Shown: positions 1 through 47,451 of the stretch, in pieces | How positions within the stretch are numbered: the first letter of the stretch is position 1 | Layout: the number at the start of each line of letters is the position of its first letter | DNA from: Bacteroidales bacterium | GTDB lineage: Bacteria; Bacteroidota; Bacteroidia; Bacteroidales; F082 | DNA: 47,451 bases | NCBI GenBank assembly: GCA_029933225.1 | Contig: JAOZOO010000010.1 | Location: 1-47,451, forward strand | Direction: 5' to 3' | Program-made: the position numbers and the translations under genes | The notes under the pieces: model-generated | What the model was told of the DNA's origin: nothing | Databases searched by the model: none | What the model saw: the letters and a program-made list of their open reading frames with translations, nothing else

Positions 1-42
1 ATATCCTATATCTTCTAAAAAGATAATCCAAAAGCTAAAAAA

Positions 43-77
43 ATCCGGCAGCACAAATGTGCTGCCGGATTTTTTTT
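43..77. terminator. Bidirectional intrinsic terminator
   Basis: A perfect 12-bp stem (43-54 with 59-70) has a 4-nt loop and is followed by a T run (70-77). An A run (37-43) precedes it, so it can also work on the minus strand. It probably ends a gene lying left of the window and insulates the gene that starts at 199. Confidence 0.9.
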
Positions 78-133
78 ATTCCGGGAACAATGGTTTTCCA
101 ATCTCCAGGAGTTGTTTTATTTCGGTGTATCAG

Positions 134-164
134 TTTGATTTCTGCGATTTATTTTTTATTTTTA
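134..164 (+). promoter_or_regulatory. Bacteroidota-type promoter for the first secreted protein
   Basis: TTTG at 134-137, a 19-nt spacer, then TATTTTTA at 157-164, which matches the TAnnTTTG -7 box except for the last base. Transcription would start near 171, about 28 nt before the ATG at 199. Confidence 0.5.
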
Positions 165-198
165 CGATGAAATTGAGAATCACCAAAAATCGTATATC

Positions 199-1134
199 AT
201 GAAAAAGAATTTACTTCTGATTGTTTTCATTGTTTTTGTTTTTGGTTTAAATGCTCAAAAGCAGTTAGAGAATCCTGGTTTTGAAAACTGGGAGCCGATT
301 GCTTTCGGACCGGTGCCTGAACCGGTAAACTGGAATTCGGTTAGAACGGCAACCCCCGAAAACCTGGCCAAACTGGCCCCTGCCGTATGGGACAGCAGTG
401 GGGATGCCCACAGCGGAAACTATTCGGTTTACCTCGTCAACATAAGTACATTTAGTATTGTCGCTACCGGATCCTTAACAAGCGGAAGGCTGTTTGCAAG
501 TGTACAGCCGGAGAAAGGGTTTACATTCACTGATATTCACGATCCGGAATTTAATATGCCTTTAACACATCGTCCGGATAGTATCACCGGCTGGTACAAA
601 TGTAACCCGCAGCCTGGTGATTTCCCAACTCTTAAAATGGTATTACACAGTGATTCTGCCAACTTCCCCACAACCGATTCGAGCAATTGGATTGGCTATG
701 CGTTTTATCCTCTTTCAATTACCGCTGTTGAAACCTGGACACGCTTTTCTTTCCCCATCCATTATCTGAAAGAAGGTAATCCGGAATATGTTCTGCTGAT
801 GCTCACTGCCGGAAACGGAACTTCGGCCATTGCCGGGAGTGAAGCATGGTTCGATGATCTGGAATTGATTTACAACGGGACAGGCGTCGATGAATTAACG
901 GCAAGCGACTTTAACGTTTATGTAAATCATAAAAATTTAACGGTTTATATTGATGATAACCGAAACAGTCCCGTACGGTTACAGATGCTGGATATGACAG
1001 GCAGGCAGGTTTTTGTTGCCAATATGATAACCGGAAAACAGCACCGGTTTCACATTGATGTGCCGACCGGGATTTATGTAGTGGTGGCAACTGTTGAACG
1101 GAAAATGCTGACGCAAAAGATTTTCATCAAATAG
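199..1134 (+). CDS. Secreted PCMD-like protein with T9SS sorting tail (paralogue 1)
   Basis: This 311-residue protein has a signal peptide (residues 1-19, ending LNAQ). Residues 20-230 resemble the Bacteroidota PCMD domain (putative carbohydrate metabolism domain): NPGFENWE near the N-terminus, AHSGNYS, a DSITGWYK segment, and GSEAWFDDLELIYNG at the end. The last ~80 residues look like a T9SS type A sorting domain (LQMLDMTGRQVF, PTGIYVVV, terminal KIFIK), but the usual YPNP motif is replaced by VYVNHKNL. It is a close paralogue of the next gene, with matching blocks along the whole length, so a tandem duplication is clear. It is probably exported across the outer membrane and surface-attached or released. 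Its ligand or substrate is unknown; the carbohydrate link comes only from the family name. Confidence 0.75.
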   Translation: MKKNLLLIVFIVFVFGLNAQKQLENPGFENWEPIAFGPVPEPVNWNSVRTATPENLAKLAPAVWDSSGDAHSGNYSVYLVNISTFSIVATGSLTSGRLFASVQPEKGFTFTDIHDPEFNMPLTHRPDSITGWYKCNPQPGDFPTLKMVLHSDSANFPTTDSSNWIGYAFYPLSITAVETWTRFSFPIHYLKEGNPEYVLLMLTAGNGTSAIAGSEAWFDDLELIYNGTGVDELTASDFNVYVNHKNLTVYIDDNRNSPVRLQMLDMTGRQVFVANMITGKQHRFHIDVPTGIYVVVATVERKMLTQKIFIK

Positions 1135-1348
1135 CCGGAATAAGTTAAGATTAACGGTCTTTCGGTTATTAGGCACACATTAAAATAGTCGTGTAAGGAT
1201 CACAATCCCGGAAATTTATTAACCTTTTAATTTATTGAGTATAACCTTATTCAACACGATTATTCTTTATTTAACAGGGTGGCAGGGATAATGCTGTACA
1301 GAATTTTATATTTTTACTCGCTTAAAAAAAGAACCTAAATACAAAATT

Positions 1349-2290
1349 ATGAGAAAAACTTTATTATTATTTACGACCCTTATTCTTTTATTTTCTGGAG
1401 TAAATGCCCAGACACAGCTCGAGAATCCCGGGTTTGAAGACTGGGAAGCCATTGGTATCGGGCCTGTACCGGAACCTGTTAACTGGAACTCACTGCGAAC
1501 GGCCCTGCCGGAATCCCTGGCTAAAGTTTCACCGGCGGTGTGGGACAGTAGCACGGATGCCCACAGTGGAAAATATTCAATATACCTGCATAATGTCAGT
1601 ACATTCGGCATTGTGGCTCCGGGAACAATTACAAACGAAAGGATATTTGCCGATCTGGATCCCAACAAAGGATATACATTTACCGAAGTTAACGATCCGG
1701 ATTTTAACATGCCTTTACCCCATCGACCCGACAGCATTATCGGATGGTTTAAATGCAATCCTACACCCGGCGACTTCGGGACGATCAAAGCGATCCTGCA
1801 TACCGATTCAACAAGTGCTCCGGCTACCGATACTTCTAACTGGGTTGCAGTAGCGTATCATGAGTTTTCGGGCGATCCGGTGACTGAATGGACTCGCTTC
1901 TCGGTTCCGTTTAATTATTATACATCTGACACACCTGATTATATCCTGATCATCATTACTTCGGGTAACGGCGTGACCGCTCTGGACGGCAGTGAAGCGT
2001 GGTTTGACGATCTGGGACTGATCTATAATGACGGGACAGATATCAATGAGATCACGGAAAATGACCTCAAAGTTTACGTAAATCATAAGACACTGACGGT
2101 TTTTATTGATGAAAAACAAAAGGCCACTGTTGGCTTACAGGTGCTGGATATGACAGGCAGACCCGTTTACAGTTCCGACATTGCCTCCGGAATACAAAAT
2201 CAGATACACCTCGATGTGCCAACAGGCGTATATGTTGTGGTCGCCAATATGGGCAGCAAAGTGCTGACCAAAAAGGTTATGATCAGATAG
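1349..2290 (+). CDS. Secreted PCMD-like protein with T9SS sorting tail (paralogue 2)
   Basis: This 313-residue protein starts with a signal peptide (1-21, ending VNAQ) and keeps the same blocks as its upstream paralogue: ENPGFEDWE, PVPEPVNWNS, DAHSGKYS, HRPDSIIGW, GSEAWFDDLGLIYND and the C-terminal MTGRPVY / PTGVYVVV / KVMIR sorting signature. The YPNP motif is again replaced (VYVNHKTL). A gap of 214 nt separates the copies, so each may be expressed on its own. The next gene, a TonB-dependent receptor, begins 49 nt after the stop, which suggests cotranscription. The pair might bind or process a ligand that the receptor imports; that is inference from position only. Confidence 0.75.
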   Translation: MRKTLLLFTTLILLFSGVNAQTQLENPGFEDWEAIGIGPVPEPVNWNSLRTALPESLAKVSPAVWDSSTDAHSGKYSIYLHNVSTFGIVAPGTITNERIFADLDPNKGYTFTEVNDPDFNMPLPHRPDSIIGWFKCNPTPGDFGTIKAILHTDSTSAPATDTSNWVAVAYHEFSGDPVTEWTRFSVPFNYYTSDTPDYILIIITSGNGVTALDGSEAWFDDLGLIYNDGTDINEITENDLKVYVNHKTLTVFIDEKQKATVGLQVLDMTGRPVYSSDIASGIQNQIHLDVPTGVYVVVANMGSKVLTKKVMIR

Positions 2291-2338
2291 CGGATCATTA
2301 TTTGTATTTTGCAGTATTCTTTTTTAAGAACCTTGTTT

Positions 2339-4762
2339 ATGAAACGGTTATTCAAAGCTTTTTTGGTAATCCTGCTGGCAGGCAGCTTTATTCCCGGAAT
2401 TTCACAAAATAATAACACCGGGATTTTTGCAGGACGTGTCATTGATAAGGAAACCGGCGATCCGCTCGTCGGGGCCAATATTTATTTGAAAAAGAATATG
2501 ACCGTCGGAGAAGTGAGTGATTTTAACGGCCACTTTAGTATTGTTTTGTCACCGGGTGATTATTTGTTTACGGTTTCGTTTACCGGCATGAAAACAATAA
2601 ATATTCCGGTAACCATCAAAGCCGGCGAAACAACGTTCAAGAATATCACGATGGAGCCGTTCAGTATCCAGTTCAAAGAGATTGAAATACGGGCAGGGCG
2701 ATTTGACAGAAAAATTGAAGACCAGACGGTTTCGATAGATGTGATGAAACCCCGGATTATTGATGCTAGAAATACCCGTTCGGTGGAAACGGTACTCGAC
2801 ATGAATCCGGGGGTAACCATTCTGAATGAAGAACCACAGATTCGTGGCGGTAGCGGCTTTACCTTCGGTGTGGGCAGCAAAGTAGCCGTTTTTATTGACG
2901 ATCTGCCTATGGTTACCGGCGATGCAGGAAAACCCGACTGGTCTCTGGTTCCTGTCGAGAACATCAAGCAAATTGAAATAGTGAAAGGTGCTTCGTCGGT
3001 TCTTTCCGGTTCGTCGGCGCTTAGTGGAGCCATCTATATCCGGACGAATTACCCGGGCACAAAGCCTTACACCAAGGTGCAGACTTACGCAGGAATGTAC
3101 ACGCCACCACGTGCGCCCGCTGAAAAATGGTGGAACGGCGTAAACTATCTCGGCGGGGCAAGCTTTTTGCATACACGCCGGCTGGGAGAAGGGAATACCG
3201 ATCTGGTCATCGGCGGGATGGTCATGGCCGACCGCAGCTACATAGGTGCTCCCATACCGGGGCCATGGGTCACCAATCCGGGGGATTCAATCAGCGACAG
3301 AGACATGGGTAACAAAAAAGCAAGGTTGAATTTCAAGGTTCGGCGGAGATCGAAGAAAAAACAGGGACTGAATTTCGGTCTGAACGGAAACATCATGATC
3401 AAGCACGAGAGCTCACCTCTGGCGTGGCTTGATGACACGGCAAACTTTTACAGAGGATATCCGGGTGCTGTGCTGCTGGCCAATACAACCACGATGTATT
3501 TTGACCCTTACGTTAATTTTTATTCTAATCTGGGGATCAAGCATCAGTTCACAAACCGGATATTGTATCATAATGCGGATGCTATCAATAACCAATCTAC
3601 ACGGGCATTTATGATATACAACCGCTATCAGTTCAGCAAGAGTTTTAAGAATCTGGGGAACCTGGATTTTATTGCCGGAATAACAAGCAATTACACATAT
3701 TCCAAAGCGAGTATCTATGAAGCGTCGGGTTCCGATGTGAACAGATTATGGAATCTTTCGGCTTATGTGGAGTTCGAGAAGAAGTTCGGAAATGTGTTAA
3801 ATATCTCACTTGGCGGGCGTCTTGAACATTTCAGGTTGAATGATTCTATCCAGGATACACGGCCCATATTCAGGTTTGGCTCATCGCTGAAAGTAGCGCA
3901 GGAAACCTATCTGCGGGCCTCCATCGGCCAGGGATACCGTTTTCCGACCATCACCGAAAGATACATCAAAACATCAGTGGGAAGTTTTGGCGTGTTTAAC
4001 AATCCCGACCTGAAACCTGAATACAGTCTCAATGCCGAAGTCGGGCTGAAGCAGGGTCTAAAATTCAGCAAATTTTACGGTTATTTTGATATTGCTGTTT
4101 TTTACCAGGAATATCAGAATACAATCGAATATCTTTTCGGCTTCTGGGATTCTACTTATACTTTTGCGCTGGCAGGGTTTAAATTTGTAAATACAGGAAA
4201 ATCCCAGATTACTGGTGTGGATATGTCGATAACCGGTCAGGCCAAGTTTGCCGGCTTCTGGCACATCAACCTTTTACTGGGTTATACTTATGTTAAACCC
4301 ATCACACTGGAACCCCATTATATTTTTGCCAGGGATTATAATCCAAGCGGAAGCACTGACTTTAGTTACGAAACAACAAGTGTGGATCCGTCAAAAGGGA
4401 TTCTTAAATACAGATTTCTCTCCACAGCAAAAATGGATTTTGAAATTGGCTATAAACACATCTCATACGGGATAAGTATGCGATATTACAGCAAGATCGT
4501 GAACCTGGACATGGCTATTTTTGATTTTGAAGATGCCACGGAAGCTTCGGGGGGGCTTATCCAGCCGATACTTTACCGGAATTATTTTTACAATCACAAT
4601 AATGGCAACGCCATATTTGATATGCGGTTGAGCTACAACTTTCTTGAGCACCATAAGCTGGCTGTCATTTCCAACAATATCTTTAATCGCTGGTATTCCC
4701 TCCGTCCCCTGAAAGCCGAGCCCATGCGAAATGTTACGCTGCAATATACCTTAACGCTTTAA
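2339..4762 (+). CDS. TonB-dependent outer-membrane receptor
   Basis: This 807-residue protein is taken from the ATG at 2339, where a signal peptide begins (MKRLFKAF...GISQ); an in-frame ATG at 2309 would add ten residues ahead of it. Residues ~25-110 form a carboxypeptidase-regulatory-like beta sandwich (FAGRVIDKETGDPLVGANIY). Residues ~115-225 are the plug (PQIRGGSGFTFGVGSKVAVF; IEIVKGASSVLSGSSALSGA). The rest is a beta-barrel ending in LQYTLTL, with aromatic-rich alternating strands. Such receptors import large or scarce ligands across the outer membrane using TonB/ExbBD energy. No SusD partner is adjacent. The neighbours are two secreted PCMD-like proteins upstream and a small barrel protein 11 nt downstream, probably one operon. 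The ligand is unknown. Confidence 0.9.
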   Translation: MKRLFKAFLVILLAGSFIPGISQNNNTGIFAGRVIDKETGDPLVGANIYLKKNMTVGEVSDFNGHFSIVLSPGDYLFTVSFTGMKTINIPVTIKAGETTFKNITMEPFSIQFKEIEIRAGRFDRKIEDQTVSIDVMKPRIIDARNTRSVETVLDMNPGVTILNEEPQIRGGSGFTFGVGSKVAVFIDDLPMVTGDAGKPDWSLVPVENIKQIEIVKGASSVLSGSSALSGAIYIRTNYPGTKPYTKVQTYAGMYTPPRAPAEKWWNGVNYLGGASFLHTRRLGEGNTDLVIGGMVMADRSYIGAPIPGPWVTNPGDSISDRDMGNKKARLNFKVRRRSKKKQGLNFGLNGNIMIKHESSPLAWLDDTANFYRGYPGAVLLANTTTMYFDPYVNFYSNLGIKHQFTNRILYHNADAINNQSTRAFMIYNRYQFSKSFKNLGNLDFIAGITSNYTYSKASIYEASGSDVNRLWNLSAYVEFEKKFGNVLNISLGGRLEHFRLNDSIQDTRPIFRFGSSLKVAQETYLRASIGQGYRFPTITERYIKTSVGSFGVFNNPDLKPEYSLNAEVGLKQGLKFSKFYGYFDIAVFYQEYQNTIEYLFGFWDSTYTFALAGFKFVNTGKSQITGVDMSITGQAKFAGFWHINLLLGYTYVKPITLEPHYIFARDYNPSGSTDFSYETTSVDPSKGILKYRFLSTAKMDFEIGYKHISYGISMRYYSKIVNLDMAIFDFEDATEASGGLIQPILYRNYFYNHNNGNAIFDMRLSYNFLEHHKLAVISNNIFNRWYSLRPLKAEPMRNVTLQYTLTL

Positions 4763-4773
4763 ATCAGTTCTTT

Positions 4774-5538
4774 ATGAAAAAACTTGCTCTTGTTTTAATG
4801 ACCCTTCTTCTTGCAGGGATATTTGGTCAGATTACCGCACAAAAAGAATTTCAGTTTCCCGATTCGGTCAAATACAGGAAAAATGTGATCCGCTGGAACC
4901 TTACGCCCATGCTTTTATGGAGTAACAAAAATGTAAATATCAGTTACGAGCGTGTGCTGAAACCATACCGTTCGTTTTCAGTCAATGCCGGGTATTTTGA
5001 ATTGCCTTCACTGACAAAAGGATTACTTGACAGCCTGAACATACAACGCTCCCAAAAAAAATGGGGGCTTTCCGTTTCGGGTGATTACCGTTTTTATTTT
5101 CATAAACGAAACAGACGCATGGCTCCCGACGGACTATACTGGGGTGTTTATGGTTCGTATCATCACTATCAGTTCCAGAATGATATCGTTGTGTTAAACA
5201 GCCCGGAAATAGAAGGAGTGTTGAACTTTGGAGCCAAATTGAATATTTTCAGCGGAGGTGTCGAACTGGGCTATCAGTTCATCATCAGGGAACGGTTATC
5301 CATTGATCTGGTTTTTATGGGGCCTTCACTTTCCGTTTATTCAACAAACATGACGTTGGGTGGCGATATAGATTACGACAAAGAAAGTGAGTATTTGCAG
5401 GCAATATATGACATCCTTTCCAGTACCATTCCCGGTTTTAATCAACTGGTAAAGGACCAAACGGTTAGTTCCAGCGGCGCAAACTTCAGCATGGGTTTTG
5501 GGTTAAGATATCTTATTCAGATCGGCTACCGGTTCTGA
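4774..5538 (+). CDS. Small outer-membrane beta-barrel protein, DUF3575-like
   Basis: This 254-residue protein has a signal peptide (1-22, ending ITAQ). The mature part alternates polar and hydrophobic residues in strands (VIRWNLTPMLLWSNKNVNISYERVL; GLRYLIQIGYRF) and ends in an aromatic residue, as expected for a Bacteroidota outer-membrane barrel. The segment NLTPML...NVNISYER resembles the DUF3575/OmpA-like barrel group. It begins 11 nt after the TonB-dependent receptor and is probably translated from the same mRNA. Its role is unknown; it may accompany the receptor or act as a structural porin-like protein. Confidence 0.65.
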   Translation: MKKLALVLMTLLLAGIFGQITAQKEFQFPDSVKYRKNVIRWNLTPMLLWSNKNVNISYERVLKPYRSFSVNAGYFELPSLTKGLLDSLNIQRSQKKWGLSVSGDYRFYFHKRNRRMAPDGLYWGVYGSYHHYQFQNDIVVLNSPEIEGVLNFGAKLNIFSGGVELGYQFIIRERLSIDLVFMGPSLSVYSTNMTLGGDIDYDKESEYLQAIYDILSSTIPGFNQLVKDQTVSSSGANFSMGFGLRYLIQIGYRF

Positions 5539-5636
5539 CGTTCCGGGGTGCAGGTTGCGATGAACTATCTTCTGATTTTCTATTTTCTGCCACAGGATTG
5601 CTTTGATTGAAGCTGTCCGAAATAATCAATAGGCGG

Positions 5637-8291
5637 TCAGTCAATCTTATAATTAAACACGGTATTATCCGAGGAGGTAACCAGGTTGATCACCCCGTCA
5701 CGGTTCAGGCTGCCGACCGTAAACGGATTTTTACCCACCAGGCCCGAACCGATCAAAGGATGCCCTGTTTTGTCGAAAAGGAAAACCGTATTTTCCTTGC
5801 TGCTGACAATGCCGAGGACATTCTGATGTTTCCCCAACCGGAAAAACACCGGCTTAATGGTGATCTCCGAAGGAAACTGATAAGTGAACAAAACATCTTT
5901 GAACCGGTTGAACACCTCTAGCCTGTTGCCGTCAACAAAAATAAAATCCTTGTCGCCATTGCCGTTGAAGTCCTGATATAAAAAGAAATGATCGGGTGCG
6001 AACTTATCCAGTTCCGTTTTCTTTACATCTCCGTTTCTTGAAATATATACCAGCCGTCCGTCTTTGTCTGTGGTCAGGATGATGCCTTTGCTGTTGGTTT
6101 TGTTAATGTAGTAATCGGAGTTGGCGGCTTTATCCGGATTTTCTTTTAATGCGATCCTTGTCTCCCCTCTTCTGTTCACAATCCTAATGTTATTGTCTTC
6201 ATCGGTGATGATGATGTAATCTTTATTTCCGGCCACAAGCCGCGTGACGGGTACAATTACTATTTGTTTCATCCTCGGGTTTTTCCATCCTTCCACCGGT
6301 TTTCCGTTCAGATGATAGTTGTGTATCTTTTTGTCGGCCTGTGCAATGAGTATGCGGTAATCTTTTTTACCGTTGTAATCAAACACGCTGATGCCGTTGG
6401 TCGCATAAGGATTCAGCTTTTTCGGATATCCGGTTACCGCATCTCCGTTTTTGTCAATCAGGTAGATAAAATCTTTGGTATTGAACAGGTACTGGATTTT
6501 TCCGTTCTTGTAATAATCCACCTGGTAAATCCTACTCAGCGGCAAGGCATCAATCCGCTTTTTCCACAAAATTCTGCCGTCGGTACTGATCAGGTACATA
6601 TTTGCCCGGACGTCAAAAACGATCACGTTGTAGGTCCGGGTCTTATGATCTCTCACAAGATAAGGTTTGCCCGCAATCTCATCATCCAACTGAACTTTCC
6701 ACAAAGCCAGGTTCTCCTCTTTCAATGACTCGCTGAAACGAAAATAAAAACTGGTGTAGAACAGCGTGTCCGAAGCGCTGAACTGAAATGAGGCTCCCTG
6801 GAGATTATTTAAAAGGAGCTCATTCTTTTTCATTGTGTTTAAAGCGGATTTGTTCAGGTAATTTGCCAGCGATGCCTGAATACTTTTGGGACGGAAATAA
6901 AACAACAGGTTGGACGCATCCCAGATATTGTCGGAGAACTGGACGAAGTTCTCATTCATATCCATCGTTTTGCCCGATTCATACAACCGTATCAGTTTTT
7001 TCATATCTCCCGGGGAGTTTCCGAAAACAATAAAATCATCCAGCACGCAGAACCATGTATTTTCAATGTTTCCAAATGCAGCACCAAACAAACCCGGGAT
7101 AAGGTTTCGCAGACCTGTATTTTTTATTTCATGTCCGTCATAATTTTCCTTGCCGGTTTTCCCCGACAGGGCCGATATCTTGTTTAGAATCTGTTTTGCA
7201 GCACCGGGATTCCGTGTTTTTAAAAGGAACCAACAGTTTGTCCTGACCGTGCTTTGATTATAAGCATTTGAAACCAGCGCTACCTCCGGCCCGGAAACTT
7301 CGAGCAATTTGATTATTTGTTCTCTTAAAGCCGGTTTGAAAGCATTTAGTTTTTCCTGGTTCACTGCTTTTTTCAGATCATCAAATTCCAGGTCAATCAG
7401 AAAGTTGGTGTTGAACGGGGCGATGCCGAAGACCTGAATATTTTCCTGTTTTGAAGACCGGAACCCTGTAAGATAATTGCCGGGTGCGGCATAGCTGAAA
7501 CCACTCATCAACAGTTCATCGTTTTTGACGATCAGGTCGGTCTCGCCCCATTGGGCCAGTTTACCAATCCATCGAAAAACATCTTCTCCCGTTACATTCA
7601 GCCAGGGCTTGAAAAGTGAAGCAAATCGTGAATAGTGAATAAATATACGCGCATCCACTTTTTTACCCGCCATTTTTTGCAATTGCACAAATGACTTGTT
7701 CTCACTGAAATGTGGCGTATCCGAACGTTTTTCCGCCACTGCACGCTGGAGCAGTTTTTCATCGGTTGAAAGAAAAACCAGATTATGTTTTACTGTAAAA
7801 TAAACACCGGGAGTCAGCGAATCCAGGCGTACCCTCACAAGCTCCTGTCGCTGATCAATAAATGAAACTTTGTAATGCCGCTCGAGACGGGTTTTCAGCA
7901 GTCCCGTACTCACCTCATTTGCCGGCTGGAAAATAAAAAGCCACCGCACCTCATTATTTGCGGCATCGAATGATGCGGATATGAGCAACGGAGAATTGAA
8001 TATTTTCGAAAGCTTCGTATCTGTGCTGAAAAGACTGTCGGCAGTCTCGATTCGCCGGATCAGATTTTTCAGATTTTCATTTTTAAAAAAAGATTTTCTG
8101 ATCTTGCTGTCTTTTCCAAACTTTGAGAAAATACGCTGGGGCCTGTCAATCTGCACGATCAACCCGGCATCATTGGGAACATACCGCCATCCATTGTTTT
8201 TTTCAAATGAGGGATTAGAAAACCAATAGTAAACACCCGCTGCAATAATCAGCAGGACAAGAGGTACCCATATGGCTGCTTTTTTACCCAT
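5637..8291 (-). CDS. Membrane-anchored protein with DUF3352-like and propeller-like regions
   Basis: The start at 8291 gives 884 residues. An ATG nine codons earlier (8318) overlaps a TAnnTTTG promoter box at 8316-8323, so it is unlikely to be used. Residues 3-22 are one N-terminal membrane helix (AAIWVPLVLLIIAAGVYYWF), placing the bulk in the periplasm. Residues ~35-530 resemble DUF3352-type proteins (WRYVPNDAGLIVQIDRP near the start). Residues ~560-880 hold repeated short blades such as KTRTYNVIVFDVRANMYLIS, DYNGKKDYRILIAQADKKIH and DFNGNGDKDFIFVDGNRLEV, typical of FG-GAP or PQQ-like propellers; several carry D-x-N-G calcium-type loops. It lies convergent to the barrel gene at 4774 with a 98-nt gap. 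Function unknown; the two folds suggest a periplasmic scaffold or sensor. Confidence 0.65.
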   Translation of the reverse strand: MGKKAAIWVPLVLLIIAAGVYYWFSNPSFEKNNGWRYVPNDAGLIVQIDRPQRIFSKFGKDSKIRKSFFKNENLKNLIRRIETADSLFSTDTKLSKIFNSPLLISASFDAANNEVRWLFIFQPANEVSTGLLKTRLERHYKVSFIDQRQELVRVRLDSLTPGVYFTVKHNLVFLSTDEKLLQRAVAEKRSDTPHFSENKSFVQLQKMAGKKVDARIFIHYSRFASLFKPWLNVTGEDVFRWIGKLAQWGETDLIVKNDELLMSGFSYAAPGNYLTGFRSSKQENIQVFGIAPFNTNFLIDLEFDDLKKAVNQEKLNAFKPALREQIIKLLEVSGPEVALVSNAYNQSTVRTNCWFLLKTRNPGAAKQILNKISALSGKTGKENYDGHEIKNTGLRNLIPGLFGAAFGNIENTWFCVLDDFIVFGNSPGDMKKLIRLYESGKTMDMNENFVQFSDNIWDASNLLFYFRPKSIQASLANYLNKSALNTMKKNELLLNNLQGASFQFSASDTLFYTSFYFRFSESLKEENLALWKVQLDDEIAGKPYLVRDHKTRTYNVIVFDVRANMYLISTDGRILWKKRIDALPLSRIYQVDYYKNGKIQYLFNTKDFIYLIDKNGDAVTGYPKKLNPYATNGISVFDYNGKKDYRILIAQADKKIHNYHLNGKPVEGWKNPRMKQIVIVPVTRLVAGNKDYIIITDEDNNIRIVNRRGETRIALKENPDKAANSDYYINKTNSKGIILTTDKDGRLVYISRNGDVKKTELDKFAPDHFFLYQDFNGNGDKDFIFVDGNRLEVFNRFKDVLFTYQFPSEITIKPVFFRLGKHQNVLGIVSSKENTVFLFDKTGHPLIGSGLVGKNPFTVGSLNRDGVINLVTSSDNTVFNYKID

Positions 8292-8315
8292 TTCAATCTT
8301 TTTCCTTACTCCATT

Positions 8316-8323
8316 CAAAGGTA
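8316..8323 (-). promoter_or_regulatory. -7 promoter box for the propeller-protein gene
   Basis: The minus strand reads TACCTTTG here, a full match to TAnnTTTG. Transcription would begin near 8309, inside the first nine codons of the longest reading frame, which supports the start codon at 8291. Confidence 0.5.
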
Positions 8324-8386
8324 AAGATTATCCGGGTGCATTCAGATAGCAAGAGGGTAGATATTTAACAAGTGTTTGTTAACTAT

Positions 8387-8983
8387 TCAAAACTCAATCT
8401 TCATCTGAATATTGAAATTGAACGACCGGCGGTGAAGGGGGGTAAGGCCGTGCTCCCGGATGGCCAGTTTGTGCTCCATTGTGGGATAACCCTTGTTGTT
8501 CTTCCAATTGTAATGTGGCCAGGTTTCCCCTGCTTTCAGCATATACTCATCGCGGTGTGTCTTGGCCAGCACCGATGCAGCGGCAATGGGCAGAAACCTG
8601 CCGTCGCCTTTCACAAAGCACTTGTGCGGAATGCCTTTATAAGGTTTGAAACGGTTGCCGTCAATCAGCAAAAATTCCGGTTTTACTTTTAACTGATCCA
8701 CAGCGAGATGCATGGCCCTGATGGAGGCATTCAATATGTTTATCTCATCGATTTCGGGAGCGTCAACCCGGGCCACGGCCCACGCAACGGCTTCTTCTTC
8801 AATTATTATGCGCAACTTATCCCTTACTTTTTTCGACAATTCTTTTGAATCATTGAGTTCAGGATAGCTAAAACCAGGAGGCAAAATTACTGCTGCAGCA
8901 AACACCGGCCCCGCAATGCATCCGCGCCCGGCTTCATCGCAACCGGCCTCGATCAGGTTTTTATTGTAGCCATTCAGGAGCAT
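8387..8983 (-). CDS. rnhB: Ribonuclease HII
   Basis: This 198-residue enzyme cleaves the RNA strand of RNA-DNA hybrids, including single ribonucleotides in DNA. All four acidic metal ligands are visible: D16 and E17 in AGCDEAGRG, D108 in LLIDGNRF, and D127 in KGDGRFLPIAAASVLAKTHRD. Length and motif order are normal for the family. Its 5' end overlaps the 3' end of the DUF6427 gene by 23 nt in a different frame, so the two are translationally coupled. Alternative in-frame starts further in would cut the first conserved strand. Confidence 0.95.
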   Translation of the reverse strand: MLLNGYNKNLIEAGCDEAGRGCIAGPVFAAAVILPPGFSYPELNDSKELSKKVRDKLRIIIEEEAVAWAVARVDAPEIDEINILNASIRAMHLAVDQLKVKPEFLLIDGNRFKPYKGIPHKCFVKGDGRFLPIAAASVLAKTHRDEYMLKAGETWPHYNWKNNKGYPTMEHKLAIREHGLTPLHRRSFNFNIQMKIEF

Positions 8984-9962
8984 GGTTATTGATCAGGATT
9001 AAAACATGATTGACAATAATGAGGATGATCAGAAAGAGTAAAAAGAGATTCATCCACTTTGTTTTCTTCAGATGATAGGATGTATGCGCAAGAAGCCACG
9101 CCGCCGGTGCCGTCAGGAAAATACCCGTTGTCAGGTTTTTTGAAAAAAACACGATAACAACAAAAATGATGACCAGCCCGTATTCCACGATCATCAGGTT
9201 CCGGCGAAGGACAATATTTTTTTCGATCTGTTCCGTAACCACTTTGGCAAATGATATTGCAGTAACAATAAATATCAGGATAAAAATTACTTTTTCAAGC
9301 CACGTAGTCTGCTCTATCCAGATAAAAGAGATCGTGAAAAGCTGTTTATCAAAAAGGCCCGGGGTAGTCAGACTGTCGGTCCAGAATAGCCAGGTGAACA
9401 GGAAAACATACGGCGTTAACACTCCCAGGAAACTCACCACGTAATTTCGCCATGAGTTGGCACGATGAATGAGAAAAGCAACCCAGACCAAAAGCAAAAG
9501 GAACACAACGGGAAAAAAAACAAGCGAGGCCAGCCCCAGTAAAAAACCCGAATCAAAACCCAGTATAATCTGGCTGGAAGTGCCCGAAAGTTTAAAAAGG
9601 TTGCCGAAAACAAAAATAATGATCAGGTTAACCATCACCACCGGGGCGGAATAGATAAAGCCGGGAAATGAAAACACGAGGATTAGAAAAAAGAACATGG
9701 CCACCGTGATTTGCTGTCCCGTAAATTCGGTTTCGTTGGCAAAATGATTGACGGTGAGCGAAGAAATAATAATGACTACAAACAGCAATCCGAAAACCAG
9801 GTAAGAGTATATGCCAGTAATCTGATAGGAGACATTCAGAAACGGATGGTCAACCCAAAACAACTGTCCTTTGTTCATCAACACAGGTGCCCACATCAGT
9901 AAGGCAAACAGTGACAATACGATGTATTGGTCAGGCAATCCTTTTTTAAAGAAATTCAGCAT
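8961..9962 (-). CDS. DUF6427-like polytopic membrane protein
   Basis: This 333-residue protein is almost entirely hydrophobic, with about nine or ten membrane helices (for example LVFGLLFVVIIISSL, FFPVVFLLLLVWVAF and FLLFLIILIIVNHVLILI). The start MLNFFKKGLPDQYIVLSLF and the WVDHPFLN segment resemble the Bacteroidota family DUF6427, which has no assigned role. It lies 14 nt downstream of purD and overlaps rnhB by 23 nt, so the three genes likely form an operon. No catalytic motif was found. The family call is from memory of the pattern and could be wrong; the membrane topology is clear. Confidence 0.65.
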   Translation of the reverse strand: MLNFFKKGLPDQYIVLSLFALLMWAPVLMNKGQLFWVDHPFLNVSYQITGIYSYLVFGLLFVVIIISSLTVNHFANETEFTGQQITVAMFFFLILVFSFPGFIYSAPVVMVNLIIIFVFGNLFKLSGTSSQIILGFDSGFLLGLASLVFFPVVFLLLLVWVAFLIHRANSWRNYVVSFLGVLTPYVFLFTWLFWTDSLTTPGLFDKQLFTISFIWIEQTTWLEKVIFILIFIVTAISFAKVVTEQIEKNIVLRRNLMIVEYGLVIIFVVIVFFSKNLTTGIFLTAPAAWLLAHTSYHLKKTKWMNLFLLFLIILIIVNHVLILINNHAPEWLQ

Positions 9963-9976
9963 GGACAGGTTGTTTA

Positions 9977-11254
9977 TTACAGGTCGAAACCGATGTCGCT
10001 GCGAAAGTATTTACCCTCAAATTCAATGATTCCGGCATTTTCGTAGGCAGTTTCCAAAGCTTCTTTTATATTGGAACCATAAGCTGTCACCGCCAGTACT
10101 CTTCCTCCGCTGGTTTTGATCTTTCCGGTTTCGATATCCATGGCCGTACCTGCATGAAAAACCACACAATTATTCACATTCTCAAGGCCTGATATGATCT
10201 TTCCTTTTTCGTATGCGAGCGGATAGCCCTTTGAAACCAGCATCACCGACGCGGCAGCCCTGTTGTCAATTTCAATGCTCGTTTCAGATAGTGTTCCGTT
10301 GGCAACCGCTTCAAACAATTCCAGCAGGTCGCTTTTGATCCGCGGGATAACCACTTCGGCTTCTGGGTCTCCCATCCGGCAATTGTACTCAATTACATAA
10401 GGATCGCCATGTACATTCATCAAGCCGAAAAAGATAAATCCTTTGTACTCGATATTTTCGTTTTTCAAACCCTCGATGGTGGGCCGGATGATGCGGTCTT
10501 CCACTTTTTGCATAAACTCACGGTTAGCAAATGGTACCGGCGATACCGATCCCATCCCCCCCGTATTGAGTCCCGTATCTTTTTCCCCGATCCTTTTGTA
10601 ATCCTTGGCTTCGGGCAACAGAATATACGACTTGCCATCACTCAAAACAAAAACGGAAATTTCAATGCCCTGCAGGTACTCTTCAACGAGTACGTTAGCT
10701 GACGCTTCTCCGAATTTTTCCTTTGTGATCATGGCTTCCAGTTCATTTTTTGCCTCATCCGGGTCTTCGATAATCAGGACTCCTTTACCGGCAGCCAGAC
10801 CATCGGCTTTCAACACATAGGGCGGCTCGAGCAAATCAATGAATTCAAATGCATCTTTGTAGTTGTCCCGGTTGAAGGTTTTGTGGGCAGCAGTAGGAAT
10901 ATTGTATTTTTCCATAAACGACTTGGCGAAATCCTTACTCCCTTCGAGCATGGCTCCTTTCCTGACCGGGCCGATAACCGGCACGTTCTTTAAAATCTTA
11001 TCCTGAAGAAAGTAATCATGTATTCCTTCCACCAAAGGCACTTCAGGGCCGACCACCACCATGTCAATATCTTTTTCGATGACGGCTTCTTTAATGCTTT
11101 TAAAATTATTCAGATCAACCGGAATGTTGGCTCCAACAGCACGTGTCCCGGCATTGCCCGGTGCGATAAACAGCTTATTTAGTTTCGGGCTTTCACTTAT
11201 TTTCCATGCCAGGGTATGTTCACGGCCGCCTGATCCTATAATGAGTACATTCAT
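9977..11254 (-). CDS. purD: Phosphoribosylamine-glycine ligase (GARS)
   Basis: This 425-residue enzyme joins 5-phosphoribosylamine and glycine using ATP, the second step of de novo purine synthesis, in the cytoplasm. The N-terminal MNVLIIGSGGREHTLAWKI is the family signature. It is followed by the ATP-grasp region (ADGLAAGKGVLI, EEYLQGIEISVF) and GPEAEVV-type residues as MGDPEAEVVIPRI, then the C-terminal GARS domain (ASVMLVSKGYPLAYEKG). The length is that of the monofunctional enzyme. It is followed at 14 nt by the DUF6427 gene. A 24-nt gap separates it from the upstream glycosyltransferase on the same strand. Confidence 0.96.
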   Translation of the reverse strand: MNVLIIGSGGREHTLAWKISESPKLNKLFIAPGNAGTRAVGANIPVDLNNFKSIKEAVIEKDIDMVVVGPEVPLVEGIHDYFLQDKILKNVPVIGPVRKGAMLEGSKDFAKSFMEKYNIPTAAHKTFNRDNYKDAFEFIDLLEPPYVLKADGLAAGKGVLIIEDPDEAKNELEAMITKEKFGEASANVLVEEYLQGIEISVFVLSDGKSYILLPEAKDYKRIGEKDTGLNTGGMGSVSPVPFANREFMQKVEDRIIRPTIEGLKNENIEYKGFIFFGLMNVHGDPYVIEYNCRMGDPEAEVVIPRIKSDLLELFEAVANGTLSETSIEIDNRAAASVMLVSKGYPLAYEKGKIISGLENVNNCVVFHAGTAMDIETGKIKTSGGRVLAVTAYGSNIKEALETAYENAGIIEFEGKYFRSDIGFDL

Positions 11255-11278
11255 TTTGGTTTATTTAAAGCGCAAAAA

Positions 11279-12418
11279 TCATATATTTTTCTTCTTATCC
11301 AACAATTTTGTCACCGATTCCCACAAACGGTCAGCTGTTTTATCCCACGAAAAATCCCGCTGCCGTAATTTTCCCTTGGAAACCAGGTCTTCACGCAGGC
11401 CTCGGTCGGAATAGATTTGTATCATGGCTTCGGCAATACTTTTTGGTTTGAAAGGGTCGGCAAACAGGGCGGCATTGTCAGCCACCTCGGGCATGGAAGT
11501 GATGTTGGACGTGATGACCGGTATCCCGGATTTAAAAGCTTCGAGGATAGGAATACCGAATCCTTCAAAAACCGAGACGTAGGTCAGAGCCAGCGCCGAG
11601 CCGACAACCTCCGTCAGGAGAGGCATCCCCAGCCTGCCGGTAAATACCACGTCGTCACGATGCTGCATCGAATTGAAGGCCGATTTGATGTCGCGGTTCC
11701 ACCACATCTTTTCCCCGATGATCACAAGACGGACAGATGATCCGGTCTTTTTCTTGAAAATATCAAAGGCCCGGAAAAGGTTGACCAGGTTTTTTCTCGG
11801 ATTCAGCGCTCCGATAAAAACAAAATAATCATATCCGTGGGCAAACCTGGTTTTTATCTCATCTTTTTTCGTAAGACTGACTTGGGTAAACAGATCGCTT
11901 GCCCCGTTGTAAACCACATCCACCTTTTGTGGGTCAACGCCGTATTGCCCGACAATATCCTGCTTCGAAAACTGCGAAACCGTGGCAATGCGATCCGCCT
12001 TACGGGCATATTTCGGTGTGAAATAGCGGTAATATTTACGTGACAGCCAGGGCATGTTCTCGGGATAATGTTCAAAATTCAAATCATGAATCACAATGAG
12101 CGTTTTATACTTTGCCCTTAAAGAACAATAGCCATCGGGTGAAATGAATGCATCGGGTTTGATGCGTTTTAAAACCGCAGGAATCGTCTGTTCATACCAC
12201 AGATAATGCAAAAAAGGATGACGGGCGGGAATACCGGCAACAAACGGAGTAATGTTGGTGCTGAAAATAAACGAGTCGTCATATTTACGGTCGAATATGA
12301 AGAAGAATTCGTGTTCGGGATGCGCCCGGGTAATCCTTTTCATGGTTTCATAAGTGAACCACCCGATGCCTTCCAGTTTGTTTTTTAAGAGTAATCTTGT
12401 ATTTACGGCTACTTTCAA
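11279..12418 (-). CDS. Family-4 glycosyltransferase (TTG start)
   Basis: The frame is open from an ATG at 12580, but the protein proper begins with LKVAVNTRLLLKNKLEGIG, the usual N-terminus of GT4 enzymes (MKIAVNTR...), encoded from a TTG at 12418. That gives 379 residues. The 54 extra codons are hydrophobic, lack domain resemblance and cover two probable promoters, so I leave them out. Visible GT-B features: FIGALNPRKNLVNLFRAF (phosphate-binding loop of the second Rossmann half) and SVFEGFGIPILEAFKSGIPV with the family E-x7-E pattern. The enzyme probably adds a sugar to a lipid-linked surface glycan in the cytoplasm. It lies divergent from the flippase gene, consistent with a polysaccharide locus. 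Sugar specificity cannot be read. Confidence 0.85.
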   Translation of the reverse strand: MKVAVNTRLLLKNKLEGIGWFTYETMKRITRAHPEHEFFFIFDRKYDDSFIFSTNITPFVAGIPARHPFLHYLWYEQTIPAVLKRIKPDAFISPDGYCSLRAKYKTLIVIHDLNFEHYPENMPWLSRKYYRYFTPKYARKADRIATVSQFSKQDIVGQYGVDPQKVDVVYNGASDLFTQVSLTKKDEIKTRFAHGYDYFVFIGALNPRKNLVNLFRAFDIFKKKTGSSVRLVIIGEKMWWNRDIKSAFNSMQHRDDVVFTGRLGMPLLTEVVGSALALTYVSVFEGFGIPILEAFKSGIPVITSNITSMPEVADNAALFADPFKPKSIAEAMIQIYSDRGLREDLVSKGKLRQRDFSWDKTADRLWESVTKLLDKKKNI

Positions 12419-12438
12419 AGATTTGGTATTTAGTATTA

Positions 12439-12446
12439 CAAATATG
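12439..12446 (-). promoter_or_regulatory. Near-consensus -7 box for the glycosyltransferase
   Basis: The minus strand reads CATATTTG, one base from TAnnTTTG. A start of transcription near 12433 leaves a ~14-nt leader before the TTG at 12418 and supports the shorter protein. Confidence 0.35.
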
Positions 12447-12587
12447 CTAAAAATCCGGGATAAAAACCGGAAAAAGTAACAGGAGTTCTCTTTTCTTTTG
12501 GGCAATAAAACAATACTTGCCGGATATTGCAATAATTTCCTGATAAATACGTAAAGAAATAGCGACGGAAAGAAAGCCAAATCTCGT

Positions 12588-12595
12588 TACCTTTG
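12588..12595 (+). promoter_or_regulatory. -7 box directly in front of the flippase start codon
   Basis: TACCTTTG matches TAnnTTTG fully and ends only 5 nt before the ATG at 12601. Using the rnpB promoter of this window as a ruler, transcription would start at or within a few bases of the ATG, giving a leaderless message. No clear TTG -33 box was found. Confidence 0.45.
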
Positions 12596-12600
12596 TCCCG

Positions 12601-14082
12601 ATGCAAAAGAAGTTTCTGAAAAATCTTGCGCTGATCATATTCCTGAATCTGCTGGTAAAACCATTCTGGATACTGGGTGTTGACCGTGCAGTGCAAAATA
12701 CTGTGGGACCTGAGGAGTACGGTTTTTATTTTACCGTATTCAACTTTTCTTTTTTGTTTTTCATTTTCCTCGATCTGGGGATCACCAACTTCAACAACAG
12801 GAACATTGCGCAAAACAACCACTTACTGAAAAAGCATTTCCCGGGAATTGCCACAATAAAATTACTGCTGGGCATCTTTTATGCTATCATTATTTTTGCC
12901 GTCGGTATTATTATCGGATACAGGGGCCGTGAGCTTTATCTGCTTGCCTGGGTTGGTTTCAACCAGTTCCTGCTCTCGTTCGTTTTGTACCTGCGATCCA
13001 ACATATCCGGATTGTTACTGTTCAAAACCGACAGTTTCATTTCTGTCCTCGACCGGGTGCTGATGATCATTATATGCAGCATATTGCTGTGGACAGGCAT
13101 TTTCGGAGGGCGATTTGAAATTGAATGGTTTGTTTATGCCCAAACCGCGGCTTATACCGTCACGGCGCTGGTAGCGCTGATCGTGGTCCTTCGCAAATCA
13201 GGTAAACTAACGTTGAACTGGAGTTTGCCGTTTTTTATCCTGATCATCAAAAAAAGCCTCCCGTTTGCCCTCCTCGTACTGTTGATGAGTTTTTACAACC
13301 GGAACGACCCGGTACTGATCGAGCGTATTCTCGGAGGCAGTTTCGGAAAACAGCAATCCGGCATTTATGCCCAGGCTTTCCGGCTGCTGGACGCCGGGCA
13401 AAATTTTGCTTATTTGTTTTCGGTACTTCTTTTGCCACTTTTCTCGAAAATGATCAAAGAATCACAGCCCGTGCAACATCTCGTGAAACTTTCCTTTTCG
13501 ATGATTATTACGGGAACGCTGATCCTGGCGATCACTTCGCTGTTCTACGGAAATGAGCTGATGATGCTGATGTACACGCCATTCACCGGCGAAACGGATG
13601 CACAATACCTTTACAGGATCGGGTTGTCGGCAGACATCTTTCATCTGCTCATGTTCAGCCTTGTGGCAGTTTCCACGAGTTATATTTTCGGGACTCTGCT
13701 AACAGCCAACAACAACCTGAAACTCCTAAACATCATTGCTTTTGGCGGATTGATCACCAACCTTTTGCTGAATTTTATTTTGATTCCCAGGTTTTATGCG
13801 CTGGGCTCGGGCATTGCCAGCCTGTCGGCACAAACCCTTGCGGCCTCTCTGCAAATGATCTTTGCCATACGGATTCTGAAAATCAGATTCCACACTAAAT
13901 TTATTGTTTCCCTGCTCCTGCTGATCGTATTCATGCTGTTTACAGGCCTTGGCATGAGTTATTTAAACTTCTCTACGTGGGTTATTCCCGCAATGATCGT
14001 CCTGTTTTCGGGGATGGTCTTTGCCATTGTTTTCCGGCTTTGGAACCTCGGAGAATTCTATGCTATTCTGAAAAACAGGTAA
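12601..14082 (+). CDS. Polysaccharide flippase (Wzx-like, MOP superfamily)
   Basis: This 493-residue protein has about 12-14 membrane helices spread over its full length and no soluble domain. The start NLALIIFLNLLVKPFWILGVDRAVQNTVGPEEYGFY is typical of Wzx/RfbX-type flippases (VGxxxYGxY). The mid-region AFRLLDAGQNFAYLFSVLLLPLFSKM and ANNNLKLLNIIAFGGLITNLLLNFILIP also match the MOP pattern. It would move lipid-linked glycan units across the inner membrane. It lies upstream of the chain-length gene and the O-antigen ligase on the same strand, and divergent from a glycosyltransferase, so the role in surface polysaccharide assembly is well supported; the glycan is unknown. Confidence 0.88.
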   Translation: MQKKFLKNLALIIFLNLLVKPFWILGVDRAVQNTVGPEEYGFYFTVFNFSFLFFIFLDLGITNFNNRNIAQNNHLLKKHFPGIATIKLLLGIFYAIIIFAVGIIIGYRGRELYLLAWVGFNQFLLSFVLYLRSNISGLLLFKTDSFISVLDRVLMIIICSILLWTGIFGGRFEIEWFVYAQTAAYTVTALVALIVVLRKSGKLTLNWSLPFFILIIKKSLPFALLVLLMSFYNRNDPVLIERILGGSFGKQQSGIYAQAFRLLDAGQNFAYLFSVLLLPLFSKMIKESQPVQHLVKLSFSMIITGTLILAITSLFYGNELMMLMYTPFTGETDAQYLYRIGLSADIFHLLMFSLVAVSTSYIFGTLLTANNNLKLLNIIAFGGLITNLLLNFILIPRFYALGSGIASLSAQTLAASLQMIFAIRILKIRFHTKFIVSLLLLIVFMLFTGLGMSYLNFSTWVIPAMIVLFSGMVFAIVFRLWNLGEFYAILKNR

Positions 14083-14119
14083 GAATCTCTGATCTCAGGA
14101 CGAAATGTTTCTTTTGTTT

Positions 14120-14150
14120 ATTGGCTGATGTGTAAAATTTCCTAATTTTG
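14120..14150 (+). promoter_or_regulatory. Promoter of the chain-length regulator / ligase genes
   Basis: ATTG at 14120-14123, a 19-nt spacer, then TAATTTTG at 14143-14150: a full -33/-7 match to the Bacteroidota pattern. Transcription would start near 14157, 16 nt before the ATG at 14173. Confidence 0.6.
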
Positions 14151-14172
14151 ACGGCTTTAACCGAAAATTGTA

Positions 14173-16413
14173 ATGCAGGCAGATAATCAAACAAAAAAAC
14201 CTTTTTTTTCAGGCGTTTTTATGCAAATTGTATTTAAGTATAAAAAACACCTGAGTATCATTGGTGTCGCTGCGATTATCCTTTCTGTTATTTTTTCTTC
14301 ACCCTATTTCATAACCCCGCTGTATAAATCCACGGTGATCCTTTATCCAACAGCCAGCAAATCCATTTCAAAAGCATTACTGAGTGAATCGTCCGGCAAC
14401 CAAAAGGATATTCTTGAATTTGGTGAAGAAGAACAAACAGAGCAGATGCTCCAGATTTTGAATTCAAATAAAATAATGGACCGGGTCATCTACAAGTATG
14501 ATCTGATGAAGCATTATGGGATATCGCCTAAATCAAAATACAAGATGACACAACTGTACAAGGAATATGAAAGTAATTTCAAATTCCGGCGTACAGAATA
14601 TATGGCCGTAAAAATATCGGTCTATGATAAAGACCCTCAAATGGCTGCCGACATGGCCAACGACATTGCCGAACTGGTTGATTCAACCATCAATCAAATG
14701 CAAAAAGAAGTGGCCAAAAAGGCATTTGAGATCGTTAGAAACGAGTATCTCCAACAGAAAGCAGAAGTAAAAGCCAAAGAAGACTCGATGACCGTTCTTC
14801 GCGAACTGGGTGTTCATGATTACGAAAGTCAGGCGGAGATGTTTAACAGGCAACTTGCCATCGAAATGGCACGGGGCAACACGGAAGGTGTGAAACGGCT
14901 GCAAAAAAAACTCGGAGTTCTGGCAAAATACGGCGGGCCTTATGTTTCGTTGCGTGATGCGCTGGAACATGACAAAAAACAACTCAGCCTTGTAAAGGCA
15001 AAGTATGAAGAAGCCAAGGTGGATGCAACCGAGAATCTCCCCCACAAATTTATTGTCAGCAGCGCTTATAAAGCGGAAAAGAAATCGTACCCGATACGAT
15101 GGCTGATCGTTGTAATCTCTACTTTCTCTGCTCTTTTCCTTGCCATTCTGATATTTGGCGCTCTGGAATTGTTCTCCGGACGACTCGACCTGGATGTAAA
15201 AAAAAAAAGTAGCCTATTAACAGGATTGAAAAAATCGCCGGTTTTTGGCGACAATAAACTTAAAAGTCCGCTACCCGAAAAAAAACCAACAGAGAATATC
15301 AGGGAAGAAAAACCAAAGGAACAGGAAGAGAAAAAAAACATTGAAATCCAAAATGAACGAGAGGAGAAACCTTTAAAAGAAAATACCGGCAATACAACCG
15401 AAAAAAACACAACAAAAAATATAAGAAAAGACATTAAAAGGAATCATAAAAACATTGAAATGGACAATTTTTTCAACAGTTCAAATTTAGTCAGGCTGAT
15501 CAACAAATGGAAGTACCACCTCCTGATCATTGTCGGCCTGTCAGCTTTACTGGCGGTAATTTTTTCAGGTCCGCGGTTTATTACACCAAAATATAAATCC
15601 TATGCCATTGTCTATCCTGCCAACATTGAACCTTACTCCGAAGAAAGTGAAACCGAGCAAATGCTTCAGATCATCAACTCACAGGATATCATTGACAGTG
15701 TGATCAAAAAATTCGACCTGACCAAGCATTATGAAATCAATCCCAACTACAAATATTTCAGAACGGAACTGTTGTACCGTTACCGTCAGAACGTAAAGAT
15801 CAGCAAAACACCTTATGAATCCGTACTGATCGAAGTTTACGACAAAAGCCCTGATACGGCTATGCTAATGGTAAACGCCATTATTAAGTTTTACGACAAA
15901 AAGATATCCAACCTGCACAAAACAAAATACAGGGAGGTCGTGGATATGTATAAAAACCAACTGGCACAAAAACAGGCACATATTGATTCGCTCAAACAGA
16001 TTATGTACACATTGGGTACGGAATACGGCATTTTTGAATACGATTACCAGTCGCAGGAGATCATGCGTGGATATTTAAGGACGTTGACGGGACAGGGCGC
16101 CGAAAGAGTGAACACCAAAGAGGTAAACCGGTTGCTCAACAACATGGAACGCAAAAGCGGGGTGTTGATAGAAGTGGTTCAGATGATCCAGGATGAGTCA
16201 CGTACTTATGTGGAAACAAAACTTGATCTCGAACTGGCCCAGCGTTTTTTAAATGCAACAATGACCTACAGCAACATCGTGACCCATCCCTTCGTGGCAG
16301 ATAAGAAAAGCTACCCGATCCGCTGGCTGATTGTCATGATCGTTTCACTCGCTGCTTTCGTATTTGCCATGCTCGTTATTCTGGTTATTGAGAAAAGAAA
16401 GTTTTCAAAATAG
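14173..16413 (+). CDS. Double-domain Wzz-like polysaccharide chain-length regulator
   Basis: This 746-residue protein consists of two Wzz-like modules in tandem. Module 1 (1-342): membrane helix ~26-47, periplasmic coiled-coil-rich region, helix ~305-328 preceded by KKSYPIRWLIV. Module 2 (430-746): helix ~445-466, a similar periplasmic region, helix ~716-740 preceded again by KKSYPIRWLIV. Both carry nearly the same segment (TEQMLQILNSNKIMD versus TEQMLQIINSQDIID). The linker (343-429) is K/E/N-rich and should be cytoplasmic. Normal Wzz proteins have one module. No C-terminal tyrosine-kinase domain is present. An A11 tract (15198-15208) sits at the module junction, and an internal ATG (codon 430, at 15460) could start module 2 alone. 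It sets glycan length together with the ligase/polymerase 21 nt downstream. Confidence 0.82.
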   Translation: MQADNQTKKPFFSGVFMQIVFKYKKHLSIIGVAAIILSVIFSSPYFITPLYKSTVILYPTASKSISKALLSESSGNQKDILEFGEEEQTEQMLQILNSNKIMDRVIYKYDLMKHYGISPKSKYKMTQLYKEYESNFKFRRTEYMAVKISVYDKDPQMAADMANDIAELVDSTINQMQKEVAKKAFEIVRNEYLQQKAEVKAKEDSMTVLRELGVHDYESQAEMFNRQLAIEMARGNTEGVKRLQKKLGVLAKYGGPYVSLRDALEHDKKQLSLVKAKYEEAKVDATENLPHKFIVSSAYKAEKKSYPIRWLIVVISTFSALFLAILIFGALELFSGRLDLDVKKKSSLLTGLKKSPVFGDNKLKSPLPEKKPTENIREEKPKEQEEKKNIEIQNEREEKPLKENTGNTTEKNTTKNIRKDIKRNHKNIEMDNFFNSSNLVRLINKWKYHLLIIVGLSALLAVIFSGPRFITPKYKSYAIVYPANIEPYSEESETEQMLQIINSQDIIDSVIKKFDLTKHYEINPNYKYFRTELLYRYRQNVKISKTPYESVLIEVYDKSPDTAMLMVNAIIKFYDKKISNLHKTKYREVVDMYKNQLAQKQAHIDSLKQIMYTLGTEYGIFEYDYQSQEIMRGYLRTLTGQGAERVNTKEVNRLLNNMERKSGVLIEVVQMIQDESRTYVETKLDLELAQRFLNATMTYSNIVTHPFVADKKSYPIRWLIVMIVSLAAFVFAMLVILVIEKRKFSK
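15198..15208 (+). other. A11 tract at the Wzz module junction
   Basis: Eleven consecutive A residues encode the end of V342, K343-K345 and the first base of S346. One extra A gives the codon TAG right after the tract; one A fewer gives TAA four codons later. Either change ends the protein after module 1 (346 or 348 residues). The tract is long enough for polymerase slippage or replication slippage. Confidence 0.7.
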
Positions 16414-16434
16414 TTTTTATTTACTCTTTGCAAA

Positions 16435-17880
16435 TTGGCCGATAAAACAAAAATAATCTGGGTTTATGCGCTGAGTGTCCTTTTTCTGGCGGTAAACTTT
16501 TACCTGGTGCTTGAAAAAGACATCTACTGGTTTTTTTTGTTGCCACTTGTTCTGATCGTTTTTTATTATTATCTCGTTTCGCTTGACAAGATCATTTTGC
16601 TGATCACTTTTTTCACGCCCCTATCCGTTAATATCAGGGATATGGAAATGGGTCTGGGAGTTGCCCTGCCCACCGAGCCGCTGATGTTCGGGGTCGTGCT
16701 TGTTTTTATTGCAAACCTTATTTTTGAAAACAGATACGACAAAAAAATTGCGACACATCCCATCTCTTATATTATCTATTTTGACTTTTTATGGATGCTG
16801 CTGACCACTTTCACAAGTGAAATGCCGGTGGTTTCGATTAAACACCTGCTTGCTCAAATCTGGTTTATTGTTCCTTTCTATTTTGTGGCATCCCTGATGT
16901 TCAAAGACAAAAAAAATATCAGAAAATTCTTCTGGCTGTATCTGATTCCTTTGCTTGCCGTCATCATTTATACCATTACCCAGCATGCCAAATACGGTTT
17001 TGATGAAGACACGGGACACTGGGTCATGTCGCCGTTTTACAACGACCATACGGCTTACGGCGCTGCCCTCGCTATTTTTTATCCTGTGGTCATCGGTTTG
17101 ATCTTTTATCCGGGGAGCAGCAAATTCAGCCGCTTTTCGGCTTTTGTGATCACTATTATTATGACGATTGCCATCATATTATCATACAGCCGTGCTGCCT
17201 GGATCAGTATTGTTGCAGCCTTCGGGGTTTTTCTCCTGGTCATGTTTAAAATCAGGTTTTACTGGGTTGCCCTGGCAACGGCAGTCATTATCGGGGCATT
17301 TGTTGTTTTTCAACAACAGATCTTTGATGTGCTGGAGAAAAACAAACAGGACACCTCAGCGGATTTTGTTGAACACGTCAGATCCATTGCCAACATTTCG
17401 TCGGACGCCTCCAACCTTGAGCGGATCAACCGCTGGCAGGCGGCTTTGCGCATGGCCGAGGAACGACCTGTGTTTGGCTGGGGAGGCGGCACTTACCAAT
17501 TTGTCTATGCACCTTTCCAACTGGCCAAAGAAAAAACCATTATCAGCACAAACCTGGGGGACAAAGGCAATGCACACAGTGAATATCTCGGGCCCTTATC
17601 GGAGATGGGCATCCCCGGATTACTGATCGTCCTGGTACTGGTCATTGTTGTCTTGTACAAAGGGCTGATGGTGTACCGTCGGACTGTTAAACGTGAAGAT
17701 AAATTCATAGTCCTTATGGTTACCCTGGGGCTTGTCACTTATTTTGTACACGGCCTTTTAAATAATTTCCTCGATACGGATAAGCTGGCAGTCCCTTTCT
17801 GGGGATTTATCGCTGTGATCGTGGCAATGGATGTGTATCATACCGGGGAAGGCGAAGAAGAAACATCTGAAGAAGAATAG
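16435..17880 (+). CDS. O-antigen ligase / polymerase family membrane protein
   Basis: This 481-residue protein starts at a TTG (16435) 21 nt after the chain-length gene; no ATG lies near the N-terminus before residue ~70. It has about 10-12 membrane helices. A Wzy_C-like (O-antigen ligase) region is visible: ILSYSRAAWISIVAAFGVFLL, then the long periplasmic loop with NLERINRWQAALRMAEERPVFGWGGG, where R and W residues are family hallmarks, then HSEYLGPLSEMGIPG. It would polymerise or ligate lipid-linked glycan in the periplasm. Gene order flippase - Wzz - ligase is a coherent assembly unit. Its stop lies 1 nt from the convergent lpxD-like gene. Whether it is polymerase or ligase cannot be told from sequence. 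Confidence 0.85.
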   Translation: MADKTKIIWVYALSVLFLAVNFYLVLEKDIYWFFLLPLVLIVFYYYLVSLDKIILLITFFTPLSVNIRDMEMGLGVALPTEPLMFGVVLVFIANLIFENRYDKKIATHPISYIIYFDFLWMLLTTFTSEMPVVSIKHLLAQIWFIVPFYFVASLMFKDKKNIRKFFWLYLIPLLAVIIYTITQHAKYGFDEDTGHWVMSPFYNDHTAYGAALAIFYPVVIGLIFYPGSSKFSRFSAFVITIIMTIAIILSYSRAAWISIVAAFGVFLLVMFKIRFYWVALATAVIIGAFVVFQQQIFDVLEKNKQDTSADFVEHVRSIANISSDASNLERINRWQAALRMAEERPVFGWGGGTYQFVYAPFQLAKEKTIISTNLGDKGNAHSEYLGPLSEMGIPGLLIVLVLVIVVLYKGLMVYRRTVKREDKFIVLMVTLGLVTYFVHGLLNNFLDTDKLAVPFWGFIAVIVAMDVYHTGEGEEETSEEE

Positions 17881-17881
17881 A

Positions 17882-18826
17882 TCAGATTGACCCTCCGGTT
17901 TTTAGCTTTTTGATGACTTCGGGCAGGTTTTTTAATGATGAATATTGTCGCCAGTACTGGCGAACTTCAATGGCCGGTGCGCCCATATAAACTTTACCGC
18001 CTTCGATCGACTTTTCGGTTCCGGCAGTAGCCATCATCACAGCGCCTTTCCCGATGATCAGGTCCTTGCCAATGGAAACCCTGGCCCATAAAATGACATC
18101 ATCCTCAATTCTCGTGACACCGGCAATGGCCGAAAACGCACCAATAAGGCAGTTCCTGCCGATCACCGTATCGTGACCTACCTGGCAATGATTGTCCATC
18201 TTAGTACCTTTACCGATGACGGTATCTCCTGTCACACCTCTGTCGATGGCACACATAGCGCCTACTTCCACATCATCTTCAAGAATAGCCCGGCCACCTG
18301 ATAAAAATTTTACATATCCGTTTTCCCTGCGCTGAAAATAATATCCGTCGGATCCAATTGTCGATCCCGAGTGGATGACGACCCTGTCGCCAATTACCGT
18401 ATGATCGTATATACTCACATTGGCATGGATTACGCAGTTTTTGCCGATGGTAACATGATTCCCGATAAAAGCACCGGGCTGAACAACCGTTCCTTCGCCG
18501 ATCTTTGCACTGGGGCTGATCATCTTGTCAGATGGAGCGAACGGCCTGAAATAGCCGATCAATTGCATAAAAGCATCAAAGGGTTTTTCATGCAGTATCA
18601 AAGTTTTTCCTTCAGGCACTTCCGTTTCTTCATTGATAATGATCACGGAAGCATCCGAATTAAGTGTCTTTTTATAATATTTTTTGTGGTCCACAAACGA
18701 AACATCACCCGGTCTTACCACGTGGAGCTCATTTAGCCCTTTCGCCTGCCTGTCAGGGTTACCGATTGTTTTACCATGGATCAATTCAGCAATTTCACCG
18801 GCTGGATATGGTCTGGGAAAATCCAT
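17882..18826 (-). CDS. Second LpxD-like UDP-3-O-acyl-glucosamine N-acyltransferase
   Basis: This 314-residue protein has an N-terminal LpxD-type uridine-binding domain (~1-100: GLNELHVVRPGDVSFVDHKKYY) and then a left-handed beta-helix of hexapeptide repeats (VIGDRVVIHSGSTIGSDGYY; AILEDDVEVGAMCAIDRG). The catalytic-type histidine is kept in DNHCQVGHDTVIG, as compared with DNHIQIAHNVEIG in the main LpxD of this window. Many Bacteroidota carry two lpxD-like genes. It lies 3 nt downstream of efp and is the last gene of the lpxC-fabZ operon. It may acylate lipid A precursors with another chain or a different UDP-sugar; it is distinctly diverged from the copy at 21770. Confidence 0.85.
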   Translation of the reverse strand: MDFPRPYPAGEIAELIHGKTIGNPDRQAKGLNELHVVRPGDVSFVDHKKYYKKTLNSDASVIIINEETEVPEGKTLILHEKPFDAFMQLIGYFRPFAPSDKMISPSAKIGEGTVVQPGAFIGNHVTIGKNCVIHANVSIYDHTVIGDRVVIHSGSTIGSDGYYFQRRENGYVKFLSGGRAILEDDVEVGAMCAIDRGVTGDTVIGKGTKMDNHCQVGHDTVIGRNCLIGAFSAIAGVTRIEDDVILWARVSIGKDLIIGKGAVMMATAGTEKSIEGGKVYMGAPAIEVRQYWRQYSSLKNLPEVIKKLKTGGSI

Positions 18827-18829
18827 TCA

Positions 18830-19396
18830 TCAAGCTTTTACGCGTTCTGAATAATCACCCGTTCTGGTGTCAACCTTGATCAGGTCACCTTCGTTGATGA
18901 AAAGCGGGACCTTCACTATTGCACCGGTTTCAACTTCAGCATCCTTGAATGTATTGGTGGCTGTGTTTCCTTTTTCGCCCGGTTCGGTATAAGTCACTTT
19001 AAGGGTAACATAAGTAGGCATATCACAGGAGATGGCAGAGTCTGTTTCGGAATGAAAAGCAATCTGTACAATCTCCCCTTCCTTGAGTAATTCGGGTGCC
19101 GAGATCAGTTCTTTATTGATAAAGGTTTGTTCGTAAGTTTCCGTATTCATGAAGTGATAAATATCACCTTCGTTATACAGATACTGATACGACCTGTTTT
19201 CAATTCTTTGAATATTGATCTTTACGCCGGAAGTAAAAGTATTGGAAAGGACTTTTCCGGTTTTGACATTTTTCAGTTTTGTTCTTACAAAAGCCGGACC
19301 TTTACCGGGTTTCACATGCTGAAATTCAACGATCGTCCACAATTCACCATTGTGTTCGATGCATAAACCGTTACGAAAATCTGAAGTTGTTGCCAT
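18830..19396 (-). CDS. efp: Elongation factor P
   Basis: This 188-residue, three-domain protein promotes peptide-bond formation at polyproline stretches on the ribosome. The KOW-like domain I ends in the tip loop HVKPGKGPAFVRTK; K32 is the residue equivalent to the modified lysine of E. coli EF-P. The OB domains follow (FMNTETYEQTFINKEL; LPT-type CDMPTYVTLKVTYTEPG; VETGAIVKVPLFINEGD; TRTGDYSERV). The final VKA follows the normal C-terminal motif. No epmA or epmB gene is nearby. It sits between lpxA and the second lpxD-like gene, an arrangement conserved in Bacteroidota. Confidence 0.97.
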   Translation of the reverse strand: MATTSDFRNGLCIEHNGELWTIVEFQHVKPGKGPAFVRTKLKNVKTGKVLSNTFTSGVKINIQRIENRSYQYLYNEGDIYHFMNTETYEQTFINKELISAPELLKEGEIVQIAFHSETDSAISCDMPTYVTLKVTYTEPGEKGNTATNTFKDAEVETGAIVKVPLFINEGDLIKVDTRTGDYSERVKA

Positions 19397-19428
19397 GTTG
19401 TCTGCTTGATTATCGGATTAAGTTATCA

Positions 19429-20226
19429 TTATTGTATTCTGTCTTTCATCCGGGTATATCCTTTCATGATCCCCCGTTGTGAATTGGCTATGAAGCTTAA
19501 TATTTCATCGCGATCAGTAGTTGCGGGCATGTTGGCCTCTATATAATTTACACTTTGTGAAACATTTTTCCCTCGTAGAAAAAGCACCCTGTAAATCTCC
19601 TGAATTTCATTGATCCGTTCATTCGAAAAACCCCTTCGTCGAAGGCCAATGGAGTTGACACCTGCAAAAGCCAGCGGTTCACGTCCTGCTTTACAGAAGG
19701 GAGGAACATCCTTACGGGCCATGCCTCCTCCCGAAATAAATGCATGTGCGCCGATGTGAACAAACTGATGAACGGCAGCCAGTCCTCCGACGATGGCCCA
19801 TTCATCAATAACAATATGCCCGCCAAGGTTCACCGCGTTAGCCAGAATCACATTGTTTCCAAGAATACAGTCGTGAGCAATGTGTACGTAAGCCATCAGC
19901 AGGCAGTTGTCTCCGATGACGGTTTCCATATTGGCTTTTGTTCCGCGGTTGATGGTTACAAACTCACGGATTGTAACATTATCACCAATTTTCACCAGCG
20001 TCTCCTCACCGGCAAATTTCAGATCCTGTGGAATGGCAGCGATGACAGCCCCGGGAAATATCCTGCAGTTCTTTCCGATCCGTGCCCCTTCCATAATGGT
20101 TACATTGGAGCCGATCCATGTCCCTTCCTCAATTTCAACATTTTTCTCAATATTTACAAAAGGTTCGATGACCACATTTTTGGCAATCTTCGCCTGGGGA
20201 TGTACATAAGCTAAAGGCTGGTTCAT
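19429..20226 (-). CDS. lpxA: Acyl-ACP:UDP-N-acetylglucosamine O-acyltransferase
   Basis: This 265-residue enzyme performs the first step of lipid A synthesis: 3-O-acylation of UDP-GlcNAc from hydroxyacyl-ACP. It has the left-handed beta-helix of hexapeptide repeats (IGSNVTIMEGARIGKNCRI), the catalytic histidine in LLMAYVHIAHDCILG, and the family segments GGLAAVHQFVHIGAHAFISGGG and GVNSIGLRRRGFS. The C-terminal helices (INEIQEIYRVLF) form the acyl-carrier binding part. It begins 3 nt after the stop of lpxC-fabZ and is followed by efp after 32 nt, so it is within one operon. Confidence 0.96.
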   Translation of the reverse strand: MNQPLAYVHPQAKIAKNVVIEPFVNIEKNVEIEEGTWIGSNVTIMEGARIGKNCRIFPGAVIAAIPQDLKFAGEETLVKIGDNVTIREFVTINRGTKANMETVIGDNCLLMAYVHIAHDCILGNNVILANAVNLGGHIVIDEWAIVGGLAAVHQFVHIGAHAFISGGGMARKDVPPFCKAGREPLAFAGVNSIGLRRRGFSNERINEIQEIYRVLFLRGKNVSQSVNYIEANMPATTDRDEILSFIANSQRGIMKGYTRMKDRIQ

Positions 20227-20229
20227 TTT

Positions 20230-21630
20230 TTAAGCATCTTTATTTTTTACAATCTGGGCTGTCATTTTCCCTTCCATGACGATTTTGTTGCCCACATAAG
20301 CTTTTCCGGACATTGTGCAGATGCCCCTTTTAATGGGGGCATCCAGTTTAATGACAAATATGATGACATCACCCGGAACCACTTTATTTCTGAACCTTAC
20401 CTGATCAATCTTCAGGAAATAAGTTGAATAAAGTTCAGGTTCATCCACCTGTTGCAGGACAAATATACCCCCTGCCTGTGCCATGGCTTCAACCTGCAGC
20501 ACACCCGGCATGAGCGGTTCATCCGGAAAATGGCCCACAAAAAAGGGTTCGTTCATGCTGACATTCTTCAGCGCAATGATGTGCTCATCGCTAATATCAA
20601 GCACTTTATCTACCAGCAAAAACGGGGGCCTGTGCGGTAAGATTTTTCTAATTTCGTTGACGTCATAAACCGGGTCAACGTATATATCAAAAGGAGGTTT
20701 TGTTTTCATGGATCTGTTGTTTATATGATATTCTTTCAACACGCCTGCAAATTCTGTATTTATCTGATGGCCTGGCCGATAAGCTGTGATATGTCCTTTA
20801 ATGGGTTTCCCCAGCAAGGCCAGGTCGCCGATCACATCCAGCAGCTTGTGCCTTGCCGGTTCATTGTCAAAATGCAGGTCAAGGTTATTCAATATGCCTT
20901 CACTTTTTACCTTTACTCTGGGTTTGTTAAAAAGGTCGGCCAGCCGGTTGAGTTCATCCTGCGTAACTTCACGGTTCACAAAAACAATGGCGTTGCTCAG
21001 ATCGCCACCCTTTATCAGGTTGTTGTTCAGTAAATATTCCAGTTCGTGAAGGAAAACAAATGTCCTGCTTTTGGCAATTTCCGTTTTAAACAAACCAATA
21101 TTGTCTAATTGGGCTACCTGTCTGCCCAGCACCCGGGTTTCAAAATCAATTTCCACGGTAAGGGAATAATCATCAGCAGGTTCAGCGATAATTTTTGCCT
21201 TCTGACCGGGTAATTCCAAAACAACGGGTTCTTTGATTTCAATGTACTGCCGGGTGGCTGATTGTTTTTTTATACCTGCTTTTTCCAGCGCTTCGACAAA
21301 ATACCTCGAAGAACCGTCTTTGATGGGTATCTCCTCCATATTCAGCTCGATCAGCACATTGTCAATACCCATGCCGGTTAAAGCGGCAAGTACATGCTCA
21401 ATGGTATAAACTTTTGCTCCGTTTTTTCCAATGGTAGTCCCCCGGGATGTATCAACCACATGATCAATATCGGCTTCAATGACAGGCTGCGATTCAAGAT
21501 CAGTTCTTTTGAATCTGACACCGTGGTTCACAGGAGCCGGTTTGAAAGTCATTTCACCGATCTGACCGGTATGTAAACCTGCCCCCCTGACAGTTACCGG
21601 ATTAATTATGGTTTGTTGCTTTACCGACAT
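20230..21630 (-). CDS. lpxC/fabZ: Bifunctional LpxC deacetylase / FabZ dehydratase
   Basis: This 466-residue fusion is a typical Bacteroidota form. Residues 1-~305 are LpxC, the zinc-dependent UDP-3-O-acyl-N-acetylglucosamine deacetylase (committed step of lipid A synthesis): zinc ligands H79 (in YTIEHVLAAL), H261 and D265 (HKLLDVIGDL). Residues ~315-466 are FabZ, the 3-hydroxyacyl-ACP dehydratase of fatty acid elongation: LPHRPPFLLVDKV, then H367 in GHFPDEPLMPGVLQVEAMAQ with E381. Both active sites look intact. The fusion puts the two enzymes that compete for hydroxyacyl flux into one chain. It is the first gene of an operon with lpxA, efp and the second lpxD-like gene. Confidence 0.97.
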   Translation of the reverse strand: MSVKQQTIINPVTVRGAGLHTGQIGEMTFKPAPVNHGVRFKRTDLESQPVIEADIDHVVDTSRGTTIGKNGAKVYTIEHVLAALTGMGIDNVLIELNMEEIPIKDGSSRYFVEALEKAGIKKQSATRQYIEIKEPVVLELPGQKAKIIAEPADDYSLTVEIDFETRVLGRQVAQLDNIGLFKTEIAKSRTFVFLHELEYLLNNNLIKGGDLSNAIVFVNREVTQDELNRLADLFNKPRVKVKSEGILNNLDLHFDNEPARHKLLDVIGDLALLGKPIKGHITAYRPGHQINTEFAGVLKEYHINNRSMKTKPPFDIYVDPVYDVNEIRKILPHRPPFLLVDKVLDISDEHIIALKNVSMNEPFFVGHFPDEPLMPGVLQVEAMAQAGGIFVLQQVDEPELYSTYFLKIDQVRFRNKVVPGDVIIFVIKLDAPIKRGICTMSGKAYVGNKIVMEGKMTAQIVKNKDA

Positions 21631-21680
21631 TCAATAAAAATAGGTTCGTGGTCTTGTTTTTTGATTATAAAAAAGTTGTG

Positions 21681-21688
21681 CAAAAGTA
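21681..21688 (-). promoter_or_regulatory. -7 box of the lpxC-fabZ operon
   Basis: The minus strand reads TACTTTTG, a full TAnnTTTG match, giving a leader of about 45 nt before the start at 21630. A clear -33 TTG was not found. Confidence 0.45.
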
Positions 21689-21769
21689 TGAAATTTTGTG
21701 AAGCGGAATGAGTTTCTGTCATGTTCATGCGGGCGGGCTTACTATGCGCCCGTTTAAAGATGAGATCTT

Positions 21770-22813
21770 TTAATCATCAGAAGGTTTCAGGTCTTTTAAT
21801 TTCTTTTCCAGTTCATCAATGCGTTTCACGATGCTGTCCAGTTTCCTGAAATGAATGTAAGAGCGTTTGAAGTCGCGGATGGGAAACGAGGGGGAACCTT
21901 CGACAAAAGCCCCTTTTTCTTTTATATTTTTCCCCACACCTGCCTGGGCTGATACTTTCACTTCGTCGGCAATGGTCAGATGTCCTGCAAAGCCTGCCTG
22001 TCCGCCGATCATACAATATCTCCCGATCTTTGTTGAACCCGAAATGCCGGTTTGGGCTGCGATCACTGTATTTTCGCCGATCTCCACATTGTGGGCGATC
22101 TGAATATGATTGTCTAACTTAACACCTCTGCGTATCAGGGTGGAACCGAAAGTAGCCCGGTCAATGGTGGTGTTCGCACCGATTTCGACACGGTCTTCAA
22201 GGACGACATTACCGATTTGCGGGACTTTTTTATAGTTCTTATCATCCTGTGGAGCAAATCCAAATCCGTCACTTCCCAACACTACCCCGGCATGTAACGT
22301 GCACTCATTCCCGATCACCGTATCCTCATACAGTTTTACACCGGCATAGATACAAGTATCGTTACCAATCCTGCAATTGTCGCCGATGACCGTATTCGGA
22401 TAGATCTGCGTCCGGTCACCGATTACGACATTTTTGCCAATAACCGCAAACTCGCCGATGTAAACCTCTTTACCAATCCGGCTTGACGGATCGATGGCTG
22501 CTTTATCGGAGATGCCGGTCTTTCTGCCTTTGGCCTGTTGGTACATATCGAGCAGGGAGGCAAAAGCCGAATAGGCATCTTTCACCCGGACCAGCGTGGC
22601 AGGCACCGGGTGTTCAGGCTGAAAATCCTCATTGACAATGACGACGGATGCTTTGGTGTCGTAAATATATTTTGTGTAAACGGGGTTGGCGAGAAAAGAG
22701 AGGGTTCCGGGTTCGCCTTTTTCAATTTTCGATATCGAAGAAACCTCCACGTCAGGATTCCCTTCCACCTGACCCTGAAGGAAATCCGCAATTTGCCGGG
22801 CAGTAAATTTCAT
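21770..22813 (-). CDS. lpxD: UDP-3-O-acylglucosamine N-acyltransferase
   Basis: This 347-residue enzyme adds the N-linked acyl chain in the third step of lipid A synthesis. It has the N-terminal uridine-binding domain (~1-100: SSISKIEKGEPGTLSFLANPVY), about ten hexapeptide coils (IGKEVYIGEFAVIGKNVVIG), the GSDGFGFAP segment, and the catalytic histidine in DNHIQIAHNVEIGENT. The C-terminal helix (KLDSIVKRIDELEKKLKDL) is charged and coiled-coil-like. A 139-nt gap separates it from the downstream lpxC-fabZ gene, which has its own promoter box. It is the canonical copy; a more diverged one lies at 17882. Confidence 0.95.
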   Translation of the reverse strand: MKFTARQIADFLQGQVEGNPDVEVSSISKIEKGEPGTLSFLANPVYTKYIYDTKASVVIVNEDFQPEHPVPATLVRVKDAYSAFASLLDMYQQAKGRKTGISDKAAIDPSSRIGKEVYIGEFAVIGKNVVIGDRTQIYPNTVIGDNCRIGNDTCIYAGVKLYEDTVIGNECTLHAGVVLGSDGFGFAPQDDKNYKKVPQIGNVVLEDRVEIGANTTIDRATFGSTLIRRGVKLDNHIQIAHNVEIGENTVIAAQTGISGSTKIGRYCMIGGQAGFAGHLTIADEVKVSAQAGVGKNIKEKGAFVEGSPSFPIRDFKRSYIHFRKLDSIVKRIDELEKKLKDLKPSDD

Positions 22814-22930
22814 GCTCTTTTTTGGTTTGCAAGATACGTATTTTGATTTGATTGAAAGGAATTTGCCTGCATCGGGCCAAATTTTATTTTGACCACAGCA
22901 CTCCCCAGGAGGTGTGGTGAAAAAGATAAG

Positions 22931-23101
22931 GTAATAAGGTTGATTTTCTTCTTAATCTTACTGCTACTAATGTAATAAGGTTTTTTTATGCGATGACGGA
23001 TTACCAATTCTTAATATAAAATAGTCTAAAAAACCTTATCGAAAAAAATAAACCTTAATAGCCCTCAAAACCAACTAACACTAACCTTATTAGCTTATTA
23101 C
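22931..23101. repeat. Cluster of ATAAGGTT repeats, direct and inverted
   Basis: Exact 11-nt direct copies of GTAATAAGGTT lie at 22931-22941 and 22972-22982. Inverted copies of the core occur at 23032-23039 (AACCTTAT), 23051-23058 (one mismatch) and 23082-23101 (ending AGCTTATTAC). The stretch is AT-rich and non-coding, on the promoter side of lpxD. It could hold operators or be a decayed repeat. Confidence 0.5.
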
Positions 23102-23127
23102 TTTCAGCCAAGAAAAGGACTGATTGA

Positions 23128-23352
23128 CCCGGCCTGGTCTCGCTCCCAATGGGGCGGGAGATGGGCCAACCTGGGCAGGCTTGCTCCCAGGTTGAAATGA
23201 AGGGTACATTAAAAAAATTGCTGATTAGAGATTTCGACCAAGCGGGAATAAAGCTACCCGCTTGGTGAAGGGGTTTTTCCGACCAAGCTGGGAACAAGAC
23301 TGCCCGCTTGGTCAGGGTCCAACCTGGTGAGCGGTTTTACTCCCGCCTGGTC
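23128..23352. repeat. Array of five related hairpins in the lpxD-HD gene gap
   Basis: Five ~30-nt elements (about 23128-23155, 23167-23194, 23237-23266, 23281-23313, 23317-23352) share the pattern GGG + ARYRARVCYR + usually CCC. Elements 3 and 4 read on the plus strand; 1, 2 and 5 on the minus strand. Elements 2, 3 and 4 form stems of 9, 10 and 11 bp (one bulge in 4), each with a 10-nt loop. The outer stem letters differ between elements 2 and 3 but stay paired. The rest of the 558-nt gap holds no credible gene. Confidence 0.65.
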
Positions 23353-23371
23353 AAAAGAATTATTATTGAAA

Positions 23372-24610
23372 CTAATGTATCTCCTTCGGATAACACAAAA
23401 AGTGTTTCGTGACAGGTTTTGAAAGGAGAGAAATGTTCAGGTCTTCGGTGGCTTCGCCGATATTTTTTACCGAACCATCCTTGAATAATATCTCGATCTG
23501 ATCGGTATTGGGCTGATACGCATAATTTGATGTACGGTCATTGATGATGAAATAATCTGCCTCCTCTTCCGAAAGCCCGTACCTGCTGATGACTTTTTTT
23601 CTGATCTCCTGCACATATTCGTCCCCGAAAGGATCATTCTGCAACTCAATCCTGAACAACCTGCGGTCAACCAATCCTTTGCTTAAAAATGACAACACCT
23701 TGTCGGGATGAGTCTTCCAAACTTTCATAGCGCCAAAAACATCATAATCATCAAGCTCTGAAAAAATATTAATCACCTCATCCTCCTGAAAGTCTTCCAG
23801 CGTAACCTTTTTGGTCAGAAAAAACGACAATGCCGGCGAGGCAAAAAGTTTTTCCCCGTTCAGGCTCAGATATTTCGCCCTTTTCAATAACCTCATCATC
23901 ATGTATTCGGCAGCAAGAACCGTTTTATGCAAATAAACCTGCCAGTACATCAGCCGGCGGGCCGTGATAAATTTTTCCACCGAATAAATCCCCTTGGCCT
24001 CGACCACAAGTTCGTCACCGAGAACATTCAGCATATTGAGCAGACGTTCAAAATTGATCACCCCTTCGGCCACTCCAGTGAAAAAACTGTCGCGCTTCAG
24101 GTAATCCAGCCGGTCCACATCCAACTGACTGGAAACCATTTTTCCAAGAAACTGTTTCAGGTACTTTTTTTCAAAGATCTCCAAAGCTGTTGAAAGTGCT
24201 CCGTCAAAAATTGTATTGAAACGACGGATATAGATTCTTGATAATTCCTCATGGCTCACCCCGTCAACAATAGCATGTTCCAGGGCGTGGGAATACGGTC
24301 CGTGGCCAATATCATGCAACAAAATAGCCATTTCAGCACCAAGCGCTTCATCAGGTGTGATCTCATGCCCTTTGGACCTCAGCTCCGCAATGGCTCTTTG
24401 CATCAGGTACATGGCGCCAAGCGAATGATGAAAGCGGGTGTGAAGCGCCCCCGGGTAAACCAGATGCGTCAGCCCCAATTGCTTGATCCTACGTAATCTC
24501 TGAAAATACGGATGCTCGATGATGTCGAAGATCAGTTCGTTGGAAATGGATATGAATCCGTAAACCGGGTCATTGAATATCTTTCGTTTGTTTGTTAATG
24601 AAAAGCTCAT
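23372..24610 (-). CDS. HD-domain phosphohydrolase (dGTPase/YwfO-like)
   Basis: This 412-residue cytoplasmic protein has the HD-superfamily metal site: H-x3 region TRFHHSLGAMYLM (H61, H62), then LLHDIGHGPYSHALEH with H99-D100, and a distal aspartate in SSQLDVDRLDYLKRD. The start NDPVYGFI and PYFQRLRRIKQLGLTHLVYPGALHTRFHHS match the group annotated as HD-domain or dNTP triphosphohydrolase-like proteins. It likely removes phosphates from nucleotides; the substrate is not certain. It sits upstream of lpxD on the same strand with the repeat-rich gap between, and divergent from porX. Confidence 0.85.
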   Translation of the reverse strand: MSFSLTNKRKIFNDPVYGFISISNELIFDIIEHPYFQRLRRIKQLGLTHLVYPGALHTRFHHSLGAMYLMQRAIAELRSKGHEITPDEALGAEMAILLHDIGHGPYSHALEHAIVDGVSHEELSRIYIRRFNTIFDGALSTALEIFEKKYLKQFLGKMVSSQLDVDRLDYLKRDSFFTGVAEGVINFERLLNMLNVLGDELVVEAKGIYSVEKFITARRLMYWQVYLHKTVLAAEYMMMRLLKRAKYLSLNGEKLFASPALSFFLTKKVTLEDFQEDEVINIFSELDDYDVFGAMKVWKTHPDKVLSFLSKGLVDRRLFRIELQNDPFGDEYVQEIRKKVISRYGLSEEEADYFIINDRTSNYAYQPNTDQIEILFKDGSVKNIGEATEDLNISLLSKPVTKHFLCYPKEIH

Positions 24611-24680
24611 AAATTTTGTTAAAATTAATGGTCACCTCTGACGCTGAAAGCAATTTTTGATAGATTTTTGCATTCTATTA

Positions 24681-24688
24681 CAAAGGTA
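24681..24688 (-). promoter_or_regulatory. -7 box of the HD hydrolase gene
   Basis: The minus strand reads TACCTTTG (full TAnnTTTG match), with a leader of about 64 nt before the start at 24610. No obvious -33 TTG. Confidence 0.45.
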
Positions 24689-24720
24689 ACAGAATTGTAA
24701 CTAAATAATAACTACTTCCT

Positions 24721-26274
24721 ATGAGTAAGATTAAAATTCTATGGGCCGACGATGAAATCGACATGTTGCGGCCGCATATTCTTTTTCTTGAAGAAAAGGG
24801 CTATGATGTGGATGCTGTGAACAGTGGCGATGAAGCAATCGACCTGATCAAAGAGAACAACTACGATATCATTTTTCTGGATGAACAGATGCCCGGTCTG
24901 AGCGGAATAGAAACGCTGGAACGGATGAAGAACGACTTCCCAAATATGCCCATCGTGATGATCACCAAAAGCGAAGAAGAATCCATCATGGAATCCGCCA
25001 TCGGGTCAAATATTGCCGATTACCTCATTAAACCGGTGAAACCCAGTCAGATTCTCCTCTCGCTGAAAAGAAACCTGGAAAACAGGAAACTTGCCGGCGA
25101 AAAAGCCACCATGAACTACCAGCAGCAGTTTCGTGAGATCGGGATGAAACTTAGCGGACACCTGGATCACAAGGAATGGATCGATATTTATAAGAAATTA
25201 GTGAGGTACGAACTGAACCTGGAGAAATCCAATGACGAGGGAATTCTGGAAGTCCTCAACATGCAGAAAAATGAAGCCAACAGTGCTTTCACCAAGTTTT
25301 ACGAGAATAATTATCTTGACTGGTTGCAGGGAAATTCCGATTCAAAACCGACCATGTCGCATACCTTGATCAAGGATAGTGTTTTTCCCGAACTTCAGAA
25401 CAGGGAGAAAGTATTCCTGCTTTTGATCGACAATCTGCGGTTTGACCAGTGGAAAGCCATCCAACCCATGATCGAGCAGTATTTCAGGGTACAGAAAGAT
25501 GACATTTATTATTCCATTCTTCCAACCACCACACAGTATGCGCGTAATGCCCTGTTTGCCGGTCTGATGCCCAGCGAGATCAGGAAATATTTCCCCAATT
25601 TCTGGACTGACGAACACGAGGAAGGGACAAAGAATCAGTACGAGGAACAGTTGCTTTTGGAACAACTTAAACGGTACGGCAAGAACATCAAAACTTCGTA
25701 CAATAAAATCCTGAACCTGAATGCCGGCAGAAAACTATTTGAAAACATCTCCAACCTCATGTCCAATGATTTCAATGTCATTGTTTACAATTTTGTGGAT
25801 ATGTTGTCGCACGCCCGTACCGAAATGGAGATCATCAGGGAACTGGCGGACGACGAACCGGCATACCGCTCGCTGATGATGTCGTGGTTTGAACATTCTT
25901 CACTGTTTGACATCATTAAATACCTTTCCGATAAAAATGTGAAACTGATCATCACAACCGATCACGGTTCTGTGAAAGTAACGAATCCTGTGAAAATTGT
26001 GGGCGACCGGAATGTAAATACAAACCTGCGCTACAAGTTCGGCAGGGCGTTGTCGTACAACATCAAAGAAGTGTTTGAGATGCGTGATCCCGAAAAATAT
26101 TACCTGCCAAAGATCAATGTCAGTACAAGTTATGTTTTTGCCAGGGGCGGTGACTTTTTTGCTTACCCGAACAACTATAACTATTACGTGAATTATTACC
26201 GGAACACTTTCCAGCACGGGGGCATCTCGATGGAAGAAGTGCTGATACCTTTTATTACCTTGAGTTCGAGATAA
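24721..26274 (+). CDS. porX: PorX-type response regulator with PglZ phosphatase-like domain
   Basis: This 517-residue protein pairs a receiver domain with an alkaline-phosphatase-superfamily (PglZ) domain, the PorX layout; PorX, with PorY, regulates type IX secretion in Bacteroidota. Receiver (1-~120): acidic pocket D10-D11, phosphoacceptor D54 in IIFLDEQMPG, and conserved K in DYLIKPVKP. A helical linker follows (~125-205). The PglZ part (~210-517) shows metal-site residues: D237 in LLIDNLRFDQ, T271 in PTTTQYARNALFAG, D414-H415 in TTDHGSVK. There is no DNA-binding domain. The stop overlaps the tsaE start by 1 nt. The T9SS-tailed proteins in this window are candidate cargo of the system it controls. 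Confidence 0.92.
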   Translation: MSKIKILWADDEIDMLRPHILFLEEKGYDVDAVNSGDEAIDLIKENNYDIIFLDEQMPGLSGIETLERMKNDFPNMPIVMITKSEEESIMESAIGSNIADYLIKPVKPSQILLSLKRNLENRKLAGEKATMNYQQQFREIGMKLSGHLDHKEWIDIYKKLVRYELNLEKSNDEGILEVLNMQKNEANSAFTKFYENNYLDWLQGNSDSKPTMSHTLIKDSVFPELQNREKVFLLLIDNLRFDQWKAIQPMIEQYFRVQKDDIYYSILPTTTQYARNALFAGLMPSEIRKYFPNFWTDEHEEGTKNQYEEQLLLEQLKRYGKNIKTSYNKILNLNAGRKLFENISNLMSNDFNVIVYNFVDMLSHARTEMEIIRELADDEPAYRSLMMSWFEHSSLFDIIKYLSDKNVKLIITTDHGSVKVTNPVKIVGDRNVNTNLRYKFGRALSYNIKEVFEMRDPEKYYLPKINVSTSYVFARGGDFFAYPNNYNYYVNYYRNTFQHGGISMEEVLIPFITLSSR

Positions 26275-26705
26275 TGGGGGGAAAACTCATTTCAACCGGA
26301 GTGGATGACCTGCCGCGGATCGCAAAACAGATTCTGTCGGAAACGGAAGGCGAATGGGTTTTTGCACTTTACGGGAAAATGGGCGCGGGAAAGACCACAC
26401 TGATCAAAGCATTTTGTCAGGTGCTGGGGGTGGAGGAGATTGTCAGCAGTCCCACGTTTGCCATCGTCAATGAATATACCGGCCGGGAATCACAACCTGT
26501 TTTTCATTTTGACTTTTACCGCATAAAAAAGATCGAAGAAGTATTCGACATCGGATATGAAGAATACATTTTCAGCGGACATTATTGTTTTATTGAATGG
26601 CCGGAATTGATTGACAACCTGCTGCCTGAAAATTTTGTGCGGATCAACATCGAAGTGGAAGCAGATGACAAACGGGTGATTGCTTACCGAAGAGAAGTTC
26701 GCTGA
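26274..26705 (+). CDS. tsaE: tRNA threonylcarbamoyladenosine synthesis ATPase TsaE
   Basis: This 143-residue P-loop ATPase works with TsaB and TsaD in forming the t6A modification at position 37 of ANN-decoding tRNAs. The Walker A motif is GKMGAGKTT (34-42), followed by SSPTFAIVNEY and the HFDFYRI segment, then FIEWPEL. It begins at an ATG that shares one base with the porX stop codon (TAATG), so translation is coupled. This porX-tsaE neighbourhood is common in Bacteroidota. Confidence 0.95.
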   Translation: MGGKLISTGVDDLPRIAKQILSETEGEWVFALYGKMGAGKTTLIKAFCQVLGVEEIVSSPTFAIVNEYTGRESQPVFHFDFYRIKKIEEVFDIGYEEYIFSGHYCFIEWPELIDNLLPENFVRINIEVEADDKRVIAYRREVR

Positions 26706-26742
26706 TAAATGAAAAGGGATTTAATACAGATTATAAAATTTT

Positions 26743-27042
26743 CTATGGAAGCTCTAAATCTTTTGGATCTTGCCTGCAATCCCATATTGTAATTATTTCA
26801 ATAGTTTCTTTTTCTACCCTGTAAAATATTGAATATTCTCCAACTATCAGGTTTCTGACGTTATTAACATCTGTCTTAATACCTATATTGGCATACTTTG
26901 TCAATAGATTAGTTGCATTCTTAAATTGCCGATGAAGTTTTTGGTTATAACTTTTATTGCCATTCCTTTAGTAATAATAACCCAGGATTTCGAACAAGTC
27001 ATTTTTAGACCGTGGAGACCAAATTACTTTTCTTCGAGCCAT
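26743..27042 (-). pseudogene. RelE/ParE-type toxin gene broken by an in-frame stop
   Basis: Reading the minus strand from the ATG at 27042 gives MARRKVIWSPRSKNDLFEIL, the usual start of a Bacteroidota RelE/ParE toxin. Codon 25 (26968-26970) is TAA. The same frame then continues without a shift: RNGNKSYNQKLHRQF, NVRNLIVGEYSIFYRV and ETIEIITIWDCRQDPKDL, ending at TAG (26743-26745). The length (100 codons with both stops) and C-terminal WDCRQDP motif fit the family. A single base change seems to have killed the toxin, while the antitoxin upstream stays intact. Its start overlaps the antitoxin end by 19 nt, as usual for such pairs. Suppression of the stop is unlikely but not excluded. Confidence 0.8.
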
Positions 27043-27260
27043 TTGTTCACTTCAGCTTCAAGTTGTTCATTTGTAAAGAATTCCCCATTTTGTAACTGGT
27101 CTAACCCTTCTTTTATGCTTTGTTTTTGCTTATGCGAGGTTTTGTAAATCGTTGACTCTGTCTTCGCATCAATAATTGTTCTGATTGCCTTTAAGAAGGT
27201 TTCATCATCAATAGATGCTATTTTATGAATCAAAATATTTTTTAATTCTACGATAGTCAT
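27024..27260 (-). CDS. Antitoxin of a RelE/ParE-type pair
   Basis: This 78-residue acidic-helical protein (MTIVELKNILIHKIASIDDETFLKAI; C-terminus LEAEVNKWLEEK) resembles Bacteroidota antitoxins that precede a RelE/ParE toxin. It overlaps the start of the toxin reading frame by 19 nt on the same strand. The toxin frame carries a nonsense codon, so this antitoxin now appears to be an orphan. Such proteins neutralise the toxin through the C-terminal part and often repress their own promoter through the N-terminal part; here no clear DNA-binding fold is visible. Confidence 0.75.
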   Translation of the reverse strand: MTIVELKNILIHKIASIDDETFLKAIRTIIDAKTESTIYKTSHKQKQSIKEGLDQLQNGEFFTNEQLEAEVNKWLEEK

Positions 27261-27285
27261 TATATAAAGGATTAAAAGCCGATTA

Positions 27286-27293
27286 CAAATTTA
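27286..27293 (-). promoter_or_regulatory. -7 box of the antitoxin/toxin operon
   Basis: The minus strand reads TAAATTTG (full TAnnTTTG match), about 25 nt before the antitoxin start at 27260. A TTG lies 23 nt further upstream (27317-27319), a longer spacing than the usual 19. Confidence 0.45.
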
Positions 27294-27503
27294 AGGAATT
27301 TATTAAAACGTTGTTACAATAGCCAGGCACCTGTTTTTTTCCCGGAAATTTGTCGTAAGTATGTGTGAACCCTCCGGAGGGAATGTGGAAGGCGTTGAAC
27401 ATGTGCATTTGAGAAAATTTTTAAGTACACCGATTTGACGGTGAAAACCATCCACTTCCCACCCTATTCTGACTTTCTGGGAAACACTGATTAGACTCGG
27501 GAT

Positions 27504-28136
27504 TCATCCCTCCAGCGATTCCAGATAATCCACTGTATCCGGCCCCAGGTTAAACAACACATCAATGATGCTCAAGTCAGGGATAAAACCATGCCGCTCC
27601 TGAAAAACCTGAAGATAGGGTGGAAACCGTTTTAACAGCGATGACTTTTTTGGAGAGATGGAAAACCTCAGATCAATCATATTTTCAATATCTTTTATAA
27701 AACTCCGTGTAAGTTCGATAGAAGGCTCAATGCCAATGATCTTACAAATTGTGTCAAGCAGTGAAAGATTAAACCGCAGCAGGTTGTCATGCTGCCCGGT
27801 AAAAAATGGTTCCAGTTCATCACGGTAGTAAAGGAAGAACGGCGATCCGAGATATGCCGTCTCAATGGCTCTCCAGTGACTGATATACCATCTTCCCCCG
27901 TTAAATATCTTAACATCCTTCGTTTTCGTGTGATTGCCTCCGGGTTTGATCACCGGCAGGGACAACGACATTTTTCCTTTTTCCGAATATATCTCGCAAC
28001 GGTTCCGGTAAGTTTGTTTCGGGTAGGTTTCGTATTGCTCGATATAAACTTTCCGGGCTTTGAGCAAAAAATAAAAATATTCAACCGGCGGCAGATAAGC
28101 CGTGGACAATAAAATATTATGTGTTCCTGTTTCCAT
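27504..28136 (-). CDS. WbqC family protein
   Basis: From the ATG at 28136 this is a 210-residue soluble protein: ILLSTAYLPPVEYFYFLLKA (start of the WbqC family), then ETYPKQTYRNRCEIYSEKGK and ISHWRAIETAYLGSPFFLYY, all family blocks. WbqC-like proteins occur in polysaccharide loci and have an NTP-transferase or sugar-handling role that is not settled. A frame continuing to 28178 would add 14 residues, but it would cross a strong terminator and the promoter box at 28144-28151, so the shorter form is preferred. The promoter lies so close that the message would be nearly leaderless. Confidence 0.8.
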   Translation of the reverse strand: METGTHNILLSTAYLPPVEYFYFLLKARKVYIEQYETYPKQTYRNRCEIYSEKGKMSLSLPVIKPGGNHTKTKDVKIFNGGRWYISHWRAIETAYLGSPFFLYYRDELEPFFTGQHDNLLRFNLSLLDTICKIIGIEPSIELTRSFIKDIENMIDLRFSISPKKSSLLKRFPPYLQVFQERHGFIPDLSIIDVLFNLGPDTVDYLESLEG

Positions 28137-28143
28137 TGCTTTG

Positions 28144-28151
28144 CAAAAATA
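28144..28151 (-). promoter_or_regulatory. -7 box directly before wbqC-like start
   Basis: The minus strand reads TATTTTTG (full TAnnTTTG match), 7 nt from the ATG at 28136. Transcription would begin within about four bases of the start codon. Confidence 0.45.
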
Positions 28152-28184
28152 GAAAAGGCCGCGGTTTGTAAAAACCACAGCCTT
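28149..28184 (-). terminator. Intrinsic terminator of the thioredoxin pair
   Basis: On the minus strand a 13-bp stem (28155-28167 with 28172-28184, two G-T pairs) has a 4-nt loop and is followed by TTTTCT. It lies 25 nt after the stop of the second thioredoxin gene and abuts the promoter box of the next gene. Confidence 0.8.
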
Positions 28185-28208
28185 CTCATTTGGTTTCCTG
28201 TAATTCGT

Positions 28209-28574
28209 TTAGGCCGTTTTCGGCTGGGCAAGCAACACTTCACTGATAGCTTGCTTCAATGTTTCTTTTGGCAAAGCGCCCAGTGCCATTTGCGGTTGCC
28301 CGTCTTTCGGGCAAAACAGCAACGAAGGGATGCTCCTGATGCCAAATGCAGCAGCCAGTTCGGTTTGTTCTTCGGTATTCACCTTAAATATATTGATCTG
28401 GCCTTTGTACTCTTCTGCAAGTTCTTCAAGAATGGGAGCAACAATTTTACAAGGCTGACACCAATCGGCGTAAAAGTCGATCATACACGGAAGGTCACCT
28501 TCAAATTGCCATTCTTTATTTTTCTCATAATTGAATACTTTCTGCAGGAATGTTTCTTTTGTTAAATGTTCCAT
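28209..28574 (-). CDS. Thioredoxin-fold protein (cytoplasmic)
   Basis: This 121-residue protein has the thioredoxin active site WCQPC (C39, C42) after FYAD and the cis-proline in IRSIPSLLF. It lacks a signal peptide, so it should act in the cytoplasm as a disulfide reductase. The N-terminal ~25 residues (LTKETFLQKVFNYEKNKEWQFEGD) are longer than in standard thioredoxin and are shared with the neighbouring lipoprotein form. The gene lies 35 nt after that paralogue, with no promoter box seen in the gap, so they are cotranscribed. Confidence 0.92.
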   Translation of the reverse strand: MEHLTKETFLQKVFNYEKNKEWQFEGDLPCMIDFYADWCQPCKIVAPILEELAEEYKGQINIFKVNTEEQTELAAAFGIRSIPSLLFCPKDGQPQMALGALPKETLKQAISEVLLAQPKTA

Positions 28575-28609
28575 TGTGAAATTGTGTTGTTTTTTAAGTT
28601 AATAACTGA

Positions 28610-29110
28610 TTATTTGTTATCCAATAAATTCTCGTTTATAATTTTGATGTATGCATCTTTAGGCAATGCGCCTACCTGCATCATCGGTTTTCCTTCTTTT
28701 GGAGAAAATAAAACCGCCGGAATGCTTCTGATCTGAAAAATAGAAGCCAGTTGTTTTTCTTTGTCCACATTAATTTTGTAAATCTTTACTTTGCCTTCAT
28801 ATTGTTTCGCCAGATCTTCCATGATGGGGGCTACCATTTTACAGGGCCTGCACCAATCGGCATAAAAATCAATAACGCAAGGTTCGTCACCTTCGTAAAC
28901 CCACTGCTGGGGATTTTTCTCAAAATTCCAGACCTTTTTAAGAAAGGTTTCGTAGGTCAGAAATTCCGGCTTTGCATCCTGGTCATCCACATTGGATGTG
29001 GTTTTATCATCCCCCTGAACTGTCGCAGAGTTTTGGTTCCCGATTGCGTTGGAACAACTCATGGATACCAGGGTGAAAAAAACTACCAAAATAAGACTTA
29101 ACTTCTTCAT
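28610..29110 (-). CDS. Thioredoxin-like lipoprotein
   Basis: This 166-residue protein starts with a lipoprotein signal peptide (cleavage before C19, LVSMSC), then an acidic linker (~20-48) and a thioredoxin domain with WCRPC in FYADWCRPCKMV, and IRSIPAVLF with the cis-proline. It would be anchored in the periplasm and handle disulfides of exported proteins. It is closely related to the cytoplasmic form downstream (shared FLKKVWNFEKN... and GALPKDAYIK versus GALPKETLKQ), so one gene came from duplication, with a change of location. Confidence 0.92.
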   Translation of the reverse strand: MKKLSLILVVFFTLVSMSCSNAIGNQNSATVQGDDKTTSNVDDQDAKPEFLTYETFLKKVWNFEKNPQQWVYEGDEPCVIDFYADWCRPCKMVAPIMEDLAKQYEGKVKIYKINVDKEKQLASIFQIRSIPAVLFSPKEGKPMMQVGALPKDAYIKIINENLLDNK

Positions 29111-29150
29111 TTATACTACGTTTATATAATTACACTCATCTTTTGCGCGG

Positions 29151-29158
29151 CAAAGATA
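29151..29158 (-). promoter_or_regulatory. -7 box for the thioredoxin pair
   Basis: The minus strand reads TATCTTTG (full match). It faces an identical TATCTTTG on the plus strand at 29197-29204, with an AT-rich stretch between, so the two operons diverge from a near-symmetrical 54-nt region. Confidence 0.55.
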
Positions 29159-29196
29159 TATATTATTTTAATATATCGCTTTATTATCACTTTTTT

Positions 29197-29204
29197 TATC
29201 TTTG
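29197..29204 (+). promoter_or_regulatory. -7 box for the zinc-ribbon gene
   Basis: TATCTTTG on the plus strand. Transcription would start near 29211, leaving a ~56-nt leader that contains a small 5-bp hairpin (29224-29228 with 29236-29240). Confidence 0.55.
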
Positions 29205-29266
29205 CCGTCAATTATTATACCAACCGGGAAAAATGCCCGGGACGACATAAAAATATTCGAAAACCC

Positions 29267-29707
29267 GTGAAAACTGATCTGGACAAAAAAATACTGACCT
29301 TTCATCATAAATTTTCCGATGATAAGGCCTGTTTAAAATTACTGGCTGAGTTAAAATGGGAGCAGGGTTTTGTATGCAGAAAATGCGGACACACCAACTA
29401 TTGCAAAGGAAAAACGCCTTATTCACGACGTTGTACCCGTTGCAAAACAGAAGAGTCGGTTACCGCACATACCGTTTTCCACCATTGCAAAATACCCATG
29501 AGCAAAGCATTTGAAATTGCTTTCCTGGTTTGCAACAAGCCTGACATTTCGTCATACGAGATCAGTAAAAGAATTGAAATGCGTCACATGACGTGTTACG
29601 ATTTTCAGAAAAAGATCATCAATTGTCGTGACTCTTCAGTCAACAACAAATTATTGAAAAAGGTGATCGATCAGTTAAACAAAACAATAAAAGCATCCCT
29701 GAATTAA
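29267..29707 (+). CDS. Stand-alone transposase-type zinc-ribbon protein
   Basis: This 146-residue protein starts at a GTG; the only upstream ATG (29233) hits a stop after five codons. C37-C40 and C56-C59 form a zinc ribbon (FVCRKCGHTNYCKG; YSRRCTRCKTEESVTAHTVFHH) like that at the N-terminus of IS1595/ISXO2-type transposases. The following part (EIAFLVCNKPDISSYEISKRI) looks like the helical segment that normally precedes the DDE domain. No DDE domain follows: the frame ends at 29707 and a terminator comes next. No terminal inverted repeats were seen. It has its own promoter and terminator, so it looks like a domesticated DNA-binding protein and not a fresh fragment. Confidence 0.7.
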   Translation: MKTDLDKKILTFHHKFSDDKACLKLLAELKWEQGFVCRKCGHTNYCKGKTPYSRRCTRCKTEESVTAHTVFHHCKIPMSKAFEIAFLVCNKPDISSYEISKRIEMRHMTCYDFQKKIINCRDSSVNNKLLKKVIDQLNKTIKASLN

Positions 29708-29716
29708 AAATTGGCA

Positions 29717-29749
29717 CAAAAAAAGCAGGGCTGCAGCCCTGCTTTTTTT
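29717..29749. terminator. Bidirectional terminator between zinc-ribbon and protease genes
   Basis: The palindrome GCAGGGCTGCAGCCCTGC (29725-29742) is preceded by an A run and followed by a T run. It can end transcription from both convergent genes. Confidence 0.92.
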
Positions 29750-29767
29750 ATCTTAACAGTCCGTGAT

Positions 29768-31855
29768 TTATTTCAACACGATCTTTCTGTCGATTTTATT
29801 TTCACTCGTTATCAGGCTGATCAGATACACCCCTTTGGGTTCCTTGTTCAAATCAATGGTCCTGCTCATATTTTGTGCACGTGATTCCAGTTTTTCCTTG
29901 TAAACAAGCTGGCCGTTCATGCTCACGATTTGCAAATAAGCATCCCCGGCAGGTAACTCGTCAATATTAATGTTCAAAGCCCCCGATGATGGGTTGGGAT
30001 AGACTTCAAAACCCGTGAACATTTCTTCTTTAATGCCTACACCGTCGATGGTATATTCGGCTGTCCAGCCTTCGTCTTTCACTGTGGAGTTGGTTGCCCA
30101 TAAGATGATCAGCGAACTGGTTTGCACATCCAAAACATCAGGCAGGTCATGTCCCGAGTACTGGCCCAGCAATTCCTGTGTTTTTCCGTCATAAATCTGA
30201 ACCATATCATAATCTTCTTCGGTGGCAAACTCCGTAAATTCAAGGGTAATGTTTACGGCTTCAGGATTTGTTATCTTATACATACAGGTTGTGTTGTTGT
30301 TATAAAGAAAACTTCCGCTGCCGTCGCTAAAGCTGCCCGAAGGATCGGTATATGTCTGCGAACTGCTGCACCACGACGGGTTGGTTGTGTTGTATTCGGC
30401 ATAAAACCCTTCTCCCGTTCCGGTGGAGGCAAAAGTGATGTACATCTGGTTTCCGTCATAATCAATTTCCGAAGGCAAATTGTCACCTGCAAATTTTCCG
30501 AGTAGTTCACCCTGCCCGGAATTTCCGGCATAAACATATAATGTATCCGTTGTGGCGGTATTGAATTTTGCAAAGCTCAAACGGATACTACTGATTGAAT
30601 CGTCTTCTGTCTGCGGGCTGATCAGCCATGAAGCAGACATCCCTGCCGGATAATCTTCAATGCTGCTGCCATCGGTAATTGACCCCGAAGGTTCGACAAG
30701 CGTATCAGCACCTTCTGCAATGTAAGGGAAGTCATCGTCACCCGGATAAATATAGCGTACAATGCCCTGATCGTTATAGAACCCGCCTACATCCTGCAGT
30801 GTGTAATATCCGTTGCCGGAACCGCTCCATCCGAAATTAAAATGGTAATAGTTCGTACCCTGGTAACCGTCACAAACAAAGGCATGACCACCGCTCGAGC
30901 TATATCCCTCATAATAAAGTGGCAAACTGTTGTCCAAATCTGCCTGCAACATGCTTTCCCATTGGGTGGTGCTGAAATTCTTCTTTTTCAGGTATTGTGC
31001 CGAATTGTCATAAGTAAAATAGTTTTTCAATGCGTTGGGTACTTTGCTGCCATAAGCGCCTGACCCGCTCGGACTATAATTCATCTGAACCGACACACCC
31101 GCATGAAAACCGATCAGCGCTATCTCCCAGGGGTTTTCAGAATCGATTGAATTTTGCATTCCGTCCCACAGATAGGTCGTGTTTCCAAAATCGGCGCTGA
31201 TTGTGCCATAGGGATATTGATAATAAGCAAAACTCCCCTGTCCCTGGTTTGGGTATCTCCAGTAATACATGATTTGTGACATGGCGGTCGCAACACATCC
31301 TACGTAAACATGTCCGCCGGGACCTGCATCATCTTCAGGACACAGGATATTGTACGGGAAGTCCTGGTTCCAGAGCGAAATGAGCAAAGGATCAACTTCG
31401 CTACGTGATCCGCCGGGCATTACAAACTCTTCATCCGGTTTGTCGTATTTCGCCCATTCGGCTGCTATTGTTGTATTAGCCTGGATATTATTGGCCTCAA
31501 CAAAAGCCGCCTCATCCACAAAGGTTGTCATCCAGCTTTGCAAATTGTAATCCATGTCTTCAACTGCCGGAAAATTACCCTGAAAGCTGTAACCGATAAC
31601 AGGCCACATGGCATCGTCAGCCGCAACGATTACCCAGCCTTCTTCCATGTTGAATACAAAATAGGCCTGTCCCACCTTGTATTCATCGGCAATATCAATA
31701 TCCGAAAGACTTAAAGGTTCATCAAAAAGGTTTGACTGTGCATAATAAAAATGAACAGCTACTCTTTCGGCCGTCGAACGGTCAACTTTTTTGGCAAAAA
31801 TGTTTACGGAAAAAGCAAGAGCTAATAGAAGCGTAAAGTAAATTTTAAATCGCAT
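29768..31855 (-). CDS. Secreted C10-family (streptopain-like) cysteine protease with T9SS tail
   Basis: This 695-residue protein has a signal peptide (1-21), a Spi-type propeptide (~22-130) and a C10 peptidase domain (~155-375) with nucleophile C187 (HVYVGCVATAMSQIMYYW) and H324 (SSGGHAFVCDGY). Two CUB-like segments follow (~385-500 and ~500-605: SSIRLSFAKFNTATTDTLYVY; NITLEFTEFATEEDYDMVQIYDG). The end is a T9SS type A sorting domain (~617-695: FEVYPNPSSGALNI ... PKGVYLISL ... KIVLK). It is therefore a protease exported to the cell surface, related in architecture to periodontain/interpain-type enzymes. A strong promoter lies upstream at 31896-31925. Confidence 0.92.
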   Translation of the reverse strand: MRFKIYFTLLLALAFSVNIFAKKVDRSTAERVAVHFYYAQSNLFDEPLSLSDIDIADEYKVGQAYFVFNMEEGWVIVAADDAMWPVIGYSFQGNFPAVEDMDYNLQSWMTTFVDEAAFVEANNIQANTTIAAEWAKYDKPDEEFVMPGGSRSEVDPLLISLWNQDFPYNILCPEDDAGPGGHVYVGCVATAMSQIMYYWRYPNQGQGSFAYYQYPYGTISADFGNTTYLWDGMQNSIDSENPWEIALIGFHAGVSVQMNYSPSGSGAYGSKVPNALKNYFTYDNSAQYLKKKNFSTTQWESMLQADLDNSLPLYYEGYSSSGGHAFVCDGYQGTNYYHFNFGWSGSGNGYYTLQDVGGFYNDQGIVRYIYPGDDDFPYIAEGADTLVEPSGSITDGSSIEDYPAGMSASWLISPQTEDDSISSIRLSFAKFNTATTDTLYVYAGNSGQGELLGKFAGDNLPSEIDYDGNQMYITFASTGTGEGFYAEYNTTNPSWCSSSQTYTDPSGSFSDGSGSFLYNNNTTCMYKITNPEAVNITLEFTEFATEEDYDMVQIYDGKTQELLGQYSGHDLPDVLDVQTSSLIILWATNSTVKDEGWTAEYTIDGVGIKEEMFTGFEVYPNPSSGALNINIDELPAGDAYLQIVSMNGQLVYKEKLESRAQNMSRTIDLNKEPKGVYLISLITSENKIDRKIVLK

Positions 31856-31895
31856 GATGTTAATGTTAATTAAAATGGTTTGAAAATTCTGTGCG

Positions 31896-31925
31896 CAAAA
31901 TTATAATATCTTTAATACGCAGCAA
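31896..31925 (-). promoter_or_regulatory. Full Bacteroidota promoter of the C10 protease
   Basis: On the minus strand TTG (31925-31923), a 19-nt spacer, then TAATTTTG (31903-31896). Both boxes and the spacing match the consensus. The leader to the ATG at 31855 would be ~35 nt. Confidence 0.65.
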
Positions 31926-31984
31926 GATTTTTAACGTAAATGATAACTTTTGGTTTCGGATTAGGTTCTCTGCAAATGCTTATC

Positions 31985-31992
31985 TATTTTTG
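31985..31992 (+). promoter_or_regulatory. -7 box of hutI
   Basis: TATTTTTG, a full TAnnTTTG match, about 42 nt before the expected leader reaches the ATG at 32041. A TTG at the right -33 distance is missing. Confidence 0.4.
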
Positions 31993-32040
31993 TCATTCGG
32001 ATTTCAATAATCAATTAAGTCTTGAATTAATACTGATACA

Positions 32041-33285
32041 ATGGATTTTCTGATAAAAAACATTAAAAAACTTGTTCAGATTGAATACGAAGCAAAAGAA
32101 AAAGTATGCGGCAGCCAAATGTCGGAAATAAAAACATTAGATGACGCCTGGCTAAAGATCGTTGACGGTAAGATTGACTCTTTTGGCAAAATGAAAGACA
32201 TCAAAGCTGATCATGCTGACAGAGTATTGGATGCATCGGGCAAAATGGTCTTTCCGGCATTCGTCGATTCGCACACGCACCTTGTTTATCCGGCATCGCG
32301 TGAGATTGAATACATTGACAAGATCAAGGGATTATCTTATGAAGAAATTGCCCGACGGGGCGGCGGCATTCTCAACTCTGCAAAAAAGATGCAGGAAATT
32401 TCCGAAGAAGAATTATTCGAATCGGCTATACTGCGGTTAGAAGAGATCATCTGTTACGGGACAGGCGCCGTTGAAATCAAAAGCGGCTACGGGCTTACAA
32501 CGGAAAGCGAATTGAAAATGCTGCGGGTTATACGGAAACTGAAAGAAGCATCACCGATGACCATCAAAGCCACTTTTCTCGGGGCTCATTCCATCCCTCC
32601 GGAGTATCGTGACAACCGGGCAGCTTACGTTGACATTGTCGTTAATGAAATGCTTCCAAAAGTTGCCGAAGACGGACTGGCCGATTACATAGATGTGTTT
32701 TGCGACAAAGGATTTTTCTCGGTTGAAGATACGGAAAGAATACTTGAAGCCGGTTTAAAATACGGGCTGCGCGGGAAGATACATGCCAACGAACTGGATT
32801 ATTCGGGAGGGATACAGGCCGGCGTAAAATACAATGCGCTCTCGGTAGATCATCTGGAATATACAGGGGATGCCGAAATAGAAGCCTTGTTGAATTCTGA
32901 AACCATGCCAACCATATTACCCGGTGCTGCCTTTTTCCTGAACATGCCCTATGCTCCGGCGCGAAAAATGATCGATGCAGGTCTTCCGGTAGCCCTCGCC
33001 AGTGATTTCAACCCGGGATCATCCCCTTCCGGAAATATGCAACTGATCCTCTCGATGGCTTCGATCCTTTATAAAATGTTGCCCGAGGAAGCCATTAACG
33101 CCACCACCATCAATTCGGCTTATGCCATGGGGATTAGCGACATACTGGGAAGCATTGCCACAGGAAAAAAAGCAAATGTGTTTATTACGCAGCCAATCCC
33201 GACTTACGAGTACATGCCTTATTATTATGGTACAAACAAAGTGGAAACGATTATTCTAAATGGGGAGATCATTACAAATAATTAG
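32041..33285 (+). CDS. hutI: Imidazolonepropionase
   Basis: This 414-residue amidohydrolase opens the imidazolone ring to formiminoglutamate in histidine breakdown. Metal-binding H78-x-H80 is seen in AFVDSHTHLVYPASREIEY, which is the HutI family signature. Then KSGYGLTTESELKMLRVI, FLGAHSIPPEY, FCDKGFFSVEDTERIL, HANELDYSGG and ALASDFNPGSSPSGNMQ supply the remaining metal and substrate residues. The length is normal. No hutH, hutU or formiminotransferase gene is adjacent, so the pathway is split elsewhere or incomplete. Its stop overlaps the stop of the convergent kinase gene by 4 nt. Confidence 0.95.
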   Translation: MDFLIKNIKKLVQIEYEAKEKVCGSQMSEIKTLDDAWLKIVDGKIDSFGKMKDIKADHADRVLDASGKMVFPAFVDSHTHLVYPASREIEYIDKIKGLSYEEIARRGGGILNSAKKMQEISEEELFESAILRLEEIICYGTGAVEIKSGYGLTTESELKMLRVIRKLKEASPMTIKATFLGAHSIPPEYRDNRAAYVDIVVNEMLPKVAEDGLADYIDVFCDKGFFSVEDTERILEAGLKYGLRGKIHANELDYSGGIQAGVKYNALSVDHLEYTGDAEIEALLNSETMPTILPGAAFFLNMPYAPARKMIDAGLPVALASDFNPGSSPSGNMQLILSMASILYKMLPEEAINATTINSAYAMGISDILGSIATGKKANVFITQPIPTYEYMPYYYGTNKVETIILNGEIITNN

Positions 33286-33785
33286 GTATCAATATATTTT
33301 AAAACACGCTCCAGATCAACAGGATATTCTCCCGGAACGATCAGCATCTTATCCAGCACTTCTTTTTCTTCACGATAAACAAAATGATTTTTCCAGACAT
33401 GATCAATATACCAGTCGGGTTCTCTGCCCCAGCGCAGGTCTTTGCGTTTTCTTTCCAGGAAAGTCTCTTCTTTTAAAGTAAGGTAGATCATCTTGTCAAA
33501 AAGTTCAACAAACCTCGGCTGGTGAAAAACAAATATACCCTCGGCAACAACGATGTCATACTCTTTAGCGTGTTTTATGATCGCCCTGTAAAACCGGTCA
33601 AAATCCATTGATTTGGGTATCTCCCAGTCAATGTGATCTTTAATCAAAGGTATGTCATCCTGGTGGATGGTATAGTCATCCTGGCAAAGAATAGCTACGG
33701 TTTTTTCGTTGCGGTAGTGTTCTTTAATTTTTTGGGCGATCCAGCTTTTGCCGCCCGTGCTTATGCCCCCAATTCCGATAATCAT
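33282..33785 (-). CDS. Uridine kinase-like / NRK-like small P-loop kinase
   Basis: This 167-residue protein has a P-loop at G7-S14 (GISTGGKS), the acidic segment LCQDDYTIHQDD, a DWEIPKSMDFDRFYRAI stretch, and VVAEGIFVFHQP, where E helps bind substrate. The lid-like part has LKEETFLERKRKDLRWGREPDWY. These are features of the uridine kinase/nicotinamide riboside kinase group, but the chain is shorter than uridine kinase (~210). It likely phosphorylates a nucleoside or a related small alcohol in the cytoplasm. The start is the first ATG; the gap of 323 nt upstream contains no clear promoter for it. Confidence 0.75.
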   Translation of the reverse strand: MIIGIGGISTGGKSWIAQKIKEHYRNEKTVAILCQDDYTIHQDDIPLIKDHIDWEIPKSMDFDRFYRAIIKHAKEYDIVVAEGIFVFHQPRFVELFDKMIYLTLKEETFLERKRKDLRWGREPDWYIDHVWKNHFVYREEKEVLDKMLIVPGEYPVDLERVLKYIDT

Positions 33786-34108
33786 TAGCGGTTACCATCG
33801 ATTACAATACAAATGTTCAAAAAAATATTTAAATAAGAAAAGTTTTTTGTGAAATATCGGAGATTATTCCGTGTTTCAGGCTTGCGTCTTTTTTAAAATA
33901 GTTAATGATTCTTAATAAAAGTGGCATTGCAGACAAACTGTTCAGATAATTCTTCTGCAATTTAGTCAAAAACCGCCTGAAAAACCTAATAATTTTCCCT
34001 GATTTTTTCTTGACTTTTGCGCTCGATTTCATTAATTTGCCCTCCGGAAAACAATCCTTTTCCTTCAGTTCTTCAGATAATTTTAACTAACCATAAAATC
34101 AAATTATT
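33786..34108. other. Intergenic gap of 323 nt between kinase and repeat-protein genes
   Basis: AT-rich, no gene seen. A 67-codon frame on the minus strand (33829-34032) is lysine-rich and looks like chance coding. The right end holds the promoter at 34010-34039. Confidence 0.5.
34010..34039 (+). promoter_or_regulatory. Promoter of the secreted repeat protein
   Basis: TTG at 34010-34012, a 19-nt spacer, then TTAATTTG at 34032-34039 (one mismatch to TAnnTTTG). Start of transcription near 34046, ~63 nt before the ATG. Confidence 0.5.
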
Positions 34109-35623
34109 ATGAAAAAGTTAATTTTACTCTGCAGCGTACTGTTGATTGGCTCGGCAGGAATGTTATCTGCACAGGAAACAGTACTCCGGCATTTTCCAAA
34201 TGAAACAAATGCTAGTGAAATCTTCCACTTTCCCGGTTTTCAACAAACCATTCAGGGCGACCTTCTTAATCTGCCGGATGGCGGTTTTACATTTCCTCAG
34301 CTTAACTATCTGAAAAAGGCAGATGATGATATGTGGCTTTTGGATTCAACCTATGGTTACGAGTGGGATACCACAGCTAACGATTGGTTTTTTAAAAACA
34401 GACTATATGCTTTTTATGACTCCCGGGGAAACTTAATAAAAATGCTTTCGAGTTCCAGAGAGAAGGGAACAACGGAATGGATAAATTCAAACATGTTTAT
34501 ATATGCTTACGATGAAAACAATAATATTATCGAATCCGTCAGTTACTCCTGGGACACTAACCAAAACGATTGGGTATATACGTCGAAAACCACTTATGCT
34601 TATTCCACTAATTCAACGGAAAGAATCAGTTATTCATGGGATACGGATAACAACGATTGGATCTATGACCGGAAAGCCACAGAAAACTATGACAATAACG
34701 GAAACCTTACGGAAAAGGCAAATTATAAATGGAAAGAGGATGAGAACAAATGGATAAAAGTCACCAAAGACACATACACTTACGATGAAAACGGAAACAT
34801 GAAGGAACATTTGTCTTACAGAGGAGATACTTATACAAACGAATGGATTAACAACAGAAAACAAACTTTTGCCTTTGATGATAACGGCCTGTTAAACATG
34901 GTCTATGTATATTATTGGAATTCAGCCATAAACGAATGGGAAAAAGCAGGGAAAACCGTATACTCATATAACGAAGTCAATGATGTAATCGAGGTAACAG
35001 ATTATACCTGGAGCTTTTCCGACAACGATTGGGTTGCTAATCAAAAAACGGTGATGACTTATTATGAAAACGAGCAGCTAAAGCAAAAAACAATATCTCT
35101 TTGGGACGATACGCAAAACCAATGGATATATTATATCAAAACCGAATATGAGTATGATGGTGGCGATGAACCTGTTTTGATCACTTCTTACAAATGGGAT
35201 GAAGCATTGAATAACTGGAAGGGGTATTACAAAATGTCGTACGAGTATGATGAATATGGAAATGCCATCACCCGCATTTACTATCTCTGGAATGAAAACG
35301 ACATGGACTGGAGGGGCCGGTTCAAAACCGTCTATTTCTGGTCACAGCTTTCGGGATTTCATGTTGCACAACAACCGGAAACGTTCAGTATTTATCCCAA
35401 TCCTGTCCGTGACAACGTTACAATTCACTATAAAGGTTTCAAAAACGGCGCTGTTCAGGTCGAATTGATCAACATCCAGGGGCAAAAAGTATTCGGGAAA
35501 CAATATAACCTGACAAACAACACAGATGTGAACATTTCCTTACCCGGACTTTCAAAAGGGATGTATATGCTGGTTATTCGCGGAAAAGATTTTGTTCAAA
35601 AGGAAAAACTGGTTATTGAATAG
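34109..35623 (+). CDS. Secreted WD-rich tandem-repeat protein with T9SS tail
   Basis: This 504-residue protein has a signal peptide (1-21, ending LSAQ). Residues ~65-410 contain about nine imperfect repeats of ~37-39 residues; a typical unit has a Y-x-W-D opening, a Trp before a Y/K-rich strand and a Y-x-Y-D-E-N-G-N type turn (examples: SYSWDTNQNDW, YTYDENGNMKEH, YEYDEYGNAITR). The pattern resembles YD-like/Rhs-type beta-hairpin repeats. The last ~80 residues are a T9SS type A sorting domain (FSIYPNPVRDNVTIHYKG ... LSKGMYMLVI ... KLVIE). It is probably surface-attached; its binding partner is unknown. The preceding gene is convergent and the following gap is repeat-rich, so it is monocistronic. 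Confidence 0.8.
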   Translation: MKKLILLCSVLLIGSAGMLSAQETVLRHFPNETNASEIFHFPGFQQTIQGDLLNLPDGGFTFPQLNYLKKADDDMWLLDSTYGYEWDTTANDWFFKNRLYAFYDSRGNLIKMLSSSREKGTTEWINSNMFIYAYDENNNIIESVSYSWDTNQNDWVYTSKTTYAYSTNSTERISYSWDTDNNDWIYDRKATENYDNNGNLTEKANYKWKEDENKWIKVTKDTYTYDENGNMKEHLSYRGDTYTNEWINNRKQTFAFDDNGLLNMVYVYYWNSAINEWEKAGKTVYSYNEVNDVIEVTDYTWSFSDNDWVANQKTVMTYYENEQLKQKTISLWDDTQNQWIYYIKTEYEYDGGDEPVLITSYKWDEALNNWKGYYKMSYEYDEYGNAITRIYYLWNENDMDWRGRFKTVYFWSQLSGFHVAQQPETFSIYPNPVRDNVTIHYKGFKNGAVQVELINIQGQKVFGKQYNLTNNTDVNISLPGLSKGMYMLVIRGKDFVQKEKLVIE

Positions 35624-36061
35624 CACGAGGGATAGAGGTGAAGGGGAATAAGGGATCGGAGGATCGGAGAATCGGAAATTAGTCAGACAATCGGGAACCC
35701 CAACCTGCAACATGTAACCCGGAAAGAGTTATGTGTTATGAGTTAATGTGTTAGTATCTTATTTCTAACATTCGTGTATTTTTCGGTAAGAAATAACAAA
35801 CTGCAAACACGAAACCCATTTGGAATTTTAATATTTTGAATTTGGATTTTATTTGGAATTTGTTTTTTGATTTTTGATATTTCCGATTTATCCAGGCTAT
35901 GTGTTGGGGAATCCCGCACCTTGCCTGTCCGCCGAATCCGTCACTTGACGGAGCAGGAGAATAATACGTAACTCTTCAACACTTAACTCTCAACTCCTAA
36001 CTCTCCTCCCCCCTTGCTTTTCCCCGTCTTATTGTGTATATTAGCAGTGTATTTCAACAAT
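35624..36061. repeat. Heptamer-repeat-containing gap before dodecin
   Basis: At 35726-35754 four 7-nt units follow one another (GAGTTAT, GTGTTAT, GAGTTAA, then TGTGTTAG). At 35969-36007 the complementary form repeats with the same period (AACTCTT, CAACACT, TAACTCT, CAACTCC, TAACTCT). Between them lies an AT-rich stretch (35819-35882) built of TTTGGAATTT/TTTGATATTT-like words. Near 35654-35680 GGATCGGAG-like words repeat. No gene is visible. Confidence 0.6.
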
Positions 36062-36069
36062 TACATTTG
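36062..36069 (+). promoter_or_regulatory. -7 box of dodecin
   Basis: TACATTTG, a full TAnnTTTG match, 22 nt before the ATG at 36092. No TTG at the standard -33 distance. Confidence 0.45.
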
Positions 36070-36091
36070 CTAACTTTTAAAAACTACTACA

Positions 36092-36316
36092 ATGGCTGAA
36101 AGTGTTTACAAAATCATCGAACTGGTGGGTACAAGTACCGAATCATGGGAAAAAGCCGCCGAAGCTGCCATCCAAAGGGCTGCCAAATCATTACGTGATA
36201 TCCGCGTTGCCGAAATCTCCCAACTGGATATGCACCTGAACAAGAAAGGGGAAATAGAAACTTACCGGGCCAAAGTCAAACTCTCCTTCAAATTTGAAGA
36301 TCCGTTGACTGCATGA
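36092..36316 (+). CDS. Dodecin flavin-binding protein
   Basis: This 74-residue protein matches the dodecin family: VYKIIELVGTSTESWEKAAEAAIQRAAKSLRDI, with the flavin-stacking Trp at residue 19, and a C-terminal YRAKVKLSFKFED strand. Twelve subunits form a hollow sphere that stores FMN, riboflavin or lumichrome and protects from light-driven damage. It stands alone between repeat-rich gaps. The FMN riboswitch later in the window (45950) shows another flavin-related function, but the two are 10 kb apart and not linked by operon. Confidence 0.93.
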   Translation: MAESVYKIIELVGTSTESWEKAAEAAIQRAAKSLRDIRVAEISQLDMHLNKKGEIETYRAKVKLSFKFEDPLTA

Positions 36317-36632
36317 GTTTCCGGGTTATCGGATAGTTGATTATTGGTCATCTGGTTTTCGAACGGTATGCCCGTTACGGAAGAATGGACGGTTGGATGG
36401 GTGAAGAATTTTATTTATTCATTTTCGTATTGATTCACTCATCCAATCTTCCCTTTTAATAATATTCGCTGTTACCCTGTGACGTATAACCTGAACAGGC
36501 AGTTTGGTTAATGGGGTAATTGGTATTAGGAGTTAAGAAACAAAGAGTTATGTGTTGTGACTCCAAAACCTGACTCTTTTCCAACTAACCCTTAACTCCC
36601 TGCTCTAACAAAATTTTACCGGAATATTTAAC
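36317..36632. other. Gap between dodecin and small lipoprotein
   Basis: No gene seen. It holds a 13-bp inverted repeat with one mismatch (36393-36405 with 36434-36446) around an AT-rich loop, a small hairpin near 36363-36375, and another heptamer-like stretch (GAGTTATGTGTTGTGACTC, about 36545-36563) followed by AACTCCC-type complements near 36585-36605. Confidence 0.5.
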
Positions 36633-36661
36633 TTGACATTCAACAATATTTAATATCTTTA
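36633..36661 (+). promoter_or_regulatory. Promoter of the small lipoprotein gene
   Basis: TTG at 36633-36635, an 18-nt spacer, then TATCTTTA at 36654-36661 (one mismatch). The leader to the ATG at 36696 would be ~28 nt. Confidence 0.5.
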
Positions 36662-36695
36662 TGCCCTCTTTTAAATGTAAGGAAGAAGACAGATT

Positions 36696-36917
36696 ATGGA
36701 AAGATTGAAAAGACCGGTTATTATCATTTTAATTGTTATATCAGCCGCTTTGTTTACGGCCTGTTCGCAAAATACTTACAATACAAGAAGAACTTACGGA
36801 CATGCCTCGGCACCACACATAGACCCGGTTTCTCACAAAAAGTATCCATTGAGAAAAAACTATATCGTTCCGGTCAAACGGAAAGAAATTCTGGGGCTCA
36901 AGAAACCAAAAATCTGA
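36696..36917 (+). CDS. Small putative lipoprotein
   Basis: This 73-residue protein starts with RLKRPVIIILIVISAALFTACS: two basic residues, a hydrophobic stretch and a lipobox-like FTAC with C23 as the lipidated residue. The mature 51 residues are basic and rich in H, Y, R and K (ending in KRKEILGLKKPKI) with no recognised domain. It has its own promoter and lies ~70 nt upstream of the RNase P RNA gene. Function unknown. The coding call rests on the lipoprotein signal and the promoter spacing. Confidence 0.65.
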   Translation: MERLKRPVIIILIVISAALFTACSQNTYNTRRTYGHASAPHIDPVSHKKYPLRKNYIVPVKRKEILGLKKPKI

Positions 36918-36974
36918 TCTGGCATTAAAGTTGATATTCCCTTACGGCATTGTCCGAAATCCGTTGTATTTAGT

Positions 36975-36982
36975 TAACTTTG
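36975..36982 (+). promoter_or_regulatory. -7 box of rnpB
   Basis: TAACTTTG, a full TAnnTTTG match, ends 6 nt before the first base of the rnpB terminal helix (36989). This pair calibrates the distance from box to transcription start in this genome. A TTG lies at 36950-36952, 22 nt upstream. Confidence 0.7.
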
Positions 36983-36988
36983 CATAAA

Positions 36989-37388
36989 GTCGTGCAGGCT
37001 GTTCTATCGTCACGCCTCTGGCGTGGAGGAAAGTCGGGACAACACAGAGCACCATACTTCCTAACAGGAAGGACTTCCGTGTGAAACGGGAGGACAGCAA
37101 GTGCCACAGAAAATAACCGCCGATGCCGGGGCTTTTCAAAGGGCTTCGGCAGGCAAGGGTGAAAACGTGGGGTAAGAGCCCACGCGATGTTGTGGTGACA
37201 CAGCACCGGGGTAAACCTTATGGGTTGCAAGTCCAAGTATGCCGGCGCTCCCGGAATCCCGGGAAAAGGGCTGCTCGTCCGATGCCGGCGGGTAGGATGC
37301 TGGAGCCATGCAGTGATGTATGGCCAAGAGAAATGATAGAACCCCGTTAATTACGGGAGACAGAATCCCGCTTACAGGCCTGCACGGC
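36989..37388 (+). ncRNA. rnpB: RNase P RNA (bacterial type A)
   Basis: This ~400-nt RNA is the catalytic part of RNase P, which matures tRNA 5' ends. All conserved regions are visible in order: GAGGAAAGTCGGG (37026-37038; CR-I, with GGG where CCGGG is usual), AGTGCCACAGAAAATA (from 37100; CR-II), GGTAAGAGCCCAC (37171-37183; CR-III), and ACAGAATCCCGCTTACAGGC (from 37360; CR-V). The ends pair as helix P1: 36989-36999 with 37378-37388 (11 bp, one G-U). A T run follows directly as the terminator tail. Short open frames on both strands across the region are not genes. Confidence 0.97.
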
Positions 37389-37396
37389 TTTTTTTA
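37388..37396 (+). terminator. T-tail terminator of rnpB
   Basis: The 3' strand of helix P1 (37378-37388) is followed at once by CTTTTTTTA, so the last helix of the RNA can serve as the terminator stem. Confidence 0.6.
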
Positions 37397-37776
37397 TCGA
37401 AAAAAAATAACAAATCACAAATATCAAATAAATAACAAAAACCAATATCAAAATTACAAACTGCATGTAATATAATAAGTAAGTACAGTTTTGGAATTTG
37501 AGAATTGAAATTTATCCACCCGGATGAAACCGTTCGGACGGGTTTGTGTTTTGTTTTTTGAAATTTGATATTTTGACTATAACCAGGTTGGAGATTCAAG
37601 AATTTTTACCTGGTCAGAAGTGATATCAACTCGTTACATATTTTTTGTTCCATATATATTATTCTCCTCTTTTTGCCGTTACATAAACAGTTGATTTGTT
37701 AATAAAATTTGAAACAAACCGCAACCGTCCGGCCATGTACATCTACTTTTACCTTTCAAATTATTTTCGGAACAAA
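37397..37776. repeat. AT-rich degenerate repeats before the TPR gene
   Basis: About 380 nt without a gene. Words such as AAATAACAAATCACAAATATC (37406-37426 region, minus-strand sense TTTGATATTTGTGATTTG) and TTTTGGAATTTGAGAATTG (from 37491), then GTTTTTTGAAATTTGATATT (from 37552) recall the TTTGGAATTT/TTTGATATTT words at 35819-35882. The upstream part of the long open frame (37696-37776) is included here because translation most likely starts at 37777. Confidence 0.4.
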
Positions 37777-40700
37777 ATGAAAAAATCACACATAGTCAGT
37801 ATTTTCATTATGGTGGTTTTATGGATGACTCTCCCTTTGACCGCACAGGAAACGCTGATCCATGAACCCCCGCAAAGCACATACAATGAAGCGGTTTCGC
37901 TGTTTGAACAAAAAAACTATGCTTCGGCCCAAAGGATGTTTGAAAAATTCAAACAGCAGCTCAACGACCCCACAAACGCTTTTTATGAAAATGCGGCTTA
38001 CTTCCAGGTGGAATGTGCCGTCAGACTCGGAAGCAAGAATGCATTTAACAGGGCAACGGCTTTTGAGTCGGCCTACCCCGAAAGCGGCTGGATGCCTGCC
38101 ATCCGTTTTGAGCTGGGGAAGATGTATTTCAAGAAACGTAAATACAGCGAGGCACTGAAAGCATTTAAGGATGTCTCACCGAACAAGTTAAGCAGGGAAC
38201 AGCAAACCGAATATTACTACAAAAAAGGGTATTGCGAACTTCAGGCCGACCGGCTGGATGCCGCCGCCGGTTCGTTTTCCAAAGTGGCCGGAACAAAAAG
38301 CAGCTATGCACAGCCCGCCACGTACTATCTGGCCTATATCCATTATAAAAACGGGGATTATCAAAAAGCGCTGGAAGAATTCAAAGCCCTGACAAATAGC
38401 CGCCGGTACGGGAAATATGTGGCGATGTATATCGTGCAGATCTATTACGAACTGGGCGAGAACCAGAAGGTGATTGACGAAGGAACAGCCCTGATGAAAA
38501 ATGCCGACAGGAAGACCAAGGCATCGCTTTCCGGACTCATTGCCAATGCCTACTACAACATGGAAGATTATACGAAGGCGTTGGAATACTTCACCCTTTA
38601 CGAAAATACCATCGGCAAAACACCCGGACCGGACGAACAATACCGGATCGGTATCTGTAAATTTTACGGGGAGAAATACAAAGCAGCTATCACCAATTTT
38701 CAACGGGCAAGCAAACAAAGTGAAAAATTCGGGCAAAATGCCTGGTATTACCTCGGATTCTGTTATCTGAAAACGGGCGAACACAAATTTGCCCAAAGCG
38801 CTTTCCTGAAAGCATACAAACAGGGCGACGACAAAAAAATGGCCACAGATGCATTATACAACTATGTAAAGGTCACATTGGAACTGGGTGGCGACCCGTA
38901 CAACGACCCGGTGAAAACCGTACAGGAGTTCATCACAAAAAATCCCGACATCCCCAGGATATCGGAAGCTTATGATCTGCTGGCCCGCTTGTACGTCACG
39001 TCAAAGAACTATCGCGAAGCGCTGGAATCCATTGACAAGTCTGGCAATCCGAACAAAAAGCTGCAGGAGATTTATCAGAAACTGGCTTACAGTCAGGCAA
39101 CCGAATATTTCAACCGGGCAGCTTACACGGATGCAATCACCTATTTTCAGCAATCATTAAAATACACACCCGATAAAACACTGGAAGCCAAAAGCATCTA
39201 CTGGATGGGGGATGCTTTTTACCACAAAAAACAATACCGCGATGCCCAGGGAATGTATGTCCGGTTTCTGAAATTGCCGGCTGCAAAAAATACCGGACTC
39301 TATGCCAACGGCCTGTACGGATATGCTTACACGGCATTTAACCTGAAACAATACAGCCGGGCGGCCGATTATTTCACAAAGTTTTTGCGATCGGCAAATC
39401 CTCCGGCAAACCTTGTCAACGACGCAAGCTTACGGCTGGCCGACAGTTATTTTATCTCGAAAAACTATGCACAGGCCATGACGTGGTACGGCCGGGTAAT
39501 CAAAAACAACAACGGGAATGCCGATTATGCGATCTATCAGAAAGCTTCCTGCTATGGCGCACAGGGCGACTTCCGGAAAAAAGTGAACACGCTGAAAACA
39601 TTGATCCAACGCTACAAATCTTCCGCTTTGTATGACGACGCACTGTTCGAGATTGCTTCCACAAGCCTGATCCTCAATGACCAGCGAAGTGCCATTGTTT
39701 ATTTCGACAAACTCGTAAAGGAAAAACCCAACAGCAGCCTGTCGAAAAAAGCTTTGCTGAAAATGGGGTTTGTCTATTACAACAACAATCAAAACGACCG
39801 GGCCATAGCGACATTAAAAAAAGTGGTTGACAAATACCCTGCCTCAATGGAAGCGAGAGAAGCCCTGCGAACCATGCAGAACATTTATATGGATATGGGA
39901 AAAGTGGACGAATATTTTGCCTATGCCCGCAGCCTTGATTTTGTGCAGGTTTCCACAGGTGAGGAAGACTCGCTCACCTTTGTTACCGGCGAGAACTTTT
40001 ACATGGACAACAACTGCCGCAGGGCGATTCCGGCATTGGAGAACTACCTGGGCAAATACCCGCAGGGAGGGTTTACGCTCAAAGCCTGTTACTATTTGTC
40101 TGATTGTTTTGAGAATGAAGGCAACCGGGATGAAGCCCTGGTGTATTATGAAAAGATCATTGCGTTCCCCGACAATCCATACACGCAGAAAGCACTGCTG
40201 AAAGCCGCCCGTTTCATGTACGACAAAAAAGATTTTGCAAAAGCTTACACCTATTATTCTTCCTTGAGCACCAAAGCCGATGACCCGGGGATGCTGCTTG
40301 AAGCAAGAGACGGTGCCATGCGCAGCGCCTGGCTGCTGGATGAAATCCCGAATGCCGGAGATTTTGCGCAACAGTTGCTGCAAACGGCTAATGTAACGGA
40401 AGAACAAAAGATCTATGCGCATTACATTCTCGCCAAAGCCGCCCTGCAGAAAGGCAACACAAAAAAAGCCTATCAGGAGTTTGAAATGACCGATCAACTG
40501 ACGACCGGCGAGCAGGGCGCCGAAGCCAAATACATGATGGCCGAAATTGATTTTGACAACAACAAACTGGACGAGGCGGAAAAACTGATCTACCAGCTTC
40601 CGGAACAGTATGCCGAATATGATTACTGGATTGCCAAAGGGTTTATCCTGCTGGCCGACATTTATGTGGAGCGGGGCAACAACTTCCAGGCAGGAGAGAC

Positions 40701-40809
40701 GCTGCAGAGTGTGATTGACAATTATCCGGGCGAAGACCTGAAAAAGATCGCACGGCAGAAGCTGGACCAGATCAACCGGACAAACAATGCGGATGATCCG
40801 GGTAATTAA
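37777..40809 (+). CDS. Large periplasmic TPR protein
   Basis: From the ATG at 37777 the protein has 1010 residues with a signal peptide (MKKSHIVSIFIMVVLWMTLPLTAQ); the earlier in-frame ATGs at 37696 and 37735 would place residues in front of it. The whole mature chain is made of tetratricopeptide repeats, about 22-25 units, with typical G-Y-C and A/Y spacing (examples: YNEAVSLFEQKNYASAQRMFEKF; YKKGYCELQADRLDAAAGSFSKV; AQPATYYLAYIHYKNGDYQKALEEF). It looks like a long protein-interaction superhelix in the periplasm, resembling the BamD/YbgF type but much longer. The outer-membrane barrel gene follows after ~260 nt. The pair may form a complex; that is inference from adjacency. Confidence 0.85.
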   Translation: MKKSHIVSIFIMVVLWMTLPLTAQETLIHEPPQSTYNEAVSLFEQKNYASAQRMFEKFKQQLNDPTNAFYENAAYFQVECAVRLGSKNAFNRATAFESAYPESGWMPAIRFELGKMYFKKRKYSEALKAFKDVSPNKLSREQQTEYYYKKGYCELQADRLDAAAGSFSKVAGTKSSYAQPATYYLAYIHYKNGDYQKALEEFKALTNSRRYGKYVAMYIVQIYYELGENQKVIDEGTALMKNADRKTKASLSGLIANAYYNMEDYTKALEYFTLYENTIGKTPGPDEQYRIGICKFYGEKYKAAITNFQRASKQSEKFGQNAWYYLGFCYLKTGEHKFAQSAFLKAYKQGDDKKMATDALYNYVKVTLELGGDPYNDPVKTVQEFITKNPDIPRISEAYDLLARLYVTSKNYREALESIDKSGNPNKKLQEIYQKLAYSQATEYFNRAAYTDAITYFQQSLKYTPDKTLEAKSIYWMGDAFYHKKQYRDAQGMYVRFLKLPAAKNTGLYANGLYGYAYTAFNLKQYSRAADYFTKFLRSANPPANLVNDASLRLADSYFISKNYAQAMTWYGRVIKNNNGNADYAIYQKASCYGAQGDFRKKVNTLKTLIQRYKSSALYDDALFEIASTSLILNDQRSAIVYFDKLVKEKPNSSLSKKALLKMGFVYYNNNQNDRAIATLKKVVDKYPASMEAREALRTMQNIYMDMGKVDEYFAYARSLDFVQVSTGEEDSLTFVTGENFYMDNNCRRAIPALENYLGKYPQGGFTLKACYYLSDCFENEGNRDEALVYYEKIIAFPDNPYTQKALLKAARFMYDKKDFAKAYTYYSSLSTKADDPGMLLEARDGAMRSAWLLDEIPNAGDFAQQLLQTANVTEEQKIYAHYILAKAALQKGNTKKAYQEFEMTDQLTTGEQGAEAKYMMAEIDFDNNKLDEAEKLIYQLPEQYAEYDYWIAKGFILLADIYVERGNNFQAGETLQSVIDNYPGEDLKKIARQKLDQINRTNNADDPGN

Positions 40810-41068
40810 GTGAGGTTTTATATTAACATGAAATATCCATGACGTACAAATTCAACTTTAAAAGGAGGATTAAAACCCCGAAGGGGTTATGTGTTATTAA
40901 CCCCGTATGGAGCGAATCGGAATGCGGGGGAAAAGAATAACATCGACAGGTTTTGGCGGTCCCGAAATTTCGGGATTGCCCGAAGGACGCAAAAATCATG
41001 ACAAAACCAATAGAATAAAAATCAATAGATTATAGAATCTTAAAAAAAGAAAAATAATAAACCAAAGG
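40810..41068. repeat. Gap with palindromes and a heptamer copy
   Basis: No gene. It holds a 7-bp hairpin (40883-40889 with 40898-40904) whose loop carries the GTGTTAT heptamer, a nearby CCCC/GGGG hairpin (40876-40886), and a perfect 16-nt palindrome TCCCGAAATTTCGGGA (40960-40975). No promoter box for the next gene was recognised. Confidence 0.5.
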
Positions 41069-42760
41069 ATGCATAAATCAAATTTAATGAATAACATATT
41101 TTACAAGGTTTTTTTCCTGTTCGTTGCGCTGATGGTCATGGCAAACGCATCTTTCAGCCAGGATGAGCACAACGAGCAGGTAACCATTGTGGGAACCTAT
41201 GACCCCTCTATCAACCAGGCCTATAAGATCAACACAAAACCCACATTGCCGGAGTTCAGTTTCCAGACAGGGCAATTTGAATACAAGTCACTGAATATTC
41301 AGCAACCGACGACAATAACCTTAAAACCGATCAAACCCGCCGCCGTCAGGGTGGATCGCCGGGAGACTGTTTACAACAATTACCTGAAAGCCGGCTTCGG
41401 GAGCCGGATTACCCCCATGATTGATTTCGTGCACGGCAGCAGCAAAAAAGGAAGCCACAACCTCAACATCCGGCTGTTTCATATTTCTTCTTACATGGAC
41501 ATCCCCGATTATTCGCCCGGCCCCTATTCCCAAACGCTGGCAGCCATTGGATATGACAAAACATCAGGAAAAACCATTATCTCGCTCGGAGCCGGATATG
41601 AAATGAATACCAACCGCTATTACGGATTCAATCCGGAGGCGAACTACATTGTCAGTGAAGACAGTCTGAAACAAATGTTCAATCTGATCAAAGGCAATAT
41701 CGGGTTTAAAAGCAACAACAAAAAAGCCGATCAGTTTGAATATGACATCAATCTTTCGGGCTATTATTATTTTGACAAATACAAAACCACCGAAACGGAT
41801 GTAACCCTCGATTATGACCTGGCCAAACCTTTCAGAGTTACCCGCAAGCTCGACTATCAGCGGCTGGGGATTGAAGGCACGGTCAGTTACAGCATGAATA
41901 AGGATTCGGTCAGCGATCTGACGAACATCCTGGCAACCTTTATCCCTTACTTCAAAGCGAGATACGGGATCATCAGGTTCAAAGCCGGACTGAATTTTAC
42001 TTATCTGAACTGGGACAAAGGACATTTCTATTTTTATCCGATCCTGGATGTGAATGTTACGCTGATCAAAGAAAGTCTGACGCTGTATGCCGGCGTTGAC
42101 GGTGAATCCGTGAAAAACTCTTTCCTGAAAATGAGTACCGAAAACCCCTGGGTTACTTCGGTTATTCCGGTTACCTGGCAAAACAACCAGTTTGATGTGT
42201 ATGGCGGCATCCGGGGAAACATTGCCCGTTCATTCGGGTTCAACCTGAAGGCCGCCTGGCTGAAGTTCAAAAACATGCCCTTTTATGTCAATAGGAGAGA
42301 TAACGGGGCAGCACCGTTCAACAAGTTCACCGTGGAGTTTGACGACGGTTCGGTATTCACGGTTTCCGGCGAACTGACTTACACGCTTAAGGATAATCTG
42401 AAACTGTGGCTTTCGGGCGAGTACAACAACTATTCCCTCGACACCCTGGCACAACCCTGGCACAAACCTTTGAGTAAAATTACTTTCGGCGGCTCTTACC
42501 TGATTGCCAAAAAGGTTTTCGTGTGGACTGAATTGTTCAGCTATGGAAAACGGTATGCGGTGCTGACAAGCTCTGTACCCCCGCAGGAAATTACACTTGA
42601 CGGATTTTTCGATATCAACCTCGGCGTTACTTATTTCATCACCAAAGACCTGTCGGTTTTTCTGAACGGCACCAACCTGCTGAACCGGAATTATGAACGT
42701 TATTTCAACTATCCTGTACAGGGACTTGAAATTATGGGAGGTGTGGGGTTCCGGTTCTAA
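41069..42760 (+). CDS. Outer-membrane beta-barrel protein (TonB-receptor-like barrel)
   Basis: This 563-residue protein has a signal peptide (ending NASFSQ; residues 1-31 from the ATG at 41069, which follows AAAGG directly; an ATG at 41087 starts six residues later). The mature N-terminus EQVTIVGTYDPSINQAYKINTKPTLPE is a short beta-type segment, too short for a TonB plug. From ~95 on, strands of barrel type follow each other, and the end (FLNGTNLLNRNYERYFNYPVQGLEIMGGVGFRF) is exactly the C-terminal pattern of TonB-dependent receptors, including NLLNRNYE. It is thus a barrel like a TonB receptor without a visible plug. It follows a long TPR gene and overlaps the convergent HD gene by 4 nt. Confidence 0.8.
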   Translation: MHKSNLMNNIFYKVFFLFVALMVMANASFSQDEHNEQVTIVGTYDPSINQAYKINTKPTLPEFSFQTGQFEYKSLNIQQPTTITLKPIKPAAVRVDRRETVYNNYLKAGFGSRITPMIDFVHGSSKKGSHNLNIRLFHISSYMDIPDYSPGPYSQTLAAIGYDKTSGKTIISLGAGYEMNTNRYYGFNPEANYIVSEDSLKQMFNLIKGNIGFKSNNKKADQFEYDINLSGYYYFDKYKTTETDVTLDYDLAKPFRVTRKLDYQRLGIEGTVSYSMNKDSVSDLTNILATFIPYFKARYGIIRFKAGLNFTYLNWDKGHFYFYPILDVNVTLIKESLTLYAGVDGESVKNSFLKMSTENPWVTSVIPVTWQNNQFDVYGGIRGNIARSFGFNLKAAWLKFKNMPFYVNRRDNGAAPFNKFTVEFDDGSVFTVSGELTYTLKDNLKLWLSGEYNNYSLDTLAQPWHKPLSKITFGGSYLIAKKVFVWTELFSYGKRYAVLTSSVPPQEITLDGFFDINLGVTYFITKDLSVFLNGTNLLNRNYERYFNYPVQGLEIMGGVGFRF

Positions 42761-44817
42761 TCTGGATAAGCAATCCGCACATGGTGGATATTCAGCAGCC
42801 GTTTTTTGATCACTTTTTTCACCACATTGATCTCTTTCAGCGAAATATCCGCATTGATCAACTGATTGTCACTCATCAGAGATTCCACAATATTGTCCAC
42901 CAGGTCATTGATCTTCTGTTCATCCGGTTCGTTGATGCTTCTCGATGCAGCTTCCACCGAATCGGCGATCATCACCACCGCCGTTTCGCGGGAGAACGGT
43001 ATCGGGCCATGATATAAAAATTCGGACTGGTCCACTTCCATACCCGGGTTTGTTTTTTTCTCAAGACGATAAAAATATTCCACCCTTCGCGTGCCGTGGT
43101 GTGTACGTATAAAATCAATGATGGCTTCGGGCAGCCTTGCCTTCCGTGCCATTTCAATACCTTTGATCACATGGCCGATAATAATGCGGGCGCTTTCATC
43201 ATAGGTCAGCTCATCATGCGGGTTGTATCCCGATGACTGATTTTCAATAAAGTAGAGTGGGTTCTCCATTTTACCGATATCATGATAGAGCGCCCCCGTC
43301 CGCGCCAGTAAGGCATCTCCTCCGATGGCATGCAGCGCATCCGAAGCCAGGTTGGAAACCTGCAAAGAATGCTGGAAAGTACCGGGCGCCTTTATTGATA
43401 ATTCGCGCAGTAATAGATTGTTTGTATTCGATAATTCCAGCAGGGAAAGATTGGTTAAAACGCCAAATAATTTCTCGTAAATAAAAATGATTGGAAACGA
43501 AAGCAGCAACAGAATGGAACTGCTTCCGAGATACAGCGTCATATCCCATGAAAAATGATCGAGCGTCCCTTCCTGTAACAGTAACATGCTGACATAAACG
43601 ATCATATAGGTCATAAATACCGCAATTGAAGACCTGAACAAATCCGAACGTTTGGATAGTTTTTGTACGGTGAAAACCGCCATGAGTCCGGCCGCAAACT
43701 GCGTGTAGAAAAACACGAAACTGTTGGGCGCATAAAAACCCAGCACCAGCACGGTGATCAGGTGGACAATAATGGCGATACCTGCATCGAGGAAAGCAAC
43801 GAGGACAATTGGTAAAATAGCATAAGGAATGATGTAACTCCATTCGGGAAATTTATCAAATATAAAATGGGTGACCACGATCAGTAAAAGTTGCGTCAAC
43901 AAGATGATCAAAACATCTTTTAGCGAATCGTAAAACTGTCTTTTATAAAGAATAAGGAAGAGAAACTCGATGACAAATAACAGGGTGATAAGGAGTACCA
44001 TTCCCGAGATAACCGTTTTCCGTGACTCCGATATTCCCATTTCCTGTTCATATTCGCTTTTTAAAGAGGTGAGTATCTGATATTTTTCCGGAGTCACTAC
44101 CTCTCCTTTTGAAATGATCAGCTCCCCCTTTTGAACCAGTCCCTGCACATTCATGATGTGGCTTAAAATTTCGTCTATCTCGGCTTTGCTTCTTTTTTCA
44201 TCGTAGATCACATTCTGCACCAGCGACTGGGTAAGCACACTGTTCAGGAAAAGGCTGTCCTCACTGCCGTATTTGCCGATCTTTTTCTGGATGTAGTCAT
44301 GAGCCGTACGGACAGTGAACAACTTGCCGAGGTCGATCTTGGTTACCTCATTCCCTTTGATCAGATTGATTTTTGCCGTACTGGCTTTCCCTTCAAGTAC
44401 CGGGTTATAAGTGATTACACCTTTTTTCTCAACTTCATCATAAATCCTTCGGGCTACATTGGCAAGCTTTAAAGAATCCTGATTTCGCGTATTTCCAAAA
44501 TACAATATCCACTGTGTACTGAAGGTTTTATCAAAATTGTCTTTTCCTGCAAGTTCTTCGTGATACCTGAAATACGGGGCAAAATTGTTCATGATCTGTT
44601 TGCGCTCCTCTTCCATTTGTTTTTCGGTCTTTAATATCGGGAAATCAAAAGGAGCGATCAAGTCATTGTGACTCCAGGGTTTGCCCAGTTGAAATTCGTA
44701 CCGGAAAAAACTTTCCTTCGGGCTAATCCACACCACAATGGAAATGGCAATAAGAAAAAGTATTACTTTTAAAATTTCGTAATAATATTGCTGTAATTTC
44801 GAAAAGATATTATTCAT
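42757..44817 (-). CDS. 7TM-HD family c-di-AMP phosphodiesterase (PgpH-like)
   Basis: This 686-residue protein has an N-terminal helix (~16-34), an extracytoplasmic 7TMR-HDED domain (~40-265, with the family segment FPILKTEKQMEEERKQIMNNFAPYF and PEKYQILTSL), seven membrane helices (~275-460) and a cytoplasmic HD domain (~480-686). The HDIG motif is H512-D513 in GALYHDIGKMENP, with GHVIKGIEMARKARLPEAIIDFIRTHHGT supplying other metal ligands and MIADSVEAASRSI the last aspartate. This is the layout of PgpH, which degrades c-di-AMP. No diadenylate cyclase gene is present here. A promoter box sits 20 nt upstream. The gene lies divergent to the NlpC/P60 peptidase. Confidence 0.92.
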   Translation of the reverse strand: MNNIFSKLQQYYYEILKVILFLIAISIVVWISPKESFFRYEFQLGKPWSHNDLIAPFDFPILKTEKQMEEERKQIMNNFAPYFRYHEELAGKDNFDKTFSTQWILYFGNTRNQDSLKLANVARRIYDEVEKKGVITYNPVLEGKASTAKINLIKGNEVTKIDLGKLFTVRTAHDYIQKKIGKYGSEDSLFLNSVLTQSLVQNVIYDEKRSKAEIDEILSHIMNVQGLVQKGELIISKGEVVTPEKYQILTSLKSEYEQEMGISESRKTVISGMVLLITLLFVIEFLFLILYKRQFYDSLKDVLIILLTQLLLIVVTHFIFDKFPEWSYIIPYAILPIVLVAFLDAGIAIIVHLITVLVLGFYAPNSFVFFYTQFAAGLMAVFTVQKLSKRSDLFRSSIAVFMTYMIVYVSMLLLQEGTLDHFSWDMTLYLGSSSILLLLSFPIIFIYEKLFGVLTNLSLLELSNTNNLLLRELSIKAPGTFQHSLQVSNLASDALHAIGGDALLARTGALYHDIGKMENPLYFIENQSSGYNPHDELTYDESARIIIGHVIKGIEMARKARLPEAIIDFIRTHHGTRRVEYFYRLEKKTNPGMEVDQSEFLYHGPIPFSRETAVVMIADSVEAASRSINEPDEQKINDLVDNIVESLMSDNQLINADISLKEINVVKKVIKKRLLNIHHVRIAYPD

Positions 44818-44836
44818 TTGGGATTAATTTGTACTA

Positions 44837-44844
44837 CAAAAGTA
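44837..44844 (-). promoter_or_regulatory. -7 box of the 7TM-HD gene
   Basis: The minus strand reads TACTTTTG (full TAnnTTTG match), giving a short leader of about 13-16 nt before the start at 44817. Confidence 0.45.
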
Positions 44845-44867
44845 GTTAAAAGCATAATTAGAACATA

Positions 44868-45647
44868 ATGGAATACGGAATCAGCCTTCAAGCCCTTGTT
44901 CCCGTGAGGATTCAGCCAGGTGACAGGGAAGAAATGACCAATCAGTTGCTTTTCGGCGATTTGATTTTTATCAAAGGACAGGTGAAAGATTGGCTGTTGA
45001 TACAAACAGTTGACGACGAGTATGAAGGATGGGTTGACAGGAAACAGGTTGTTTCACTCGGCAAAGATGAATTTACCGAACTGGTAAAAGAAGAAAATTA
45101 TTATTCACTTGAACTTGCCTCGCAGGTAAAAACGGAACATGCTGAAAACCCGTTGATCTTTACGCTCGGTGCCCGTCTTCCCGGATATTCCGGGGGACAT
45201 TTCAGAATCATCGGACATGAATATATTTTTGAAGGGAAAACCTGTTCAACTCGCGAGCCGGCCTCAGCGGAACAAATTTTATTTTATGCCCAAAAATATG
45301 CAGGGGCAGCTTACTTGTGGGGAGGGCGTTCTCCTTTCGGAATCGATTGTTCCGGATTTGTCCAGATGGTCTTTAAAATGGGGGGGATTTTACTGCCGCG
45401 CGATTCTTCACAGCAGGTAGAAAAAGGTGAGACGGTAAACTTTATCCATGAAGCCCGACCCGGCGATCTTGTATTTTTTGGTGAAAACGACGGAGACATA
45501 ACCCACGTGGGTATTTTTATCGAAGAGGGAAAGATTATCCATGCTTCAGGTGATGTTCACATCGACACGATCGACCATCAGGGAATATTTAACGAATCCA
45601 CCAAACAATACACGCACCATTTACGCACGATCAAGCGGCTGCTCTAG
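44868..45647 (+). CDS. NlpC/P60 (C40) peptidase with SH3 domains
   Basis: This 259-residue protein has two SH3-like regions (~1-65: GDLIFIKGQVKDWLLIQTVDDEYEGWVDRKQV; ~75-125) and a C-terminal NlpC/P60 domain (~133-245). The catalytic triad is C161 in FGIDCSGFVQ, H213 in DITHVGIF and H225 in GKIIHASGD; the ARPGDLVFFG loop is the family signature. Such enzymes cut peptide stems of cell-wall muropeptides, typically between D-Glu and the diamino acid. No signal peptide is visible, as in related Bacteroidota enzymes that act on recycled muropeptides in the cytoplasm. The start is an ATG 50 nt from the divergent 7TM-HD gene. Confidence 0.92.
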   Translation: MEYGISLQALVPVRIQPGDREEMTNQLLFGDLIFIKGQVKDWLLIQTVDDEYEGWVDRKQVVSLGKDEFTELVKEENYYSLELASQVKTEHAENPLIFTLGARLPGYSGGHFRIIGHEYIFEGKTCSTREPASAEQILFYAQKYAGAAYLWGGRSPFGIDCSGFVQMVFKMGGILLPRDSSQQVEKGETVNFIHEARPGDLVFFGENDGDITHVGIFIEEGKIIHASGDVHIDTIDHQGIFNESTKQYTHHLRTIKRLL

Positions 45648-45728
45648 CATGTTGTGAGTTACGGGTTAATGACACAAGTCGGTTAAAACACCTGACTGTT
45701 ACCCCTATACGTATCACCCCGATAAGAC

Positions 45729-45828
45729 CCATTGCACCCACTGTAACCATTGCACCTACTGTAACCATTGCACCTATTGTAACCACTGCACCCACTGCAC
45801 CCACTGCACCCATTTGTATCCATTGCAC
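45729..45828. repeat. 9-bp minisatellite
   Basis: Ten direct 9-nt units of the form CCAYTGYAM from 45729 to 45818 and one more at 45820-45828. The first six alternate as an 18-nt higher-order unit (CCATTGCAC + CYAYTGTAA), and three identical CCACTGCAC copies follow. It is not coding; a 65-codon frame on the minus strand is only the repeat read in one phase. A heptamer-like stretch (GTTGTGAGTTACGGGTTAATG) lies just left at about 45651-45671. Confidence 0.8.
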
Positions 45829-45912
45829 CTTATTTCCCCTATCCCTTTATACCCTTATTCCCCCATTAACCAATTCCCCCAAAAAAGAACCATTCTAAAT
45901 TTTATTTTCCTA

Positions 45913-45941
45913 TTTGTAATTTCATTAAAAAAATAAATTTG
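45913..45941 (+). promoter_or_regulatory. Promoter of the FMN riboswitch transcript
   Basis: TTTG at 45913-45916, a 17-nt spacer, then TAAATTTG at 45934-45941 (full TAnnTTTG). By the rnpB ruler, transcription starts near 45945-45948, right before helix P1 of the riboswitch at 45950. Confidence 0.6.
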
Positions 45942-45949
45942 CCTCGCAT

Positions 45950-46107
45950 TTTCTTCGGGGCAGGGTGCCCTGTTTATGCTGCGGTAAAAGCGCTGTGGCA
46001 CAGGCAGGAATTCCCGACCGGCGGTGAAAGCCCGCGACTCCCGTAAGCATGGGACTGACCCGGTGAAATTCCGGAGCCGACAGTAACAGTCTGGATGGTA
46101 GAAGAAA
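45950..46107 (+). promoter_or_regulatory. FMN riboswitch (RFN element)
   Basis: The RNA senses flavin mononucleotide and normally lowers expression of flavin synthesis or uptake genes. Conserved blocks: GGGGCAGGGTG (45957-45967), AATTCCCGACCGGCGGTGAA (from 46009) continuing AAGCCCGCGAC, then GACCCGGTGAAATTCCGGAG (from 46057), GCCGACAGT and CTGGATG (46091-46097). P1 closes as 45950-45956 (TTTCTTC) with 46101-46107 (GAAGAAA). The variable stem is at 46038-46055. Position P2 carries an extra ~41-nt insert (45968-46008). The element has its own promoter and lies 145 nt upstream of a TonB-dependent receptor. Confidence 0.95.
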
Positions 46108-46120
46108 TGTGATAGACCGG

Positions 46121-46142
46121 AACCGGTACAAAACGGTTTTTG
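46121..46142 (+). terminator. Possible weak terminator after the riboswitch
   Basis: A 5-bp stem AACCG/CGGTT (46121-46125 with 46134-46138) with an 8-nt loop runs into TTTTTT. The short stem makes it doubtful; the start-codon inverted repeat downstream is the better candidate for control. Confidence 0.25.
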
Positions 46143-46183
46143 CGGCCTGTCTTATTCAGGTTACGAAAGCCTGTTCCCCGTTT

Positions 46184-46261
46184 CCTCTTCATGACCTGTC
46201 AGGCTTCCCCGAAGTGATGCAGGGTGTTTTTAAAAATTCAAATTTAAAAGTCATGAAGAGG
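46184..46261 (+). promoter_or_regulatory. 12-bp inverted repeat that covers the receptor start codon
   Basis: CCTCTTCATGAC (46184-46195) is the exact reverse complement of GTCATGAAGAGG (46250-46261), which contains the ATG at 46253-46255. In the mRNA the stem would hide the start codon; the loop is 54 nt. The sequence GAAGA in the 3' strand of P1 (46101-46105) is complementary to the middle of the first arm (46186-46190), so riboswitch state could in principle compete with this stem. Confidence 0.6.
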
Positions 46262-47451
46262 TTTTCATTCATTTCAATCCTGTTTCTTTTTTCTATCCGG
46301 CTTGCTTTTGCACAATATACCCTTTCAGGGATCATAACCGACGAAGGAAACAGAAAACCGCTGGCGGGAATACACATTCATTTCAAAAACAATAAAAGCG
46401 GTACGATCAGCCACAAGGACGGCCGGTTTTCCATAATTTCAGATTCCGGAAAAGGAATACTCATTATCCGGGGTGTGGGCTACAAAACAAAAACATTACC
46501 TTATAATATTAAAGGAAAAGAAAAAGACCTCGGTGCCATACCTTTGCAAAAAGAGATCATTAACCTGGACGAGATCACGGTGTCCGCCGGGCTGGTAACC
46601 AGCAAGGAAACACCGGTCACTGTTTCGACCATCCGTGCAAAAACCATTCACAATGATCTGGGTGACAGGCCTCTCCCTTTTTCATTTGATCAGATACCGG
46701 GTGTTTATACAGTGCGGAATGGTGGCGGAAGCGGTGATGCCGAGATGAGCATCAGGGGATTCAACCAGGAAAATGTGGCCGTGCTGGTGGACGGCGTTCC
46801 CATCAACGGGGTGGAAAACGGTTTGGTTTACTGGAGCAACTGGCTGGGGCTGGCAGCAGCAACAGCAGAGATACAGATACAAAAAGGTCCCGGTTTTGCC
46901 AATGCCACCGTTAATTCGGTCGGCGGCAGCATCAACATCATCACCGAACCGGCTTCAAAAACTTCCGGCGGATCGATCAGCTACCAGATAACCAGCTACG
47001 GAAACCAGATTGCCCTGCTTACCCTCAACAGCGGCAAGATGAAAAACGGATGGAGCATTTCCATGATGGGATCATACATGACCGGGCCCGGCTACATTGA
47101 TGCTACTTATGTAAAAGGATGGTCTTATTATCTCGCTATGAGCAAACAATTCAACAAAAAAAACAAACTGACCGTTACTTTACTGGGCGCACCGCAGCGA
47201 CACGGGCAGCGCACACTGAAATTGTCAAATAACGAACATCTTCTGCATGGCAATTTGTTTAACAAAGACTGGGGCAGCTACAATGGAGAGATCAACAACG
47301 CTTCCGAGAACTTTTACCACAGACCTTTCCTCGGTGTCAACCATTACCTCACTTTCGACAAAAACAAAAAACTGGCAACATCTGTTTATCTGATCCTCGG
47401 CAACGGAGGCGGCAAATGGTCTGAAAGTTTCAATTATGCGCCCGGCATTTT
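46253..47451 (+). CDS. TonB-dependent receptor under FMN riboswitch control (3' end beyond window)
   Basis: The frame is open from the ATG at 46253 to the window end (399 codons, no stop), so the gene is partial. A signal peptide (ending RLAFAQ, residue 21) is followed by a carboxypeptidase-regulatory-like domain (~22-105: LSGIITDEGNRKPLAGIHIHF) and the plug (~110-235: MSIRGFNQENVAVLVDGVPI; IQIQKGPGFANATVNSVGGS), then the first barrel strands. The upstream FMN riboswitch implies that this receptor is repressed when flavin is plentiful. It is therefore a candidate importer of riboflavin, FMN or a flavin-linked compound across the outer membrane. The family is certain; the ligand is inferred from regulation only. 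Confidence 0.92.
   Translation, partial: MKRFSFISILFLFSIRLAFAQYTLSGIITDEGNRKPLAGIHIHFKNNKSGTISHKDGRFSIISDSGKGILIIRGVGYKTKTLPYNIKGKEKDLGAIPLQKEIINLDEITVSAGLVTSKETPVTVSTIRAKTIHNDLGDRPLPFSFDQIPGVYTVRNGGGSGDAEMSIRGFNQENVAVLVDGVPINGVENGLVYWSNWLGLAAATAEIQIQKGPGFANATVNSVGGSINIITEPASKTSGGSISYQITSYGNQIALLTLNSGKMKNGWSISMMGSYMTGPGYIDATYVKGWSYYLAMSKQFNKKNKLTVTLLGAPQRHGQRTLKLSNNEHLLHGNLFNKDWGSYNGEINNASENFYHRPFLGVNHYLTFDKNKKLATSVYLILGNGGGKWSESFNYAPGI

Follow-up and report, generated by a model that had tools for sequence, protein, structure and literature searches.

The hairpins clustered between lpxD and an HD-domain gene of a Bacteroidales genome are, we conclude with considerable confidence, REP elements, in part paired into REPINs: non-autonomous sequences that would be moved, via a folded single strand, by one clade of RAYT transposases. 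In related genomes, the RAYT that very probably spread them is encoded next to copies of these repeats. The initial annotation of this DNA, a stretch of 47,451 nt (here, the window), had proposed a REP-like dispersed palindrome under structural selection, and the copies, their covariation and their position at the flanks of RAYT genes all fit that proposal. What identifies them as REPs is the combination of many dispersed copies, mostly intergenic placement, inverted pairing and, in relatives only, the presence of the same elements around a RAYT gene.

The hairpin array and its genomic context

The window corresponds to contig C188 in a MAG (G000; 3.68 Mb, 361 contigs, 92% complete). The array is situated within an intergenic gap of ~560 nt (22814–23371), flanked by lpxD (21770–22813) and the HD-domain gene (23372–24610), both on the minus strand. 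The same gap contains, at 22920–23106, an AT-rich, MITE-like repeat whose ends, TAAGGTAATAAGGTT and AACCTTATTA, are inverted and both halves of which recur 200–230 nt apart at several sites of the genome. Positions 24721–26274 encode a response regulator carrying a PglZ domain, a domain layout that we take to be that of PorX of Bacteroidota. At the gathering threshold, no Rfam family matches the array; the matches in the window are a class A RNase P RNA (36991–37390) and an FMN riboswitch (45947–46110) only.

Five hairpins had been claimed here. Four of them (A to D) match R1, a covariance model trained on 17 copies from the host genome. Copy A (23232–23271, plus strand) carries a TTTC tag, the stem GACCAAGCGGG/CCCGCTTGGT and the tip AATAAAGCTA; it scores 55.6 bits (genome-wide E 3.8e-14), and its single-stranded DNA fold has a z of −5.6 versus shuffles. 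Copy B (23277–23317, plus; tip AACAAGACTG) has a single bulged T in its stem and reaches 41.6 bits, with a fold z of −3.9 on the same scale. Together with copy D (23317–23356, minus; tip AGTAAAACCG; 44.0 bits), whose loop is kept and whose stem has decayed (fold z −0.6), it forms an inverted pair, or REPIN, with the plus-then-minus spacing of 13 of 14 such pairs. Copy C (23164–23197, minus; tip AGCAAGCCTG) has a shortened stem, CAACCTGGG/CCCAGGTTG, and scores 32.8 bits with a single-stranded fold z of −2.4 versus shuffles. The linker between copies C and A (23198–23231, plus) belongs to a composite unit that recurs elsewhere: a similar minus-then-plus linker, in the same arrangement, is present at three other sites of the host genome (C138, C320 and C39) and adjoins the RAYT gene of a congener (G001:C292). 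The fifth proposed hairpin (23128–23160, minus; AGCGAGACCA; loop at 23144–23135) did not hold up, yielding no R1 match, a fold z of 0.0 and no stable structure; at most, it is the decayed remnant of half a copy.

Structure and covariation of the element

The element is a 32-nt hairpin and hence within the range of the short (~20–65 nt) dispersed palindromes known as REPs. We aligned 66 distinct copies from several genera, which reveals an 11-bp stem whose sequence varies among copies while its pairing is maintained. Paired cells amount to 95.2%, compared with 77.5% in shuffles and 30–46% in slid controls, and cells changed on both sides number 177 versus 53 in shuffles; the alignment comprises copies with mostly intact stems, which biases the stem counts upward and leaves the tip pairs unaffected, and the shuffle counts are not probabilities because the copies share ancestry, the slid controls retaining this relatedness yet scoring far lower. 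The conserved loop and compensated stems first noticed in the window are thereby borne out, well in excess of chance, in the wider family.

The loop itself had been read as unpaired, and here the alignment corrects the initial annotation, as two covarying pairs lie inside it. Pair 2–9 is GC in 36 copies, AT in 28 and GT in 2, while pair 3–6 is CG in 44 and TA in 22; neither is broken in any of the 66 copies. The two pairs occur in all four possible combinations (33, 19, 9 and 3 copies), so they switch separately. C8 is unpaired and invariant, and A4 and A5 are unpaired and nearly invariant. Outside the hairpin, a 5′ flank of TTTC is conserved at 1.0 to 1.7 bits per base, the 3′ flank far more weakly. 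The GT[AG]G tag that marks the GTAG-tagged REP superfamily occurs in 0 of 66 copies, with TTTC or near variants in its place. A variant of R1 with ~22 extra tip bases is recurrent as well (L095:1548–1609 and L031:3684–3745, both of the CCCCGTCTGTTCAGCCGGGCAGG type; G004:C42:6694–6755).

Copy number, distribution and empty sites

Scanning with the covariance model returned many more copies, both in the host genome and in its relatives. The host holds at least 37 R1 matches at E<1e-5, 17 of them the training copies, a count that is a lower bound because 150 of 1,079 candidates were scored. Among congeners, G001, G002, G003 and G004 have 54, 16, 6 and 45 matches, respectively, and G005 has no R1 match; in further genera, G013 has 46 and G016 has 8, with few or none in the rest; these counts, too, come from a search in which part of the candidates were scored. 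Across the wider family, R1 is present in 21 of 149 genomes, spread over 7 of 16 genera. The database records that carry the RAYT loci described below are all MAGs, under the labels Bacteroidales, Bacteroidetes or Chlorobiota (JAADID01 for G001, JAKIVD01 for G013), and the element family has so far been found only in Bacteroidales, in an uncultured group.

These counts bear on one rival explanation, namely that the array is a local repeat that arose by chance and decayed, with nothing wider behind it. The decayed state of copy D and of the fifth element would suit such a repeat, and the initial annotation had named an absence of further copies, together with covariation no better than chance, as its signature. 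The discovery of further copies in the genome (at least 37 in total), the excess of double changes over shuffles (177 versus 53), the dispersal of the element and its distribution over genera all run counter to it, and its probability is practically negligible.

Both orientations are found, as the mixed orientation within the window had suggested, and inverted pairs lie close together. Neighbours in plus-then-minus order are spaced −1 to 8 nt in 13 of 14 cases, which is REPIN-like, and minus-then-plus pairs are mostly 31–35 or 60–63 nt apart. Placement is mostly intergenic: 6 of 64 copies overlap a gene model, compared with 81% of random positions (the gene models being rough and ORF-based).

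The spacer between the HD-domain gene and lpxD measures ~560 nt with its copies in the host. Its counterparts in G004, a congener, and in G007, a member of another genus, are 95 and 93 nt long, respectively, and neither contains an R1 copy; in G001, 361 nt separate the same gene pair, again with no R1 match. Given the short, copy-free spacers of G004 and G007, the array in the window is most simply a lineage-specific addition. As a comparison of sequences, this shows gain or loss of the array and is silent on mechanism.

Stems and tips that covary, in copies that sit between genes, could also be expected of an RNA-level element in the HD–lpxD transcript—an mRNA stabiliser, an attenuator or a protein-binding site—whose loop is maintained by selection on RNA, and REPs elsewhere in bacteria can indeed end transcription or stabilise mRNA (PMC6006769). 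Such a role sits poorly with the occurrence of both orientations and of inverted pairs, with copies adjoining RAYT genes (see below), with a site that is copy-free in relatives and with the lack of an Rfam match at the gathering threshold, and we regard it as improbable. Moreover, a two-nucleotide loop closed by a pair is probably better suited to DNA than to RNA. Single-stranded DNA is also the likelier level of selection because the transposase family in question acts on single-stranded DNA hairpins.

Linkage to one clade of RAYT transposases

A search for a REP-associated tyrosine transposase, as advised at the outset, showed that the same elements flank RAYT genes in related genomes. On contig C292 of G001, a 239-codon RAYT frame is embedded in a dense, alternating array of R1-type elements. 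This RAYT matches NF047646 with 52.9 bits (E 3.7e-14; below the curated cut-off of 80 bits) and the solved E. coli RAYT–REP complex, PDB 4er8, with a profile E of 1.9e-8; the latter is likewise the best fold match of its AlphaFold model (pLDDT 90.2; E 2e-7, TM 0.56/0.68). The motifs NHxH (HUH) and Y-I-x-x-N-P are invariant in 20 aligned sequences, RAYT copies with stop codons having been excluded from the alignments. With its HUH motif, Y---NP signature and Y1 fold, the protein belongs to the RAYTs, or TnpAREP class 2.

Within this clade, R1 adjoins six loci at E<1e-6 (G001:C292, G013:C22, G016:C5, G049:C2, G054:C33 and G099:C174), and no R1 copy lies near any of 30 other Y1-gene loci searched. 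Around 24 RAYT-clade loci, hairpins reach 5.5 per kb versus 0.16 per kb in controls and occur on both sides of the gene in 22 cases; many of them have other loop types, indicating that the clade carries several REP families. R1 is present in 10 of 12 RAYT-clade genomes (G006 and G101 have no R1 match) versus 11 of 137 others, with a Fisher p of 2e-8 that ignores relatedness. In the RAYT tree (in which the row G054C33 is a 29-residue fragment), the clade has a support of 99/97, and R1, found at 6 of 16 loci, needs ~5 changes. R1-type elements are thus scattered over the tree, so that the relation of one RAYT to one element type is not strict, and the tree does not show strict coinheritance of the two.

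The presence of IS200-type genes in the host genome, and of a different MITE-like repeat adjoining the hairpins, raises the question of whether the latter might be MITEs of another mobile element, for example of IS200/IS605, their proximity to RAYT genes being coincidental. R1, however, stands beside six RAYT loci and near none of the remaining Y1-gene loci that were searched, IS200-type ones included, and we hold a MITE origin to be very improbable compared with mobilization by the RAYT clade. Within the host itself, the IS200-type genes were rejected as partners, having no R1 copy nearby, as were the RAYT-like genes on C6 and C293, which fall outside the R1-linked clade and are likewise unaccompanied by R1. 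No cognate RAYT was found in G000; since the assembly is fragmented and 92% complete, its absence is not proven, and the gene may either have been lost or have escaped the assembly.

Two further loci deserve mention. In G002, which has 16 R1 matches, a RAYT gene of the clade on C26 (L163:1498–2115; the same gene as L201) contains one in-frame stop and is apparently decayed. At L168:1344–1985, the palindromic repeat GTGTTAGGTTTTCAAAACCTAACACG forms an in-frame insertion within a RAYT gene and recurs around that gene, comparable to reports for subclass 2.4.

Proposed mechanism of mobilization

Known RAYTs act on REP DNA in its folded, single-stranded form, which they bind, scan for a tag and unpaired bases, and cut via a tyrosine (PMC8266576, PMC6006769). 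We infer that the tag and tip of R1 are read by the RAYT of the linked clade. The protein would recognise the folded single strand by its TTTC tag on the 5′ side, by the foot RACC and by the tip of the hairpin, where a mismatch and two pairs accompany an AA dinucleotide loop and an unpaired NC. Its tyrosine would nick the strand, after which the element would be moved or copied, probably during replication, when DNA is single-stranded. More tentatively, and with slightly less than even confidence, we suggest that a Bacteroidales RAYT lineage lacking the GTAG guide reads a tip code—pairs 2–9 and 3–6, the AA loop, the unpaired C and the 5′ TTTC—that has been kept across genera while the sequence of the stem was replaced.

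Comparison with known REP and RAYT systems

REP/RAYT systems are known in kind, and the missing GTAG tag combined with a conserved tip is apparently what is new here. In the literature covered on REPs of Bacteroidetes or Bacteroidales, two papers were relevant (PMC6006769 and PMC3733652), and no description of the conserved R1 tip was found in the main texts covered; comparable hairpins could already figure in supplements or subscription papers, including the supplementary tables of PMC6006769.

Like R1, the REPs and REPINs of E. coli and Pseudomonas are short, mostly intergenic, arranged in inverted pairs and found at the flanks of a HUH/Y1 gene, and the E. coli RAYT–REP complex is the best solved-structure match of the Bacteroidales RAYT. 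R1 differs from that type in its TTTC, with GT[AG]G in 0 of 66 copies, in a tip where two covarying pairs surround an AA loop, and in its occurrence in Bacteroidales. In the E. coli REP, a bulged pyrimidine is contacted by RAYT, and by analogy the unpaired C8 of R1 may be its counterpart.

Subclass 2.6 of TnpAREP, from Bacteroidetes, has atypical secondary structures, with untagged hairpins flanking the gene (PMC6006769). It resembles the R1 system in phylum, in the lack of GT[AG]G and in having hairpins around the gene plus copies elsewhere, although its hairpins are described as weaker than R1, a comparison by description and not by sequence (PMC6006769). Its motifs are NH[LIV]H, WQ and YIH[QN]NP, whereas the R1-clade RAYT has NHFH, YIHRNP and no WQ. 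Subclass 2.4 (Cyanobacteria, Bacteroidetes and others) shares the phylum in part, the motif NH[IFV]H and the possibility of REPs inside the gene, but differs in its canonical GT[AG]G REPs and in its WQ and YIxNNP motifs (PMC6006769). With no W at the place of WQ and YIHRNP in the clade, its motifs match neither subclass well.

The Marinomonas REPtron offers a parallel for the tip. In its REP Mb, cleavage depends on T12 and A15, loop bases that enclose two nucleotides and function as a pair (PMC8266576); positions 3 and 6 of R1 resemble them, by natural covariation, whereas REP Mb differs in its 5-bp stem, GTAG tag and four-base loop (PMC8266576). R1 extends REP/RAYT systems by a defined hairpin family in uncultured Bacteroidales, and natural covariation in its tip indicates, ahead of any experiment, which bases are likely to pair and which the protein is likely to read. 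If the cross-pairing guide rule (PMC8266576) applies, TTTC predicts cleavage at GA, which makes this tag a test case for the IS608/REP Mb rule outside GTAG systems.
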